NCBI GenBank assembly: GCA_039680605.1
Contig: JBDKTA010000022.1
Location: 248,001 to 312,000, forward strand
Origin: Planctomycetaceae bacterium
GTDB taxonomy: Bacteria > Planctomycetota > Phycisphaerae > SM23-33
Direction of reading: 5' to 3'
Length of the DNA stretch: 64,000 bases
Shown: positions 1 to 64,000 of the stretch, in pieces
Numbering within the stretch: position 1 is the first letter of the stretch
Layout: each line of letters starts with the position of its first letter
The notes under the pieces: model-generated
What the model saw: the letters and a program-made list of their open reading frames with translations, nothing else
Databases searched by the model: none
What the model was told of the DNA's origin: nothing
Program-made: the position numbers and the translations under genes

Positions 1-934
1 CAAGAAGCACCACGCCAGCAGTAGCATCGCCGGGGCGGCCGCTGTCGCGGATGGCAACGTCCATGCGCCCCAGCAGTTGCCCGTGGTCGGCCTGGTACGC
101 CAGGCGGCAGGCGCCGACGCGTTCGATGGTTCGGCTGGCGGCCGTGACTCGCCCGCCAAGGATCACGTCGATCTGCGGATGGGCGCTGGCCAGCGCCCGC
201 ATCGTCTCGATATCGCACGCCGCCAGCAGCACCAGCACGTCGCTGCGGGCGGCCAGGCCCGGAAGCAATGACTCCAGCGAGCGGCTGGGATCGGCGATGG
301 CCAGCCCCGCCCCCGGCGCCGCGCGCGGGTCGTTCTGCACCACGCCCACGACCGACACGCGAAGATTGCTCACCTCGAACGACACGTGCGTGGGCGCCAC
401 GGGCGAACCGGTGGCGGCGTCGACCACGTTGGCGCTGATCAGCGGCACGGGCGAGGCCGCCGCGACGCGCCGCAGGTCGTCAACCGCCAGCGACGCCTCG
501 CGCGCACCGAGGTTCGCCGCGCGGTAACCGGCGGCGCCCATCGCTCGCAGGGCGTGCTCCCACCCCTGCTGCTGCCACGCCAGCGGCCCGGCCGTCATCT
601 CGCCCACATCCATCGCCAGCACGATAGGCGGATCGGTGACGGACTGGATATACCCGGCGGTGCGGGCAATGCCGCCCCACCGCCGGCGGGTGCATCCGGC
701 AGGTTCGAGTTGCCCGCCGATGTCGCTGGAGAAGACCAGCGCGATGCGGTCCGGCGCCGGTCCGCTCCGCTGCCACGGACGCTCCAGCAGCCACCCGGGC
801 CAGACCCAAAGTCCCGCGGCCGCCACCGCGACCACCGCCGCCACGGCGATGGCCACGCCACGGATGAACGCCCAGGGAATGACCCGGGGCAGTCGCTGGT
901 CTTCAAACTCAAGTTTCCAGTTTCGAAACGCCAT
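1..934 (-). CDS. 5'-nucleotidase/UshA-like metallophosphoesterase, degenerate, 3'-truncated by window edge
   Basis: Open frame of 311 codons from the ATG at 934 to the window edge. Residues about 23-45 form one membrane-spanning segment, so the rest is probably outside the cytoplasm. Residues 66-95 (LVFSSDIGGQLEPAGC followed by GGIARTAGYI) match the start of UshA-type phosphoesterase domains. The usual metal ligands are altered: D-x-H reads DIG, the GNHE position reads NLGARE and the GGH position reads GGRV. I infer a non-catalytic or differently acting member. It is the last visible gene of the MoxR/BatA-type operon and is separated from the DUF4159 gene by a repeat-filled gap of about 110 bp. 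The fold is moderately supported, the function is unknown. Confidence 0.6.
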   Translation of the reverse strand, partial: MAFRNWKLEFEDQRLPRVIPWAFIRGVAIAVAAVVAVAAAGLWVWPGWLLERPWQRSGPAPDRIALVFSSDIGGQLEPAGCTRRRWGGIARTAGYIQSVTDPPIVLAMDVGEMTAGPLAWQQQGWEHALRAMGAAGYRAANLGAREASLAVDDLRRVAAASPVPLISANVVDAATGSPVAPTHVSFEVSNLRVSVVGVVQNDPRAAPGAGLAIADPSRSLESLLPGLAARSDVLVLLAACDIETMRALASAHPQIDVILGGRVTAASRTIERVGACRLAYQADHGQLLGRMDVAIRDSGRPGDATAGVVLL

Positions 935-942
935 AATGTCTT

Positions 943-1040
943 GTGGCACAGCCTTTCCAGGCCGTGGCCGTTTCTTCTCATCTCACCACAGGCTGGAAAG
1001 CCTGTGCTACGGGGACACAGGCTGGAAAGCCTGTGCCACC
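943..1040. repeat. Palindromic dispersed repeat, CACAGGCTGGAAAGCCTGTG family
   Basis: Two tandem copies of the palindrome CACAGGCTGGAAAGCCTGTG lie at 987-1006 and 1016-1035, with a degraded copy in the opposite sense at 943-960. They fill the gap between two operon genes and can form hairpins in the mRNA, so they may attenuate or stabilise the transcript. Confidence 0.75.
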
Positions 1041-1042
1041 GC

Positions 1043-1747
1043 TCAATGCGTCAGGGCGTACGCCAGGAGGTTCACGTTGACCTTTCGGGCGACGTAGATC
1101 TCGTTGCCGCCGCAACAGCAGCAGCCCGGTCCGGCCGCCGAGGTGTCGTTGAGCCCGTCCTTGGAGTAGACCATGACGATCTTCTTGTCGATCTCCAGGG
1201 CCTCGATATACGTCCCGGCGGAACGCTTGTTGTCCAGGGCGTCAATGTCGTAGACGGTGTGAAAGATCGGGTGCGACAGATCGATCTTCTGCAATTTCAA
1301 CTCAGGAAAGATGATGTGCATCTCGGCGCGGAAGCTGGCGTCCCACGTCGGCGAGCTGCAGCCGGCCGAGGCGACGAGGAACCCGCCGCGTTTGAGATAG
1401 CTGCGCAGGTTCGTTCGCTGGGCGTCGGTAAGGATGAAGTTGCCCTCGCCGGTCATCACGGCGAAGGGGTACCCGAACAGCTCGTTGTCGTCGAGCTTCA
1501 CCGGGCAGAACCTCCGGTTGGTGCAGATGGTGGTGTCCTTCTGCGCCTGGGCGAGGAACTCGTCGCTGAAACACACCGAGCTCTTGTTCTGCCCATAGAT
1601 AAGGTTGGCGCACTGCGTGATGCCCTGGCGACTGTCCGCGCTGGCGGGCGATTCAGCGCCCGATCGCTGTGAATGCACGCGCGCCGCGCACAGCGCCATC
1701 GCCGCCCCCGCCGCCACCACTGCCACCAGCGTCTTGTGATGAATCAT
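1043..1747 (-). CDS. DUF4159 domain protein, exported
   Basis: 234 residues. The first 27 residues form a signal peptide (positive start, Ala-rich core). The remainder matches the DUF4159 family, which typically sits downstream of MoxR/BatA-type genes; a CCCCGGNE stretch near residue 208 resembles what I recall of family members. An AAGGAG ribosome site precedes the ATG by about 7 bases and overlaps the end of the upstream gene, so it is co-translated in the operon. The biochemical role is not established. The fold resembles the amidotransferase-like domain of its upstream neighbours (inference from family knowledge). Confidence 0.8.
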   Translation of the reverse strand: MIHHKTLVAVVAAGAAMALCAARVHSQRSGAESPASADSRQGITQCANLIYGQNKSSVCFSDEFLAQAQKDTTICTNRRFCPVKLDDNELFGYPFAVMTGEGNFILTDAQRTNLRSYLKRGGFLVASAGCSSPTWDASFRAEMHIIFPELKLQKIDLSHPIFHTVYDIDALDNKRSAGTYIEALEIDKKIVMVYSKDGLNDTSAAGPGCCCCGGNEIYVARKVNVNLLAYALTH

Positions 1748-1757
1748 GACCGGCTCC

Positions 1758-4550
1758 TTACTTGCTCTCGTCCGCCAGGCGGCGGAAGTAGCGTTCAGCC
1801 AGCGAACGAAATCGCGTCGGAACGCCGGGCATGGCCGCGGCGTTGGCGTCCTGGTCGGTACGGGCGTCGGGGGCCAGCGTCTCGGCGCCGCCGGAGGGCT
1901 GTTCGGCGACCGGCGGTCCGGTCTTTGCCTGCCCCAGTCCGCGGCGTCCGGCGGAGAGGTTGCCCTTGCCCATGTGCGGGCCCATCAGCGTGACGGTCGT
2001 CATCGAGCCCTGGTACCCCATGCCGTTGCCGCCCTGGCTCATGCCGGGTATGGAACGTCCCTGCGAAAGCTGCTGCAGCGCCTGCGAGAGTTTCTGCCGC
2101 GTCAAGCCCAGCGAGCCGTCGAGATCGTCCGAAGCGTCGCCGGTGGGATTGTCACAGCATTCCTTGATGAGCGATTCGAGCTTGATCGCCGCCTGATCGG
2201 CCTCGCGGTAGGCATAGCGGCCCTGGGCGGCCTGGGCGAGCTGCGCGGCGTCGGCCTGATTCTGGGCCACATCCAGCCCTTCGATCTCCTGGACCAGCTT
2301 GAGGACGCTGGCCGACATTTTCGGCAGCGACAAGCGGGACATCGTGCCTTTGGCCTTGAGCTGCTCCATCGCCTGGAGCATCTGCCGGCGGAGCTCTGTC
2401 TGCTCGGCGGCCATCCGCCGCGCGCGGATCTCCTCGGTCGGGTCGAGCTGCTCCTTGTTGCTGAACTGGGCCAGGCGGTCAGCCAGATCTCGCTGCTGTC
2501 GGGCCACCGACGAGATCTGCTCGACCAGGCCGGCCATCTCGTCGGCTTGACGCATCAGGTCCAGTTGCTTTGCCGTCAGGGCCACCTGCGGCGCCTCGGG
2601 GCGTTTGAGAGCGGCCAGCGCGTTTTTCATGAACTCGCCGGCGCCGGCCTGATCTTTGGGCGGAAGCGCCGCCACGCCCCGCGCCGCGGCGCCTTGACGG
2701 GCGAAGTCCTCTTTGGCCTTAGCCAAGGCCGCCTTGATCTGGTCTTCAAAATCGTAGACCGACTGGCGGTCGATGCGCTGCTGCATGCGGCGGACGAGTT
2801 CTTCGTTCGCCGCGGCGTAATCTTTCAGCTCTTCGTTGAGGCGGCGGAGTTTCTCCAGATCTTCGGGGGTACACTTGCCCGCCTGGGCGATCTTGTCCTG
2901 CAGGGCCTGGATGTCGCGGGCGAGCTGGTCGCGCTGGGCCTCGATGCCTTCCATCTGTTTGAGGAACTCGTCGATCTCGCCCTGGAGTTTTTCCATCTGC
3001 AGGGCACGGCGGGCATGCTGGAGATATTCCTCGCGCGTGATGACGCGGATGACCTGCACGGGCGTCTCGGAGAATTGCGCGGGAGAAGGATGCGTGTCGT
3101 ACGCCGTCGCGAAATACGTGATCACGTCGCCGCCGCGGGCGCCCAGGGCGCCCAGGTCGAAGACCGCTTCGGCGGTGGCTTCATCCGGTCGAGAGGCCTT
3201 CAGGCCCAGGTCGACGGCGCTGGGCCCCCAGCCGTTGATGCTGCGGGCCAAGCGGATGCGGGCGACGCCGACGTCGTCGCGTGCGACGATCGCCACGGGA
3301 ACCTTCCAGTGCTCCGGCGCCAGGACCATCCCGCCGGGGCTGGCGAACGACACCTGCGGCGGGGCGTCGGCGATGCAGGCGATGGTTCCCTCCACGGTCT
3401 CGTTGCCCTCGACGCCCTCGGCGCTGGTGATCGCCAGGCGGTAGCGGGCCGAGGCGGCAAACTCCAGGTCGCCGCGCACGATCGCGCGGTTGGCGGTGGG
3501 CTTGAGAACGATCTCGTACGCCGAGCCCTTGCCCGGCGGCGTGATCGTCAGCAGCCCCTGGCGCAAGGGAAGGTTCGACTCGACGGTGATCGTCGCGCGC
3601 GTGCCCTTGATGGCCCGCCACTGGGTGTTCTCGCCCTGGACGGCACTGGCGGGCGCCCAGTGCGTATAGGCGGGGAAAGCATAGTCGACCACTACTCGCT
3701 TGAAGCCCGGCACGGCGTGAACGACCATCCGGTACCGGCGACTGCGGCCGGCCGGCGTGCTGACGTAGAAGTCGGCGCTTTCCTCGGCGCGTTCGATGTT
3801 CAGGACGAACTGCCCGTCCGCGACACGAAGCATGGGGATGTTCTGTCGGCGGCCGCTGCGGGGGTCGACGAAGACGACGCCGGCCTGCTGGGGCAGCGCC
3901 ACCGGGCTGCTCAACGCGGCGCGGATGACAGCGGAGTGGCCCAGGTAGATCTTCGCCGGCTCGGCCGTCACGTCGAACGCCACCAGCGTGAAGGGCGGAT
4001 GGTCGCCCAGCGGATCGGCATAGCGGATCACCGCGGCGCGAAACGCGCCGGGCACGATCGTCGCCGCGGCCGCAATCGCCAGCAGCGCCGCCGCGGCGAT
4101 CGCCAGGGCCTTGCGCAAGCGGCGGATGTCGATCACCCGTCTCGGCGCGACGGTAGCGGCCGTCGCCTCGCCGCGTGCGATGCCCGCCTGCCGCAGCGAC
4201 TGGCTGGTGGCGCGGCCGCCCTGTTCGGCCAGGTCGACGGCGTTGATCAGGGCGTTGTCCTTGATGCCCAGCACGCGCTCGATCAGGCGGGCCAGCCTCC
4301 GCGGCTGGTGACGGTTGCGATAGGCCACCCACGCCAGGTACACCCCCGCGCCCAGGACCAGCCCTGCCGCAGCCGCGTCGACCACGATCAAGGCCCAGGC
4401 GTCCAGCGCCATCGCAACGTCCAGGCCTACCGCCACCAGCAGGCAGGCGCCGATGAGAGCGATCGTTCGCGCGAAGGCGCCCAGCACTTCGGCTGCCAGC
4501 GTGGCGCGCCCGGCGCGGCGAATGGTTGTCTGGAGCACGTTGGCGTTCAT
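1758..4550 (-). CDS. Large DUF4175-like membrane protein with long coiled coil
   Basis: 930 residues. The start is the ATG at 4550, because it overlaps the upstream stop as ATGA and the frame upstream of it is low-quality Arg/Pro-rich sequence. Two hydrophobic segments lie near the N-terminus (about 20-70) and another follows around residue 125-150. Ig-like extracytoplasmic sequence follows, and the central part (about 420-720) is a long Glu/Gln/Lys-rich coiled coil. The C-terminus is Gly/Pro/Gln-rich. Proteins of this build usually close MoxR-DUF58-BatA-VWA operons in Planctomycetota. The role is probably envelope-associated assembly or stress tolerance, but is not proven. Confidence 0.75.
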   Translation of the reverse strand: MNANVLQTTIRRAGRATLAAEVLGAFARTIALIGACLLVAVGLDVAMALDAWALIVVDAAAAGLVLGAGVYLAWVAYRNRHQPRRLARLIERVLGIKDNALINAVDLAEQGGRATSQSLRQAGIARGEATAATVAPRRVIDIRRLRKALAIAAAALLAIAAAATIVPGAFRAAVIRYADPLGDHPPFTLVAFDVTAEPAKIYLGHSAVIRAALSSPVALPQQAGVVFVDPRSGRRQNIPMLRVADGQFVLNIERAEESADFYVSTPAGRSRRYRMVVHAVPGFKRVVVDYAFPAYTHWAPASAVQGENTQWRAIKGTRATITVESNLPLRQGLLTITPPGKGSAYEIVLKPTANRAIVRGDLEFAASARYRLAITSAEGVEGNETVEGTIACIADAPPQVSFASPGGMVLAPEHWKVPVAIVARDDVGVARIRLARSINGWGPSAVDLGLKASRPDEATAEAVFDLGALGARGGDVITYFATAYDTHPSPAQFSETPVQVIRVITREEYLQHARRALQMEKLQGEIDEFLKQMEGIEAQRDQLARDIQALQDKIAQAGKCTPEDLEKLRRLNEELKDYAAANEELVRRMQQRIDRQSVYDFEDQIKAALAKAKEDFARQGAAARGVAALPPKDQAGAGEFMKNALAALKRPEAPQVALTAKQLDLMRQADEMAGLVEQISSVARQQRDLADRLAQFSNKEQLDPTEEIRARRMAAEQTELRRQMLQAMEQLKAKGTMSRLSLPKMSASVLKLVQEIEGLDVAQNQADAAQLAQAAQGRYAYREADQAAIKLESLIKECCDNPTGDASDDLDGSLGLTRQKLSQALQQLSQGRSIPGMSQGGNGMGYQGSMTTVTLMGPHMGKGNLSAGRRGLGQAKTGPPVAEQPSGGAETLAPDARTDQDANAAAMPGVPTRFRSLAERYFRRLADESK

Positions 4551-6823
4551 AGCAGCCCCGCTCGCTTTCTGGCCAGCCATTCCGCCCCCGCCCAGAGCAG
4601 CAGCAGCACCAGGACCAGGGCCTTGTCCCAGATGTACCCCGCGCGCTGCGGGATCTGGCGCTGGGCGCTGAGCCGGATCATCTGCGGCACCAGTTCGTCG
4701 CCCTGGGAAGGAGTGAAGAACGCCCCGCCGGACTGCTCCGAGAGCGTGCGCAGGGCCTCGGGGTCCGCCGAGCTGCGAAGGCGTTCGAGATTGACGTCGT
4801 AGACGCCGAACTTGCGTTCGATGCGGGGAGGCTGGATCTGAGGGCAGTCCATCACGATGCGATGGATTCCGGCGGCGGCGGGCGTGAGCGTGGTCTGCAG
4901 GCGGGTCTCCAGCCCGCCGGCCTGTCGCAGCGCCAGGGCCTGCTCGACGCCGTCGGGGGCGATCCACGTCACGGTCGGGCGGAACCCGCCCTGCGGCGCC
5001 TGCTTGCATGAAACGTCCACGACCATCGGGTCGCCCAGGCGCAGGCTCGAGCGGGCGAACTTCAACGCCGCGTCCTGACCAGGCAGAAAGTCGCTGTCCA
5101 GCGCCAACCAGCGGATCATGTTCGACCAGAAAATGTCATACAGGCCGTCGTATCGCGACAGCTCCGGCGGCAGGATGCCCCACCGCCACAACCCCTCGCC
5201 CAGCACCGCCGCGACGCGCCCGCGCCCGTAGTGCATGTACACCAGCGCGGGCATGCCCTGCGCGGCGGCGGTCTGGCGAGCCTGCCCCGGCAGCAGCGCC
5301 CGCGCCAGCACGACGGTCGAGGCTTTCTCGCGGGCGATGGCGGGCATGACCGAAAAGCCCGGCAGCTCCAGCACCGTCTGGGCAACGTTCGCCGTGGCAG
5401 ACTCGAAGGCAAAGCACGGGGCCGCCTGACCGGCCGGCGTCAACTGCAAGGGCAAGTCGTGCAGCATCCCACTGCCCCAGACGACCGGTTCCAGCACCGC
5501 CAGGTCGCGACCCATCTGCCGACCGGCCGCGGTGTCGGTTTCATACGCGCGGCTGCGGGCGAAGATGATCTGCCCGCCGTGGTCGGCGACGAACCGGCCG
5601 AGCATGGCCGCGGCGTTGCGGTCGAGGATATTCTCCAGCCCTCGCCCCAGAACGATTACGTCGTAAGCGGCGAACTCCTCAACGGTGGCGGGCAACTTGA
5701 CCGACGCGGCGCCGGCGCGGCTGACGATGGACTGCTTCTTCTGCCCGGTAAGCTGGATGATCTGCGTCAGGGCCACGCGGGCGTCCTTGCGCAGCGACTG
5801 GCCGATGAACTTGGTGTCCCACGAGGGTTCGCCCTCGATCAGCAGCACCTTGATCTGCTGGCGGGTCACTTCGAGAAAGAGGGTCTGGGCGTTGTTGCCG
5901 GTCTCGGTTTCGCCCGCCACCGGGTCCACGCGCAGGGTGTACTCGTACAGACCGCCCTGCTCCTGGCGAACGCCCAGGCGAAGCGTCTGGCGGTCTTTGC
6001 CGTCGAAGACAATCTCGCGATCCACGCTCTCCTTGCCGCACTGCATGTGCAGTTTTGTGCGGGTGTTTTCGAGCCCCGACTGGTGTACGGTGGCTTCGAT
6101 ATACGCCGTCTCGCCGGCCAGCAGGAACTGCTGCTGGGCGTGCGCCTGCAGCAGCAGGTCGCACGCAGCGGTGGCGCCGCCGAGGCAGACGCTATGGACA
6201 GGCACGCCGCGCGCTTTGGCCAGCAGCGCCACCGGCTGCATCGGCGCCCGATCGCTGTCGTGACCGTCGCTGAGGACCAGCACCGCCGACTGCCCGCCGT
6301 CGGCGTTGACGGCCCCGACGGCCGAGGCGACGCAGTCGGCGATTCGCGAGCTGCGCCCCATCGCCAGGCCCTCGCCGTCGCCGCCGGGCGCAGCGGCCAG
6401 CGGATGCAGCGATTCATCGAACCCCATCAGCGTGACGTTGTAGTGTTCGCCCAGTTCGGCCAGGCGCCGCGGGCTCAGCCAGTTCCGGGCGAGATACTTC
6501 ATGCGGCTGACGCCGCCGGGGCAGTCGCCGGTGAGCATCGACTGCGACGTGTCCACCAGGACGTGCAGTTGGCCCTTGACCTGGCGAGGCGAGCTGGCGG
6601 CCGATCCGCTGGGGCCCATCAACAGGGCCGCCAGGGCGGCGATGACGATCAGCCGCATCGCCAGCAGGGCCGCGCTGACCTTGGGGCGGGCGGACATCGA
6701 CCGCGCGTACGCCACGATCGCCAGCGCCGCCAGCACCGTCGCGGCGCCGAAGATGTGCATCGGCGATATGACCGGCTGCCACACCACGGCCGCGGGCAGG
6801 AATGTTATTGTTTCCACAAGCAT
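4547..6823 (-). CDS. VWA / glutamine-amidotransferase-like membrane protein
   Basis: 758 residues from the ATG at 6823. That start gives a 19-bp overlap with the upstream gene. Two N-terminal membrane segments (about 22-40 and 50-70) precede a von Willebrand A domain whose MIDAS motif is D91-TSQS. A later section containing KVLLIEGEPSWDTKF matches the class I amidotransferase-like domain common in these planctomycete proteins. A final membrane helix with basic end (WDKAL...RKRAGLL) anchors the C-terminus. Metal-dependent protein binding is the likely role, in a complex with the neighbouring BatA-like and DUF58 proteins (inference from family and operon). Confidence 0.82.
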   Translation of the reverse strand: MLVETITFLPAAVVWQPVISPMHIFGAATVLAALAIVAYARSMSARPKVSAALLAMRLIVIAALAALLMGPSGSAASSPRQVKGQLHVLVDTSQSMLTGDCPGGVSRMKYLARNWLSPRRLAELGEHYNVTLMGFDESLHPLAAAPGGDGEGLAMGRSSRIADCVASAVGAVNADGGQSAVLVLSDGHDSDRAPMQPVALLAKARGVPVHSVCLGGATAACDLLLQAHAQQQFLLAGETAYIEATVHQSGLENTRTKLHMQCGKESVDREIVFDGKDRQTLRLGVRQEQGGLYEYTLRVDPVAGETETGNNAQTLFLEVTRQQIKVLLIEGEPSWDTKFIGQSLRKDARVALTQIIQLTGQKKQSIVSRAGAASVKLPATVEEFAAYDVIVLGRGLENILDRNAAAMLGRFVADHGGQIIFARSRAYETDTAAGRQMGRDLAVLEPVVWGSGMLHDLPLQLTPAGQAAPCFAFESATANVAQTVLELPGFSVMPAIAREKASTVVLARALLPGQARQTAAAQGMPALVYMHYGRGRVAAVLGEGLWRWGILPPELSRYDGLYDIFWSNMIRWLALDSDFLPGQDAALKFARSSLRLGDPMVVDVSCKQAPQGGFRPTVTWIAPDGVEQALALRQAGGLETRLQTTLTPAAAGIHRIVMDCPQIQPPRIERKFGVYDVNLERLRSSADPEALRTLSEQSGGAFFTPSQGDELVPQMIRLSAQRQIPQRAGYIWDKALVLVLLLLWAGAEWLARKRAGLL

Positions 6824-8931
6824 AGCAGGGCGAGCTCCAAAGCCACGCTGAACATGCCGGCCAGCACGAACCAGTACCAAAGCGGGCGGCCTCGCACGCG
6901 AAAGGCCGGACCCTCGTCATCGGCAGATCGCACGGTGACGGCGACCCCCGCGCCGGCAAGGTGTTCGGCAAGGCTGCGCGGGTCGCTGCGGCGCAGGTCG
7001 CCTTCGCGGGCGTCGAGGTTGACCGCCGCCACTGCCGCCGGGGCGTCGTTTCGGCGGATGTCGTAGAATCCCGGCAGGTCGGCGCGGTCAAGGCGCACGA
7101 GCAGCCGGTCGGCCTGTTCGAGGGCCTCGGCGGCGCAGGGGCGTCCATCGGGTCCGATGACAGCGATGCGATTTCCCGCGCCGGCGTTGCCGGCGGCGAT
7201 CGGGCACGTCAGCGCCTCGCCGGCGAGGGTCTGCGAGGCGCGGCTGTGGCGCGGGCGAAGGTGCGTGAAGAGGCTCTGCATCAGGGCGACGAACCCGCCG
7301 TACTTGCCCAGGTCGCTGCAGGTCAGGGACGGGTTGAAATTGCACACCGCCAGCGTGCCGGACCCGACGGTCGCCGTCGACAGCGCCGGCGTGCCGTCGC
7401 TGTACTGCAGCAGCGTCTGCGCGCCGGGGCGGTGCAGCCCCGCGGCGATGAAGCGGCTGAACCGAACCTGCTTGAGAGCAGCCTGGCTTTGGGCGTCGAA
7501 GTCGCTCAGCAGGGGCGAGTCCCACTGCCCGCGCGTGATCTGCAGGAACGACCCGGCCGAACCCTGCCAGGGGTGCGGCTTGGGCGTCCAGGGCAGAACC
7601 TCCACACCGATCGCCGCTCCGGCCAAAGCCGTGAGGTTCTCTACCGCCGGGCCTTCGCCGCAGAACATCGCCACGCCCCCGCCCTGGTTGGCGTAGATGT
7701 ACAGGGCATTCAAGGCCGCCGGCGGCAAGGCGCCGACCTGCGCGACGAAGACGGCCTGCGTCTCGGCGATGCGGGCATAGGTCAGGTCCGCGCTGGTCAG
7801 GTGCCGCACCTCCAGGTCGTCACCCTCGTCGCCGCGAGGCGCCAGGGCGCGAATAATGAAGTACGTGCTCGAACCGGGCTGGTCCGGGTTATCGTCGCCC
7901 ACGACCACCACCGGGACGCGCCGCACCACGTTGACCGTCAGGCAGGCCGCGTTGTCGGCCGCCAGGGTGTCCGGCGCCGTGGAGAAGACCACGCGATGGG
8001 CGCCGACGGCCGCCGCCTTCGTGCGCAAGGTCACTTCGCTGCCGCCCCAGGCGCCCAGGGCCGCCGAGACGGCGCCGATCTTGTGCCCGTCGAGGGTGAC
8101 CTCGACGGCGACGGTCCGCGGCTGCGGGGAGTCGTTGGCCGCGTGGACGATCAGGTCCAGGGGCTGGTTGGCGATGGGCTGGGCGGGCAGGCATCGCGGC
8201 TGTGAGAGGCAGACGTTGGCGTTGCCCTCGGCGCCGACGGGCAGGATGGTCACGATCGTTCCGGCGGGCAAAGCGGTGGCGCCTCGGAAGCTGACGTCGG
8301 ACCAGTTGCTGCGCTGCAGGTCGGAGATGACCACCAGGCGGCGCTGCCCCTGGTGCTCGCCCAGCAGCTTGGCCGCCAGGGTGACCGCTCGCGGAAAGTC
8401 CGCGCGGTGGCTGGTGGGCTTGATGCGCTGGAGCTCCTGGCGGATGGCGTCGAGATTATTGCTCAGTTGCGGAAACGCCGACTGCGGCTGCGCGCTGGCG
8501 TAGACGACGCCCACGCGGTCAAGCCCGTTGGTCAGAGAGTCCAGCGCCCGTTCGGCCAGGGCCTGCATCGCCTGGGTGAGTCCCACCCCGCCGGTGTGCT
8601 GGGCCATCGAGGCGCTGGTGTCCAGCAGCAGCACGACGGCGGCGCCGCTGTCGGGCGAGGCGGCGGCGGTGTCGTCCGTCCAGACCGGCTGGCAGAACGC
8701 CAGGACCACCATCAGCACCGTCAGGCAGCGCAGCACCAGGACGATCCAGCGGCGGATGCGGTACAGCCACGACGTGCGGGCGGTGGAGTGCTCCAGCAGC
8801 CGCACCGTGGGGAAGACCAGCACGCGGCGGGTGCGGCGGCTGATCAGATGCGCCGCGATCGGCAGCGCCAGCAGCGCCGCCGCGCCCAGCATTGCCGGGG
8901 CCACCAGCGAAATGACGGCCAATCCTGTCAT
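6805..8931 (-). CDS. BatA-like protein (BatA N-terminal domain plus VWA)
   Basis: 708 residues from the ATG at 8931; a GTG six bases earlier is an alternative and lies closer to a GAGGA ribosome site. Residues 1-80 match the BatA/Bat aerotolerance N-terminal region: a membrane helix, the HLISRRTRR basic stretch, then a second helix. The VWA domain follows with MIDAS D104-TSAS. The C-terminus ends in another membrane helix (WYWFVLAGMFSVALELALL). Bat-type proteins are linked to envelope stress tolerance and to MoxR ATPases, and the neighbour order here is the standard one. Confidence 0.85.
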   Translation of the reverse strand: MTGLAVISLVAPAMLGAAALLALPIAAHLISRRTRRVLVFPTVRLLEHSTARTSWLYRIRRWIVLVLRCLTVLMVVLAFCQPVWTDDTAAASPDSGAAVVLLLDTSASMAQHTGGVGLTQAMQALAERALDSLTNGLDRVGVVYASAQPQSAFPQLSNNLDAIRQELQRIKPTSHRADFPRAVTLAAKLLGEHQGQRRLVVISDLQRSNWSDVSFRGATALPAGTIVTILPVGAEGNANVCLSQPRCLPAQPIANQPLDLIVHAANDSPQPRTVAVEVTLDGHKIGAVSAALGAWGGSEVTLRTKAAAVGAHRVVFSTAPDTLAADNAACLTVNVVRRVPVVVVGDDNPDQPGSSTYFIIRALAPRGDEGDDLEVRHLTSADLTYARIAETQAVFVAQVGALPPAALNALYIYANQGGGVAMFCGEGPAVENLTALAGAAIGVEVLPWTPKPHPWQGSAGSFLQITRGQWDSPLLSDFDAQSQAALKQVRFSRFIAAGLHRPGAQTLLQYSDGTPALSTATVGSGTLAVCNFNPSLTCSDLGKYGGFVALMQSLFTHLRPRHSRASQTLAGEALTCPIAAGNAGAGNRIAVIGPDGRPCAAEALEQADRLLVRLDRADLPGFYDIRRNDAPAAVAAVNLDAREGDLRRSDPRSLAEHLAGAGVAVTVRSADDEGPAFRVRGRPLWYWFVLAGMFSVALELALLCLWKQ

Positions 8932-8952
8932 ACGCACATATCCTCGCCAACG

Positions 8953-9904
8953 TCAGGCCATGCTGGCGCGCTGGAAGAGGTACTGCTCCAGCGCGTCGCA
9001 ATAGTTCACAGCCGTGGAGACCATCTTGTAGTCGATGCCCCGTCGCTTGCTGGTGGCCGACCACGTTTCCAGGAACTCGTCGATCCGCCGCCGGTAGGCT
9101 TCCCGCAGGTCGCCGACGTTGACGGGCAGGCGTCGCGCCGATTCGCTGTCGACGAACAGCGCCTCGTTCAGATCCGGCAGCGTCAGTTCGTCGGTGTGCA
9201 GCACGTGAAAGAGGATGACCTCGCTGCCGCGATGCGAAAAGATGTTCAGGGCGTCGAGGATGGCCTCGTTGTCGTCCAGCAGGTCGCTGAAGAGAATCAG
9301 CAGCCCGCGGCGGGAAATCAGCGTGGCGGTCTTCTTGAGCGCCTCGGCCAGGCGGGCCTGCCCGGCGGGGCGCTGCTCTTCCATCACGCGCAGGATGTTG
9401 CAGAAGTGCCCGAACGATCCGTACGGCGGCAGGAAGCCCTTGAGCCCTTCCTGCGCGACGCCGAAGGAGACTTTGTCGGTCTGCTTGGTGGTCAGGAACG
9501 CGATTGCCGCGGCCATCTGGCAGGCATGGTCGTACTTGCTGACCCCGCCGTTTAGACCGCTGTACGCCATCGACGCCGACGCGTCGACGAGCAGGTTGAC
9601 GGTCATGTCCGACTGATGCTCGAAGAGCTTGATGAACAGCTTGTCGCTGCGGGCATAGATCTTCCAGTCGACGTCGCCGATCTCGTCGCCGGGCATGTAC
9701 TGGCGATAGTCGTTGAACTCGACGCTGTGCCCGCGCGCCGACGAGGCGTGGCGGCCGGCGTATTGCCCTTCGACCGCGCGGCGGCTGGAGAAAAACAGGT
9801 TCCTCAGCCAGTACAGGTCGCCCATGCGAAGGTACTTGCTGTTGATGCTGCCGCCCCGCTGCCCCGTGTCGGGCGCGGGGGCGGTTTCGTTGCCGGGCTG
9901 GCGA

Positions 9905-9915
<11 letters not shown>
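8953..9915 (-). CDS. DUF58 domain-containing protein
   Basis: 320 residues. The start at 9915 is preferred because it overlaps the MoxR stop by 11 bases; upstream in-frame codons encode low-complexity Arg/Ser sequence. The DUF58 signature is visible: QYMPGDEIGDVDWKIYAR followed by LFIKLFEHQSDMTVNLLVDASASM, a degenerate VWA-type MIDAS (DASAS). DUF58 proteins work with MoxR AAA+ ATPases, probably as substrates or adaptors. It is cytoplasmic with no membrane helix. It belongs to the seven-gene minus-strand operon. Confidence 0.9.
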
Positions 9916-10930
<1,015 letters not shown>

Positions 10931-11074
10931 AGACAATACCCCAAAAAGACCATCCTGCCGCACGTGAAGCGCGATGCCCCGGTGGCCGCAACCCCATGCG
11001 ACTATGGCGAACGAGTCTACCCCCGGCCGATCGAGGGGTCAATGGCCTGTATTTTGATTTGCGATTTCGACCGA

Positions 11075-11791
11075 CTATCTCTGATAGCCGTGTTCATCCA
11101 TCGCCGGGGCGAGAAAATCGAACCAGTGGTTTTCGGTATCGCTCTTCCAGCGCCCGACGCTGTCCGGGCGGACGGGGATCTTCGCCAGCGGGATGCCCAG
11201 GAACGCTTCGAGGCGTTTGAGGGTGGCGTCCTGGTCGAGGATGAAGTCCTCGAAGCGGACCTTGATCCAGTGCCTGGGGCGCGGGGTGGCGCGGATGAGG
11301 TCGTTCTGGTACTTCCAACTTATCGCCCGCATGCGTCGCACGTCGTCGGTGGGCGGGTATTGAATATTGAACACTCGCAGGTCGTCGGTCACGTGGTGCG
11401 AGAGAATGCTGTCGCGCGGGTCGCGGATCCAGAAAATGTACTTCATGTCCGGAAACATCCGCCGGATCCACGGATACGCCAGCGTCGTCTCGGGAATCTT
11501 CCAGCCGCGGTTCTCCTGGCGGCTTTCCAGCACCGTCACCAGAAAGCTCTCGATCAGCCGCTTGAAGTCGCCGTCGATGGGTCCCTCGTGCAGCGCCGAC
11601 CAGTCCCACGTCAGGTCGCCGGTCCACTTGACGTACTTGCCCAGCACGCGGCAGGCGTCGTACATGTCGCCCGGCGGGATCAAGTCCCCCGAGCCATTAA
11701 GCTGCCCGCCCATGTACACGCCGCTGGCCGAAAGCGTATGCGACATCGCCCGAGTCCCCCCATGCCCGCGCCCGATCACGGTAACCATCAT
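11075..11791 (-). CDS. PAPS-dependent sulfotransferase family protein
   Basis: 238 residues; the start may be the second Met (11788). The 5'-phosphosulfate binding loop is GRGHGGTR (7-14). The 3'-phosphate binding element is YIFWIRDPRDSILSHH with R123 and S128. The size and these two motifs fit cytosolic-type sulfotransferases that move sulfate from PAPS to a hydroxyl or amine. A GAAGGAC ribosome site precedes the start. The next gene upstream in transcription is a sulfatase-fold enzyme, so the pair may build and remodel a sulfated compound (inference). The acceptor cannot be predicted. Confidence 0.82.
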   Translation of the reverse strand: MMVTVIGRGHGGTRAMSHTLSASGVYMGGQLNGSGDLIPPGDMYDACRVLGKYVKWTGDLTWDWSALHEGPIDGDFKRLIESFLVTVLESRQENRGWKIPETTLAYPWIRRMFPDMKYIFWIRDPRDSILSHHVTDDLRVFNIQYPPTDDVRRMRAISWKYQNDLIRATPRPRHWIKVRFEDFILDQDATLKRLEAFLGIPLAKIPVRPDSVGRWKSDTENHWFDFLAPAMDEHGYQR

Positions 11792-11816
11792 GATGAAGCG
11801 TCCTTCTTCAAAAACA

Positions 11817-11946
11817 TTTCACCGCAGAGTTCGCAGAGACCGCGGAGAGGAAGGAGTGAAAGACGGAACAATGGAATAAGGCTCTTAGTCCCAGTCCATT
11901 CCTATTCACTCTCGTTCTCTGCGTCCTCTGCGACCTCCGCGGTGAA
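11817..11946. repeat. Gene-less inverted-repeat element (TTTCACCGCAGAG family)
   Basis: A 130-bp element bounded by imperfect inverted repeats of about 30 bp. The left end begins TTTCACCGCAGAG at 11817, and the right end reads as its complement, ending CTCCGCGGTGAA at 11946. Its ends match those of the GxxExxY cassette at 13357-13885. The interior has no gene. It sits between the sulfotransferase start and the sulfatase stop codon, and looks like a deletion (MITE-like) relative of that cassette. Confidence 0.8.
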
Positions 11947-11956
11947 TCTTCCGCTG

Positions 11957-13354
11957 TTACGCCTTCGGCGCGCGGGCCTGGAGCTTCTGAGCGGTGCCCA
12001 CGTCGCCGATGTGCAGCGAATCGTAGGCCTGCTGGCTGGTCTTGAACGGCGCGCCGCAACCGGACCAGTCGCCCTGGGTGTACATCGGGTTGGTGCGGCC
12101 GGTTTCTTTCTCGCGCTTGGCGATCCACGCCTGCATCCGCGCCTCCAGCAGCGCCACGACGGCCGGCTCTTTCTCGGCGATGTTGTTGTTCTCGTCCGGA
12201 TCGTCGATCAGGTTGTACAGCTCGATCTCGGGCTTGAAGTGGAAGTCCGGCTCCAGGGCGTGGATGTACTTCCACTGCGGCGTGCGCCAGCCGTGCTTGC
12301 GCATCCAGGTGCATTCGGTGATGTAGAACTCAGTGGCCCCGACTCGCGTCTGGCCGTTCATCTCGCCGACGAGGCTCTGGCCGTCGAACTGGATCGAGTT
12401 CTTGACGCCCAGGATGTCCAGCACCGTCGGCATGACGTCCTGCAGCAGGCAATTGGTGCCGATGCGCTTGCCGGCAGGCACGCGCCCGGGCATGCGAAAC
12501 ACCAGCGGCACCACCAGCGTCGGATCGTAGATGCCGTGATGATCGAAGTAGCAGTCGTGGTCGTAGAGCGTCTCGCCGTGGTCGGAGTCGATGACCACCA
12601 GCGTGTTCTCGTCCAGGCCCAGGGCGGTGATCTCAGCGAAGATGCGCTGGATGCAGGCGTCCATGTAGGCCACCGCGCCGTCATACTGGGCGAGCACGTA
12701 GTCCTTGTCGGTCAGGCCCGGAGGCATCCAACTGGCCAGGTAGTCGCAGAAGGGCTTGAACGTGAAGACCGGGTCCATGGACTTGTTGGCCGGGTCGCAC
12801 ATGTCGGCGTTGTTATAGAACATCCGGTCGAACGGGGCCGGGGGCAGGTACGGCGAGTGCGGGTCCATGTGCCGCACCAGCATGTAGAAGGGCTTGTCTT
12901 CTTTGGCCAGGCGCCGCAGTTCCGGCAGGCACGCGTCGTTGGCGTTTTCGGCCTTGTGGCTGCGCCCGTCGCCGCGGTTGGGGTCCGGGCCCCAGCCGGA
13001 GAAGTCGATGTAGTTCTGGAACCCGCGGGCGGCCGTGTTGCGGAAGCCCACCGAGGTGGTGTTGTAGCCTTCGTTGTTGAGCACTTCGGCCAGCGTCGGC
13101 ACGCCCTCGGCGATATCGCCCTTGTGCCGCAGGGCCACGATGTTGTTCCCGAAGCAGTCGCGCCCGGTGAACATGCTGCCGTAGCCCGAGGTCGTCGGCA
13201 CGTGCGGCGAGAAGCAGTTCTCGAACACCGTGCCACCCTCGGCAAAGCGGCTCATGTGCGGCGTCGTCTGATGCTTGTAGCCGTACAAGCTCATATGATC
13301 GCGCCGGAGCGAGTCGATTCCGATAAAGATCAGGTTGGGTTTTTTCTGTGCCAT
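11957..13354 (-). CDS. Sulfatase-fold hydrolase with Thr at the nucleophile position
   Basis: 465 residues, alkaline phosphatase superfamily. Metal-binding sites are visible: D14 in FIGIDSLRRDH, H166 in RHMDPHSPY, and D256/D258/H259 in VIDSDHGE. At the place of the formylglycine motif C-x-P-S-R the sequence is T54-T-S-G-Y58 followed by GSMFTG. Formylglycine sulfatase chemistry is therefore not expected. Thr nucleophiles occur in phosphodiesterase and phosphotransferase members of this superfamily, so a phospho-ester substrate is possible (inference). The start codon lies 2 bp from the end of the GxxExxY cassette, which has replaced its natural upstream sequence. Confidence 0.85.
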   Translation of the reverse strand: MAQKKPNLIFIGIDSLRRDHMSLYGYKHQTTPHMSRFAEGGTVFENCFSPHVPTTSGYGSMFTGRDCFGNNIVALRHKGDIAEGVPTLAEVLNNEGYNTTSVGFRNTAARGFQNYIDFSGWGPDPNRGDGRSHKAENANDACLPELRRLAKEDKPFYMLVRHMDPHSPYLPPAPFDRMFYNNADMCDPANKSMDPVFTFKPFCDYLASWMPPGLTDKDYVLAQYDGAVAYMDACIQRIFAEITALGLDENTLVVIDSDHGETLYDHDCYFDHHGIYDPTLVVPLVFRMPGRVPAGKRIGTNCLLQDVMPTVLDILGVKNSIQFDGQSLVGEMNGQTRVGATEFYITECTWMRKHGWRTPQWKYIHALEPDFHFKPEIELYNLIDDPDENNNIAEKEPAVVALLEARMQAWIAKREKETGRTNPMYTQGDWSGCGAPFKTSQQAYDSLHIGDVGTAQKLQARAPKA

Positions 13355-13356
13355 AG

Positions 13357-13885
13357 TTTCACCGCAGAGATCGCAGAGACCGCAGAGTTTTTGTTTTAGT
13401 TCTTAGTGGAACGCCTGTCCACTATTGCCACACGGCAGTTATTCCTTCAGATTGTTTACAACTCTTGTCACTCCGTCCTGGAGCATCGCAACATTAAAGT
13501 TAATCAACAAGCCGGCACGGCACCGGGACAGCTTCAGATACGACAGAAGTTGGGCTTTATGAATAGGCGCGATGCCGTCGATCGCCTTTAGCTCAACTAC
13601 CACCACACCCTCCACCAGCAAATCAATTCGATACCCACAGTCAACCTTCACGCTCTTATAGACAACAGGCAATTCCTGCTGCCGCTCAATTTTCAGCCCT
13701 CGCTGGATCAGCTCATATGCCAGACACGCTTCATAAGCCGATTCCAGCAGGCCCGGACCTAAAGCACGATGCACATCGATCGCAGCACCGATAATCTGCT
13801 TCGTTATCTGATTCAGATATCCCGCCGTAATTTCTCTCTCAACTCCCATGCTTTCTCTGCGGTCTCTGCGATCTCCGCGGTGAAA
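13357..13885. mobile_element. Inverted-repeat cassette carrying a GxxExxY gene
   Basis: A 529-bp unit bounded by 31-bp inverted repeats at 13357-13387 and 13855-13885 that match at 30 of 31 positions (outer ends TTTCACCGCAGAG). The only gene inside is the GxxExxY protein, whose start codon is 5 bp from the right repeat. The unit fills the whole gap between the TIM-barrel stop codon (13888) and the sulfatase start (13354). No transposase or target duplication is seen. The layout suggests a mobile cassette. Confidence 0.75.
13439..13849 (-). CDS. GxxExxY protein (PD-(D/E)XK nuclease-like)
   Basis: 136 residues from the ATG at 13849; longer in-frame versions read through the TIM-barrel gene in the wrong frame. 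The name-giving motif is GLLESAYE near residue 33. The later stretch GYRIDLLVEGVVVVELKAID has the D...ExK arrangement of PD-(D/E)XK nucleases, and the family (PDDEXK_3) is assigned to that superfamily. Its codon use is more AT-rich than its neighbours, which suggests transfer. The gene is enclosed by 31-bp inverted repeats. Function in the family is unknown; a DNA-cutting role in moving its own cassette is an inference. Confidence 0.92.
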   Translation of the reverse strand: MGVEREITAGYLNQITKQIIGAAIDVHRALGPGLLESAYEACLAYELIQRGLKIERQQELPVVYKSVKVDCGYRIDLLVEGVVVVELKAIDGIAPIHKAQLLSYLKLSRCRAGLLINFNVAMLQDGVTRVVNNLKE

Positions 13886-13887
13886 TC

Positions 13888-14685
13888 TTACCGGGCGCCG
13901 CAAGCCTGAAGACAGGCTTGCATGTGGCCGCGGGACTCGGCGGCGATGATGCAGCAGTTGGGCAGTTGGTAGTCCTTGGCGCCGATGATCTCCAGGTCCA
14001 GCGCACCGGTGTAGCCGTTCTCGTGCAGCACGCGGATGTAGCCCAGCAGGTCGATGTCGCCGCGGCCGTTGGCCTGGTCCTCGGGCTTGCCCGGGCTGCC
14101 CTGGCGGCCTTTGCAGTCGCGAATGTGAACGTGTTTGATGCGCGACACGACAGCCGCCACGGCCTCGACGGGATTCTCGCCCGCGCGGTGAATGTGGCTG
14201 GGGTCCATGTCCAGACCGAACGCCGGCGAAGTGATCGCCTGCAACAGCCGCAGCGACGTGGGCGTGTTGTAGACCGACCCGCCGACGTGCGCCTTGACGC
14301 ACAGCGTCACCCCGTAGTGCTCCGCTCGGCGGGCCAGGTTGCCCAACGACTCGAGCACCTGCTGGAAGGCCGCTTCATCATCGCTCTTGCCGCCGGGACC
14401 GCAGTTGATGATCGGAATGCCCGCCTCGACGGCGGCTTGCATGGCCGCTTCCATGGCGGCGGGGTCCTGGCTGGGCTGCTCCATCCCCAGCAGTTCCAAC
14501 TCATACTGCTTGGCCAGGTTCTTGATCTGCACCGCACACTCGCGCCAGCGGTCGAGCACCAGGTGCTCGCTCATGCCGCCGATGGCCGAAATCTCGATGC
14601 CGTCGTACCCGGCGGCCTTGGTGTACTTGAAGGCGGTTTCCATGTCATAGCCGCCGAACAGAACCGAATTCACGCCCAGTTTCAT
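13888..14685 (-). CDS. Sugar phosphate isomerase/epimerase (xylose isomerase-like TIM barrel)
   Basis: 265 residues, matching the AP-endonuclease-2/xylose-isomerase-like fold. Visible hallmarks are the start KLGVNSVLFGG, AAGYDGIEISAIGG, the metal-site region GLDMDPSHIHRAG and HVHIRDCKGR near the C-terminal end of the barrel, then GALDLEIIG. Such proteins isomerise or epimerise sugars or inositols using a divalent metal. An AGGAG-type site lies just before the ATG. It is the first gene of the minus-strand cluster that continues, past the cassette, with the sulfatase-fold and sulfotransferase genes. The substrate is not predictable. Confidence 0.88.
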   Translation of the reverse strand: MKLGVNSVLFGGYDMETAFKYTKAAGYDGIEISAIGGMSEHLVLDRWRECAVQIKNLAKQYELELLGMEQPSQDPAAMEAAMQAAVEAGIPIINCGPGGKSDDEAAFQQVLESLGNLARRAEHYGVTLCVKAHVGGSVYNTPTSLRLLQAITSPAFGLDMDPSHIHRAGENPVEAVAAVVSRIKHVHIRDCKGRQGSPGKPEDQANGRGDIDLLGYIRVLHENGYTGALDLEIIGAKDYQLPNCCIIAAESRGHMQACLQACGAR

Positions 14686-14824
14686 GTCAGTTTCTCCTGC
14701 CGTTTTTCGTGAGGGAACGAGAGGGAATGGTTATCAGCGCGGCGCGGCAAAGTCAAGAAATTCAGCCCTCGCTATCGCTGCCACATTTCTGTTTTTGGCC
14801 CGTCGCGATCATCTTGACATGCAG

Positions 14825-17140
14825 CTACGCGCAACGAACGACGGCCAAGCCGTACACGGGGCCGACATATCCTTTGGGTTCGTCATTGGCGTGAAACGAC
14901 ACGCGCACCTGCGTCTTGCCGGCCGTCAACTCCGGCGGGATCGCGAACTCATGTTCCTGGAACACGCACGGCGGCGTGCGGCCGATGCCGACCGACCCAA
15001 CCGCCGTGCCGTCGACGCGCACCTCGAAGCCGCGCCCCTGGCCTTGGAAGCAGTACGCCAGCACGGCCATCGGCGCCTCGGGCGAGACCTTCATCGTGTA
15101 CGCGAACGCTCCGCCCTCGCCACCGATGCCCGTGCGGTTGGCCCAGCCGGCGTGCCAGGCCAGATCGCTCTTGCCCTCGTAGTGGTGGGCGGTCTCGGAG
15201 GCCTCGTCGCCGATGACGACGCGGTCGACGCCGCGCGTGCGATACCGCTGCCACGCCTGCTCGTGCCGCGCCCGCAGATCGGCCAGCCGCCGCGACCCCT
15301 CCGCCAGCATCGGCCAGTAGACTCCGTATGGTTCGTCCAGCACGCGGTTGATCGGCGTAAACATCAGATCCTGGTTGATCCCGCTGGTGCGGAGATTGAG
15401 CGACGTCTCCCCTGCCGGACGCAACCAGTTCTCGATGCTCGCCGCGTCGGCGGTCAGATACCAGTCCTCGACCGCCCCGCCACCCGTCGGCGCCGGCGGG
15501 CAGTCGTCGTCGGCCGCCGGGTGTACGAAGCGGTCCTGGCGCACGACGCCGGCCAGCACCACCGGTCCGCACAGGACCGCCCGCACCAGGTCGTCGCCGA
15601 TAAGCGGTTCCGTCGAGAGGCTCATTGACGCCTCAAGCTCGACAACGTCGCCGTCAGCCCAGGTTCTTTCCAGCGTGAACGCGCCCGATCCTGATTCCGG
15701 GTGCCGTGGTTTCTCAGCCGCCATGTCCCTGATGCTTCCATTGAGCCTTACCTGCGCCCCGCGTGCCCAGTGCGGCAGGCGAAGTTGCAGGGTGAACTTC
15801 TGCGGCGAGGGGCATCGCACAGTCAGGCGCGTTCGGGCGGCGTCGGGCATGGGCGTGTGCTGCTCGATCGTCACGTCGCGATGCTTCCACTCCAGCCGCG
15901 CCGGGATGAACTGCTCGACGGCCAGGGTCTGGTTTGAATTATCGTGCCAGAAGATATCCTGCCCCAGCGATCCGGCGGTTTCCATGCCCGTGCCGCAGCA
16001 GCACCAGAACGAATCGTACGGCGTGGAGTGGTTCTTTCGCACGCCGGCGCTCATGGCCAGCATGTTGCCGCGAATCATTCCGTCGCGCGGATCGAGGGTT
16101 CCCAGAACCGTGTTGACCATCGCCCGCTCGATGTAGTCGCTGTAGCAACGCTCGCCCGTGACCGACAGCAGATAGCTCGCCAGCTTGATCAGGTTATGCA
16201 CGCAGCAGAACTCGTGATTGACCGGCGAGAGCGACAGCGGCATCATCGCCGGATCGTGCCAGAGCTCGCTGTGGTCGCTGCCGCCGGTGCAGTACATCCG
16301 GCGGCTGGTGAAGAGCTGCCAGAAGTTCTGCGCCACGTCGAGCCATCGCTTTTCGCCCGTGAGCAGATACGCCCGGGCCGCCCCGACGACCTTGGGGATC
16401 GTCGTGTTGGCGTGGCGGTGGGAGAGGTTGTCCTCGCCGCGCGAGATCGGGTCGAAGAAGTCGCGCTCGTCAAACTTCATCGCCAGCTCGAGGTGCTCGG
16501 CCTTGCCGGTCAAGGCGTAGATATCGCAACAGCATTCGAGCATGCCGCCATACTCGATGGGCAGCACGATGTTGCGCCAGTGCTCGTCGCCGACGCGGCG
16601 GATGCGACCCAGGATGTAGTCGGCCAGGCGCGTCAGCACTGTCAGGGCCTGGGCGTTGCCGCGCAGGGTGTGCTGGTCGTAGAGGCCCGCCATCGTCTTG
16701 TGCATGACGTAGTACGGCACGCGGACGAACATGCCTCGCTCAGCCGCATCGAGCCGCGTCTCGGGAAAGCCCGCCACAAACCCGCCGCCCAAGGCCTGCT
16801 GGCACCGGTCCAGTTCGCCAACCATCCACGCGGCGCGCTCGTCGAGGTCGGCGTCGCCCGTGGCCGCGGCCATGAACGCCGACGCCGAGAGAAAGTGCCC
16901 GACGAAGTCGCCACGATAGCCGTACAGGTCGGGCTTTTCCGGACCGCCCAGGGGCTCGATGGGATTCTCGTCGATGTTCGAGATCAGGTAGAACTGCCGC
17001 ATGAGCCGCCGCGGCAGATCCTCCAACCGCATGTATCGATGCATCGCCTCCTGCGCGTCGGCCCAGCGAGAAGGCAGCAGCCGCACGTCGGCGAGGGAGA
17101 ACCGTTCCAGTTGCAGCGCAGGCTTTTCGTGTGTACTCAT
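14825..17140 (-). CDS. Glycoside hydrolase family 127-like (beta-L-arabinofuranosidase, DUF1680)
   Basis: 771 residues, slightly longer than usual for GH127. The zinc/thiolate site of the family is recognisable: E310-F-C312 in NHEFCCVHN and the Cys cluster C380-C382 in FWCCCGTGME. In the characterised enzyme HypBA1 a cysteine of this cluster is the nucleophile. The N-terminal three-quarters is an (alpha/alpha) barrel; the last 150 residues form a beta-rich domain of the kind often appended to this family. No signal peptide is seen, so it is likely cytoplasmic. The probable role is removing beta-L-arabinofuranose or a related sugar. No start ambiguity was noticed. Confidence 0.88.
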   Translation of the reverse strand: MSTHEKPALQLERFSLADVRLLPSRWADAQEAMHRYMRLEDLPRRLMRQFYLISNIDENPIEPLGGPEKPDLYGYRGDFVGHFLSASAFMAAATGDADLDERAAWMVGELDRCQQALGGGFVAGFPETRLDAAERGMFVRVPYYVMHKTMAGLYDQHTLRGNAQALTVLTRLADYILGRIRRVGDEHWRNIVLPIEYGGMLECCCDIYALTGKAEHLELAMKFDERDFFDPISRGEDNLSHRHANTTIPKVVGAARAYLLTGEKRWLDVAQNFWQLFTSRRMYCTGGSDHSELWHDPAMMPLSLSPVNHEFCCVHNLIKLASYLLSVTGERCYSDYIERAMVNTVLGTLDPRDGMIRGNMLAMSAGVRKNHSTPYDSFWCCCGTGMETAGSLGQDIFWHDNSNQTLAVEQFIPARLEWKHRDVTIEQHTPMPDAARTRLTVRCPSPQKFTLQLRLPHWARGAQVRLNGSIRDMAAEKPRHPESGSGAFTLERTWADGDVVELEASMSLSTEPLIGDDLVRAVLCGPVVLAGVVRQDRFVHPAADDDCPPAPTGGGAVEDWYLTADAASIENWLRPAGETSLNLRTSGINQDLMFTPINRVLDEPYGVYWPMLAEGSRRLADLRARHEQAWQRYRTRGVDRVVIGDEASETAHHYEGKSDLAWHAGWANRTGIGGEGGAFAYTMKVSPEAPMAVLAYCFQGQGRGFEVRVDGTAVGSVGIGRTPPCVFQEHEFAIPPELTAGKTQVRVSFHANDEPKGYVGPVYGLAVVRCA

Positions 17141-17189
17141 AGGCCGGAGATATTCCCCCGATCACCGCCGCTAGTCAAGACCGCGCCAG

Positions 17190-17318
17190 TAGCATGGGCG
17201 TCCCGCCCATGCTCCCCGGGTGCCATGGCGGCCGTTGTTCCAGCCGCCATGTCCCTGATCGTGGCGAAGACCACGGGCAAGATGCCCGTGCTACTCATGG
17301 GCGGGACGCCCATGCTAC
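17190..17318. repeat. Cluster of GGGCG-TC-CGCCC palindromic repeats
   Basis: The gap between two genes contains three palindromes of the type CATGGGCGTCCCGCCCATG and ACGGGCAAGATGCCCGT, plus GGCGGCCGTTGTTCCAGCCGCC. The cluster ends at the stop codon of the esterase gene. The same family recurs at 38776-38972 and 60310-60430. Confidence 0.8.
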
Positions 17319-19058
17319 TTATTCCCAGCGGAAGTTCGTCACGATCAGCATCTTGCCCGTGCTCGCGTCGCCGCCGGGGCGGCGGACTTCGAGCATGTCG
17401 GCGGCCGCCAGGGCGGCCAGCGTTTCATTCGTCTTGCGATGCTTGAAATCGTTCGAAGCCAGGCGGACGGTTCGCCAGGCGCGCGAGCCTTCGGCCTTGG
17501 CGATGGCGGCGTAGTCTTCCGTGCCGCCGGGACCTTTGCTGATTCTCAGGATCATGCTGAGTTCTTCGTCGGCCGGCGTGGCCACGTCGAACGCCAGCAC
17601 CGCCCCGGCCGGAGCGTGCCATTTCGGGTCGCCGATCTTGTACGTGATCGTGCATGCCCCGGGGCGGATGCCGATCCCGCGCCGGCCCTGCGGCCCGCGC
17701 GAGAGGATCGCGTAGGACTTGAACGGCGGCCGCGGCTCGGTGCTGCGGCAATACTCCATGAACCCGTCGAACCCGAGGCGGCCGTCGTGGATCTGCCTGC
17801 TGGGTGAGTCAGTGGCCGCTGCGCCGATCTGCGAAGGCACAACTGCCGCCAGCGGCGTCGAAATGCAGGCGCCGTTGCGATAGTAGATGTTGGCGAAGGC
17901 GAAGAGATACTCGCCGGCGTCCAGCACAGGCGTGGCCGCCTGCCAGACCTTGCCGCGCCGGACAGCCCGCACGTCGCGCCAATGGCGGTTGAATGGCCAG
18001 AGGTTTGCCACGGCGTAGAGCATCTCCACCCGGCGGACGTCGGCCGGGCGGTCGGGGAGAACCTGGAACAGCGGCGACTTGTCGGCCGCCAGAGTGAACC
18101 CGGCCTGGGGCTGCCTGGGCCAGCGCGGGCGTCCTTTGAGGAACGTGTCCATCCACAGCGGCAGGGACCGGGCCTGCGGGGTGAAGACGTGATGATTGAA
18201 CCGCGGCGTGAAGGCGGCGCAGCGCGGAACGCCTGGCGGGATGGCGTTGAGCGTGTCCCACGCGCGGTCCATGTTGCCATGCACGTCGTTGGTGGCGCTG
18301 AGGAAGAGCATCGGGAACCGCACCAGCGGCGCGCAGCTCTGCGGGGCCAGCGTCGCCAGCCAGCGGGCCTCGTGCTCGGGTGGGGCGTGCTTGCCGCTGT
18401 CAGGTCCGTAACGCGGAACGTCGCGGACGGTGTTCCAGCCCGCGCCGTAGATCGCGCAGCCGGCCTTGAGGCGCTCATCCACCGCCAGGTTCCACATCAG
18501 CGTGCCGCCCATCGAGATGCCGAACGCCCCCAGGCGGCGGGGGTCGACCTCGCTCTGGCGTTCGAGATACGTCAGGGCCCGGCGGCACACCAGCGTCCAA
18601 TGGTACCAGGAGTTGTCCTGCGGGCGCGGCAGGGTGCTGAATCCGTTGAACGTGACGTGGTTGCCCTGCGCCAGGGCGCCCCACTGCGTGTATTTCTCGC
18701 GCCCCTCGCGCTGCCCGCCCCAGTCGAACGTCAGGGCTGCATACCCGCGCCGCGTCCAGAACGCCAGCCACGCCGGATCAACCGTCTGACCGCCGCCATG
18801 AACGTGCAGCATGCCGGGCAGCTTTCGCCCGCCGGTGGGAGCGGCGTACACCGCCAGCACGCGCACGGGCTGGCCCTGGTGCGTCTCGGCGGTGAACCGC
18901 ACCTCTTTATACGCCACGCCGCCGCGCGTCCAGCGCCGCAGCACTTCTTCATCGAGCGCCTCGGCGCGCGGGTCATACCCCGCCCACACACCCGCAGGGG
19001 AAAGATTTCTCAGATCCGCCGCATGCGGCTTGGCATCGTTTGTCTTCTTGCGTTTCAT
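17319..19058 (-). CDS. Alpha/beta hydrolase (acetyl xylan esterase/dienelactone hydrolase-like)
   Basis: 579 residues from the ATG at 19058, chosen because AGGAG stands 6 bases before it; the 43 codons upstream are unsupported. The oxyanion loop is HVHGGG (85-90), the nucleophile S182 lies in GISMGG, the acid is probably D258 (SATNDVHG) and the base H289 or H290 (FNHHVF). The last 250 residues form a beta-rich domain. Esters of plant or algal polysaccharides are likely substrates given the neighbouring GH127 enzyme (inference). No clear signal peptide is seen. Confidence 0.85.
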   Translation of the reverse strand: MKRKKTNDAKPHAADLRNLSPAGVWAGYDPRAEALDEEVLRRWTRGGVAYKEVRFTAETHQGQPVRVLAVYAAPTGGRKLPGMLHVHGGGQTVDPAWLAFWTRRGYAALTFDWGGQREGREKYTQWGALAQGNHVTFNGFSTLPRPQDNSWYHWTLVCRRALTYLERQSEVDPRRLGAFGISMGGTLMWNLAVDERLKAGCAIYGAGWNTVRDVPRYGPDSGKHAPPEHEARWLATLAPQSCAPLVRFPMLFLSATNDVHGNMDRAWDTLNAIPPGVPRCAAFTPRFNHHVFTPQARSLPLWMDTFLKGRPRWPRQPQAGFTLAADKSPLFQVLPDRPADVRRVEMLYAVANLWPFNRHWRDVRAVRRGKVWQAATPVLDAGEYLFAFANIYYRNGACISTPLAAVVPSQIGAAATDSPSRQIHDGRLGFDGFMEYCRSTEPRPPFKSYAILSRGPQGRRGIGIRPGACTITYKIGDPKWHAPAGAVLAFDVATPADEELSMILRISKGPGGTEDYAAIAKAEGSRAWRTVRLASNDFKHRKTNETLAALAAADMLEVRRPGGDASTGKMLIVTNFRWE

Positions 19059-19262
19059 GACGAACTCCTGCGCCAGATACAACCACGCCGCCCGGCCGTG
19101 GTCAAGGTCCAAGACCTGTCCGCCAGCCGTAACGTGCGGGCTCGCTGCCAGGCGTGCGGGCGCGGGTTCGACATTGAAAATAGCCATACACCCGGCGACG
19201 GTAGTTGTTACAATTCTTTTATTCCGTCAAACAAACCGGATTCTGGGACTGTATTCAAGACC

Positions 19263-20162
19263 ATGACCCACCATAAATTTACCCGACGAAGCTTTCTCAA
19301 GGGGGTCTTCGCCGCTGGAGTGGCCAGTGCCATGCCTCACTCGCTGCTGGCGTTGGAGGGCGGCCCGGCCGACCCCAACTGCGTCGCCCTTATGTCCGAC
19401 CCGCACGTCAACACGGTGCTGTACAAGCGGACGGTGGCGCGGGCGATCGCGCAGGCGACTGCCGCTTCGACGGCCCCGGCGCACATGATCCTGGCGGGCG
19501 ATCTGGCGCTCAACGGTCGCCAGAAGAGCTACGAGTCGATCGGCGAGGTGCTGGACCGCTCGGACTTGACGCGCATGACGCCGCACCTGCTGCTGGGCAA
19601 TCACGACCGCCACAGCCCGTTCTTCGACGCCCTGGGCCGATACGCCGGCCAGACGCCCGTCAAAGGGCGCCAGGTCGGTCTGGTCGAGACCCCCAACGCC
19701 AACTGGCTGCTGCTGGACTCGATGGGCGATGGCGACCCGCGCGGCTGGAGCGGTTGCTCGCTGGGGCATCAGCAGATCGCCTGGCTGACGCACACGCTCG
19801 ACGCCCACAAGGACAAACCCGCCATCGTCGTCGCCCACCACCACCTCAAGGTGATCAACTGGTCGCGGCGACCGGGCCCCCTGGAAGAGTCCGACCAGGT
19901 GCTGGGCCTGCTGCTGGCCCGCCCGCAGGTCAAGGCCTATGTCAACGGACACATCCACGTGTGGTTCACCACCCAGTACCGAGGGCTGCACCTGATCTCG
20001 CTGCCCTCGGTGTCGTACACCCTGCCGGTCACCGGCGGACCGCTGGGATGGGTGCTGGCCCAGGCTGGACCAGACTCGCTGAAACTGACCCTCAAGGCCT
20101 CCAACCAGCGGCGCAAAGACCACAACCAGACCCTGCATCTGCCCTACCGCGCATCGGCATGA
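19263..20162 (+). CDS. Tat-exported metallophosphoesterase
   Basis: 299 residues. The N-terminus THHKFTRRSFLKG is a twin-arginine export signal followed by an Ala-rich core, so the protein is folded before export. Metal-site motifs are complete: D46-x-H48 (SDPHVN), GD80-LALNG, GNHD at 112-115, the HHH stretch in VVAHHHLK, and GHIH. It belongs to the calcineurin-like phosphoesterases (3',5'-cyclic nucleotide phosphodiesterase/Icc-like). It is transcribed divergently from the esterase. Its stop overlaps the next start as ATGA, so the two are translationally coupled. The substrate is unknown. Confidence 0.9.
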   Translation: MTHHKFTRRSFLKGVFAAGVASAMPHSLLALEGGPADPNCVALMSDPHVNTVLYKRTVARAIAQATAASTAPAHMILAGDLALNGRQKSYESIGEVLDRSDLTRMTPHLLLGNHDRHSPFFDALGRYAGQTPVKGRQVGLVETPNANWLLLDSMGDGDPRGWSGCSLGHQQIAWLTHTLDAHKDKPAIVVAHHHLKVINWSRRPGPLEESDQVLGLLLARPQVKAYVNGHIHVWFTTQYRGLHLISLPSVSYTLPVTGGPLGWVLAQAGPDSLKLTLKASNQRRKDHNQTLHLPYRASA

Positions 20163-20848
20163 CCGCAAAGCACCAGATTTCAGCCGCTGTCTTCGACCTC
20201 GACGACACGCTCTATGCCGAGCGGGACTACGTCGCCAGCGGCTATCGCGCCGTGTCGGACTATCTGCGGGATTCGCTCAGCCGCCGCGAGGACTTTGCCG
20301 CCTGGCTCTGGCAGCGATTTCTCGCGGGCAAGACCGCCAAAGCGTTTGACGCGATGAGCGAGCATTTCGATCTGAAACTCGACGCGGCGCAGCTCGCCCA
20401 TCTGGTGAAGATCTATCGCGAGCATCGCCCCATCATCCGCCCGATCGATGGGATGATCGAGTTGCTGGGGTCTCTGCGAAACCGCGGCGTGCGGCTGGCG
20501 ATTCTCTCTGACGGGTTCCTCCCCGCCCAGCAATACAAGCTCGAAGTGCTGAAACTCGCCGGCCTCATGGATGCGGTGATCTTCACCGAGAGTCTGGGTC
20601 GCCAGTTCTGGAAACCCTCCCCCGCCGCCTTCGAGACCCTGGCAGTCAAGCTCGCCCTGCCCCACTCGTCGTGTCTGTATGTCGGTGATAATCCCGCCAA
20701 GGACTTCGTAGCCCCCAACGCCCTGGGCTGGCGGACGATCCAGTTCCGCTTTGACGGGCAACTCCACGCCGCCAACCCCGCGCCCCCCGGCGGAGCGGCG
20801 CAGGAAACGGCGCGCGGATTACCTGACCTGGCGGCGAACATTTCTTAA
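20159..20848 (+). CDS. HAD family hydrolase
   Basis: 229 residues from the ATG at 20159, which overlaps the upstream TGA. Motif I is D13-L-D15 in FDLDDTLYAE, motif II LSDG, motif III K in FWKPSP and motif IV GDNPAKD. The helical cap lies between motifs I and II, typical of pyrimidine 5'-nucleotidase/phosphoglycolate-phosphatase-like HAD enzymes. It is a cytoplasmic small-molecule phosphatase with unknown substrate. The last 25 residues are low-complexity Gly/Ala/Pro-rich. Confidence 0.9.
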   Translation: MTAKHQISAAVFDLDDTLYAERDYVASGYRAVSDYLRDSLSRREDFAAWLWQRFLAGKTAKAFDAMSEHFDLKLDAAQLAHLVKIYREHRPIIRPIDGMIELLGSLRNRGVRLAILSDGFLPAQQYKLEVLKLAGLMDAVIFTESLGRQFWKPSPAAFETLAVKLALPHSSCLYVGDNPAKDFVAPNALGWRTIQFRFDGQLHAANPAPPGGAAQETARGLPDLAANIS

Positions 20849-20990
20849 CCGGACCTCCCGACGAACAATCTTGCCCGCCTTCGGCACGAGTGCCGAAAGA
20901 GCTACAAGCATCACAAAGTTGTCGCGGCCGCGGCCGCGCAGTATCTTCTTGGGGCCGGCGGGGTTCATTGGCCGGTCAAGGAGTTGCACG

Positions 20991-22088
20991 ATGATCAGCC
21001 GACGCAGATGGTTTACCCTGGGCGCCCTTACCGTGCTGGTGCTGGAAGGCGCGGCCTTCATTGTGGCGCGGCAGCTTGCGCCCCATGAGGACCCTGTCGA
21101 CGAACCGATGACCTGGGCAGTCCCAAAAGCCGCCGAGCCGTCAACTCCCCCTGCGGCGGATACAGAGGCGCGTCCGGATCTTGCGCCGGAGGCGTCTGCG
21201 GACACGCGACCGGCGGCGTCATCCTCCGCGACAGCGATTCAACCCGCACGCGCACCGGCTGCGGCGGCCTCGCAGCCCGCCGCCGTCAAACCTGCCCCGT
21301 ATAAATACCCGCCGCGCCCGGCCGCCAAGCCGGACGACTTCAACCTGGTCTGGGAGAGCAACCACCGGGGACTGGAGCTGGATTTCGCCGGAAGCACCCT
21401 GCAATATCCGCGCGACGCTGTCGCCGGGCCTTACCCGGCCCCGGGCAACCCGCCGGAAGTGCGCGTCAGCAAGAAGTGGCCGGTTGTGACCATGATGGCC
21501 CGCTGGTCGATCCCGGTGGACCTGTACCCGGCCAAGTACCGCCCCCACGCACTGGACATCGTCATGCTGCGAGTGTGCGACCTGGAGAACTACAACAAGG
21601 CCTATCCCGCCGTCGTCCGCTCGACGACGCTGGACGCCAAGCCGGAGTTTCTCACGCCGGCATGGACGCCGCTGATTGAGGGCTTCGCCCAGCGCATGGC
21701 CGGGCGGATGATCGGCTACACAATCCACGGAATCAGCACGTTGGGCGATTACGACATCAAGACCACGATGGCTGCCGGAGCCTCGGCTGACGGAAGCACG
21801 ATCTTCTACTACGACAACCCCAAGAGCATCAGCAAGCACCTGCGCACGCGGCAGGTGGTCTTCGCCGCCCACCGCAAGGGCGGGCGCATCTACCTCGACC
21901 TCAAAGGCATCTACGTCTGCTCCGACACGCTGTTCAAGGGCATCATCATCGACCGCGTCGCCGACAACACCCGCTACCTGGCCGACCGCCTCTGCCATTA
22001 CATGGGCGACGAGGCCGCCCGCGACGTCGAACCATTTCTGCAGTCCATCTACAAACGGCGCGGCGACAGCCCTACTCCGCCGCAATGA
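20991..22088 (+). CDS. Unknown membrane-anchored protein with Pro/Ala-rich linker
   Basis: 365 residues from the ATG at 20991, supported by AAGGAG 7 bases upstream; longer in-frame starts read through the end of the HAD gene. Residues 6-28 form one membrane helix (N-in). Residues about 35-115 are a Pro/Ala-rich linker and the remaining 250 residues are a folded domain outside the cytoplasm that I do not recognise. It contains no metal or catalytic motif I can name. A palindrome TTCGGCAC-GA-GTGCCGAA sits in the 140-bp gap upstream. Confidence 0.8.
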   Translation: MISRRRWFTLGALTVLVLEGAAFIVARQLAPHEDPVDEPMTWAVPKAAEPSTPPAADTEARPDLAPEASADTRPAASSSATAIQPARAPAAAASQPAAVKPAPYKYPPRPAAKPDDFNLVWESNHRGLELDFAGSTLQYPRDAVAGPYPAPGNPPEVRVSKKWPVVTMMARWSIPVDLYPAKYRPHALDIVMLRVCDLENYNKAYPAVVRSTTLDAKPEFLTPAWTPLIEGFAQRMAGRMIGYTIHGISTLGDYDIKTTMAAGASADGSTIFYYDNPKSISKHLRTRQVVFAAHRKGGRIYLDLKGIYVCSDTLFKGIIIDRVADNTRYLADRLCHYMGDEAARDVEPFLQSIYKRRGDSPTPPQ

Positions 22089-22407
22089 ACAAGCAGTGTG
22101 CGCGTCCACGACGCATCTGGAGTGCGGCAGCCTTAGCCGCCGCACTTCACCAAAAAACGATCGGCCGCTCCGGGGGCGTTGGCACCGAAACCTCGCGCGG
22201 CAGGGCGCAAAAAAAATAGGCCAAGGCGGATTAGGACTGATCAAGTTTGGCCTTGACCAATCGAGGAGAGCCTTAGCCTCTTGTGAAACAGGTGCTTGAA
22301 ACTGATCCTCAAGTGAATGAGGTGTCAGTTTCCCTCCCTCTTTCACCTGTTCCAATTATTATGATAGGCAGGCCAGGGGCGGGTTCCAAATCGAACAGGC
22401 AGAAATC
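22089..22407. other. Hairpin-rich gap between convergent genes
   Basis: No gene is seen. A repeat hairpin AGTGCGGC...GCCGCACT lies at 22121-22146. A nested structure spans 22285-22353: outer arms GAAACAGGTG and CACCTGTTCC (one mismatch) enclose inner arms GAAACTGA (22298) and TCAGTTTC (22332). It may be a bidirectional terminator for the + strand gene and nrdJ, or a small RNA. Confidence 0.55.
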
Positions 22408-24372
22408 TTACGGCATCTCGCACACGTCCCCGTCGCAAAAGCGGGACTCGAGCTCCTCCTCGTGTTCCAGGTCGCCCTGCAGCGGGCGCAGGCCGCTGAC
22501 GATGCGCTGGTACTGCTGGCGGGTGATCTGTTCGTATGGAGGCTGCTGGTATCCGTGCCCGCGCGAGGGCAGGAACACGACAGCCTTGAGGCGGTCTTCG
22601 TACGCCCGCAGCAGGTCCGGCAAAAGGCCGCCCTCGCGATCAGGGTCGAACTCGGCGGTGACGCTGACCTGGTTGTCCGACCAGAACCGCTGCATCTGCG
22701 CGGCCAGATCAATCTTTTCCTGCAGGGGCACGTCGCTCTTGCAGCGGCCTAGTCGCTCGACGTGTACCGGAAACGACACCACCACGGTGTTCTGCGAATA
22801 CGCGTCGTCTTCAACGTGATAGCCGCTGCGGCGGCACATCTCCACCAGCGGGTGCCCCATCGTCACGCGAACGCGGCGGATGTAATAGGGCGCGTGCTCC
22901 CAGTGAACTCCCGGCGTGGCGCCGGCCAAAAGGCTAACCGTGCCCGAGGGCTTGACCGACGTGAGCTTGATCGACCGGGGCACCGCAAGGGCAGCCGAAT
23001 GCTCCTCGTCCAGCCGCCGCAGAAACGCATACGCCCGGTCGCACCAGCGGAAGAACTCCTCGTGGCCGAACTTGTCGAGGGCCTGCACGATCCCCGTCAT
23101 CGAGCAGCCCAGGCGGCGGTTTCGCAGCATGACGGCGTTGGTGAGAGCGTCTTCGGTCTCGACCAGCGTGACGGCTTTGGCGTACTTGTACGCCACCGCC
23201 AGCGTGCGCTGGTAGTCCTCGAAGTTTTCGTGATGGGCCGGAAACGTCTCGACCAGGCAGCACAGTTCGCGGTCCCACAGCGTCTGCTCGACGCAGGGGT
23301 TTGAGCCTTCGGCCTGCTCATCGAGCCAGTTGGGCTCGTCGCCCATGCGCCCGTAGGCGCGGGCATTTTCGAGCCACAGGTATCCCGGTTCGCCGGTGGC
23401 GGCGGTTCGCCGCACTGCCGCCGAGTAGTCCATGCCCGCCCGGGCGAAGATCGAGTTGTTCGACGCCCAGCGATACTCGAGGACCTTGGTGCGGTCCTGC
23501 TTAAGGTCCAGAAACTGCTCGTCGTCGGCCTCGCCGAAGGCGATCTGCGCTGAGCGGCGGATTCCGCCGGCGACCACGCAGCGTCCGATGAGATTCATCG
23601 CGTCGACGATCAGCCGCGAGTCGATAGCCCGCCCGACGTAGGAGTCCAGCAGCGTCTTCATGTCCTCGAGCATCCGCGACAGGGGGCCGGGCCCGCTGGC
23701 GAATCCGCCGAAGCTGCGCAAGGCTGACCCGTGCGGGCGGATCTGCGAGAAATCCCAGCCCGCCGGCAGCGCCGCCTTGCCCACGTACGCGTTGAGCAGC
23801 CGTTCGATAGCGCCGGCCCAGCCCTCGCGACTGTCGCCGATGACGTGTACCTCCTGGCTCGTCCGCGGCGGATGGAGGGTCACCTGCCCGCGTCCCCGCG
23901 TATCAAACCCCACGCCGACGCCGAGCATCGACATCTGGAGCATCCACAGAAACGGCCCGGCGAAGTCCGTCGCGAGATCTTTAGTCGAGACGAACCCGCA
24001 GTTATTCAGCGCCGCGCCGCCGCGCTCGTAGACGAACGGCGTGCCCATGATCCACAGCCCGCGCCCCGGCGGGGTCCACTTGAACGCCCACAGGCGCTCG
24101 TACGCCTCGTGCGCCTCGTGCAGCGCGCGGGCAGGGTCCCACGCCAGGCCCGCCCGCAGGCAGTGGGCCCGCTGGACGCTGAACATGCCTTCGATGACGC
24201 GGCGGCACGTCTGCCACCAGCTCTCGCCCCCGCGGCTGTACGTCCGCTTGTACGTCGCCCATGACAGCGGTCCAAACCCCCACCGCACCGCCCGGGCAGC
24301 GTACGCCCGGCAGAACTCCTCATCCAAGCGGAAGAGGCCGTGCTTGTCGATGTCCAGGATCACAGAGATCAC
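22408..24372 (-). CDS. nrdJ: Adenosylcobalamin-dependent ribonucleoside-triphosphate reductase (class II)
   Basis: 654 residues, monomeric class II type like the Lactobacillus leichmannii enzyme. It makes deoxyribonucleotides with a B12-generated thiyl radical. The active site reads SNPCVEQ, with the radical Cys and the Glu two residues on. Substrate-reducing cysteines lie in LNNCGFV and in the following DRELCCLVE. The C-terminal tail C-D-G-D-V-C keeps the C-x4-C redox pair. The start codon is probably GTG at 24372 (or GTG at 24363); no ATG is available. No cobalamin riboswitch was recognised upstream. Class II enzymes need no oxygen, so the host can make DNA precursors with or without it. 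Confidence 0.93.
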   Translation of the reverse strand: MISVILDIDKHGLFRLDEEFCRAYAARAVRWGFGPLSWATYKRTYSRGGESWWQTCRRVIEGMFSVQRAHCLRAGLAWDPARALHEAHEAYERLWAFKWTPPGRGLWIMGTPFVYERGGAALNNCGFVSTKDLATDFAGPFLWMLQMSMLGVGVGFDTRGRGQVTLHPPRTSQEVHVIGDSREGWAGAIERLLNAYVGKAALPAGWDFSQIRPHGSALRSFGGFASGPGPLSRMLEDMKTLLDSYVGRAIDSRLIVDAMNLIGRCVVAGGIRRSAQIAFGEADDEQFLDLKQDRTKVLEYRWASNNSIFARAGMDYSAAVRRTAATGEPGYLWLENARAYGRMGDEPNWLDEQAEGSNPCVEQTLWDRELCCLVETFPAHHENFEDYQRTLAVAYKYAKAVTLVETEDALTNAVMLRNRRLGCSMTGIVQALDKFGHEEFFRWCDRAYAFLRRLDEEHSAALAVPRSIKLTSVKPSGTVSLLAGATPGVHWEHAPYYIRRVRVTMGHPLVEMCRRSGYHVEDDAYSQNTVVVSFPVHVERLGRCKSDVPLQEKIDLAAQMQRFWSDNQVSVTAEFDPDREGGLLPDLLRAYEDRLKAVVFLPSRGHGYQQPPYEQITRQQYQRIVSGLRPLQGDLEHEEELESRFCDGDVCEMP

Positions 24373-24425
24373 CCGCCAACCGATATTCTAGCCCGCCCAA
24401 GGTCTACCGGAAACCCATCGAAGAC

Positions 24426-24613
24426 ATGGCCGCCACCGACAGGCAGGTCGGCGGCGCCGACGGCGACCTCATGGACCTGTACATCCGCTATGAGCAGTTG
24501 TCCGACGGAAAGCTCTCCATCACTTCCTCTGGGCCGGCGACCCGATCCTCGCCACGACCAAGGCCCCGCCCGGTTGGCACGCCGACTGGATCAAGCACCG
24601 CTACGACCGCTGA
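24426..24613 (+). pseudogene. Frameshifted small gene fragment, unknown family
   Basis: One frame from the ATG at 24426 encodes a natural-looking stretch (GDLMDLYIRYEQLSDGKLS), and a second frame continues from about 24518 to a TGA at 24611 (FLWAGDPILATTKAPPGWH, ending WIKHRYDR). Joined by one frameshift they give a compact protein of about 60 residues. No family is recognised. It may be a decayed small gene, a programmed frameshift or a sequencing error. Confidence 0.4.
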
Positions 24614-24619
24614 CGCGCA

Positions 24620-26686
24620 TCAGGTTGCACCACGGCGAAATCGCCGCAGCAGCGCAATGCCGCAGGCGGCGAAAACGGCCAGGGCGCCGGGCTCGGGGAC
24701 AACCTGCACACTGCCGCCGGCATAGAGCGATGTGAGATCCCAACGGAGCCCTGCCTCCAACGTCGGCAACAGGATCGTCTCAAAAGACCCGCTGGTATTG
24801 CCTCTGAAAAGATCGAAGCGATTGCCGAAATCGGGCCTGAAACCATAGATCAACTCCACGTCCAGAACCCCGCCCAAAACCAGGTGGTCGCCGATAACGA
24901 GTTGATCGTACTGAAGACCCGGCGTCAGACCCGACAATTCCATCGTCAACACATTGTCGCTGTCCAACGTTGCGCTATCCAGATGAACGGCCGCCGGGCT
25001 GTTGCCCGGCGAGAATCCGCCCGAGAAAAGCACCTCGCCGGAATAGGAGCCTCGCCCGCTGACCAGCCCCGTAAGGCACAGCGGCGATTCCTCGCTTTGA
25101 GCCCGAATGACGCCTTGGTTGACCACCCTGCCGTCCAAGGTTCCCATTGCCGTCAATAATCGCCCCTCTTCGACCCGGGTGACGCCATCAGCCGCCGGCG
25201 GGATGTCGGTGATCCCGGGCCCGCCAGATCTGACCGCCAGCTGGGGCGGAGCGGACGCCTGTGTGGATGTCCGCAAAGCCAGGTTCCGTGGCAGGAGCAG
25301 GAACTTCTTGCTGTCGGCGGCAAGTTCATAAGCCCGTCGGGGGTAATCGCCGTCGGTCACAGCAGCAATCACCGGTCGCTGTTGGCTGATGGTTTGTTTA
25401 TACCTGCCGCCGGCGATCGCGGTGTGTTGTCCCGTCCAATTCTGGAGCGATTCACGCGAAAGCCTGATTCTTGATGAGGCGCGCCCGGCCTCGGTCGTCG
25501 GGCGCAGGGCAAACGGCGTCGACGGGAGCTGTTCCGAAGAATCGCCGGATGCGTCCCTGAGTTGCATTGACTCATCCGCCGGTGTACCGCCCATCGCGAG
25601 GGCGTCTTGGCCCTTGGGTTCGTCATCCCACCCGGCGCGCGAAGCTCGGCGCGATGCCGGAGGCGTTGCAGAGGCCCCGGCCGATGCCGCGGTCTGCTGC
25701 GACAGCGACGGCCTGTTCGGACGGGCGGCGTCCCGATTACCGGCAACTGGAGACAAACGTGCGGTTGGCGAAGACTGGCCGGCGCGGCCAACCGGTGGCG
25801 TCGCGCCCACAGGCTGGAGGACCTGCTGTCGCGGGATCAACGGCGGCAGGCGATGCGCCGCGGCATCCTGCAGGGGGTCCCTCGCGGCCAAGGCGATGAA
25901 ACCATCGCCCCCCTGCCGTGCGGCAGAGACCCCGGGAGCTTCAAGCGGCGGTTGCAGCCGGGGCGTCTCGACGACGCTATAGGTCGTCAAGGCTGCAAGG
26001 ACCAGGCCCGCCGCAACGGCGGTCTTGGACACGGTCACGCTGCCACCGCCAACTCCGGCGGGGATGGCTGCGGGGGCAGACAATGCAGAGGTGTTGGAAA
26101 CCGCCGCGGTCACGAAACGCTTGAGCTGCAACATCATCGCGCCCAGCAGGGACACGACCACCCCCTTGGCGGTCAGCTCCCGGCGAAGCGAGGCGACGAT
26201 CCTTCCGATTCGCTTGGCCACGCCCTGCTGGGTCATGCCCAGCGATGCCCCGATCGACTGCTGCGTCATGTCGTTGACCAGATTGTCCAGAAGCAATTGC
26301 CGATCCTGTGGGGAAAGCCTCTGCAGGCACTGCGCCAGGATGGCGAAGGACTCCTTGCGTTCGGCCTCCCCATCGCCGCACGAGAACGGTTCCTGCCGCC
26401 CCTTCTCGCGTTCGCGATAGGTGCGACTCCTGCGCGATCGGATCATCGAGGCGGTCACATTGAGGCAGCACCGATGCAGCCAGCGGCTGAGGCTGGTATC
26501 GATTCGCCCGGCATTGTGCACCATCGCCAGCAAGACCTGCTGCATGGCATCTTCGGCATCGGCGGTGGAACCGAGGCGCCGATAGCACGTCGCCAGCACC
26601 ACGTTCTGGTACTTGCCGACGAGGGAGGATATGGCTTGGCGATCTCCCTCAACGGCATAGCGGTGGAGCAGGTGTAAGTCGTCCAT
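24620..26686 (-). CDS. ECF sigma factor fused to a transmembrane and PEP-CTERM surface domain
   Basis: 688 residues from the ATG at 26686 (GAGGA about 8 bases upstream). Residues 8-90 are sigma region 2 (STADAEDAMQQVLLAMV). Residues 120-172 are region 4 (LSPQDRQLLLDNL, then the helix-turn-helix TQQSIGASLGMTQQGVAKRI). A membrane helix lies at about 219-238. A long Pro/Ser/Arg-rich extracytoplasmic linker runs to about 500. Then follows a beta-rich domain with the FSPGNSPA and GLQYDQLVIGDHLVLGGVL signatures typical of planctomycete PEP-CTERM proteins. The tail is VPEP, hydrophobic core, RRFRR. The topology is consistent: sigma inside, surface domain outside. It probably couples a surface state to transcription, perhaps of the divergent PEP-CTERM genes (inference). 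Confidence 0.9.
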   Translation of the reverse strand: MDDLHLLHRYAVEGDRQAISSLVGKYQNVVLATCYRRLGSTADAEDAMQQVLLAMVHNAGRIDTSLSRWLHRCCLNVTASMIRSRRSRTYREREKGRQEPFSCGDGEAERKESFAILAQCLQRLSPQDRQLLLDNLVNDMTQQSIGASLGMTQQGVAKRIGRIVASLRRELTAKGVVVSLLGAMMLQLKRFVTAAVSNTSALSAPAAIPAGVGGGSVTVSKTAVAAGLVLAALTTYSVVETPRLQPPLEAPGVSAARQGGDGFIALAARDPLQDAAAHRLPPLIPRQQVLQPVGATPPVGRAGQSSPTARLSPVAGNRDAARPNRPSLSQQTAASAGASATPPASRRASRAGWDDEPKGQDALAMGGTPADESMQLRDASGDSSEQLPSTPFALRPTTEAGRASSRIRLSRESLQNWTGQHTAIAGGRYKQTISQQRPVIAAVTDGDYPRRAYELAADSKKFLLLPRNLALRTSTQASAPPQLAVRSGGPGITDIPPAADGVTRVEEGRLLTAMGTLDGRVVNQGVIRAQSEESPLCLTGLVSGRGSYSGEVLFSGGFSPGNSPAAVHLDSATLDSDNVLTMELSGLTPGLQYDQLVIGDHLVLGGVLDVELIYGFRPDFGNRFDLFRGNTSGSFETILLPTLEAGLRWDLTSLYAGGSVQVVPEPGALAVFAACGIALLRRFRRGAT

Positions 26687-26701
26687 ATGCCGAATCCTCA
26701 A

Positions 26702-27043
26702 GCCATAATTCTATCCTCAATGTCGAATTCCGCCAAGCCCCTTTCTTGGTATAAATGCTTTGTCTTTGCAGGCTTGCGGCACTTGGGTGTAATTAAGTTA
26801 AGTCGCTTCCGGGCGGCGTTTCACAACCAGAAAATAAGATCATTCTTTGGAAATTTCAACGCCGGATTTCCCGCCTCGATTTTTTCAAATGGCGGTTGTG
26901 CCCGACGCCCGTGCGGCGACTCATCAACGGTCGCGAGACTTTCCCTGGATGTAGACTCGCTTCGTCCGGCGGTCGCCCAGGGATGCGTCGAATGTTGGTG
27001 TTCGGCGTCCACAAATTCTTAGATAGCGGCCAGGAGGTATACG
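26702..27043. other. Divergent intergenic region between sigma factor and PEP-CTERM genes
   Basis: 342 bp without a gene, clearly more AT-rich than the neighbours. It contains the sigma-gene promoter (26708-26736), a small palindrome CCAAG-N7-CTTGG at about 26733-26749 followed by TATAAAT, and the GGAGG ribosome site of the next gene. A convincing + strand promoter was not identified. Confidence 0.5.
26708..26736 (-). promoter_or_regulatory. Probable promoter of the sigma/PEP-CTERM fusion gene
   Basis: On the minus strand, TTGGCG (26731-26736), a 17-bp spacer and TAGAAT (26708-26713). Transcription would start near 26701, giving a leader of about 15 nt that contains the GAGGA ribosome site. 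This resembles a housekeeping sigma-70 promoter. Confidence 0.55.
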
Positions 27044-27754
27044 ATGATCAATCTGAAAGTGGCGGCGGTTGCGATGTTGCTCTGTGGGCTGTTGGTCGCC
27101 GGGGGAGCCTCGGCGGCGATTACCGTTTACAGCACGTATATGGACTTCCAGGGGATCGACCCGGATCCCTCCTTTGACTTGGACGGCAGCCCCATCGTCT
27201 TCACGCAGACCACGGCGTCCTACCTGTCAGTCAGCACGACGGATTCTTCGCGCTGGTTCTTCGCGGGGCAGCAGTCCTACACGTCCGACTATACCAGCGA
27301 CTGGACGGATTCCACCTGGTTCGAGAAGACCAATTCCGAAAGCTACATGAACGTCGACAAGGCGGTGGTCAACAGCACCGGCAGCAGTTTCAGCGGCTAC
27401 ACGATCACCCTGCACGTGGCGACGCTGGTAGCTGATAGTCTGACCATCAACGGAGCGTCCTTCGACGCCACGATCAGCACTGTCACCGATTCCTACGGCG
27501 ACGTCACCACGACGATCTCGATCCTGTTCGACACGCCCATCGCGTCGGGCGAGTCGTTCGACCTGTCCTATATCCTGGACCTGAACGGGGTCGTGACACC
27601 GCCGCCGGATGACGGCACGTACGGCATCGACGAGGGCGGCACGCTGTCCGACACGGTGAGCGTCGATGAGGTCGCCGAGGCGCCCGAACCGGCCACCTTG
27701 ACGCTGCTTGGTCTGGGTGCCGCGGCTTTGTTCGCCCGTCGGCGGCGTGTCTGA
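27044..27754 (+). CDS. PEP-CTERM sorting domain protein
   Basis: 236 residues. It has a signal peptide of about 24 residues (VAAVAMLLCGLLVAGGASA), a Ser/Thr/Asp-rich beta-type middle without a recognised domain, and a C-terminal sorting signal: APEPATLTLLGLGAAALF then ARRRR. Such tails are recognised by exosortase systems and deliver the protein to the outer surface or matrix. AGGAGG stands 7 bases before the ATG. It is the first of three consecutive PEP-CTERM genes on this strand, 30 bp before the next, and divergent from the sigma/PEP-CTERM fusion. Confidence 0.9.
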   Translation: MINLKVAAVAMLLCGLLVAGGASAAITVYSTYMDFQGIDPDPSFDLDGSPIVFTQTTASYLSVSTTDSSRWFFAGQQSYTSDYTSDWTDSTWFEKTNSESYMNVDKAVVNSTGSSFSGYTITLHVATLVADSLTINGASFDATISTVTDSYGDVTTTISILFDTPIASGESFDLSYILDLNGVVTPPPDDGTYGIDEGGTLSDTVSVDEVAEAPEPATLTLLGLGAAALFARRRRV

Positions 27755-27783
27755 CCTAAAACATCCCTGGAGGAGGCAACGTC

Positions 27784-28392
27784 ATGAAGTGGTCTGCTGG
27801 AGCGATAATAATGCTATTCGTCCCGATGCTCTGGGCGGAGCCGTCTCATGCTGCCGGCATGTTCAGTTCGGTAGGCCACGCGATCGGAACCTGGGACCCG
27901 GATCATCCCGGTTACGTTCTGGTCGGCGGCGAATCCCGCCCCGTCACGCTGCTGGGATTCTGGGAATACGACCCGTCCGACATTCGACGGAGCGTCTTCT
28001 GGGCGCTGAATGACATCTCGGGCTGGGGCTGGGGCCGGGGCGGTGGAAGCGGAACGGGGGGGTGGGGAGGAGGCGCATTCGGCGACCAAGAATACCGGCC
28101 TTGGGAGGAGCTTCCGGCACGATCGTCGTATTCACAACCGTCGTACTATATTGAAGAAAACCCTGCGATCAACCACAGCTACTTCGATATCGAAGAGGCT
28201 CCGCAAGTCACTGCCGACAGCTTCGGGATTGAAGAATTTCCCCAACCCGGCGGCATCTCGGACGGGTTTGGCCTCGACGAATCACCACTGGCGGCGGATC
28301 AAACCGTGACCACCGCCGTCCCCGAGCCCTCGGCATTCGCGCTGGCTCTGGCAAGCGTCGCGGCCTTCATACGCCGCAGGAGGAAAGCATGA
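27784..28392 (+). CDS. PEP-CTERM sorting domain protein, Gly/Trp-rich
   Basis: 202 residues. A signal peptide (to about residue 23, ending SHA) is followed by a small domain, a Gly/Trp-rich stretch (WGWGRGGGSGTGGWGGG near residue 82-98), acidic repeats of the form IEE-x-P (YYIEENP, FDIEEAP, FGIEEFP, FGLDESP) and the tail VPEPSAFALALASVAAF with RRRRK. The repeats at roughly 18-residue spacing suggest an extended surface peptide. GGAGG precedes the ATG. It overlaps the protease gene by 4 bp (ATGA), so the two are co-translated. Confidence 0.88.
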   Translation: MKWSAGAIIMLFVPMLWAEPSHAAGMFSSVGHAIGTWDPDHPGYVLVGGESRPVTLLGFWEYDPSDIRRSVFWALNDISGWGWGRGGGSGTGGWGGGAFGDQEYRPWEELPARSSYSQPSYYIEENPAINHSYFDIEEAPQVTADSFGIEEFPQPGGISDGFGLDESPLAADQTVTTAVPEPSAFALALASVAAFIRRRRKA

Positions 28393-29354
28393 GACGCACA
28401 GACGATGCGGACCGGAGATTTCATGCCCCCGCGAGGCCGTGGCACGCCGCCACGGCTGTCATCGCCGCGGCGAGCATATGCCTGTTCGTGGCCCAGCCGC
28501 AAGCGATGGCAATGGTCGTCCGCGGCGGCGACGGCAGCGGCAATACCACGACGCCCGTCGATGATCCCGGGTGGGCAAACGTGGGGCTTTGCGGCAGCGG
28601 GACGGCCGTGTACCTGGGCAACGGCTGGGTGATTACCGCCTCCCACGTCGGGGCCAACAGCGTCACGTTCGGCTCGACGACTTACACCGTCGCCAGTGGC
28701 ACCTACCAGCGGCTGCACGATCCATCCAGTTCCAGCACCCTGGCGGACCTGTGCGTCTTCCAACTCAGCACGATTCCGACGGGCTTGACCAGTGTGACCA
28801 TCGGCGACTCATCACCCGTCTTGGGTTCGATGGTCACCGCCATCGGTTACGGGCGCAATCGCGCGACGTCTGCAACCAGCTGGTACGTGGACATCGACAC
28901 GAATCCGTACACCTGGAGCGAGACGCCCTTCTCGGGGTACGACGCACAGGCCGGCGGATTCAAGACGACCTCCACTCGCACCAAACGCTGGGGCGAAAAC
29001 GCCATCAGCGGCAGCGAGACCCTCAGCGGCAGCTACGGCACGACACGCATGCTCAAAACGACGTTTGACGCGTCCGGCAGCGCCAACGAATTCCAGGGGA
29101 TCGCCGGCGATTCGGGCGGCGCCCTCTTCTGGAAGAACGGGAGCGATTGGGAATTGGCGGGCATCGTGCTCTCTGTGGGAACGTTTTCCGGACAGCCGGG
29201 CAGTACCGCCGTCTACGGTAACGTGACCTATATGGCCGACCTGGCGCTCTACCGGGACCAGATTCTCGCGATTACTGCCGTTCCCGAACCGGCCACATTG
29301 ACGCTGCTGGCAACTGCGGCCGCCGCGATTCTGCTCAGACGCCATCGCCGTTGA
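28389..29354 (+). CDS. Trypsin-like serine protease with PEP-CTERM tail
   Basis: 321 residues. An N-terminal hydrophobic signal (about 19-41) follows a long basic start. The chymotrypsin-fold triad is visible: His in GWVITASHVG, Asp in LADLCVF, Ser in GDSGGALFW. The C-terminus is VPEPATLTLLATAAAAILL followed by RRHRR, a PEP-CTERM sorting signal. It is a secreted or surface protease anchored until exosortase processing. It is the third gene of the PEP-CTERM cluster and translationally coupled to the gene before it. It could act on the neighbouring surface proteins, including the exported part of the sigma fusion (speculative). Confidence 0.9.
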   Translation: MRRTDDADRRFHAPARPWHAATAVIAAASICLFVAQPQAMAMVVRGGDGSGNTTTPVDDPGWANVGLCGSGTAVYLGNGWVITASHVGANSVTFGSTTYTVASGTYQRLHDPSSSSTLADLCVFQLSTIPTGLTSVTIGDSSPVLGSMVTAIGYGRNRATSATSWYVDIDTNPYTWSETPFSGYDAQAGGFKTTSTRTKRWGENAISGSETLSGSYGTTRMLKTTFDASGSANEFQGIAGDSGGALFWKNGSDWELAGIVLSVGTFSGQPGSTAVYGNVTYMADLALYRDQILAITAVPEPATLTLLATAAAAILLRRHRR

Positions 29355-29364
29355 GGCCCCGAGA

Positions 29365-29838
29365 TTATCGCTCGTACGTCCCAACCAGCTCGCCCTGGTC
29401 CAGGATGTGGCCCTTCATCGCCGCCAGGAGCTGGTCCTTGGTCTGCCGCGGAGGCAGGTCCAGGGCCCGGTCCAGGGCGTAGAGCTTGAAATGATAGTGA
29501 TGCACGCCATGGCCCTTAGGCGGCCGCGGGCCGTCGTATCCGGCGTTGTCGGAAGTGTTCACGCCCTGCACTGCCCCGTGCGGCTCGGGCGGCTTGTCGG
29601 CGGGCTTCACGCCCTCGGGCAGGTACTTCACCCCCGCCGGGATCTTGTACATGACCCAGTGTACCCACGGTTGGGGCGTGGGCGCGTCGGGGTCATCCAC
29701 GATCAGCGCCAGTTCCTTGGTGCCTTCCGGCAGCGCCTGCCACTCCAGCGGCGGCGAAACATTCTGCCCGTCCTGGCTGTACTTCTCCGGAATCGCCTGC
29801 CCGTTCTCAAACGCGGTGCTCTTGAAGGCAATGCTCAT
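29365..29838 (-). CDS. YbhB/YbcL (PEBP-like) family protein
   Basis: 157 residues from the ATG at 29838, which has an AAAGGA site upstream; an in-frame upstream extension is unsupported. Family motifs are LIVDDPDAP, WVHWVMYKIP and GVHHYHFKLYALD, the ligand pocket of phosphatidylethanolamine-binding-like proteins. It is cytoplasmic. The bacterial role is poorly defined. It is convergent with the protease gene (10-bp gap). Confidence 0.93.
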   Translation of the reverse strand: MSIAFKSTAFENGQAIPEKYSQDGQNVSPPLEWQALPEGTKELALIVDDPDAPTPQPWVHWVMYKIPAGVKYLPEGVKPADKPPEPHGAVQGVNTSDNAGYDGPRPPKGHGVHHYHFKLYALDRALDLPPRQTKDQLLAAMKGHILDQGELVGTYER

Positions 29839-30063
29839 AGGCTTGTCCTTTCCGGGATTGGATGAATTGTAGTCTCGCCATAGCGCCTCGCTCCTTGTGA
29901 AACGGCACACTTCCGACATGCACGTTTCCAAGACCCCTCAACCAGAGTGGTATTTGAACGATACTGTCACAATCTGACAGTTTCTTACAGGAAAGAATGG
30001 CACCTCTGGCGAAGTTCAGGGCGTGCCACGACTCACGCAATAACTTGCCGCACAACAGCCAAA

Positions 30064-30083
30064 GCGGCAGCTGCTGCTGCCGC
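30064..30083 (-). terminator. Possible terminator after the rRNA methyltransferase gene
   Basis: A 7-bp stem GCGGCAG/CTGCCGC with a CTGCTG loop lies 8 bp past the stop codon, followed on the minus strand by TTTGG. The U-run is short, so it is weak or Rho-assisted. Confidence 0.4.
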
Positions 30084-30091
30084 ACTCCATA

Positions 30092-31306
30092 TCACTCGAA
30101 TCGCAGGTAGATCATCTTGAGATATTCCGCTTCCTTGAATGTTGCGGGGTGATCGAGCGGGTGTTGCATCGTTTGGAGTTGAGAAAACCTGCGGCCGCTG
30201 GCGGCGGCGGCTCGATGCACGGCGGCGAAGAAGTCGGGGGCGCTGACATGGGCCGAGCATGAGGCGGCGGCGAGGATCCCGCCGCGGTCGAGTCGGGCGA
30301 TGCCCAGCGCGCTGAGGCGCTGGTAGGCGGCGACGGCGCCTTCGCGCTGGGCGGCGCTGCGGGCCATCGACGGCGGGTCCAACACCACCAGGTCGAATGG
30401 CTCCCGCGAGCCGGCCAGCCACTCGAAGGCGTCGGCCTGGACGCTCTGGCGCCGGCAGCGCGCCACGCCGGCAATGTCACGATTAAGATCGAAGTTGCGC
30501 TCCGCGGCGGCCAGGGCGTGGGGGCTGATGTCCAGGTCGGTCACGGCCGCCGCGCCGCCGCGGGCGGCGTAGACGGAGAAGCCGCCCGAAAAACTGAAGG
30601 CGTTGAGGACGCGCCGCCCGGCGGCTAGCGACTCGACGATGCGGCGGTTCTCGCGTTGGTCGAGAAAGAACCCGGTCTTTTGCCCGCGCAGCACGTCGGC
30701 TTCGAACTGCAGACCGCTCTCGCGGAACAGCACCGCTTGGGGCGGCTGGTCGCCGGCCAGCACCAGGCCGTCGCTGTAACCGCATTGCCCCGCCAGCGGC
30801 TGGATGTTGCGGCTGAGTCGCAGGACCACCCGCGGCCAGGGAAGCTGCCCCTGCAGCAGCGCCAGCGTCTCGTCGAGGCGGGGCAGCCACGCGGCGGTGT
30901 ATATCTTGAGCACCAGCGTCGTATCGTAGCGGTCCAGCACGAGTCCCGGCCAGCCATCGCTCTCGCCGTGGATCAGTCGATAGCCGGTGGTGTTCTCGTC
31001 GAACAGCCCCTCGCGCCGCGCGACAGCCGCCGCCAAGTGCGATCGCCACCACGCCGCGTCGATCATCTGCGGCTTGCCCGAATGCAGGATGCGAACGCGG
31101 ATGGGCGAGTCGGCGTCGTACAGCCCCACGGCGAGGAACTTGTCCTTGCGGTCATAGATCACCGCCAGCTCCCCCGTGCGCCCGGGGCGGTTGGCTTGCG
31201 CGACGCTGTCGGCAAAGACCCACGGATGCCCCCCGCGCACGATGCCCTCAGCCACGGCAGTCAGCCGCAGGCGAAGCGTCGCCGGTTTGTTCGCTCTTTC
31301 ATTCAT
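30092..31306 (-). CDS. Class I SAM-dependent 23S rRNA (cytosine-5) methyltransferase, RlmI-like
   Basis: 404 residues. The N-terminal 75 residues form a PUA domain ([20 protein letters not shown]). The methyltransferase domain shows the SAM loop [18 protein letters not shown] and motif [15 protein letters not shown], and the catalytic Cys is probably in AAASCSAHV. RlmI methylates C1962 of 23S rRNA. The length agrees with the family. An in-frame ATG at 31306 starts the gene with no competing candidate. It is transcribed alone. Confidence 0.9.
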
Positions 31307-31384
31307 GGCAGGCGCCGCGATTGTATCAGGGAGACCCCGAATGACGCGAATGGCGAGGAATAAAAACCGGGCGCCCGCTATATG

Positions 31385-31413
31385 TTGACAGCGTCATGGC
31401 GAAGTTGCATATT
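31385..31413 (+). promoter_or_regulatory. Probable sigma-70 promoter of the lipoprotein gene
   Basis: A consensus -35 TTGACA (31385-31390), 17-bp spacer and CATATT (31408-31413). It would yield a leader of about 60 nt before the ATG at 31480. Confidence 0.55.
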
Positions 31414-31479
31414 AGGTCTCGACAGGGTCTCATAGTCAAGGCGGGGCAACGGCACTGTACGCAATGAAGGAGATGGGCC

Positions 31480-32001
31480 ATGAACAGAACATGGGTGTTG
31501 ATCCTGAGCTTGGCGGTCGCTGCGGCAGGATGTGATAAAGCTCGCAAAGAAGGAAGCAAGGCCGTAGACACCGGTTTGTCCTCCGTAGCCGAGGGCACCG
31601 AGAAGACTGTGCAGCGGTTCAAGGACAAGTTCGACAAGCAGGCGGCGGACTGGCTTAAGCAGACGACCTGGAATGTGGAGCGGGTTTCGCAGACCGGCAC
31701 AGAGACAGTCGAGGTCCATGCCGTCATTCGCAGTACAGCCGGGGAGAAGATCGACCTGGCGTCGATCCTGTCGCGCGACTTGGTAATGCTCACGTCCTCC
31801 GACGGCGTCTCGCACAAAGTCACGACCCCCCGCTCCGGAGAGATCATTATTCAGCCCGGCACGGCGATCCGGCAAAAAATCACCTTCAACGTGGTCGGAC
31901 AAGGCCCGATGAAGGAACTGACGCTTGTGGGGTGCGCGCCGGTGGCGATTCCGGCGATGACGGCCGCGCCTGCGTCTGCGCCGGCCACCAGGACCAATTA
32001 G
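31480..32001 (+). CDS. Lipoprotein of unknown function
   Basis: 173 residues. The signal peptide ends with the lipobox VAAAGC, so Cys18 is the likely lipidated residue. A charged amphipathic stretch (about 20-65) is followed by a small beta-rich domain and an Ala/Pro-rich end. GAAGGAGAT stands before the ATG. No family was recognised. It is anchored in a membrane facing the periplasm. The next gene downstream is a sulfatase but nothing links the two functionally. Confidence 0.85.
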   Translation: MNRTWVLILSLAVAAAGCDKARKEGSKAVDTGLSSVAEGTEKTVQRFKDKFDKQAADWLKQTTWNVERVSQTGTETVEVHAVIRSTAGEKIDLASILSRDLVMLTSSDGVSHKVTTPRSGEIIIQPGTAIRQKITFNVVGQGPMKELTLVGCAPVAIPAMTAAPASAPATRTN

Positions 32002-32073
32002 CATGATCGCGGCCCGGCGCGTCGCTCCGGATGCGACCCAGTGAAGATGCACCCTTGGTGCAAAGAGGGACCA

Positions 32074-33555
32074 TTGAACACTCGCCCCAACGTTCTGTGG
32101 CTGATGAGCGACCAGCACAACACGCAGTCGACCGGTTACAGCGGCAACCCCAACGTGCGCACGCCCAACCTCGACCGCCTGGCGGCCCAGAGCGTCAACT
32201 TCCGCCGCGCGTACACCGTCAACCCGATCTGCGCCCCGTCGCGGTTGAGCTTCATCACCGGCCAGTACTGCCACACCCACGGGCTCTTCGGCAACATGAA
32301 CAACTTGTACAGCCGCTCAAACCCTGACACGCTGGCGTGCGTGTTCCGCCGGGCCGGCTATCAGACCGCCATCTTCGGCAAAGCCCACATGGTGCCCCTG
32401 TGGGACCGCCAAGGCTTCGAGCACATCCGCTACGACAATCTCGGCGACGTCGCCCCCGGCGACCCGATGTCCTGCGAGTACTTCCGCCAGATTTGTGAAT
32501 CCGGCGCCGCCGAACTGATGGACCGTGAAATGACTACGCATGGCGAGCCGGCATCGCGGCCGTCATTTCTGTCCTACGAGCAGTCGTGCGAATACTTCAC
32601 CGGTCAAGAGGCGATCAACTTCCTGGCCGCCCGCGACCGATCACGCCCGTTCTTTGCGCAAGTCAGCTTCCAGCGCCCCCACGGGTGCGACTACGCGGCC
32701 GAAGAATACTTCCACATGTACGATCCGAAGGACATCGTCTTGCCCGATAGCGCGGCTGACCTGTTCGTCAACGGTTTTGCCTCCAAGCCCAAGGCGATAC
32801 GCGAGGCGGTGCTGGCAGGCAGCGGCTATCCGCTGGCCGCCAGCGAGCAGCGCCTCAAGCGGGGCCTGTGCGGCTACTACGCCCTGATCTCGCAGATCGA
32901 CAACGAGATCGGTCGCGTCATCGCCGCCCTGGAAGCCTCGGGGGAACTCGACAACACGATCATCCTCTACACCGCCGACCACGGCGACTACGCCGGGGAG
33001 CACGGGCTGCTGTTCAAGGGACTGAGCCTCTACGAGTCGCTCCACCGCGTGCCGTTCCTGCTGCGCTGGCCGGGCGGACCGGCCGGGACGGTCTGCGACG
33101 AGCTGATCGAGACCATCGACTGGTACCCGACGGTATGCGGCCTGTGCGGAGTGGACGTGCCGCCCGGCCGCGAGGGCGTGGACGTGCTGCCCATCGCCGC
33201 CGGGCAACGATCGGGCAAAGACGCCGCCTTCTGCGAGTTCTGCGTCACGGGCAAGGTCTCGGCCATTCGCACGCGCCAGTACCGCCTGATCGTCAACGCC
33301 GACTGCGGCGCCCACGAGCTGTACGACGTGCAGGCCGACCCGGGCGAGATGTACAACCTCTTCGAAGATCCGCGCCACGCTGCCGCCCGGGCGGACCTGA
33401 TGGAGCAACTGCTGCTGTTCACCCTCAACTACCGCACCGAAAGCAGCTACGCCACCGACGCCGTGCAGGGGCCCGAACTGTACGAGTCGCCCGCCATAAA
33501 AATGCACTTCGGCCGCGCCCGCTGGGCCGATTACGGCAAAACCGCTCCCGCCTGA
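32074..33555 (+). CDS. Sulfatase (formylglycine-dependent)
   Basis: 493 residues if the TTG at 32074 is used, which is preceded by AAAGAGGGA and gives the usual start NTRPNVLWLMSDQH; a GTG at 32041 and ATG at 32047 are upstream options. The catalytic motif is canonical, C53-A-P-S-R57, with SFITG after it, so maturation by a formylglycine-generating enzyme is expected. Metal residues lie in LMSDQH and YTADHGDYAGEHG. It probably removes sulfate from a polysaccharide. No clear signal peptide is present, which is unusual for planctomycete sulfatases. It contrasts with the Thr-type paralogue at 11957-13354. Confidence 0.9.
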   Translation: MNTRPNVLWLMSDQHNTQSTGYSGNPNVRTPNLDRLAAQSVNFRRAYTVNPICAPSRLSFITGQYCHTHGLFGNMNNLYSRSNPDTLACVFRRAGYQTAIFGKAHMVPLWDRQGFEHIRYDNLGDVAPGDPMSCEYFRQICESGAAELMDREMTTHGEPASRPSFLSYEQSCEYFTGQEAINFLAARDRSRPFFAQVSFQRPHGCDYAAEEYFHMYDPKDIVLPDSAADLFVNGFASKPKAIREAVLAGSGYPLAASEQRLKRGLCGYYALISQIDNEIGRVIAALEASGELDNTIILYTADHGDYAGEHGLLFKGLSLYESLHRVPFLLRWPGGPAGTVCDELIETIDWYPTVCGLCGVDVPPGREGVDVLPIAAGQRSGKDAAFCEFCVTGKVSAIRTRQYRLIVNADCGAHELYDVQADPGEMYNLFEDPRHAAARADLMEQLLLFTLNYRTESSYATDAVQGPELYESPAIKMHFGRARWADYGKTAPA

Positions 33556-33581
33556 GAGCGCAGTTAGCTCAGTTACCGGGG

Positions 33582-33741
33582 GGAGGAAAAGTCGCGGCGG
33601 AGGCACTAAATGAAGAAGTAACTCGTTGTGTGAATTACTTCTTCATTTTGGGGCCGCGTACCCCTGCCCAAGGCAAGTATTCATCAAAGCCACACAACGG
33701 CTTTGATAAATACTTGGTGCCTCCGCCGCGACTTTTCCTCC
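33582..33741. other. Structured element: 25-bp closing stem, two long hairpins with complementary loops
   Basis: Arms 33582-33606 and 33717-33741 are perfectly complementary over 25 bp (outer end GGAGGAAAAGTCGCGG). Inside, hairpin 1 has a perfect 14-bp stem (33608-33621 with 33635-33648) and hairpin 2 an 18-bp stem with one mismatch (33674-33691 with 33699-33716). The loop of hairpin 2, ACACAAC (33692-33698), is the exact complement of GTTGTGT (33625-33631) in loop 1, a 7-bp kissing interaction. A small GGGG/CCCC hairpin lies between. It fills the gap between two convergent genes and could be a structured RNA, a bidirectional terminator or a MITE. Confidence 0.75.
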
Positions 33742-33758
33742 ATGCCCGAGGAATTCTG

Positions 33759-35675
33759 TCACGAGTACCCGTGCAGGCCCGACAAATACCGCCCCACGAT
33801 AAACCAGTTGAAGAGCATCACCGCGCAGCCGACGATGCAGATCCACGCCGTAACGCCCCCGCGAATGCGCGCCGGCGTGATGTACCGCACGTGCAGCGCC
33901 AGAACGTACACCAGCGCCGTCAGCAAGGCCCAGGTCTCCTTGGCGTCCCAGCCCCACCAGCGACCCCACGCCACGTCCCCCCACATCGCCCCCAGCACGA
34001 TCCCCGCGATGATCGTCCAGCACGCCAGTTGCGCCGTCAGCACATTGCAGCCGTCGATCGCCGCAGGCGTTGACGCCCCCGACAGCTGCGAAAGGTCCGC
34101 TCCCGCGCTGAGCGGTTCACCCTTGCCCCGGCGCGCCACCACCAGCGCCACCAGGTACGCCACCGAGATCACCAGCGTCATCCCCGCCAGCGCGTGACCG
34201 ATGATGATCAGCGACACGTGCGCCGCCATCAGCTTCGACGACAGCAGCCCCTGCAGCGCGTGAAGCTCGCCGCCCATGCGGCTGGCCGCCAGCAGCGCCG
34301 CGGCCGCATAGAGCGAAGCCGCCATGCCGATGTAGTTGCGCTTCCAGATCCATTCCACCGCCAGGGCGAAAACCGCCCCCAGCAGCGCCGAGGCCACCAG
34401 CGCCTCCCACTGCGTCATCATCGGCGGCAGGTACCACGCGCGGCCGGAGATCATCCAACGCAGCATGAAACCGGCCGCCAGGAGCGATGTCGAAAGCGCC
34501 AGCACGGTCATGGCCGCGCGGCGGGCCCATCGCCGTCGCGAGGGCGCGGCGATGATGAACAGCACTGTCGCCAAGGCAAAGCCCGCCCAGACAAGCGTGG
34601 CTTTGTACGTGCGGTTGTACGCCACTTCGAGCTGACGCAGCGCCTTGGGCGGATGACTCTCGCTCTTGGCGGGCAGGTCAACCGCCAATTCGTGAATGAT
34701 CGTGTTGACCCCGCCGGCGTTGCGGCCGCGCCAGGCGTCGCGCAGCGACAGGAGGGGCTGGTTGCCCATCATGCCGGGCCCGGCGCCCAAGAGCGTATCC
34801 GCGTCGGGCCATTCGCGTGTGGAAGCCGGGATGACGCGCAGTACGCCGGCGGCGATGAACGCCTCGGCCCGGGCGGTGAGGCGGCTGATCTGCACGCGCG
34901 TGGCGGGCTGGTCCAGCACCAGTTCGCTCAACGCCCGCACCAGCGGCGACGGCGCATCGCGTGGGGGCAGCGCGGAGACCTGTTCCGGCGTCGCCCGGCC
35001 GGACTGAACCAGCAGAGCGCCCACGTCCTGGTTGAGCATCGCGCGCGGCGCCAGGCGATGGGTCGCGCGGAACGCATCGAGGTCCGCGCCTTGAAGGTGC
35101 CTCGCGACGAAATCTCGCATGCCCGTCTCGCCCACGTACAGCAGCGGCGCGTCCAGGTACGCCCCGGCGTTGAGGTAAATCTCCAGGTACGCGGCCGCCG
35201 GCGGCAGAGCGTTGATATCGGCCGAGCCGCTGATCTGCGCCAACTGCTCGCGCGCCACCGTATCCAGCGGCGCGATGCGCCCCTGATACTGCACGCCCAG
35301 AAGCTGCAACTCGCTGGCGTCGATCTGCCTGAGGAACTCACGAGTGGGCGCATCGAAGATGGGCTGGCCAAAGACGGACGGCGCCGTGAGGGTGTGAATC
35401 GCAAGCACTGCAACCAGCGGCCATACCCCGCGAGTCTTCGTCCCGAAGGGACGACAGGATCTAGCCGGGGGCGTCAGCCCCCGGTAATCGCCATTAGAGG
35501 ATCCCGCCCCGAAGGGGCGGAAGGTTGTTGCGGCCGCCGAGAAGCCTGTCGCCCCTTCGGGGCTCTGGTTCATTAATGGCTTGTTCCGGGGGCTCACGCC
35601 CCCGGCTATATCCTTACCGCCCCTTCGGGGCGAAGAGTCCTTACCCCATACGGGCTTGCTCGATGGGTTGCTCAT
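33759..35675 (-). CDS. ccsA: Cytochrome c assembly protein, CcsA/CcmF-like, with repeat-derived N-terminus
   Basis: 638 residues from the ATG at 35675, which overlaps the ResB stop as ATGA. The last 300 residues are the cytochrome c assembly domain with about eight membrane helices and the haem-handling WWD motif, GRWWGWDAKETWALLTALVY. The middle (about 100-320) is an extracytoplasmic domain. The signal-like helix WPLVAVLAIHTLTAPSVFG begins only near residue 85; the first 80 residues are encoded by palindromic repeats. It exports or attaches haem to c-type cytochromes together with ResB. No Met lies between the repeats and the signal helix, so the repeat region is probably translated. Confidence 0.88.
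   Translation of the reverse strand: MSNPSSKPVWGKDSSPRRGGKDIAGGVSPRNKPLMNQSPEGATGFSAAATTFRPFGAGSSNGDYRGLTPPARSCRPFGTKTRGVWPLVAVLAIHTLTAPSVFGQPIFDAPTREFLRQIDASELQLLGVQYQGRIAPLDTVAREQLAQISGSADINALPPAAAYLEIYLNAGAYLDAPLLYVGETGMRDFVARHLQGADLDAFRATHRLAPRAMLNQDVGALLVQSGRATPEQVSALPPRDAPSPLVRALSELVLDQPATRVQISRLTARAEAFIAAGVLRVIPASTREWPDADTLLGAGPGMMGNQPLLSLRDAWRGRNAGGVNTIIHELAVDLPAKSESHPPKALRQLEVAYNRTYKATLVWAGFALATVLFIIAAPSRRRWARRAAMTVLALSTSLLAAGFMLRWMISGRAWYLPPMMTQWEALVASALLGAVFALAVEWIWKRNYIGMAASLYAAAALLAASRMGGELHALQGLLSSKLMAAHVSLIIIGHALAGMTLVISVAYLVALVVARRGKGEPLSAGADLSQLSGASTPAAIDGCNVLTAQLACWTIIAGIVLGAMWGDVAWGRWWGWDAKETWALLTALVYVLALHVRYITPARIRGGVTAWICIVGCAVMLFNWFIVGRYLSGLHGYS
35437..35640. repeat. CCCCTTCGGGG / GGGGGCGTCAGCCCCC palindromic repeats inside ccsA
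   Basis: At least five palindromes, including GCCCCGAAGGGGC (twice in opposite orders), GGGGGCGTCAGCCCCC and GGGGGCTCACGCCCCC, occupy the 5' coding part of the ccsA gene. The reading frame stays open through all of them. Confidence 0.85.
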
Positions 35676-37123
35676 GCGCCCTCCTTTCCGGCTCGGCGCA
35701 TCAGCAGCGGTTTGGCGTAGAACCCGTACAGCAGCCCGGCGCAGATCATCGCGCAGGCGGTCCAGATCAGCCACAGGGCTGGGCGGCTGGCCACGAGGAG
35801 GCGGATCGTCGCCACGCGGCCGTCGGGGCCGCTCTGCCAACTGCCCTGGCTGAGCTGATACGCCCCGACCTGCACCGGCTCGTTGAGGCGCAGCGTTTCC
35901 TGGCGGCGCAGTCCGCCGGCCGCAATCGTCACCTCGCAAATGTAATCCTGCGGCACGCTGGTGCCCGGGTGCGTGAGGTACTGCGTGGCGGTCACCTGCA
36001 CCGTCGCGGGCAGGTCGACGCGCCGGCGCGAGAAGTTCAGCCAGATCGTCTTGCCGCCGCCCAGGTCCATCCGCAGAGGCGCGCTGGCGTTTTCAAAGCT
36101 CGCAAACGGAAGAAAACTCGTCCGCTCGAATCCGCTGCCGCGGATCGTCACGCGCACCGCCGGAACCGCCGCGGCGGACGCGCCCGCGACGGCCTGGGCA
36201 TCCCACGTCAGGCTCGCGTGATCGAGCCTCTCCAGCAGCGTCACGCCGACCGTCCGGCCCGCCAGGGGCACGGCAAGCTCGCGTCCGCGATCCAGGTCGC
36301 CTTTCCATCGCGACCCGTCGGGGCGCACCACCACCAGCACCGGCGAGACCTGCGGGCCAGACAGCACCATCGCCACGTCGTAGGGCATGCCCGGGCCGCG
36401 GTCGCCCGCGGCGGGTTTGGCCAACTGCTCCACCTGCCGAGGATCGGAGTCGGGGTAATAGATCATCGCGTACCCGCGGCCGCCGAACTGCTGATATTCC
36501 GGCTCGTCGGGGCAAAGCGTGACTCGCTGGCTGTGGCCCAAATCGTCAATTTGCAGGATCACCGCCGGCGACGCCGCGGGGGAGTCGTTCTGCCATCGCG
36601 GGGCAAGCTCCGCCCGCGGCAGAAACAAATCGGCGCTGCCGCTGAAGCCTTCCGGCAGACCGGCCAGCGATGCGTTGAGGCGGCCGGGAACCCCCAGCGG
36701 CGTCTGCACCGGCGCCTGGCGCGGGTCGGTCGAGACGAAGATCGCGTAGGTGTCGTTGACGAAGAAGTGATCGATCGCCGACCAGCGCCCCTGGTCGGCC
36801 ATGGTCAGGCACTCGCCGCTGACGTGGAAGGCGGCGTACCAAGCGGCCGCGCCCATCAGCACGATCACGCCGGCGTGACTGCACCACGCGCCCAGGCGCG
36901 CCGGGCGAAATGGAACTCGCAGCGCCGTCGCCAGGATGATGTTGACCGCCAGCGCCGCCGAAAGCGTCAGCAGGGCCCAGTGACCGTAGAGGTCGTTCAG
37001 GCGAGGATCGCGCGCCGCTGCGATGGAAACGGCTGAAAGATAAATAATGACCGCCGCCAGCAGCGCGCAGCCCAAGGCGGTGCTCGCCAGCAGGCGGATG
37101 ACAGGATTTCTCGGCAGGTTCAC
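35672..37123 (-). CDS. resB: ResB-like cytochrome c biogenesis protein
   Basis: 483 residues if the GTG at 37123 is the start; the upstream in-frame stretch runs into the preceding gene in the wrong frame. Membrane helices lie at about 7-35, 45-65 and 78-100 and at the C-terminus (about 450-475), around a large extracytoplasmic domain, as in ResB/Ccs1. These proteins bind haem and reduce apocytochrome, working with CcsA, which follows with a 4-bp overlap. No Shine-Dalgarno is seen; a TATAAT stands 10 bases before the GTG, so the mRNA may be leaderless. Confidence 0.85.
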   Translation of the reverse strand: MNLPRNPVIRLLASTALGCALLAAVIIYLSAVSIAAARDPRLNDLYGHWALLTLSAALAVNIILATALRVPFRPARLGAWCSHAGVIVLMGAAAWYAAFHVSGECLTMADQGRWSAIDHFFVNDTYAIFVSTDPRQAPVQTPLGVPGRLNASLAGLPEGFSGSADLFLPRAELAPRWQNDSPAASPAVILQIDDLGHSQRVTLCPDEPEYQQFGGRGYAMIYYPDSDPRQVEQLAKPAAGDRGPGMPYDVAMVLSGPQVSPVLVVVRPDGSRWKGDLDRGRELAVPLAGRTVGVTLLERLDHASLTWDAQAVAGASAAAVPAVRVTIRGSGFERTSFLPFASFENASAPLRMDLGGGKTIWLNFSRRRVDLPATVQVTATQYLTHPGTSVPQDYICEVTIAAGGLRRQETLRLNEPVQVGAYQLSQGSWQSGPDGRVATIRLLVASRPALWLIWTACAMICAGLLYGFYAKPLLMRRAGKEGA

Positions 37124-37132
37124 GTGCGGTTC

Positions 37133-37160
37133 ATTATACCCGGCGCAGCTCGAGTGTCTT
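37133..37160 (-). promoter_or_regulatory. Probable promoter giving a leaderless resB mRNA
   Basis: Minus strand: AAGACA (37155-37160), 16-bp spacer, TATAAT (37133-37138), overlapping the end of the upstream glycosidase gene. Only 9 nt separate the -10 box from the GTG start at 37123, so transcription would begin within a few bases of the start codon. Confidence 0.5.
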
Positions 37161-39500
37161 TCCCGGATCGACCGCCGCGCGGCGGACCAACGTCGCGCGT
37201 CCAAACCGCCGGCCAGGAAAAATGGGGACTGTCCCGCTGTTTGGGACTGTCCCCATTTTTCCGTCAGGCGCGCAGGGGCTTCCGGCCGGCAGCACCAGTT
37301 CGATCTGCACCTCATACGGCTCGGCGTTACGATTGGTCAGCGTCGCCGACAACTCCCCGCCGTCGTTGCGGTAGGTCACGTCGAAGCAGCTTTCGCCCAG
37401 TCGGCAGTTCTGCCATGAAAACTCCGGCCACGGGCAGAACGGGCGGAAGTTCACGCGGCGGGCGGGGCGGTCGGCCCGCAGGCCCAGGATGTTGTGGATG
37501 AACAGGCAGGCCAAGACGCCGCCCGCCCAGGCGCATTTCATCGCCGCCGCGGCGCGCTGGGGCGCGTTGGGGTCGGTCGCGCCGGCCAGGTATGGCCACC
37601 ACCAGATCGAGCCGTCCAGGTCCGTCAGACGGCGGATGCGCAGAAGCTGGCGGGCCAGTTCCGCCTCGTCTGCCGCCGAGGCCAGCGCCGTCATCCACGC
37701 CGGGAAGGTCGCGCCGTAATGCTTATCGTCAGTCCACCACACGCCGTCCATCTCCGGCCAGTAGAGCGGGTTTTCGGCCGTCAGCGCCAAGCTCGCGTGG
37801 GTCAGCAGCGCCGGTTCGTCTGTCTCGCAGAAACCGTAGAAGGGCGCCAGCGTGGTGTCGGTCTCTTCGCCGTCGTGGCCGGCCACGAATGTGCCCTCGG
37901 CGTTGGCGCCTTCAAAGAACCGCCGCCCGTGTGGGCTTTCGCCTGCGCAGCGTTCAAGGATGGCCGCTTTAAGCTGCTCAGCGTTTGCGGCCCATGCGGC
38001 CGCCAGATCGGGCACGTTGTACACTTCGTCCGCCAGGCGCGACATTTCGGCGAAGGCTTTCCAGATCACGACGTTGCTGCCGGTGTGCCAGTCGCCGCGG
38101 GCGTCGCCGTCGGAGATGTATAGTGCGGGAAAGAGCATCTCCTCTCCGCGGCGGCTGGCGTGAATCTGCTCGAACATTTTCATCGCCCCGGCCAGCAGGT
38201 CGGCCTGGCCGGCGAAGAAGCTCGTGTCGCCGGTGTTGCGGTAATACTCGCCAGCCAGCAGGTACGCCGCCAGGGCGTTGCAGGGTGAGTGTGTCGCCGG
38301 CGAGGCGTCAGCCCATCGCGCCAGGCCGCGCCCGAACGCCTGAGGCGGCGGGCCCCACTGGTTGAACCACGCTGCCGCCCCGGCGCAGAGCTGCGGGTGC
38401 AGCATGCCCATCGGCAGCATCGCGTGGTAGATGTCCTTGATCCAGATGAACTTGTTCTCCCACGAGGCCGGCCCGCAGAAGCGGCTGCCCCAGAAGCTCC
38501 CCCCGAATCGCCCGTCGGGCAGGTGCAGCTCCGACTGGCGGCAAAGCTCCGATGCCCGCACCAGGCTCTCAGCCCAGTACGGCTCGCTCGGGATCGCAAG
38601 CGTCCCCAGCCGCCGCGCGTGATACGCCAGCGTGTCGTTAAGCCAATCCACCGCCGCCCGCCCCGCCACGCGCGATTGAATCGCCCGCGTCTCATCCGCA
38701 TCGGCCCCGATCGCGCAGACAAAGGCCAAGCACTGCACCGCCCCGCCAGCCAGTGAAAACGCCGCTTGCGCCGTCGTAGCACAGGCATCTTCCGTAGCAC
38801 GGGCATCTTGCCCGTGAGTAGCATGGGCGTCCCGCCCATGCTCCCGTTGTGTGGCATGGGCGTCCCGCCCATGCTCTTGCCGTGTGGCATGGGCGTCTCG
38901 CCCATGCTCTTGCTGTTGTCTTTCCACGGGCAAGATGCCCGTGGAACTCACGGGCGAGACGCCCGTGCTACTGAGCCGGCCCGTCAAGGTCTCACTGCCC
39001 TCGTTGCGGATCTCCACCGCCAGCACGATCGCCCGCGGCGAAAGCTCCGGCCGCTCGACGTCCACCGGCGCAAAAGCCAACACGCGAATCCGCAGGCCGC
39101 CAACGCGGTACGTGAACATCGGCAGCAGATTCGCAACGAGGTCCGCCTGCACACCAGGCAGTTCATGAAGCGCTGCCGCCGGCGCGCCGTCAATCTCGAT
39201 TTCCAGCGGCCACGGCCCCCCCGCCGTGATCTCCTTGGTGACATACGCCCCGCGAAAGGCCCCGCCCAGCTCCCCCGCCGCCAGCGACTGCACTACGCAC
39301 GCGTGCCGCGCCAGCCCGCCAGCCGTAAACGAGCAGAGAATCTGATTGTTCGACACGTCGAAGGTGAGGTTCTCGATCTCGCGCGACGCGCTATATAAGG
39401 TATGCGGATCGCGAGCCCCCGCCGGCCCCACGCCGAAGAACGCGCTGCAGGGGGAATCCATGGCGGCCGAGAGAGTCGCAAAGGATTGCTGTGTTGCCAT
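37134..39500 (-). CDS. Six-hairpin glycosidase-like protein with in-frame repeat insertions
   Basis: 788 residues from the ATG at 39500. An N-terminal beta-sandwich (about 20-190) precedes an (alpha/alpha) toroid glycosidase-type domain (about 270-690), with conserved-looking WIKDIYHAMLPMG, DGDARGDWHTGSN and TDDKHYGATFPAWM, then a C-terminal beta-domain. The fold is typical for enzymes cutting or phosphorolysing glycans, but I cannot name the GH family. Between the first two domains about 60 residues are translated from palindromic repeats (GRDAHAT, GQDARAT), and near the C-terminus KMGTVPNSGTVPIF comes from another repeat. No signal peptide is seen. Confidence 0.8.
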   Translation of the reverse strand: MATQQSFATLSAAMDSPCSAFFGVGPAGARDPHTLYSASREIENLTFDVSNNQILCSFTAGGLARHACVVQSLAAGELGGAFRGAYVTKEITAGGPWPLEIEIDGAPAAALHELPGVQADLVANLLPMFTYRVGGLRIRVLAFAPVDVERPELSPRAIVLAVEIRNEGSETLTGRLSSTGVSPVSSTGILPVERQQQEHGRDAHATRQEHGRDAHATQREHGRDAHATHGQDARATEDACATTAQAAFSLAGGAVQCLAFVCAIGADADETRAIQSRVAGRAAVDWLNDTLAYHARRLGTLAIPSEPYWAESLVRASELCRQSELHLPDGRFGGSFWGSRFCGPASWENKFIWIKDIYHAMLPMGMLHPQLCAGAAAWFNQWGPPPQAFGRGLARWADASPATHSPCNALAAYLLAGEYYRNTGDTSFFAGQADLLAGAMKMFEQIHASRRGEEMLFPALYISDGDARGDWHTGSNVVIWKAFAEMSRLADEVYNVPDLAAAWAANAEQLKAAILERCAGESPHGRRFFEGANAEGTFVAGHDGEETDTTLAPFYGFCETDEPALLTHASLALTAENPLYWPEMDGVWWTDDKHYGATFPAWMTALASAADEAELARQLLRIRRLTDLDGSIWWWPYLAGATDPNAPQRAAAAMKCAWAGGVLACLFIHNILGLRADRPARRVNFRPFCPWPEFSWQNCRLGESCFDVTYRNDGGELSATLTNRNAEPYEVQIELVLPAGSPCAPDGKMGTVPNSGTVPIFPGRRFGRATLVRRAAVDPGKTLELRRV
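37216..37262. repeat. AAAAATGGGGAC palindromic repeat within the glycosidase gene
   Basis: Nested palindrome: GGAAAAATGGGGAC (37216-37229) pairs with GTCCCCATTTTTCC (37249-37262), and GTCCC/GGGAC pair inside. It is translated in frame near the C-terminus of the glycosidase. Confidence 0.85.
38776..38972. repeat. Run of GGGCG-CGCCC and GGGCAAGATGCCC palindromes within the glycosidase gene
   Basis: About eight consecutive short palindromes (CATGGGCGTCCCGCCCATG and ACGGGCAAGATGCCCGT types) in both orientations. The frame remains open, yielding a linker between two domains. Confidence 0.88.
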
Positions 39501-39653
39501 CTTGGTGTTCCGTTTAGTGGGGCTTCGTTGCCGTCGAACAACATCCAGGGCGGCGTCGCTGCCGCCGCACTCCAGGGGGCCTTGCCGCAATCACGCGCCG
39601 CGGCGCTTCGCTGATGGACTCTTTCGCCCCGGCGAAGTAGAATGAGATTCTAC

Positions 39654-39727
39654 CGGGGCGTAGCTCAGCTTGGTAGAGCGCCAGGTTTGGGACCTGGAAG
39701 TCGCTGGTTCAAGTCCAGTCGCCCCGA
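39654..39727 (+). tRNA. tRNA-Pro (anticodon TGG)
   Basis: 74 nt cloverleaf. The acceptor stem is CGGGGCG/CGCCCCG, the D arm GCTC...GAGC, the anticodon stem CCAGG/CCTGG around loop TTTGGGA (anticodon TGG), and the T arm CTGG-TTCAAGT-CCAG. The discriminator base is A and CCA is not encoded. A perfect palindrome TTTTTCGCC-GTA-GGCGAAAAA follows directly. The 3' end is duplicated at 40632. Confidence 0.95.
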
Positions 39728-39733
39728 TTTTTC
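39713..39733 (+). repeat. att-like site, tRNA copy
   Basis: GTCCAGTCGCCCCGATTTTT at the tRNA-Pro 3' end recurs, with one substitution and one extra T, at 40632-40653. Together they bracket about 900 bp, as left by integration at a tRNA 3' end. Confidence 0.5.
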
Positions 39734-39754
39734 GCCGTAGGCGAAAAATAGAGC

Positions 39755-39782
39755 GGAGAGGGGAGAAAGTAGAAAGTAGAAG
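39755..39782 (+). repeat. Left direct repeat of four-helix-bundle unit
   Basis: A purine-rich 28-mer beginning GGAGAGGGGAGAAAGTAG, matching 25 of 28 positions with 40248-40275. A related sequence in opposite sense (CTCTACTTTCTCC) lies at about 39846-39858, just before the gene. Confidence 0.7.
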
Positions 39783-39896
39783 AAGCAAGAGAGCTCGCCG
39801 CCAGAACGCAACTCAACTGGCAAAGGTGCTCTCCGCGGTCTCCTCTCTACTTTCTCCTTTCAATTTTTGGGCGGTACAAGATCGAGGAGAGCAACA

Positions 39897-40262
39897 ATGG
39901 CATTCGCCTTCGAGAAACTGCTCGTCTACCAGAAAGCCGTTGCGTTTGCCGACAGGATTCTCGAACTCACCGGCACGTTCGCCAGAGGGTTCTTCTTCCT
40001 GGCCGATCAACTCAACCGGGCATCGACCTCAATCGCCACCAATATCGCCGAAGGCAACGGCCGCTTCACCAAGGCCGACCGCAAACACTTCTTCGGAATC
40101 TCCCGCGGCTCGACCCAGGAGTGCGTCCCGCTGCTGGAACTGGCCAAGCGGCGCAATCTGCTGACAATCGAGACGCACGAGTCGCTCAAAGCCAACCTTG
40201 AAGAAATTGCCAAAATGCTCTCAGGCCTCATCAACCGTGAACAGAATGGAGAGGGGAGATAG
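39897..40262 (+). CDS. Four-helix bundle protein (S23/IVS-encoded family)
   Basis: 121 residues. GAGGAGA precedes the ATG. Family hallmarks are FEKLLVYQKAVAFADRI at the start, LADQLNRASTSIATNIAEGNGR in the second helix, FFGISRGSTQEC and the C-terminal helix LKANLEEIAKMLSGLI. The family was first seen in intervening sequences of 23S rRNA genes and assembles as a pentamer; its role is unknown. It lies next to tRNA-Pro between purine-rich direct repeats, and the stop codon lies inside the right repeat. A mobile origin is likely. Confidence 0.92.
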   Translation: MAFAFEKLLVYQKAVAFADRILELTGTFARGFFFLADQLNRASTSIATNIAEGNGRFTKADRKHFFGISRGSTQECVPLLELAKRRNLLTIETHESLKANLEEIAKMLSGLINREQNGEGR

Positions 40263-40275
40263 TAGAAAGTTGAAC
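40248..40275 (+). repeat. Right direct repeat of four-helix-bundle unit
   Basis: 28-mer beginning GGAGAGGGGAGATAGTAG. It overlaps the last codons and stop of the four-helix-bundle gene and matches the left repeat at 25 of 28 positions. Confidence 0.7.
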
Positions 40276-40687
40276 GCGAAAACAGCAGCGGGGTCGTCGG
40301 GGAGGTTGTTCGGGGGGGCGGCCGGAACAGCCGCACATTCAGGAGCGTAAGCCACAATCAGGCCCAGATCGTGCTCCGCAGAAAGAGGGCCGCGCGGTGA
40401 AGCAAGGACGCCAACGCCCAGAATGGTCGCACGGGCGGCTGGAGCGGTTTGCTGCACGGCAAGCGCCAGGGAGACTACTTCTAGTCCCTCAACCCCGACT
40501 CGCGGCGCCCCATTGGGGCTGGCACAATCTTGTGACACAAGATCGATTAAATAGGTGAAGTAATTCCCAGTAATACCCCCTGAAGGCTGCTTTCCATTCG
40601 CCCCGCTACGGTCGTGAAAAGTTCTAACCTTGTCCTGTCGCCCCGATTTTTTCATTTCAGCGTTCGTGATGTTAGTGTCGTTCGCGG
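40276..40687. other. Gene-less stretch with att-like right end
   Basis: No gene is supported in 412 bp. One long minus-strand frame crosses it but continues out of frame through the HAD gene. The tRNA-Pro 3' duplication lies at 40632-40653. This may be the decayed remainder of an integrated element. Confidence 0.5.
40632..40653 (+). repeat. att-like site, distal copy
   Basis: GTCCTGTCGCCCCGATTTTTTC repeats the tRNA-Pro 3' end (39713-39733) with one substitution and one inserted T. Confidence 0.5.
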
Positions 40688-41533
40688 CTATTCCACCAGT
40701 TCCCGAATGAACGCCGCCAAGCCTTTTTCGGCGACGCGGTCGGCTTCGGCGATCAATAGCGGCGAGCCGTTGGGCATGGCTACGCCAAGGCCCACTTTGC
40801 GGATGAGTTCCAGGTCGTTCACGTCGTCGCCTACGGCGGCGATCTGGCCGGGGCCAATCCGGTAGGCCTGGGCTACGTACTGCACGCCGGTGAACTTGCT
40901 CACGCCGGCGGCGAAGCTTTCGACGATCGTCACGCCGTAGTTGGGGGCCACGATCGCGTGGACGGTCAGGCGGCCGTGGAACTGCTCGCGCAGGCGCTCG
41001 CTGACGGCCGCCGCATCGGTCGATTCGACGACGGCTGAAATCCGCAGCGGGTCGGGCATTTCCGGGGCCTCGGCGATGCGTTCGACGCGATGCACCTTCA
41101 CGTTCATCTTGCTGAACCAGAGTCGGTGGGCCTCGTCGCCGCGGCCATGCTCGGCCACGATGTACTCCACGCCGCAGCGCCACACGTCGAGGATAGCCAT
41201 GGCGGAGTAGCCCGCATCGCCCAGGGCGTCGGAGAACTCGACGGCTACTGCTCGGGGGATGGGCTGCTGCCAGAGCGTGCGGCCGCTGTGGGCCTCGGAC
41301 ACCAGCGCCCCGCCGATGAGGACCATGGGCTCGAAGGGGGCCTTGAGGTTGAGCTGCCTCCAGACGCCGACGGTCTCGACGTAGCTGCGCCCCGTAGCCA
41401 GCACGATGCGGATGCCCGCGGCCTCGGCCGCGCCGACGGCCTCGATGACATCCGGCGGCACGATGCTGTCGCGGCCGACGAGGGTGCCGTCGACGTCGAG
41501 GGCGAGGAGTTTGTATTTGGGCGCCAAGCTCAT
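40688..41533 (-). CDS. Cof-type HAD-IIB family phosphatase
   Basis: 281 residues. Motif I LALDVDGTLVG (nucleophile D14), motif II ATGRS, and motif IV AVGDDVNDLELI. The C2-type cap lies between motifs II and III. Cof-type enzymes dephosphorylate sugar phosphates and cofactors such as pyridoxal phosphate. It is cytoplasmic and has a simple ATG start. A repeat palindrome lies between it and the next gene upstream. Confidence 0.93.
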   Translation of the reverse strand: MSLAPKYKLLALDVDGTLVGRDSIVPPDVIEAVGAAEAAGIRIVLATGRSYVETVGVWRQLNLKAPFEPMVLIGGALVSEAHSGRTLWQQPIPRAVAVEFSDALGDAGYSAMAILDVWRCGVEYIVAEHGRGDEAHRLWFSKMNVKVHRVERIAEAPEMPDPLRISAVVESTDAAAVSERLREQFHGRLTVHAIVAPNYGVTIVESFAAGVSKFTGVQYVAQAYRIGPGQIAAVGDDVNDLELIRKVGLGVAMPNGSPLLIAEADRVAEKGLAAFIRELVE

Positions 41534-41549
41534 TGTCCGCCGTCGGGGA

Positions 41550-41572
41550 CACGCACAACGGAGTTGTGCGTG
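41550..41572. repeat. CACGCACAAC-GGA-GTTGTGCGTG palindrome
   Basis: A 10-bp perfect stem with a 3-nt loop between two minus-strand genes. The same sequence occurs at about 60360-60384. Confidence 0.85.
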
Positions 41573-41581
41573 CCACCCTCT

Positions 41582-42982
41582 TTACTCGACCTTTAACCCG
41601 TAGAACGCCAGGATAGGCAGCATGCGCGGTTGGTCGTGCGGGACGGTCGGGGGGTTCATGCCGAAGCCGCCATGCACGACTGCCTTGTCGGCGAGCTTGC
41701 GGGCGAGCTTGAGGCGGATCGTATCGCGCTTGATGTACGCCACGCCTTCGACCGGCACGTCGCCCTGGGCGTCTTCGACGACGAAGGGCTTGATGCTCCC
41801 GCGGCCGTCGACGGTCGTCAGTTGCCCGGTGACGTTGGCGAAGCGGATGTCGACGGCCTTGCCGGCTTGGGCCTTGCGTGCGGAGGCGGGCTCGGGCGCC
41901 TGCCAGGCGACGGGCTTGCCGTAGACAGCGCCGAGCGCCGTGGCGGCGGCGCGCTGGGCCATCAGCAAGTTGCCGTGCGCGGAATTATGAATACCGTCAG
42001 AGAGCGGCTGATCGAGCGTGGGCACGACGGTCACGCCGGCGAGCTGCTTGGGCACCACGCGCTGCGTTTCGCGGATGATGGACCAGCCGCGGTCGGCTTC
42101 GTCCTGCGGGTCGGCGATCACGCAGTTGAGCTGGATCGTCAGCACGTGCAGGTCGGGGTTCTTCAGGGCTTTTCGCCAGGCCTTGACGGCCGCAATGAAC
42201 CGCTTGCCGTAGGTCTTGCACGTGGTCGGCCCGGCGTCGGAGCAGCCCTGGTACCACAGCACGCCGCGGGCGCCGCCGGTAGCCGCAGCCGCCTGGACCA
42301 TGATGTCGTACAGGCCGCTGTCGCCCGGCTCCGTCGGGTTCCACATCGACAGCGGGCTGCCGCCCAGCGAGACCTGGATCAGCCCGATGGGGTAGCCCAA
42401 GGTGCGGCTGACGATCTTCGCCCACGCCATCCACGGACCGTGCTGCGGGTAGCCTTCGCGGTTGACCATGTGGGCGGTGTCGGTGGTTTCGTTGGCCGGC
42501 TGCGTACAGAGGCTCCATCGCATGGCGTTGTTGAACACGTGTACGCCAAGCTGCGGCGGGTCATAGACCGGCTCGCGGCCGTAACCGGCGGAGTTGCTCT
42601 GCCCGGCGATGATCCACAGATCGCCGACGCCGATGAAGTGTCGGCAGTCGCCCATGAATCCGCCCCAGGCGTTGTAGTCGTGCAGGCGCGTCTCGAGGCG
42701 GTAGAGCCCGCCGGCGGGAATGTTCTTGAGCACGGCAGTCCACGTGCCATTTTTCTTGAGGGCGGCGTCTTGCCAGTCGAGCTCGGCCGTGACGGCAGCG
42801 CCGGTGTCTTCGCTAACCAGGCGCACCTGGGCGGTGAACTTTTTCCAGGCGGGCCATTGGCCAAATCCCCATCGGCCGGCCAGGCGGATCTCGCCGCGGC
42901 CTGTCTTGTCCTGCTGGAAGATCTGCCAATCGCTGGCGCCGCTGCTGATGGTGGTGCCGAGCACCGCTGCCTCTTTGGCCAT
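41582..42982 (-). CDS. Sialate O-acetylesterase-like SGNH hydrolase
   Basis: 466 residues. The catalytic Ser is in IAGQSNSAGYG (residue about 129), with the second block GGSPLSMWNP and the DxxH block SDGIHNSAHG. These are the marks of the sialic acid-specific 9-O-acetylesterase family, which removes acetyl groups from sugars. A beta-sandwich precedes and follows the catalytic domain. No signal peptide is seen. CAGGAG stands before the ATG. It is divergent from the deacetylase gene at 43171, which suggests a joint role in glycan de-acetylation. Confidence 0.9.
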   Translation of the reverse strand: MAKEAAVLGTTISSGASDWQIFQQDKTGRGEIRLAGRWGFGQWPAWKKFTAQVRLVSEDTGAAVTAELDWQDAALKKNGTWTAVLKNIPAGGLYRLETRLHDYNAWGGFMGDCRHFIGVGDLWIIAGQSNSAGYGREPVYDPPQLGVHVFNNAMRWSLCTQPANETTDTAHMVNREGYPQHGPWMAWAKIVSRTLGYPIGLIQVSLGGSPLSMWNPTEPGDSGLYDIMVQAAAATGGARGVLWYQGCSDAGPTTCKTYGKRFIAAVKAWRKALKNPDLHVLTIQLNCVIADPQDEADRGWSIIRETQRVVPKQLAGVTVVPTLDQPLSDGIHNSAHGNLLMAQRAAATALGAVYGKPVAWQAPEPASARKAQAGKAVDIRFANVTGQLTTVDGRGSIKPFVVEDAQGDVPVEGVAYIKRDTIRLKLARKLADKAVVHGGFGMNPPTVPHDQPRMLPILAFYGLKVE

Positions 42983-43072
42983 GGAAAAGCTCCTGTGTGG
43001 GCAAATAGAGAAGCAGACACATTACGGGGTTTATACGATAGTTCAAGGGAAAACATGCTGCCGGAAAAGCAG

Positions 43073-43109
43073 AAACCGACGACGAGGACGAGGACGACGA
43101 CGAGGACGA
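43073..43109 (+). repeat. Solo GACGACGAGGACGAGG repeat
   Basis: 37 bp beginning AAACCGACGACGAGGACG, identical in its GAC/GAG order to the inverted-repeat arms at 54494-54532 and 56525-56563. It lies in the divergent gap between two de-acetylation genes. Confidence 0.85.
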
Positions 43110-43170
43110 TAAGACATCTTGCTGGTCATTATCCAGCCGGATATAAGCTAACTCGCAAGGAAGGATGATT

Positions 43171-43977
43171 ATGTACTGTTCGTTCAACCGCTGGGCCGCT
43201 GGCAAGACTCGATGCTTGACGATGAGCTATGACGACGGCGTGACTGCCGACCGGCGGCTGGTGGAGATTTTCAACCGTCACGGCATTCGCGGGAGTTTTC
43301 ATCTTAACGGCGGGCTGCTGGGGCGGCAGGGATATCTGGCGCCGGAGGAGGTGGCGGGGCTTTACACCGGGCATGAGATTTCCGCGCACGGGTACACACA
43401 CCCCTTGCTGTCGCGGCTGCCGGAATCAGTGCTCGCCCAGCAGATGATCGACGACCGCCGCAGCCTGGAAGCCCTGGCCGGGTACCCCGTGCGCGGGATG
43501 AGCTATCCCTACGGCGACTACAGCCCGCGGGTCATCGAGTTGCTGCCGTCGCTGGGGATCGAGTACGCCCGCACGGTGGCCGCCCACGGCGGGTTCCACA
43601 TCCCTGAGAACCTGCTGGCCTGGCACCCGACGTGCCACCACGGCGACGCCCGCCTGAGCGATCTGACGAAGCGATTCGTCGAATCCCAGCCGGGCATGCT
43701 GCAGACGCTGTTCTACGTCTGGGGCCACAGCTACGAGTTCAACAACGCCGACAACTGGGACCTGATCGAGAACTTCTGCAAGAGCGTCGCCGGCGACAGC
43801 CATACCTGGTACGCCACGAACATCGAAGTGGCCGACTACCTCAACGCCCAGCGCGCCCTGCGGGCCACGGCCGACGGCAAGCGCCTGTTCAATCCCTCGG
43901 CGGTTTCGGTGTGGGTTGACGTGGGCGGACAAGCCGTCGAGGTGGCGCCGGGGAAGGTCACGCCGCTGACGGATTGA
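43171..43977 (+). CDS. Polysaccharide deacetylase (NodB-like)
   Basis: 268 residues from the ATG at 43171, chosen because AAGGAAGG stands 6 bases before it; the ATG at 43165 touches that site. Motif 1 TMSYDDGVTADRRL, motif 2 H-G-Y-T-H (metal histidines) in ISAHGYTHPL, motif 3 MSYPYGDYSP, and WGHSYEF towards the end. CE4-type enzymes remove acetyl groups from N-acetylglucosamine-type polymers. No signal peptide is seen. It is divergent from the acetylesterase. Confidence 0.9.
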   Translation: MYCSFNRWAAGKTRCLTMSYDDGVTADRRLVEIFNRHGIRGSFHLNGGLLGRQGYLAPEEVAGLYTGHEISAHGYTHPLLSRLPESVLAQQMIDDRRSLEALAGYPVRGMSYPYGDYSPRVIELLPSLGIEYARTVAAHGGFHIPENLLAWHPTCHHGDARLSDLTKRFVESQPGMLQTLFYVWGHSYEFNNADNWDLIENFCKSVAGDSHTWYATNIEVADYLNAQRALRATADGKRLFNPSAVSVWVDVGGQAVEVAPGKVTPLTD

Positions 43978-43999
43978 CCGGATGCGACCGCCGGCGTGC

Positions 44000-44710
44000 T
44001 CAGATCGACACCAGCCCGCGGTTGATGGCGTGGCGGATGAGCTCGGCGATGCTCTCGACGTCGCACTTGCGGTAGATGTTGTAGCGGTGATTCTCGACGG
44101 TCTTGGGGCTGATCTGGAGATTGCGCCCGATCTCTTTGCTGCTCTGCCCTTCGCAGAGAAGCTGCACGATCTCGATCTCGCGGTGCGAAAGCTCGACGCC
44201 TCGCCGGGCAGGCGCTCGGCCGCCGCGGCCGACCCCGTTGCTGATATCCCTGGCCAGAAGCTGCGAGGCGTCGGCGGTGAGATACGGTTGCCCTTTGGCG
44301 GCCTGGAGGATGGCGTGGGTGAGTTCGGCCGGATCGGCGTCGAGGCTGACGAAGCCTTTGGCTCCGACGCGCAGAGCGCCCTGGACCTGTCCGCTGGCGA
44401 TTCGGTCGCTGGCGACGACCAAGGGAAGGTCGCCCACCTTGCTCATCAGGTCCTTCATGCACTGGAACGACTGGAACGGTCCCGAGCCCGACAGCAGCAG
44501 CACGACCACGTCGTTGTCGCTCCGGTCGCGCCCGGCCATATCCGCCGCCAGGGCCGCTTCGTCATGGTACACGCCGCAGACGGCCAGCCCCGCCTGCTGG
44601 AGCAGCACCGAGATCGCCTCTCGCACCATCCGCGTGCCCCCCGCCAGCCGCACCGCCTGGGCGGGTTGCGAGGGTACAGACCCGAATGCTGTTGATTCTG
44701 GTTTGGTCAT
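44000..44710 (-). CDS. LuxR/NarL-type regulator with degenerate receiver domain
   Basis: 236 residues. The N-terminal half has the receiver fold, but the phospho-acceptor Asp is missing: the strand VVVLLLSGSGP has Ser where Asp is expected, while the Lys in GAKGFVSLD is kept. The C-terminal HTH is complete (LSHREIEIVQLLCEGQSSKEIGRNLQISPKTVENHRYNIYRK). It probably works without phosphorylation. No histidine kinase is adjacent. A consensus -10 box TATAAT lies at 44770-44775 on the minus strand, giving a leader of about 53 nt; its -35 box is unclear. Confidence 0.9.
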   Translation of the reverse strand: MTKPESTAFGSVPSQPAQAVRLAGGTRMVREAISVLLQQAGLAVCGVYHDEAALAADMAGRDRSDNDVVVLLLSGSGPFQSFQCMKDLMSKVGDLPLVVASDRIASGQVQGALRVGAKGFVSLDADPAELTHAILQAAKGQPYLTADASQLLARDISNGVGRGGRAPARRGVELSHREIEIVQLLCEGQSSKEIGRNLQISPKTVENHRYNIYRKCDVESIAELIRHAINRGLVSI

Positions 44711-44845
44711 GCAGACTTACTTGAAGCGACGGCAGAAAAACCGATCTGAACGCCTGGCAACTAGTGGGAATTATAACGCTGTCCCACGCACCGAACAGGC
44801 CGCAAATAAAAAAAGGTTCATGCGCGGGATGGACTAACATGAGAA

Positions 44846-44880
44846 AGCGACGGCCGATCCTGCCGGGACCGGCCGTCGCT
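44846..44880 (-). terminator. Probable terminator hairpin
   Basis: An 11-bp perfect stem AGCGACGGCCG/CGGCCGTCGCT with a 13-nt loop, 27 bp past the PEP-CTERM stop codon and followed on the minus strand by TTTCTC. Confidence 0.6.
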
Positions 44881-44907
44881 CAAAGAACTCCCAAGAAGGC
44901 CGCCGGC

Positions 44908-45567
44908 TTACGCCCGGCGTCTCCGGAGTAGCGATCCGACGGCGCCAACCGCCAGCAGCGCCATCGTCGCCGGCTCGGGAATCTCAGGTCCACTTCCCGG
45001 CTCGGGGCCATTCAACTGGACGTTGTCGAGCCAGAGGCCCGCCAGCGAGGTATTCTGGGCCAGGTCGTAAAGCCGGATCGTGACCAGGCTCTGGGTCGGG
45101 ACAATCGTCCCGCCGAACTGCTGATAGGCGGTTGTCAGGGTCGTGGTGGTGACGTCATACAGATCGCCCTTCAGTGTCAGGTCGCTGAAGAATCCGGCAT
45201 TGCCCGTCACGTCACCGTTGAACACGTCGGCGCGGATGTCGCGCTTGTTGCCGTTGTAGCACGCGTCGAACTTGAAATCATACGACTCGCCGGCAGCGAC
45301 CGAGACGACCTGGTAAATGTAGGCCCCGGTCGCGTAGTTGCCTGCCATCAGGATGGCATACCAGTCGTCGCCGTCGCTGTCACGAGCTGCGTTAAGTTCA
45401 GTTCGCATGGACAGCGGGTCGACCGCCCAGGTCTGCCAGTTGGGCGGAAAGGTGCCGTCGGAAACGAAGCCTCCACCGACGACGACGTTGACGATGTCGG
45501 CCGGCGCCGGCGTCGCACAAAGAGCGCCCAAGGCCAAAGCAACCGTGAAAACCACAGAGACTTTCAT
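44908..45567 (-). CDS. PEP-CTERM sorting domain protein
   Basis: 219 residues. It has a signal peptide of about 23 residues, a beta-sandwich-like carbohydrate-binding-type middle (VAAGESYDFKFDACY, LAGLWLDNVQLNG), and the tail IPEPATMALLAVGAVGSLL with RRRR. AAGGAGA precedes the ATG. The LDNVQLNGP ending before PEP is common in secreted proteins with jelly-roll domains. It is transcribed as a single gene with its own terminator and may be a matrix or surface glycan-binding protein. Confidence 0.9.
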   Translation of the reverse strand: MKVSVVFTVALALGALCATPAPADIVNVVVGGGFVSDGTFPPNWQTWAVDPLSMRTELNAARDSDGDDWYAILMAGNYATGAYIYQVVSVAAGESYDFKFDACYNGNKRDIRADVFNGDVTGNAGFFSDLTLKGDLYDVTTTTLTTAYQQFGGTIVPTQSLVTIRLYDLAQNTSLAGLWLDNVQLNGPEPGSGPEIPEPATMALLAVGAVGSLLRRRRA

Positions 45568-45702
45568 AGCTAATCTCCTTCATTTGCGGCAGCGCCCGGC
45601 GCCTCTATTTCGTCGGTCGATGCCCGGAATACTCCAGTCCTCTTTTACGAAGCCGCGCCTGCTCCCAACGCGGCGGTACTGATTATACCACTTTTCACCC
45701 CC

Positions 45703-45731
45703 TTGACGATTCCGTTAGTGGAGATTATAAA
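45703..45731 (+). promoter_or_regulatory. Strong sigma-70 promoter giving a leaderless xylR-type mRNA
   Basis: TTGACG (45703-45708), 17-bp spacer, TATAAA (45726-45731). Only 8 nt separate the -10 box from the ATG at 45740, so transcription should begin at or beside the start codon. No Shine-Dalgarno is present. Confidence 0.7.
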
Positions 45732-45739
45732 GTCCAAAT

Positions 45740-46864
45740 ATGGCAAGACCTTTCACGCCGGCGGCACGAGGCACGCGGCGGGCGATGATCGCTGTCGGAC
45801 CTCACAAGGACCTGCGATTCCTGCAGGGGGTGGCCGCCTTCGCGCGCCAGAAGGGCTACCTCGTCAACCCGCTGCCCTGGGCGATGGGCTTCTTTGACGA
45901 AGGCACCGTCGGCCAGTCCGACGGCATTATCGGGGTGTTCGGCCCCTTCCACCATGACGCCCTGGCGGCGGTGCAGCGATACGGCCTGCCGCTGGTGAGC
46001 CTGGGCGGCGTCCCGCAAGACGCGAACATTCCCGCCGCCTGTCCGGACTACCGTGCCGTGGGGCGACTGGCGGCCGATCACCTCATCGAGTGCGGCTACC
46101 GCCATCTGCTGGTGTATCGCGAGAATGACCAGATGGTCGCCGGGGCTCTTGCGGCGGCCTCGGCGGCGGGGATCGAGGCGCAGGTCTGCGCGCCGCTGGG
46201 CTCGCAAGGCCTGGTCGAGGCGCGAGAGGCCGCCGGCGGAGCGGTGGGCGTGGTGGCCGTGCCCGACGCGGTGGGCGCGCTGACGATCCAGCGGGCGCTG
46301 GCGGCGGGCCTGGCGGTTCCGGAGAGCGTTGGAGTCGTCGGCGCCGGCAATGTCACCACCCTTTGCGAGCTGGGCGCCGTACCGCTGACGAGCGTCGAGG
46401 CGGACCATTTCCAGGTTGGCTTCGAGGCCGGGCGGCTGATGGACAAGCTTCTCCGGGGCGTGCGCGTGCCCCGCGGGCCGGTCATTGTGCCGCCGCAAGG
46501 CGTCGTCCGCCGCCGCAGCACCGACTCTGTGATGCTCTGCCGCCCCGAGGTCGCCGCGGCTGTAGCGTATATCCGCGAGCACTTCCAACGCGCGCTGACG
46601 CCGCAGGAAGTGGCCCGATCGGCCGGTCTGTGCCGCCGCCGCCTCGACCAGGTCTTCCTGCGCGAAATCGGAAGGACCGTCGCCGACGAGATCACCGCCC
46701 GGCGCGTGCGGGCGGCCGCCGACATGCTCGCCCAATCCTCCGAGGCGGTGGGCCAGATCGCCCGGCGGTGCGGATTCATCGAGTCGCGCGCCCTGTGGCG
46801 CAGCTTCAAGCGGACCATGGCCTGCACCCCCGAACAATATCGTGCCGCCCACATCCGCGCGTGA
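45740..46864 (+). CDS. XylR-type transcriptional regulator (sugar-binding domain plus AraC HTH)
   Basis: 374 residues. Residues 14-265 form a LacI/periplasmic-binding-type sugar sensor (DGIIGVFGPF, GRLAADHLIECGYRHLLVY, TTLCELGAVPLTSVEAD). Residues 275-374 are an AraC double helix-turn-helix (LTPQEVARSAGLCRRRLDQVF, then AQSSEAVGQIARRCGF). This is the XylR arrangement that is common and expanded in Planctomycetota. It likely controls sugar-use genes, though no target operon is adjacent on the same strand. The promoter indicates a leaderless message. Confidence 0.93.
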   Translation: MARPFTPAARGTRRAMIAVGPHKDLRFLQGVAAFARQKGYLVNPLPWAMGFFDEGTVGQSDGIIGVFGPFHHDALAAVQRYGLPLVSLGGVPQDANIPAACPDYRAVGRLAADHLIECGYRHLLVYRENDQMVAGALAAASAAGIEAQVCAPLGSQGLVEAREAAGGAVGVVAVPDAVGALTIQRALAAGLAVPESVGVVGAGNVTTLCELGAVPLTSVEADHFQVGFEAGRLMDKLLRGVRVPRGPVIVPPQGVVRRRSTDSVMLCRPEVAAAVAYIREHFQRALTPQEVARSAGLCRRRLDQVFLREIGRTVADEITARRVRAAADMLAQSSEAVGQIARRCGFIESRALWRSFKRTMACTPEQYRAAHIRA

Positions 46865-47018
46865 ATGGCATTTCGCCGCTACGTCGCGATACTACTTACG
46901 AATCAGCATCATGCTCGTGACGCCGACGACGACGGCGAAATAATATTGCATCACGCCCCCGCCGCAGATACTGTCCCTGTGCCTTCTTACTAAGCCCTGA
47001 GCGGGCGCAGGTAGCCCT

Positions 47019-47786
47019 ATGGACGATCAAACATGTGACGCAGGCGTAAAGAGCAGGCTCTCGGTGGCGCTGGCGATGGCGGCCGCGGCGATACTGGCGG
47101 CGCTGCTGGGGATGATGATCCTCTTCCACATTCGCCAGGGCGAATCGTTCAACTTCACCAGGGAAGACGGCCTGGTCGAATGGGGCACCGTCGCGTCCTT
47201 CATGCTCTGTGCGCTGCTGGCCATTCCGGCGGCCATGTGGATGGGACAGCTCGCCCGGCGCCAGCGGGTCTTCCTGATCGTGTTCGCGATCCTGTGCATC
47301 GTGGCCGCGGGCGAGGAACTTTCCTGGGGGCAGCGATTCTTCGGGTTCGCCCCGCCCAAGTCGATGGAATCGCGCAGCGGTTCCAATGTCCGCTTCGGGC
47401 ACAACGACGTGACGGTCCACAACCTCACCTTCGAGATCGGCCCGATGCAGTTCTCCATCGGCAGCGTCCTGTTCAAACTGCCCCTGGTGCTGGGGTCGGC
47501 GTTTCATGGAATCCTCCTGCCGCTGGCGCTGCGGAAGGGCAAACCCTGGGCCCGGCGCTTCGTGGACAAGCTGGGCCTCTTCGTCCCCTCGTTGCCGCTG
47601 GGCAGCGTGCTGTTCATTGGAGTGGCGGTGTTGTACTTCGTCCGCCGCCTCTTCCCGCATTCCGAGGTCGGCGAGTGCCGCGAGTTCTACGCCCCCACCC
47701 TCTACCTGCTGATCCTGATCGAATGGCTCTGCTCGCGCCCCAGGGCGCAGGCCCTGGCCCCGCAGGGTCAGCCGGCGCTTTCCTGA
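47019..47786 (+). CDS. Integral membrane protein of unknown function with GEELSWGQR motif
   Basis: 255 residues and about six membrane helices (near 15-38, 57-78, 85-100, 145-165, 190-210, 225-240). The motif AAGEELSWGQRFFGF after helix 3 is conserved in related hypothetical proteins known to me, and its Glu-Glu pair recalls membrane CAAX-type proteases, but no full catalytic set is seen. No strong ribosome site was found. A palindrome-rich 150-bp gap precedes it. Confidence 0.8.
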   Translation: MDDQTCDAGVKSRLSVALAMAAAAILAALLGMMILFHIRQGESFNFTREDGLVEWGTVASFMLCALLAIPAAMWMGQLARRQRVFLIVFAILCIVAAGEELSWGQRFFGFAPPKSMESRSGSNVRFGHNDVTVHNLTFEIGPMQFSIGSVLFKLPLVLGSAFHGILLPLALRKGKPWARRFVDKLGLFVPSLPLGSVLFIGVAVLYFVRRLFPHSEVGECREFYAPTLYLLILIEWLCSRPRAQALAPQGQPALS

Positions 47787-47868
47787 TTGGACGCCCCCGC
47801 CGGGGCGATCACGCGGCGATCTGCCGGCGCCTGCAATCCCGCAGGCCCCTACGCGGGTTCAAGAAGAG

Positions 47869-50800
47869 ATGACCCACCCTCATCTACATCGCGCCTTGGC
47901 CGCGGCGCTGCTGGCGGCGCTGGCGTTTGAGGCGCCGGCGACCGGTCAGGACTGCGTACCGCAGAACTGGGCGGCGGTAAACATCGCCTGGGCGCCGACG
48001 TGGGATGAAACCCTCGCGGCCAACTCCGACGCGGTCCTGAGCAAACAGATCGCCGCCGATCCGGCGCTGCACGGGGTCGGCCACAAGGCACTGGAGCTGC
48101 GGAAGATCGCCCTGCTCAAGGCGATGGTTCAGCGGTTCGCGACCGACAAGGAAAAGCACGTCGCGGCGTATCTTCAGATGGCCGGCGGCAGCGAGGGCGA
48201 GTTGCGCGAGTTCTGCCTGCAGCAGATCGTGCGGGATTTTCCCGCCGGCGGCCCGCTGAGGGCGCAGGCATACGCCGCCCTGATTGCCCAGCCCTTCAAA
48301 GACAGCATCCGCCGCCCTTGGGCGCTGCAGTGGCAGGCGATGCCCGGGCGCGTGCTGGAGTTGAACGCCCGCGGAGGCATCGCCGACGGCGACCCGGTCG
48401 TGACAGCCGCGCTGGCCCAGCAGAGCGATTTGATCGGCTCGCAGATGCGCTACGATCTGGCGGGGGACTTTTTCGCCCACGCGTCGCGCCTGTCGCGCAC
48501 AACTCCCCAGGCCGCCGCGGCAGCGGGCGAACTGCTGGCTTTTCTCGGACATGGCAAACTCGCCGGCGACTGGTTCGACAAAGCCAAAGACAACCGCGCC
48601 AACGTCCTGTCGATCCAGGTCAGCCGCGGAATCCTGGCGGGGCTGCCTCGCGATGTCGATCTGCAGATGCGATGGGAAGCGCTCAGCCGCAGCGCGGGCG
48701 AGGATTTCGACGCCGAAGATTTGAGCAATCTGCTCGAGCTGGCCGGACGCTCGCAGGCGACGGTGGCCCGCAGCGAGTCCCACTACCTGGCCTTCTGGCG
48801 GGCGGTCGACCTGCAATTGCTCACCCGCGGCGGACCGCTGGCCTCGCTGCGCAAAACCCAGGATGCCGCCGCACGCAACATCGCTGCCGAACTGGAACGC
48901 GAGGACGCCCGCGATGAACTGATCGCCCTCTTCCGCCGATGCCCATGGTCTGCCGCCGTACACCAGGCAATGGCCGCCACGGCCGAACGCGCCCTGCGCA
49001 GCGGACGCTACCCCTGGGCCGCCGCCACCTTCGCCGACGTCGCCGCCCACGCGGCCGACGGCGATCTGCGGCGATGGGCGAGCGTGGGACTATGGACGGC
49101 CGTCGCCGCCCAAGGCGACGCCGAGGCCCTCGAAGCCGCCATGACCGGCGTGCCTGCGGGCGACCGCTTTCCGTGGCGAGGCGAACAGACGCCCCTCGCG
49201 CAGATCAAGAAAGAACTGCTGGCCGGATGCCGCGACGGCCGCCCTTCATCTCCCGACCCCTCAAGAGCGCTTTCTCGCCTGCCGCGTCGTCGCGTGGCGC
49301 TGCCTTCGGCGCCGGCGGCATGGAACGGCGGACAGGAGGCGTGGGACCTGGCCGCGCACGCGCCCTGGCCGGCGGCGTGGGTTGCCTCGCGCGGCGGGCA
49401 GACCGTCGCCGCCACCGGCGAGGGCGTTACCCTCTTTGAGGCAGACGGATCCGTCCGGTGGACTCGTTCGATTCCCCCCACCGAGCACCCGCCCGTGGAA
49501 GAGGAGCCCGCCATAACGCATCCGGGACGGTTCGGGCCCATTCAGCAGCGCAGGGCCGTGACGGCATCCTCCTCGGCGGGCGCAGCCGCGGCCAACGGCG
49601 TGATCTGCTGCCTGATGAATCAGACATTGCCGCAGTCGCTGGCGGGGCTCGATGCCGCCGACGGGCGCGTGCTGTGGTCGAGCGCCGCACTCGACCAGTG
49701 GAAGGGCTTGCGCGTCCTGAGCCACCCGGCGATATTCGACGGGCGCGCGTACGTCCTGGCGGCCTCCGCCGAGGCCCAGCCGATGCTCTCGCTGGTCTGC
49801 GCCGAGTCGGCCGACGGACGCGTCGTCTGGCGGCGGGCGATCGGACGCGCCGTCGATGTCCCGGTCGAGTTGGCCCGCGCCTCGGGCGAGGTCACAATCA
49901 GCCGCGGCGCCGTCTATTGCGTCACCCACACCGGCAGCATTGCCTGCTGCGACGTGCGCGACGGCTCGCTCAACTGGATTCGCGGGTACGCCGGCGCCGT
50001 GCAGCAGGCGCGCCCCGCGGTGCAGTTCTCGCGATGCGGGAGCGGGCCCATCGTCGCGGGCACGACGCTTCTGGCCGCCCCACGCGACCATACCGGACTG
50101 CTCGCGCTGGACTGCCGCAGCGGCGATGTGCTCTGGGAAACGCCCATGACTCCCTCGGACCAGATCCTCGCCGTCGTTGACGGGCTGCTGATCACGATGG
50201 CCCCGCGATGGCTGGCGGCCGTGGATATCGCCCATGGAAGCGTCAAGTGGCGTCGGGGCTTCGAGCGGGATATTGACGCCGCAACCGTGCGCGACGGCGA
50301 GGTGCTCGTCGCCGCCGGCGCGGCGCTGTGCCGCATCGACGCCGGCACGGACAAGACCGCCGAAGAGGAAACTTTGGCCTCGCCCGCGGCGCAGCGCCTG
50401 TTCCTTCGCGACGCAACCCTGCTGGAGATTGTCGCCCCGGCGTTCACCGCCGCGGCGCCCGCCGCCGCAGCCCAAACGCCGCCCAAGCTCTCGCTGCCGT
50501 TGGCGCGGGCGTGGTCGGCCGCGGCGCCCCAGACGACGCTCATCGTGCCGGCCCCGGGGCAACCGCAAGACCGCTTCTACCTCCTCAGCGGCCGACGGCT
50601 CGCCTGCCTCAGCGCCGAGCCCCCTGCCGCCCCGGCGGTGGTGCAGATCCTCTGGCAATGCATCCTGCCCGCCGCCGCCCAGCGCGGATGCCTCGCCGAG
50701 GGCAAACTCCTCCTTGCCGGCGGCGCGGATGTGGCAGCCGTCGACGCCACATCGGGAAAAGTGCTCTGGAGCGTCTCGCTGCCGTTCTGGACCGAGCACC

Positions 50801-51660
50801 TCGATGCCGGCGGCGCGGTGGCGGTAGCGGCCTCGGCGGGCGGAGCGTGGGAGCCGTGGGCAGCCGCGATCGACATGGCCACGGGTCGCGTGCTTTGGAC
50901 GCGCTGTCTGGGCCAGTCGATCCGCGTGGGCAATCAGGTCGTGCAGGCGGTGGCTGTCGGCGCCGGCGGCGACATCAATATCTACACCAGCGCGTTCTTC
51001 GGCGGCACCGGCGGCGCCGTACCGGCCCAGGTCGTGCTCGGCGCCGGCGGGACCCTGAAAGAGATCCGCCGCATCCTGCCGCAGGAAAAGGCCTGGCCCA
51101 GGCACATGAATTTGTTCGGCGGGGCCATCTGCTATGTTGACGCAGCCGCGACGGCGCGCGAGGGAACGCTCGCCGAACAGAAGCCGCTCTCGCCGTGGCA
51201 GCGGTCGCTGGAGACGTCGCGGTTCTACAAGACGCCGGTGGACCTGCTGATCAAGACCGCCCCCGGCGGGTCATTCGCCACGTGCATGGAAAAGGTGTAC
51301 GCCTTCGAACGCTCCAGCGGCAAGGAGACGCTCTACGAGCTGCCTGCCGGTCCGATACGATGGAACTGCGTCGTCGTCGAAGCGGCCCACTGCAGCGACG
51401 TGACCGCCGTGGCGTCGTTTCTGCACGGGCGGTATCTTCGCAAGAACGATCGCTCGCCCGAGGACCGCTGGGCGATGTTCTCGCAGTCCAAGCCCGCCCT
51501 TTTCATCGACCTGTTCGACCGCGCGAGCGGCCGCCACTTGGGTCGGCAGGAGCTGCCCGGCGTGACCTTCGACGAGGAAACCACGCAGGTCAAGATTCTC
51601 AACCGCATGATCGTCGTCGCCGACGCCCGGAGCGTGCAAGTCTTCACCGGCAAACCATAG
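47869..51660 (+). CDS. PQQ-like beta-propeller repeat protein, exported
   Basis: 1263 residues. A signal peptide covers about residues 1-26 (AAALLAALAFEAPATG). The first third is helical and TPR-like. The rest is a series of propeller blades recognisable by DAADGRVLWS, SADGRVVWRR, DVRDGSLNWI, DCRSGDVLWE, DIAHGSVKWR, DATSGKVLWS and DMATGRVLWT. Such proteins act outside the cytoplasm as scaffolds or, if they bind PQQ, as dehydrogenases; no dehydrogenase active site was noticed here, so a scaffold is favoured. It starts 83 bp after the membrane-protein gene and may be co-transcribed. Confidence 0.85.
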   Translation: MTHPHLHRALAAALLAALAFEAPATGQDCVPQNWAAVNIAWAPTWDETLAANSDAVLSKQIAADPALHGVGHKALELRKIALLKAMVQRFATDKEKHVAAYLQMAGGSEGELREFCLQQIVRDFPAGGPLRAQAYAALIAQPFKDSIRRPWALQWQAMPGRVLELNARGGIADGDPVVTAALAQQSDLIGSQMRYDLAGDFFAHASRLSRTTPQAAAAAGELLAFLGHGKLAGDWFDKAKDNRANVLSIQVSRGILAGLPRDVDLQMRWEALSRSAGEDFDAEDLSNLLELAGRSQATVARSESHYLAFWRAVDLQLLTRGGPLASLRKTQDAAARNIAAELEREDARDELIALFRRCPWSAAVHQAMAATAERALRSGRYPWAAATFADVAAHAADGDLRRWASVGLWTAVAAQGDAEALEAAMTGVPAGDRFPWRGEQTPLAQIKKELLAGCRDGRPSSPDPSRALSRLPRRRVALPSAPAAWNGGQEAWDLAAHAPWPAAWVASRGGQTVAATGEGVTLFEADGSVRWTRSIPPTEHPPVEEEPAITHPGRFGPIQQRRAVTASSSAGAAAANGVICCLMNQTLPQSLAGLDAADGRVLWSSAALDQWKGLRVLSHPAIFDGRAYVLAASAEAQPMLSLVCAESADGRVVWRRAIGRAVDVPVELARASGEVTISRGAVYCVTHTGSIACCDVRDGSLNWIRGYAGAVQQARPAVQFSRCGSGPIVAGTTLLAAPRDHTGLLALDCRSGDVLWETPMTPSDQILAVVDGLLITMAPRWLAAVDIAHGSVKWRRGFERDIDAATVRDGEVLVAAGAALCRIDAGTDKTAEEETLASPAAQRLFLRDATLLEIVAPAFTAAAPAAAAQTPPKLSLPLARAWSAAAPQTTLIVPAPGQPQDRFYLLSGRRLACLSAEPPAAPAVVQILWQCILPAAAQRGCLAEGKLLLAGGADVAAVDATSGKVLWSVSLPFWTEHLDAGGAVAVAASAGGAWEPWAAAIDMATGRVLWTRCLGQSIRVGNQVVQAVAVGAGGDINIYTSAFFGGTGGAVPAQVVLGAGGTLKEIRRILPQEKAWPRHMNLFGGAICYVDAAATAREGTLAEQKPLSPWQRSLETSRFYKTPVDLLIKTAPGGSFATCMEKVYAFERSSGKETLYELPAGPIRWNCVVVEAAHCSDVTAVASFLHGRYLRKNDRSPEDRWAMFSQSKPALFIDLFDRASGRHLGRQELPGVTFDEETTQVKILNRMIVVADARSVQVFTGKP

Positions 51661-51699
51661 GCGCTGCTCTGAAATAATTGCGGAATCCCAGATGGGTGG

Positions 51700-51795
51700 C
51701 ATGGCGACACACGTTTCTATTTCTCGTGGGTCGCCATGATGCTTGGCGCACCATCGTCACGGCCGCCCCTCAATCCGCAATCCGAAATCCGCAAT
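51700..51795. repeat. Intergenic repeats: CATGGCGACACACG palindrome and AATCCGCAATCCG run
   Basis: CATGGCGACACACG (51700-51713) pairs with CGTGGGTCGCCATG (51725-51738), one mismatch. Three near-copies of AATCCGCAATCCG follow to 51795, directly before the der stop codon. Confidence 0.75.
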
Positions 51796-53145
51796 CTAAG
51801 ACTGTTTCTCTTCTTCCCTGCCGCGTCGCTGGCGGAAGAGCAGGCGGACCGGGACCTCGGAGAACGGCGTGGTTTCCCGCAGGCGCGCCAGCAGAAAACG
51901 CTGGTAGTTGTCGTCGAAGCTCCGCACGTCGTTGACAAAGCAGACGATCGTCGGCGGCGCCACGTCGATCTGCGAGGCATAAAGAATCTTCGGCGGCTTG
52001 GTGCCGCTCTTGTGGCTGGGGCCGCGAAGGGTCGTGATCTCCTTGACCACCTCGTTGAGCTTGGCCGTCGACATGCGCGTGTTGGCCTGGGCGAAAAGCT
52101 GCTCGGCCAGTTGGACCGTCCGGCGCACGTTCTCGCCGGTGACAGCCGTGGTCATGCTGATCGGCGCGTATGACAGCTCGGGCAGCACCTTGTTGAGGTA
52201 CTCGTCGTAGTCTTCGGCGGCGGCCTTGCCTCGGGCAAGGTCCCACTTGTTGACGATGATGACGACGGGCTTGAACTGCTCGGCGACGAGGCCGGAGATG
52301 TCCTTGTCGACCTGCGAGATCTTGACCGACGCGTCAATCATCAGCGCCACCACGTCGGCGCGCCCGACGCTGCGCACGGCGCGGCGGTAGCTGTAGAACT
52401 CGATGTCGCCGGCGAGGCTCTTGCGTTTTCGCAGACCGGCGGTGTCGATGACCATGAACTGCCGCCCGTCGATCTCGATGCTCACGTCGACGCTGTCGCG
52501 CGTGGTGCCGGGCACTTCCGAGACGATCACCCGCTCCTGCCCGGCCAGGGCGTTGATGAACGTGCTCTTGCCGGCGTTGCGCTTACCCACCACCGCCAGC
52601 TTCATCACCGGCTGGGGAATCGCCTCCATCGCCATCGACCCGATGGTCCTGGCGATGGCGGCCATCAGGTCCGTCACGCCCTGCTGATGGGCCGCCGAGA
52701 TCGGCAGCGGCTCGCCGAAGCCCAGGCCATTCATCTCGGCCAGTTCAGTCGTCAGGTTGACCTGGTCGATCTTGTTGGCCAGCAGCAGCACGGGCGTGTT
52801 CTGCTTGCGAAGCTCCTGGGCGACGTGGCGGTCCAGGGCGGTCAGCCCCTCGCGGGCGTCGACGATGAACAGGATCAGCGACGCCGAGTTGACGGCAAAA
52901 GCGATCTGGGCCTCGACGTGGTCGGTGAGCTTGTCGACGTCCTCGATGCCCATGCCGCCGGTGTCGACCAGTTCGATGTACCGCTCTTCGGCGCCGATGG
53001 CGATCGGACAAGGCGAGCTGACGCGATCGCGCGTGACGCCGGGCGTGGCGTCGACGATCGAGATGCGCTTGCCCACCAGCGCGTTGAGCAAGCTGCTCTT
53101 GCCCACGTTGGGCCGACCCACGATTGCGACTATCGGAAGACTCAT
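51796..53145 (-). CDS. der: Ribosome biogenesis GTPase Der (EngA)
   Basis: 449 residues from the ATG at 53145; the 16 upstream codons are unsupported. Two tandem G domains: first G1 GRPNVGKS (10-17), DTGG, NKID; second G1 GKRNAGKS, DTAG, NKWD. The C-terminal KH-like domain follows (ILYASQIDVAPPTIVCFVND). Der is essential for 50S assembly. Its length is within the family norm. The whole gap upstream is occupied by an inverted-repeat element, so the promoter is likely inside or beside it. Confidence 0.97.
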   Translation of the reverse strand: MSLPIVAIVGRPNVGKSSLLNALVGKRISIVDATPGVTRDRVSSPCPIAIGAEERYIELVDTGGMGIEDVDKLTDHVEAQIAFAVNSASLILFIVDAREGLTALDRHVAQELRKQNTPVLLLANKIDQVNLTTELAEMNGLGFGEPLPISAAHQQGVTDLMAAIARTIGSMAMEAIPQPVMKLAVVGKRNAGKSTFINALAGQERVIVSEVPGTTRDSVDVSIEIDGRQFMVIDTAGLRKRKSLAGDIEFYSYRRAVRSVGRADVVALMIDASVKISQVDKDISGLVAEQFKPVVIIVNKWDLARGKAAAEDYDEYLNKVLPELSYAPISMTTAVTGENVRRTVQLAEQLFAQANTRMSTAKLNEVVKEITTLRGPSHKSGTKPPKILYASQIDVAPPTIVCFVNDVRSFDDNYQRFLLARLRETTPFSEVPVRLLFRQRRGREEEKQS

Positions 53146-53216
53146 GAAGGCAGTGTATCCGAAATCCCAGAAGCGGGGAAAGAAACAACCCATTCAAAGA
53201 GCGGGGAAGGAAACAA

Positions 53217-53393
53217 CCGACGACGCAGGACGAGGACGACGACGAGGACGAAAAGAAACGAAGTTCTCGTTTAGCGGCGGGGCTCGCCCCGCGCGTTTGC
53301 AGCAAATCTGAAAAACCGCGCGGGGCAAGCCCCGCCGCTAATGGTTCCTGCATTCGTCCTCGTCCTCGTCCTCGTCGTCGTCCTCGGTTTTTT
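53217..53393. repeat. Gene-less GACGAG inverted-repeat element with an inner palindrome
   Basis: Arms of about 36-40 bp built from GAC/GAG triplets at 53217-53252 and, inverted, 53354-53393. Nested inside is a second inverted repeat of 25 bp with one mismatch (53271-53295 and 53317-53341, TTAGCGGCGGGGCTCGCC type). It occupies the divergent gap between der and rmuC. Confidence 0.8.
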
Positions 53394-53429
53394 CTTTTTC
53401 TTCCCCGCCCAGAGGGATAACCTCCCATC

Positions 53430-61526: not shown

Positions 61527-62866
61527 ATATGAAGCTGCTCACTGTTCTGGGACTCCTTCTGTTGGCCACTGCCTCCCGCGCAGGTGCGGCCGATGACCCG
61601 ATACAGACCTGCATGGGCGAACTGCGAAAGGCGATTGAAGCGCTGGGCGAGCCCCGCGCCGGCGAGGTCGCCTCCGAGCGATCTGAATTGATTGTCATCC
61701 TGGCCTCCCTCCAGCGCCGGGCGCGCGATGTCGCCGGCGAGCGCGAGGCGATTGAGGCCGACCAGCGACGCCTTGATTTTCACCGTCGCGACCGTGACGA
61801 CAAATTGCGTCAGATCGACCGCGAGGTGTTTGCCGCTGAACGCGATCACGCCGACCTGAAAAAACGCCGTGCGATACACGAAGCCGACTTGCGAGCCTAC
61901 ACCATCGAATGCGTCGGCGCGCCGGTTCCTGAATCTGAGGTTTCCAAATGCCGCGATTGGGCCCAGCGCATCAAAACTCGGGCCGCACAAGGCAATGCCG
62001 AACTCGAGGCAATCCAGGAGCGGTTCGCAGAGCTTGATCGCAGACGCGAGACGATCGCCAAGGATGCCCGTGAAGACAGCCGGCGGACCTGCGAGCTGCA
62101 GAAACGCCGCTCGCGCCTGGACCGCGGCGCCGCGGAAATCTTCGGCGAAGCCGTCGTCGCACAGTCTCGGGCGCTGGCCCTGCGACAGATCATCAACTCC
62201 CCGTCGCGAACGATCGAATACCAATCGCCCAGCGCCGTCGCCGACAAGGTCGTGACGGGCCTGTTTCAGGGCATGGCCAAGCAAGGCGCCTTGACCGCCC
62301 TCGAAGGCCAAACCATGGTCAAAGTGCTGGCGAAGGTTGGACTCAAGGCGGCCCCCGTCGGCGTCGCGTTTACCGTGGCCGATACCTTCGCTGACGTCGC
62401 CAATGCCGGCGTGGATCAGCGCGTCAATGAAGTCACCCGGAACCTTTTCCTCGTCGGCGACTATGCTGCCGTGATGAAAACGATGGTCAATCAGAAAGGC
62501 AGCGACGCCACGAAGGACCCGGCCTACATTGCCATGCGCCGGGAACTTGAACGATTGCGCAGCGACATGCCCTCCAGCGATCTGGACGTGGTGCTACAGG
62601 GCCTGAACAGCGCCGCGGCGCTGGGGGAAGCGTTTGCCTCGCTGGCGGGCGGCTACGCGGCAAAACGCGTGGCGCACACCGGCGCCACTGTTATCCGCCA
62701 TCTGAACAAAGACGAGCGAAAGATGCTGGGCAAGGGGGGCGTCAACTTTGCTCGTCAGGCCATTAATGCCCTGACGGAAACCGGCGCGGAGGAAACCACC
62801 AAAAACGGGTCCAAAGAAATTATTGAGGCCCTCCGCGGCGCGAATCAAACCGGAGGACAACCGTGA
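61523..62866 (+). CDS. Exported coiled-coil protein of unknown function
   Basis: 447 residues from the ATG at 61523 with AGGAGG 6 bases upstream. The signal peptide is LLTVLGLLLLATASRAGA. Residues about 45-220 are strongly coiled-coil (Arg/Glu/Asp-rich) and contain several Cys (C30, and ECVGAP...KCRDW). The C-terminal half is helical with a Gly-rich AAPVGVAFTVADTFADVANAG segment. No domain is recognised. It is translationally coupled to both neighbours, so the three proteins probably work together in the envelope. Confidence 0.82.
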   Translation: MNMKLLTVLGLLLLATASRAGAADDPIQTCMGELRKAIEALGEPRAGEVASERSELIVILASLQRRARDVAGEREAIEADQRRLDFHRRDRDDKLRQIDREVFAAERDHADLKKRRAIHEADLRAYTIECVGAPVPESEVSKCRDWAQRIKTRAAQGNAELEAIQERFAELDRRRETIAKDAREDSRRTCELQKRRSRLDRGAAEIFGEAVVAQSRALALRQIINSPSRTIEYQSPSAVADKVVTGLFQGMAKQGALTALEGQTMVKVLAKVGLKAAPVGVAFTVADTFADVANAGVDQRVNEVTRNLFLVGDYAAVMKTMVNQKGSDATKDPAYIAMRRELERLRSDMPSSDLDVVLQGLNSAAALGEAFASLAGGYAAKRVAHTGATVIRHLNKDERKMLGKGGVNFARQAINALTETGAEETTKNGSKEIIEALRGANQTGGQP

Positions 62867-63849
62867 TGTTCTGTACCCAATGCGGAGCTGAGATCCCCCC
62901 TGCCAACAAGTTCTGTGGCGCGTGCGGCACACCTGCGGTCATCCCCGTCAAAAAGGCAGCCGCCATTGCCATACAAGCCCCTGCACCCGCGCAAGCTCCT
63001 GCCCCGGCGGGTACTGCAACGCAAGGCGCCCCACGGCGCCCGCTGTTACTGACCTTGCTTGGCGTTTGCCAATTAGTCATGACCGCCTTGATCTTCATCA
63101 TGCTGCTGGGCTTTGCGCTCTACCTGACCTCCGCCGCAGATACTCCGCTGACGTTCCCCCTGGTCGCCGTGCTGGCGGCCTTGAGCTTCCTGTGCGTCCT
63201 TGCCGCTGCCGGCGGAATCGGGCTCCTGGCGCTGCGTCCCCACGGGCGTGCCATCCTGATGGTATTCGCCAGTCTGGAACTGGTGTTGTTCCCCCTGGGA
63301 ACGGTGCTTTCAATCTTCCTGTTCTGGTATTTTCGAAAAAGGGAAATCAAGTCTCTCTTCACGGCACGGCCCGCCGCGCGGTCGCTGAATTTAAAAGTGC
63401 TGTTGGGGGTCGCGTTGGCGTCGGCCCTGCTCCTAGGGGCAATCCTGTCGCTGGTTGAATTTCGGGGGCGGCGCCCCGGGTCGCATCAGTCGAACCCCGC
63501 CGTCGCGTACCAGCCTTTCGCGATCTGGATCCTGACGGAAGACGGACGACTGAGTATACCGGATAGGTCTAGTACCGTGACGGAACGGGATATTGCCGAC
63601 ATCGGCGTTGCGCAAGACGAAACCGGGGCCGCCTCGGTCTGGTTGAAATTCACGGAGGAGGGCGCCTCCAAGATGAGAGAACTCACCAGGAACCACCTCG
63701 GCCAGCGAATCGTGTTTATGGTCGATGGTGCAGAATATCGCGAACAGTCGGCCGTCATTCAATCCGAAATATCTGAGGATGCATCCATCACGTTCAACTC
63801 CATGGACGAGGCGAATGCATTCCTCAACAAACTGAGAAAGCGGCAATGA
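62866..63849 (+). CDS. Zinc-ribbon membrane protein with SecD P1-head-like domain
   Basis: 327 residues from the ATG at 62866 (a GTG one codon earlier is possible); GGAGG is 9 bases upstream. A zinc ribbon (C3, C6, C17, C20) and a Pro/Ala linker precede four membrane helices (about 58-85, 95-122, 128-150, 170-190). The last 110 residues, with LKFTEEGASKMRELTRNHLG, IVFMVDGAEYRE and SMDEANAFLNKLRK, match the pattern of the SecD/SecDF P1 head subdomain. The domain call is by eye. It may bind exported or membrane clients. Confidence 0.8.
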   Translation: MFCTQCGAEIPPANKFCGACGTPAVIPVKKAAAIAIQAPAPAQAPAPAGTATQGAPRRPLLLTLLGVCQLVMTALIFIMLLGFALYLTSAADTPLTFPLVAVLAALSFLCVLAAAGGIGLLALRPHGRAILMVFASLELVLFPLGTVLSIFLFWYFRKREIKSLFTARPAARSLNLKVLLGVALASALLLGAILSLVEFRGRRPGSHQSNPAVAYQPFAIWILTEDGRLSIPDRSSTVTERDIADIGVAQDETGAASVWLKFTEEGASKMRELTRNHLGQRIVFMVDGAEYREQSAVIQSEISEDASITFNSMDEANAFLNKLRKRQ

Positions 63850-63912
63850 TGCGTTGACAAAGAGGCTCCTGCCGCCGCTGCCAGGCTGCTAATCAACCAC
63901 CCGGCTTCTGAA

Positions 63913-64000
63913 TCAGCCCAGGGTTGGCTCGGGCGAACATTTGCGCAGCGCTGTCCGCGCAGCGAAGATCAGCAGGACGATCACGCCGAACAGGATCGCT
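63913..64000 (-). CDS. C-terminal end of a membrane protein, cut by window edge
   Basis: 29 codons and a stop read ILFGVIVLLIFAARTALRK, then CSPEPTLG: a membrane helix with a basic, cytoplasmic-type end. The gene extends beyond the window, so family and length are unknown. Confidence 0.4.
   Translation of the reverse strand, partial: AILFGVIVLLIFAARTALRKCSPEPTLG

Follow-up and report, generated by a model that had tools for sequence, protein, structure and literature searches.

A GxxExxY nuclease-family gene between paired inverted arrays as a candidate small mobile cassette in a planctomycete genome

As a first-pass annotation had proposed that a pair of inverted repeats around a single GxxExxY gene forms a mobile cassette, we were interested whether this locus is indeed mobile and, as no transposase accompanies the gene, what might move it. 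The DNA analysed (the window) is a 64,000-nucleotide stretch of a planctomycete contig. We regard it as probable, with some reserve, that positions 13357-13885 hold one copy of a small mobile cassette which resembles REPIN/RAYT systems and carries a PD-(D/E)XK nuclease; that the repeats, here called arms, are the substrate of this nuclease is inferred.

Anatomy of the locus and the encoded protein

The arms at 13357-13387 and 13855-13885 were confirmed as inverted copies identical at 30 of 31 positions, 467 bp apart, and the locus contains the following features (window coordinates):

11818..11847, plus strand: gene-less pair, left arm; its units belong to the CGCNGAG family also found in the cassette
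11917..11946, minus strand: right arm of the gene-less pair
11957..13354, minus strand: flanking gene outside the cassette, a sulfatase-like open reading frame (from its own sequence)
13357..13387, plus strand: left arm of the cassette, TTTCAC followed by CGCAGAG-AT-CGCAGAG-AC-CGCAGAG; three inward-reading units, spaced by 9 bp
13439..13849, minus strand: GxxExxY gene, 136 amino acids, predicted single-domain PD-(D/E)XK nuclease fold (RecB/Cas4-like)
13855..13885, minus strand: right arm of the cassette, the left arm in inverted orientation, again with three units spaced by 9 bp
13888..14685, minus strand: flanking gene outside the cassette, a sugar phosphate isomerase/epimerase-like open reading frame (from its own sequence)

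The edges of the cassette lie where they had been placed, with the left arm 2 bp from the sulfatase start codon and the right arm 2 bp from the stop codon of the next gene. The enclosed gene is also more AT-rich than its surroundings, as claimed (GC 49.6% vs 65.5% in the window), and a GC content as low as this is found in just 0.08% of 411-bp windows. Two features had been overlooked, namely that the arms are themselves repetitive, each made of three CGCNGAG units of 7 bp in tandem with a spacing of 9 bp, and that a second inverted pair of the same unit family, without a gene, is located at 11818-11946, where it occupies most of the intergenic space between a sulfotransferase-like and a sulfatase-like gene (69 bp between its arms). 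A chance repeat can be ruled out from this second pair nearby and from the 288 copies of the cassette arm motif in the genome at no more than 2 mismatches, compared to 4 for the reversed pattern. No Rfam family matched in window positions 11000-15000.

The outer tip of the left arm (13348-13365) reads GGTGAAACT-ATG towards the sulfatase start codon and could act as a ribosome-binding site for the sulfatase gene; an arm tip usable in this way may explain why insertion beside start codons is tolerated. An antisense open reading frame of 831 amino acids (window 10904-13399, plus strand) ends in translated arm sequence (..FTAEIAETAEFLF), and arm arrays translated as protein probably give rise to many spurious database proteins.

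The only gene between the arms encodes, as noted before, a GxxExxY protein with a D...ExK motif, and it belongs to a nuclease family, so that the reported absence of a transposase from the cassette holds. Membership was met over the full profile for both TIGR04256 GxxExxY (E 1.5e-45; 154 bits vs a cut-off of 35) and PF13366 PDDEXK_3 (E 1.9e-43; 148 bits vs a cut-off of 22). Comparison of 25 relatives led to nine invariant residues (G33, E36, Y39, D76, E86, K88, Q100, N117 and F118), with Y104 present in at least 90% of them. The criteria for a RecB/Cas4-like PD-(D/E)XK nuclease are met by the D...ExK...QxxxY core (D76, E86-x-K88, Q100, Y104) together with the predicted fold. The best PDB match of the AlphaFold model (pLDDT 93) was Cas4 SSO0001 (4ic1, Z 9.6), followed at lower rank by lambda exonuclease, AddAB and Hjc, and the protein is predicted from this model to be a RecB/Cas4-like PD-(D/E)XK nuclease. 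A search of solved structures by sequence gave no credible relative. Purifying selection was observed, with dN/dS of 0 to 0.15 (mostly 0.04-0.15), indicating that the protein is maintained.

Recurrence of the layout and inheritance of arms with the gene

All four GxxExxY genes of the window's genome lie between inverted arrays, each of a different unit family: CGCNGAG for the cassette described here, ACAGAGACGCTGAG for L002, GGATT at 9 bp for L003 and CACGAATG for L004. The search across planctomycete relatives that had been suggested found inverted repeat flanks at 22 of the 24 GxxExxY loci with full flanks. When bacterial and archaeal loci were included, 125 of 145 (86%) had an inverted flank score of at least 26, which was reached by about 3% of shifted control positions (calculated for the named loci only). 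For the 80 named loci a score of at least 30 was observed in 66%, compared to 0.4% when positions were shifted within the DNA of these loci, and the typed members of these 80 loci alone span at least 16 named phyla, archaea included. Over the 145 loci, 673 units read inward toward the gene and 55 in the opposite direction. A local oddity of the window is ruled out by this recurrence across genomes and phyla. About half of the planctomycete genomes sampled (70/149) carry GxxExxY, with up to 15 genes per genome. At a Sphingomonas locus (L099, 2998-3426), GxxExxY is found between fabD and fabG and only a left arm (CACGCGAAGGCGCGAGGACGCGAAG) is visible.

Arms and gene were also observed to be inherited together. 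When the units were grouped into a G-ending class (GAG/AAG/ACG) and the rest (GAT/AAT/AGGAT, GGAA) and placed on a tree of 113 GxxExxY proteins, 3 class changes were required vs 17.8 after shuffling, and for the planctomycete sample only, 2 vs 14.7 (minimum 9). As both classes occur in the one genome of the window, the class split follows the protein and not the host. Of 58 cassettes, 52 have left and right arms with equal unit spacing, compared to a mean of 14 and a maximum of 26 after shuffling. Cassettes of like spacing also group together on the protein tree (17 changes vs 25.7 shuffled). These results show that the arms are transmitted jointly with the gene; binding of the protein to the arms is not proven by them alone. 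A divergence of the repeats independent of the gene, which would have refuted the cassette, was not seen, since unit class tracks the protein tree and both arms share their spacing.

The spacing is also reflected outside the cassettes. Anabaena cassettes have unit spacings of (10,12,10), (8,8) and (8,9). No other spacings were seen among 20 runs of three units in samples of three Anabaena genomes (cassette arms included), with some runs shortened to (10,12). Of the 75 G/A-class runs of three units in the window's genome, 68 are (9,9), matching the cassette described here.

Gene-less arrays and presence or absence in relatives

Dispersed gene-less elements were observed throughout the window's genome. 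Tandem pairs of the unit CRCRGAG occur 452 times genome-wide vs 2 for the reversed pattern, and strict arms less than 300 bp apart, as counted in 820 kb of this genome, form 27 convergent pairs compared to 1 divergent and 1 tandem pair, the convergent ones with interiors near 46 bp and of 115-136 bp. Contigs C4, C9 and C22 of the same genome (G000; L287-L326) carry two miniature families whose copies end cleanly within unrelated flanks. The copies of M1 are about 206 bp long (nine copies, 80-97% identical) and end in TA-RCCCG...CGGGY-TA (TA at both ends in nearly all copies); those of M2 are about 97 bp long (six copies). Being short and dispersed in unrelated flanks, with terminal inverted repeats and no gene, both meet the structural criteria for MITEs.

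The ends of M1 raise the question whether the arms are simply the termini of one transposon family, mobilised by some unrelated transposase, with GxxExxY as a passenger or as a helper in repair or excision. Short terminal inverted repeats with TA flanks are indeed like those of IS630/mariner-type elements, so that M1 could be mobilised by a TA-specific transposase, and the cassette itself has no recombinase domain. We consider this explanation unlikely, albeit the best surviving alternative, as a passenger should vary, whereas it is GxxExxY that such arms enclose in loci from 16 or more named phyla, and as most loci have too little room for a transposase gene. Moreover, unit class tracks the GxxExxY tree, and no autonomous or transposase-bearing relative of M1 was detected among the matches to M1 ends in 820 kb.

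Across genomes the arrays accompany the gene. Planctomycete genomes rich in arrays (excess of at least 50) make up 26 of 70 with GxxExxY vs 3 of 79 without (p 1.7e-7). The array-rich genomes without detected GxxExxY are G080, G068 and G119. Array classes that are also present on a cassette are commoner than the remaining ones (median 13.5 vs 4, p 0.004), and 18 of 25 typed genomes have a cassette class as their most abundant one, several genomes being typed only in part. The match between array class and cassette class across genomes is real but modest and not strict. A strict one-to-one pairing of array family and cassette looked perfect in 820 kb and was rejected, as it is weakened by the 39 AAG tandem pairs present genome-wide in the window's genome, which has no AAG cassette, and by the array-rich genomes without the gene. 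Likewise, CACAGAG arrays of spacing (8,9) have no matching cassette in the window's genome; an origin as copies of the L002 cassette, which has spacing (8,8) and a different outer sequence, is not supported. Arrays of a fifth family, TACCACAGAGGCACAGAGGCCACTGAGG spaced (8,9), for which no cassette partner was found in this genome, occur in G000 at C4 185904 and 206709 and at C22 122366 and 204615.

Presence and absence of whole cassettes were observed in relatives. In one genus, the spacer between a groEL-like gene and dnaJ holds the cassette in two species, is short in three and contains other open reading frames in two. Armed GxxExxY genes were found in two species of this genus and an arm-less relative in 7/7. 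This divergent relative (L055, L208-L211, L214, L215) has no arms in the three copies checked and is possibly an immobile lineage adopted by the host. At a first site in Anabaena, three species have the cassette and another lacks both arms and gene; at a second one, the cassette is present in four species, and one has a gene-less palindrome TTAAACGCAGAG-TA-ACTCTGCGTTAA instead. An apparent IS200/IS605-type insertion adjoins this palindrome (L216; G179 C1, about 4.284-4.289 Mb). For the cassette, a target-site duplication was sought in two congeneric groups, but the spacers are too diverged for one to be read. Some 270 kb of syntenic Anabaena sequence contained no clean polymorphic arm pair; a candidate in G182 (C56, about 188,406) turned out to be a solo remnant in a diverged spacer. 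The comparison of filled and empty sites had been proposed as a way to define the exact ends of the cassette, and it succeeded in part: unfilled sites between the same flanking genes are present in congeners, so that a complete lack of empty sites, the other result that would have spoken against mobility, was not seen, but the exact ends remain unresolved. The reading as a mobile cassette is supported, and neither outcome named beforehand as refuting it was met.

The presence of paired arrays in other bacteria has been interpreted differently. In Geobacter metallireducens, paired multicopy elements of tandem repeats have been described, with class 2 consisting of three tandem copies of the consensus TCTCCGTS[Y] per array and the arrays paired on opposite strands, and these arrays were interpreted as putative sites of IHF/HU-type global regulators; a fourth set was noted as resembling sequences in many genomes (Aklujkar 2009, PMC2700814). 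Many multicopy families are also described for G. bemidjiensis (PMC2996986). With the cassette arms, the Geobacter arrays appear to share a layout of three tandem units in inverted pairs at variable distance (PMC2700814), and the class 2 consensus fits the complement of the CACGGAGA units in a comparison of consensus sequences only. They are very likely the same kind of array as the cassette arms, a judgement that does not go beyond the consensus. The text available to us makes no link to GxxExxY or to mobility (PMC2700814).

It may therefore be asked on the basis of the Geobacter interpretation whether the arrays are chromosomal sites for a nucleoid protein or regulator, with GxxExxY as a self-regulating host factor and nothing mobile at present. 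The location of the arrays at gene boundaries and the purifying selection on the protein would agree with this. Near-identical gene-less elements of 206 bp in unrelated flanks, whole cassettes present or absent between the same genes in relatives, and several different unit families inside one genome would not, and we regard such a role as improbable. Even less credible is a selfish or defence module of homing or addiction type whose arms protect or mark the locus, which the Cas4/RecB/lambda-exonuclease type of the sole PD-(D/E)XK gene and its insertion between conserved core genes might suggest, as hundreds of gene-less pairs lie at unrelated sites, whereas homing targets one allelic site, and as just 5 relatives were found among 2.9 million viral contigs. 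A tblastn search of phages gave no match.

Known systems and a proposed route of movement

By analogy, the nearest functional counterparts of the mobile cassette would be REPtrons (REPIN/RAYT) and TIRtrons (PMC3733652), which also have a gene inside inverted repeats, many gene-less intergenic pairs and a link between repeat and protein (PMC3116915, PMC3733652). One REPIN/RAYT criterion is met here, as dispersed gene-less pairs share sequence with the repeats around the gene. Two others are not: RAYT and TIRYT proteins are HUH tyrosine transposases, whereas the only gene here is PDDEXK_3, and REPs are palindromes tagged with GTAG, whereas the arms consist of direct tandem CGCNGAG units without a GTAG/CGTC tag. 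The transposase expected for an insertion sequence is missing as well, the one gene of the cassette belonging to a nuclease family only. As these defining features failed, the cassette was filed under neither system. Prokaryotic MITEs resemble M1 and M2 in being short and dispersed in intergenic DNA with terminal inverted repeats; however, MITEs are defined by a parent transposase (PMC10969869), whereas no transposase-bearing relative was detected among the matches to M1 ends in 820 kb, and what appears to be the full-length relative encodes a nuclease. A homing endonuclease element would be expected to insert at and cleave a single conserved homologous site, but cassettes occupy different, unrelated sites. 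Cas4, lambda exonuclease and AddB act together with partners, namely Cas1-Cas2, annealing proteins and helicases. These nucleases share the predicted fold and the D...ExK...QxxxY core with the GxxExxY protein, which differs as a stand-alone domain of 136 amino acids with its own repeats.

GxxExxY (TIGR04256/PF13366), of which the protein described here is a clear member, is known only as a sequence family. No paper on its function or on flanking arrays was found in the open-licence literature, in line with the previous suggestion that the layout is undescribed, and searches of papers for the repeat strings gave unrelated matches or none. A GxxExxY gene between paired arrays, together with gene-less copies, points to an undescribed kind of small mobile element.

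For its movement we propose the following route. The cassette consists of the two inverted arms (7-bp units at 8-12 bp spacing) around the single nuclease gene, and the nuclease would recognise the arrays in its own arms, probably either by spanning the inverted pair as a multimer or by acting on the hairpin that forms when the region is single-stranded. Cutting at the arms would release the cassette itself and also, in trans, arm pairs without a gene, and the freed elements might then insert into intergenic DNA through host repair. The arms as nuclease substrate, cutting as the start of movement and the insertion step are all inferred, without biochemical evidence, and it has not been shown that the cassette is moved by its own nuclease rather than by a helper enzyme. 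More tentatively still, and short of an even chance in our estimate, GxxExxY cassettes may represent a new class of autonomous elements in bacteria and archaea, in which a lone nuclease without a recombinase recognises arms by unit sequence and spacing and mobilises its cassette along with hundreds of gene-less pairs, the specificity code co-evolving with the protein.

GxxExxY proteins are widespread in many phyla beyond the planctomycetes and uncharacterised, with no function found for them in the literature. Tying them to the paired arrays abundant in these genomes offers one hypothesis for both. As unit sequence and spacing co-vary with the protein, natural cognate and non-cognate pairs are at hand for comparing binding and cutting. 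If it is true that the nuclease alone drives the movement, the mobile element would move by a mechanism in which no known recombinase takes part.

Follow-up and report, generated by a model that had tools for sequence, protein, structure and literature searches.

ECF sigma factors with C-terminal membrane extensions are known, namely in groups ECF48, ECF52, ECF53 and ECF243 (PMC8999054). Release of such a sigma factor by proteolysis has been tested in IutY and proposed for SCO4117 (PMC8999054), and what these membrane-extended proteins sense is largely untested in the literature examined. The regulation of exosortase-dependent surface proteins has a literature of its own: among the papers examined it is described only for Proteobacteria, where PEP-CTERM genes are governed by separate sigma-54 circuits (PMC1569441). 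Here we describe an ECF sigma factor that ends in a PEP-CTERM sorting tail. Membrane extension of ECF sigma factors is already known; the sorting tail is what appears to be new. Our literature search returned no paper on a PEP-CTERM-tailed sigma factor; the main ECF classification papers lay outside its scope, and an earlier mention is possible.

The gene lies in a window of 64,000 nucleotides, the whole stretch of DNA analysed, from a Planctomycetaceae bacterium. Table 1 collects its features and those of its surroundings. The frame runs from an ATG at 26686 to a stop at 24620, 688 codons plus the stop, and an ORF check finds no stop inside it, in keeping with a first-pass annotation that had read one unbroken frame from sigma domain to tail. 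GC at third codon positions is 0.67-0.83 throughout, linker included. The sigma regions 2 and 4 named in that annotation are also recovered: Sigma70_r2 (PF04542) scores 37 bits against a cut-off of 24 (E=3e-9), Sigma70_r4_2 scores 25.5 bits against a cut-off of 25.7 (1e-5), and the NCBIfam sigma70-ECF model TIGR02937 covers residues 18-171 at 1.4e-18. A profile of the protein matches the solved ECF sigma factors CnrH, SigW and SigE. By its predicted domain content, the 688-aa protein is of the ECF sigma-70 type, with regions 2 and 4 and without region 3. No zinc-finger (ZAS-like) anti-sigma domain matched in Pfam up to E=1. A scan of genome contigs with the 688-aa protein returned distant ECF sigma factors only. 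The next gene downstream on the same strand (22408-24372, minus) reads, from its sequence, like a ribonucleotide reductase.

Table 1. Positions of the features discussed; plain coordinates refer to the window, prefixed ones to other loci.
Feature	Position	Strand	Basis
PEP-CTERM-tailed ECF sigma factor gene	24620..26686	-	open frame; sigma and PEP-CTERM models; full-length G031 relative
Sigma region 2, residues 22-87	26426..26623	-	Pfam PF04542
Sigma region 4, residues 116-168	26183..26341	-	Pfam PF08281 1e-5, PF04545 5.7e-5
Hydrophobic helix right behind sigma domain, residues 176-194, K/R inside	26105..26161	-	hydropathy, conservation
Proposed membrane anchor, residues 218-236	25979..26035	-	hydropathy in all four clade members
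Low-complexity linker, residues 237-505	25172..25978	-	Pro/Ala/Ser/Gly/Thr-rich; unalignable among the four members
Outer domain, residues 506-660, judged beta-rich from sequence	24707..25171	-	common to G031 and ordinary PEP-CTERM proteins
PEP-CTERM tail, VPEP-hydrophobic-RR, residues 663-688	24623..24700	-	motif in all four members; sub-cut-off scores
Bipartite DNA element GGTTGTGAA-N16-ACTTAAC	26797..26828	-	between sigma gene and divergent operon; same in G031
Gene A, PEP-CTERM surface protein, divergent from sigma gene	27044..27754	+	PEP-CTERM 28.9 bits
Gene B, small PEP-CTERM protein, FGIEE-like repeats	27784..28392	+	PEP-CTERM 21.1 bits
Trypsin-like (S1) serine protease with PEP-CTERM tail	28389..29354	+	Trypsin 1.5e-10, PEP-CTERM 25.3 bits
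Long ECF ORFs of the phylum with other C-terminal parts	L042:5072-8827, L039:7125-10079, L310:229-3828, L299:244-2634		

Close relatives were sought with a profile built on the first 245 residues. It finds exactly four members, in the source genome and in genomes G031, G005 and G035. Their scores are 388-435 bits, against 151 for the next relatives. G031 and G005 belong to the same family as the source genome, and G035 to another family of the same order. Within the order, 4 of 38 genomes carry the clade, and it was seen nowhere else in overlapping samples of 397 genomes from the class and 392 from the phylum. The first impression that the architecture is unusual is supported. The G031 relative, from a different genus, is 689 aa long in one frame, with 53% identity in the sigma domain and 59% in the outer domain and tail. 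In the G005 and G035 proteins the sigma domain, the helix and the PEP tail are kept, and the outer part is another one, rich in proline and alanine. Across four genomes of two families, the protein is conserved at its two ends, and the middle has diverged. A stop or frameshift between the sigma and surface domains, named as the refuting case in the first-pass annotation, is countered by the 689-aa protein, and a frameshift or chimera is ruled out by this full-length relative in another genus. The fusion is confirmed, at the level of sequence, as real and no sequencing artefact. Three cysteines of the sigma domain, C34, C73 and C120 (26686 to about 26325), are invariant in all four members; a redox or metal role is possible.

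The outer domain had been likened to those of exported PEP-CTERM proteins, and this likeness is substantiated. The C-terminal 177 aa are 50% identical to the end of an RCC1-repeat PEP-CTERM protein of genome G033 that has a signal-peptide-like start, and the outer domain has further matches among ordinary PEP-CTERM proteins of the same family. A search of solved structures with the C-terminal domain returned nothing significant. The tail sequence, VPEPGALAVFAACGIALLRRFRRGAT, carries the motif of an exosortase-substrate C-terminus (PEP, hydrophobic stretch, basic end), and the motif is kept in the four members. The earlier description of this tail as complete holds for the motif and falls short in the models: over residues 663-685 the Pfam PEP-CTERM model reaches 14.7 bits, below its cut-off of 20.7, and TIGR02595 reaches 14.9, below 16. 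Since the call is sub-threshold on the 688-aa protein alone, it is carried by the relatives. In the G005 relative a single protein exceeds the Pfam cut-offs for both PEP-CTERM (22.7 bits) and Sigma70_r2 (47.5 bits), and TIGR02595 is passed by seven of ten tails tested (G031, G005, L087, L164, L044, L195 and L210).

Tails of this kind recur on ECF sigma factors. Among the relatives retrieved, 13 of 122 complete sigma ORFs end in one; the set was chosen by similarity, and the ratio is not an unbiased frequency. Shuffling of the last 45 residues (300 rounds, maximum 2 tailed) gives an expectation of 0.08, and none of 1458 internal stretches passes the same tail test; a chance tail is ruled out by these two controls. 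Besides the clade of four, nine more PEP-CTERM-tailed ECF sigma factors are found in the class. On a tree of 136 sigma domains (quick FastTree), the tail trait needs six changes, at least four of them forced by well supported branches; the clade of four is uniformly tailed (support 99), and a group in family f8 has the tail in four of its five members. About 20 complete membrane-extended ECF proteins from the phylum's other classes lack the tail, as do the majority of those in the same lineages. On the evidence of the tree, the PEP-CTERM-tailed ECF sigma factor is a recurrent design, gained several times.

The wider set is diverse. Genome G162 encodes three different PEP-CTERM-tailed ECF sigma factors (L168, L172 and L183), and in genome G006 alone the membrane-extended ECF profile hits 19 times. 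In further long ECF ORFs from the phylum, the sigma domain is fused to FGE-sulfatase, to LRR plus AhpC/TSA-like, to CarboxypepD_reg repeats or to WD40 repeats.

The least secure element of the 688-aa architecture is its membrane helix. The first-pass annotation had placed one transmembrane helix after the sigma domain and called the topology coherent, with the sigma domain inside and the surface domain outside. Hydrophobic helices are indeed present, at residues 176-194 and 218-236; the anchor is borderline, and the second helix makes the topology less certain than claimed. Helix 218-236 is moderately hydrophobic (best Kyte-Doolittle window 1.55; Wimley-White octanol sum borderline), its hydropathy is the weakest among the four clade members, and its flanking charges leave the direction unsettled. 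Helix 176-194 may be a membrane-surface helix, a sigma-contact helix or a second membrane helix. There is no N-terminal signal peptide: the N-terminus is the sigma domain, and the only hydrophobic helices are internal. AlphaFold2 run on the single sequence gave a mean pLDDT of 49 for residues 1-250 and 32 for the C-terminal 192 aa, neither confident. The membrane topology is only weakly predicted.

The neighbourhood of the gene is conserved in part; this and the recurrence of the class go beyond what had been noticed at first. Genes A, B and the protease gene form a tight cluster in which all three tails score above the cut-off, with a 4-base overlap between gene B and the protease gene. In G031 the gene order is unchanged and the cluster is again divergent from a PEP-tailed sigma gene; the A protein is 50% identical, and a relative of B and a PEP-CTERM protease of trypsin-like type complete the set. 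G005 encodes a protease of that type, likewise with a PEP-CTERM tail, directly downstream of its sigma gene. Such a protease adjoins the sigma gene in three of the four clade genomes, and two gene arrangements are represented. Identity between the G031 and G005 proteases is 39%, and the protease at 28389..29354 is more distant from both, which makes the association of kinds firmer than orthology. The G035 sigma locus has none of the A, B and protease neighbours. Five genomes of the family without a PEP-tailed sigma factor also carry the A and B pair (L257, L258, L259, L260 and L261), with A about 50% identical and FGIEE-like repeats in B, so the pair does not depend on the sigma factor everywhere. 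In the fetched flanks of PEP-tailed ECF genes outside the clade, relatives of A, B or the 28389..29354 protease were absent except for one short match (L239). No anti-sigma model matches the Pfam-scanned neighbours A, B and protease. The G005 protease (L035:922-2430) has a dockerin-like match ahead of its PEP tail (Pfam 6.6e-4, below cut-off).

The region that separates the sigma gene from the divergent operon contains the bipartite element GGTTGTGAA-N16-ACTTAAC, which has identical spacing in the source genome and in G031 within surrounding sequence that has diverged. Allowing up to two mismatches, this is its single site in each of these two genomes, and none is found in the G005 genome. On the sigma strand, a match to a sigma-70-like promoter sits immediately upstream of the element. 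The element may be either a promoter used by the 688-aa sigma factor or an operator for another regulator, and it speaks for local control. The rest of about 380 kb of source-genome sequence, with many other PEP-CTERM genes, lacks it; a genome-wide PEP-CTERM regulon is unsupported, as no copy was seen ahead of other PEP-CTERM genes.

The sorting machinery is present in the source genome, which has two exosortases (PF09721, 195.7 and 172.9 bits) and 75 PEP-CTERM matches. An exosortase was found in 65 of 66 genomes, the exception being G031, which is only 72% complete; the count is uninformative as a control. One source-genome exosortase has an adjacent sigma gene, which encodes a sigma-70 factor without the sigma-helix-PEP-tail architecture. 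One of the two (L211:9014-10663), at 549 aa, has room for an additional C-terminal domain; the ORF behind it (L211:10575-15227), of 1550 aa, reads like a TPR-repeat protein.

From the intact fusion, its conservation, the common neighbourhood and the locus-specific DNA element, all of them observed, we tentatively propose a reading that we hold to be somewhat short of probable: a single protein that serves as a membrane-held, surface-sensing sigma factor, is released by proteolysis and controls the adjacent PEP-CTERM operon. The sigma domain would be cytoplasmic and helix 218-236, approximately, would be the anchor. The linker and outer domain would be on the far side of the inner membrane, made an exosortase substrate there by the PEP-CTERM tail. 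Tethering would withhold the sigma domain from its promoters until the outer part is proteolysed and the domain is freed by a further cut within the membrane or close to it; the neighbouring PEP-CTERM-tailed trypsin-like protease is the likely candidate for the first cut. The freed sigma domain would then act on its own divergent promoter region, such that A, B, protease and sigma factor are made together.

The first-pass annotation had suggested that sorting or cleavage of the outer part could control sigma activity; proteolysis and local control are made plausible by the neighbouring protease and by the locus-specific element. Release by proteolysis is also favoured by the occurrence of the fusion in four genomes, the repeated gain of the tail at a level far above chance, the two exosortases and 75 PEP-CTERM matches, the lack of an anti-sigma match in the neighbours, and the precedent of IutY and SCO4117. 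Against it stand the weak anchor helix and the second helix, which could place the outer part inside; topology is the weakest link of the mechanism. The sub-cut-off tail, the G035 locus without these neighbours, the A and B pair without a PEP-tailed sigma factor in five genomes, the distance of the protease from its counterparts and the low confidence of the structure predictions also count against it.

It is improbable, in our estimate, that the exosortase cut is itself the signal, with tail processing deciding between further cleavage and protection of the membrane stub. Sigma activity would then report whether the surface-sorting system works. The ends of the protein are kept in G005 and G035 and the outer part is replaced or lost, as if the tail mattered and not the outer domain, and the repeated gain of the tail trait fits as well. 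Such a sensor needs no neighbouring protease, yet one is seen in three genomes, and the tail would be dispensable for the general mechanism, since it is missing from most ECF sigma factors with membrane extensions in the same lineages.

We give a similarly low chance to a passive module for anchoring or display. Here the sigma factor would be active while tethered, or regulated solely by how strongly it is expressed; the outer part would do a separate job at the surface after processing. Domain shuffling may have joined the two, as the outer domain and tail occur in ordinary PEP-CTERM proteins of the family, and the outer part varies among the four members. Conservation of the fusion across genera and its repeated gain nevertheless speak against a neutral accident, and the membrane-extended ECF sigma factors that have been tested are inhibited by their extension (PMC8999054).

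A hairpin of the two hydrophobic helices that leaves the outer part cytoplasmic, with the tail as a further membrane helix and no exosortase substrate, draws on the borderline helix scores and on the two post-sigma hydrophobic peaks in 29 of 121 longer relatives, but we consider it very unlikely given the single peak in 83 of the 121, the mostly extracytoplasmic domains of related ECF sigma factors (FGE-sulfatase, CarboxypepD_reg; one carries WD40 repeats), a tail motif far above chance, and an outer domain that matches proteins with signal-peptide-like starts.

A broader reading, which we regard as rather doubtful, is exosortase-coupled transcription: an ECF class gained several times in this lineage, whose own sorting tail would make its activity depend on the PEP-CTERM/exosortase pathway, with PEP-CTERM proteases as partners. 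A sorting-tagged sigma factor joins surface sorting and transcription in one protein, and this link is directly testable. Gene expression may be coupled directly to a system for surface sorting.

Among described systems, ECF48, ECF52 and ECF53 of Actinobacteria are ECF sigma factors with a C-terminal extension that contains one or more membrane helices (PMC8999054); the 688-aa protein resembles them in having such an extension, in which the hydrophobic helices are borderline. In the ECF52 member SCO4117 the extension includes a proline-rich region together with a carbohydrate-binding domain on the outside, and its proteolytic activation has been proposed (PMC8999054). For these groups a zinc-finger anti-sigma-like domain is described and a sorting tail is not, whereas the 688-aa protein has no zinc-finger match and has a PEP-CTERM tail. 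IutY (ECF243) of Pseudomonas putida likewise combines a sigma factor and a membrane-bound regulator in a single protein; it differs in its siderophore surface-signalling and its cleavage by Prc and RseP (PMC8999054), and in having neither a PEP-CTERM tail nor such neighbours. Other membrane-extended ECF sigma factors of the phylum share the sigma type, the helix region and a large C-terminal part, and most are without the tail. With the PEP-CTERM/exosortase substrates (Haft et al. 2006, PMC1569441), the 688-aa protein shares the PEP motif, the hydrophobic helix, the basic end, the outer domain and the presence of exosortases in the genome. The usual substrates begin with an N-terminal signal peptide; the 688-aa protein begins with a sigma domain, and an internal helix is its only candidate export signal.

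Follow-up and report, generated by a model that had tools for sequence, protein, structure and literature searches.

A nested palindrome with complementary hairpin loops in a planctomycete genome, probably a copy of an IS66-type MITE

The window analysed here is a 64,000-nucleotide stretch from the genome of a Planctomycetaceae bacterium, and between two of its convergent genes, encoding a sulfatase and a CcsA-like protein, lies a perfect 25-bp inverted repeat (33582-33606 pairing with 33717-33741) that closes around two hairpins. The loops of these hairpins, GTTGTGT (loop A, 33625-33631) and ACACAAC (loop B, 33692-33698), are exact complements over 7 bases, and the match can be extended to 9 bases by taking in the neighbouring positions (CGTTGTGTG at 33624-33632 against CACACAACG at 33691-33699). 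The sequence-only reading described both the stem and the loop match, which we confirm, and saw in them either a selected tertiary fold held by a kissing contact, as in structured RNAs, or the folded single-stranded DNA substrate of a mobile element. Which of these, if either, accounts for the locus? The predicted fold itself is very stable: the minimum free energy of 33560-33765 is -111.3 kcal/mol, whereas dinucleotide shuffles give -59.2 +/- 4.8 (z = -10.9) and none of the 200 folded equally well. Comparison with sibling copies showed that the repeat unit reaches past the closing stem (33582-33741) into outer terminal inverted repeats (TIRs), giving the following features.

33563..33757, no strand assigned: putative full MITE copy, outer TIR to outer TIR, from alignment of the flanks of sibling copies, its degenerate ends being placed by that alignment
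33563..33579, + strand: left outer terminal inverted repeat, GTTAGCTCAGTTACCGG (family GTATCCCCTCAGTTACGGGG)
33740..33757, - strand: right outer terminal inverted repeat, degenerate (family GTAATGCCTCAGTCACGGGG)
33582..33606, no strand assigned: closing stem, left arm of the perfect 25-bp inverted repeat, pairing maintained in siblings
33717..33741, no strand assigned: closing stem, right arm of the perfect 25-bp inverted repeat, pairing maintained in siblings
33608..33648, no strand assigned: hairpin A, loop 33625-33631, stem sequence conserved across three genera
33649..33673, no strand assigned: variable linker, mean identity between copies 58%
33674..33716, no strand assigned: hairpin B, loop 33692-33698, conserved in two genera, not observed in the third
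32041..33555, + strand: flanking sulfatase gene (PF00884, E 2.4e-49), which stops just short of the element
33759..35939, - strand: flanking cytochrome c assembly (CcsA-like) gene (PF01578, E 1.9e-21), whose end adjoins the element

The element gave no Rfam match over the gathering score. Elsewhere in the window, two oppositely oriented matches to the Acido-Lenti-1 RNA (RF01687; 35439-35484, - strand; 35586-35632, + strand) lie close to where the CcsA-like gene begins and resemble GC-rich palindromic repeats, and clusters of GGCGAGACGCC-type palindromic words occur at 38826-38963 and 60322-60428; the window holds 17 such words where 5.4 are expected, more than any shuffle.

The locus is one member of a repeat family. 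Searching the window's own genome (G000) returned 40 dispersed places with full or partial copies, about 33 of them near full length, and the copies of this short element are intergenic and without coding capacity. A covariance model built from 30 of the own-genome copies and one relative found further members, among 397 genomes of the class, only in two Planctomycetota MAGs, G005 and G023, which belong to other genera within the same family, with at least seven matches in each. A phylum-wide sample of 392 genomes gave matches in the own genome only; these large samples were searched with stricter filters, under which weak relatives may be lost. No match to the element was found in plasmid and phage collections, and none to the hairpin-A pattern in viral contigs; matches to that pattern in Clostridia and other phyla lack the closing stem and look like chance. 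In G005, two copies stand in opposite orientation at one locus (L072, 1501-1651 and 1764-1914) with about 110 bases between them. In the own genome, the same outer repeats, GCCTCAGTTA...TAACTGAGGC, also surround a quite different core (L050, 500-642, C25:94099-94241), which is multi-hairpin with GC-rich palindromes.

The ends of the copies indicate how the family was dispersed. The element is about 195 bp long and has terminal inverted repeats of the form GTA(A)...(T)TAC; in the flanks of the own-genome copies this outer repeat reads GTATCCCCTCAGTTACGGGG at one end and GTAATGCCTCAGTCACGGGG at the other. In several own-genome copies, 8-bp direct repeats (GCGTCTGC, GTCAGGGG, CGTTTGGC, GCCACGGG and CGGCGCGC) stand exactly at the TIR ends, and the argument is this position, since a longest-shared-word test taken by itself is only modestly above chance. 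In G023, where the repeat ends are GTAAGAGTTCAGCCCTATGCA and GTAACTATTCACCCAATTGCA, at least six of the eight flanking bases are shared by 15 of 27 end pairs, as opposed to 1.9% of mismatched pairs, and seven of the 27 have identical flanking 8-mers; some of these pairs are misanchored, and the true duplication rate is probably higher. The copy in the window has degenerate ends and retains no 8-bp target duplication. The mobile element that the sequence-only reading had offered as its second option is thus borne out by the repeat family, the 8-bp duplications and the TIRs.

Both the ends and the duplication size match the IS66/ISBst12 group. A member of this group, ISDge4 of Deinococcus, ends in GTGACTACTCAGCA / GTAACTGCTCAGCA with an 8-bp direct repeat (PMC12898284), and the own-genome ends, GTAATGCCTCAGTCA, are close to these, the agreement with IS66-type ends being about 9 of 12 positions. 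IS66-family elements in related genomes have GTAACTGTTCAGCCATCTGC ends (GTAACTGTTCAGCC / GTAACTCTTCAGCC), similar to those of G023, and one of them, at L141, has an exact 8-bp target duplication (GTTTTACT). The features in common with IS66/ISBst12 elements such as ISDge4 are GTAA-type imperfect TIRs containing a CTCAG/TTCAG core and the 8-bp target duplication, whereas the MITE has no transposase gene and its nested-palindrome core was not observed in the IS66 elements examined. These matches lead us to read the element as an IS66-type MITE whose transposase is supplied in trans. A profile search for the IS66 transposase (PF03050) gave no match in G000 or G023. This limits the IS66 reading, though a MITE family need not strictly have an autonomous partner in its own genome, and we infer that the element is, or perhaps once was, mobilised in trans; PF03050 matches are present in 22 of 60 relatives, G005 among them. 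A search for an autonomous copy sharing the inner stem turned up only short-range pairs, and the G023 TIR pairs lying 1.1-2.5 kb apart enclose ordinary-looking genes and no recognisable transposase ORF. The single IS1595 gene in G000 was considered as a source and rejected, as its ends do not match.

Pairing within the core is maintained across copies and genera, in support of this part of the sequence-only reading. Two-sided changes are found in 18 of 58 pairs, compared with 4.2 +/- 1.3 in shuffles and 2-4 when the partners are slid. Identity among own-genome copies is 93-95% in the stems, 73-74% in the loops and, on average, 58% in the linker. Against the G023 copy L049, identity falls to 47% in the closing stem, which is nonetheless fully paired, and is 82-88% in the stems of hairpin A. 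In the G023 copies, TGCAGAAG/CTTCTGCA is replaced by GCTTCAAG/CTTGAAGC in both arms together; in G005 the closing stem and hairpin A are retained, and no hairpin B was seen. Counts of G-U against A-C pairs favour no strand consistently, with G-U slightly in excess on one strand in the closing stem and in hairpin A, and on the opposite strand in hairpin B. The block swaps, the inconsistent strand counts and the low identity of a closing stem that remains paired all suit a process acting on DNA. Template switching between inverted-repeat arms, as described in PMC8604942, homogenises the arms and inverts the spacer (see also PMC8794818), and the outer ends of two own-genome copies (L025, L038), which are swapped relative to the core, fit such a spacer inversion.

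We therefore consider it probable, and hold with good confidence, that the family consists of palindromic IS66/ISBst12-type MITEs, mobilised in trans, whose stems are kept mainly by template switching. An IS66-family transposase encoded elsewhere would move the element of about 195 bp and duplicate 8 bp of target as it does so; the element's non-coding core would be one large palindrome, a closing stem with two inner hairpins. The perfect pairing is most likely due to template switching between the arms during replication, which would repeatedly correct the stems and so yield both perfect stems and paired changes, possibly with added selection for a stable core. Loop complementarity would then be a trait of a recently amplified subfamily, with no tertiary contact needed.

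The conservation of hairpin A across genera exceeds what template switching needs, and selection may act on this hairpin. One could suppose that the core is a selected structured RNA or DNA, in which a host or transposase factor recognises the sequence of hairpin A and the loops of the youngest subfamily kiss, aiding amplification; we think this unlikely. As for the loops, pairing at all seven positions (G-U counted, fixed register) is kept in just 11 of the 30 own-genome copies, which all belong to the crown of the tree, and the deep copies L037, L038, L039 and L041 have 4-6 loop pairs, not significantly above composition. By duplex energy, the two loops pair strongly (-8.9 kcal/mol or better) in 19 of 32 own-genome copies and weakly in 13, and those of G023 pair no better than shuffled ones. 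In several copies only one of the two loops has changed. The covariance check proposed for the loops in the sequence-only reading gave a divided answer: within G000, two loop pairs have two-sided changes and the covariation score is above that of all shuffles when kinship is ignored, these changes falling largely within related copies, and in G023 the signal is absent. We regard the kissing contact as unproven and do not count it a conserved feature of the MITE family.

A bidirectional intrinsic terminator that has spread, with a GC-rich stem between AAAA and TTTT serving both strands, appears quite unlikely. Three genera whose stems differ in sequence share the A4/T4 tract beside the closing stem, and the window copy does sit between convergent genes; however, heuristic gene calls place 18 own-genome copies between divergent and 15 between tandem genes, with just 5 between convergent ones, a distribution that argues against a spread terminator. 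A terminator scan also found none at the element.

A selected structured RNA, regulatory or other, with a loop-loop kissing contact and only incidentally repeated, is very doubtful. It would explain the stable fold, the covariation in the stems and the G000 loop score; against it stand the loops, which are less conserved between copies than the stems and whose match falls to near composition level in the deep copies and G023, the inconsistent strand counts, the varying gene context, and four G023 copies (L115, L116, L117, L126) in which a palindrome close to CCTGCCTGCCGGCAGGCAGG is inserted inside loop A. As the loop match is limited to part of the family, it makes a poor argument for a special folded RNA.

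An origin as a REP/BIME or IS200/IS605-type element, with a RAYT-like Y1 transposase mobilising the single strand, is extremely improbable: the hairpins are palindromic and in inverted arrangement and G000 has 15 Y1 matches (PF01797; for example L163 and L165), but 8-bp target duplications and long TIRs are present, which HUH transposition is not known to produce, the two of these 15 Y1 loci that were read have no core or TIR motifs, and the element is absent from the four loci fetched for the association check. Apart from this question, G000 carries its Y1 matches alongside many extragenic palindromes. The folded single-stranded substrate of the sequence-only reading is likewise not supported: with 8-bp duplications and ends like those of IS66, the likely enzyme is a DDE transposase that works on double-stranded DNA.

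Returning to the IS66-type MITE, two known systems bear comparison. QMITE2 of Coxiella (PMC10969869) is of similar size, is likewise intergenic, and has TIRs, direct repeats near 8 bp and a very stable predicted fold; its sequence differs, and the MITE here has two conserved inner hairpins within a second, closing inverted repeat. REP/BIME sequences (PMC3733652, PMC2817692) are likewise extragenic palindromes in inverted arrangement, whereas the MITE has a closing stem and target duplications, and no link to a Y1 transposase was found. Our verdict is a new family of IS66-type MITEs whose palindromic core is unusually elaborate, the element probably being a small parasitic repeat that jumps between genes with a borrowed transposase. 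It is a mobile palindrome of three genera in which the sequence of the closing stem has been nearly all replaced and the pairing kept, and it offers a natural case of how template switching may create covariation that imitates RNA selection. Nested pairing and loop complementarity within one sequence call for caution, as they can be the signature of a transposon.
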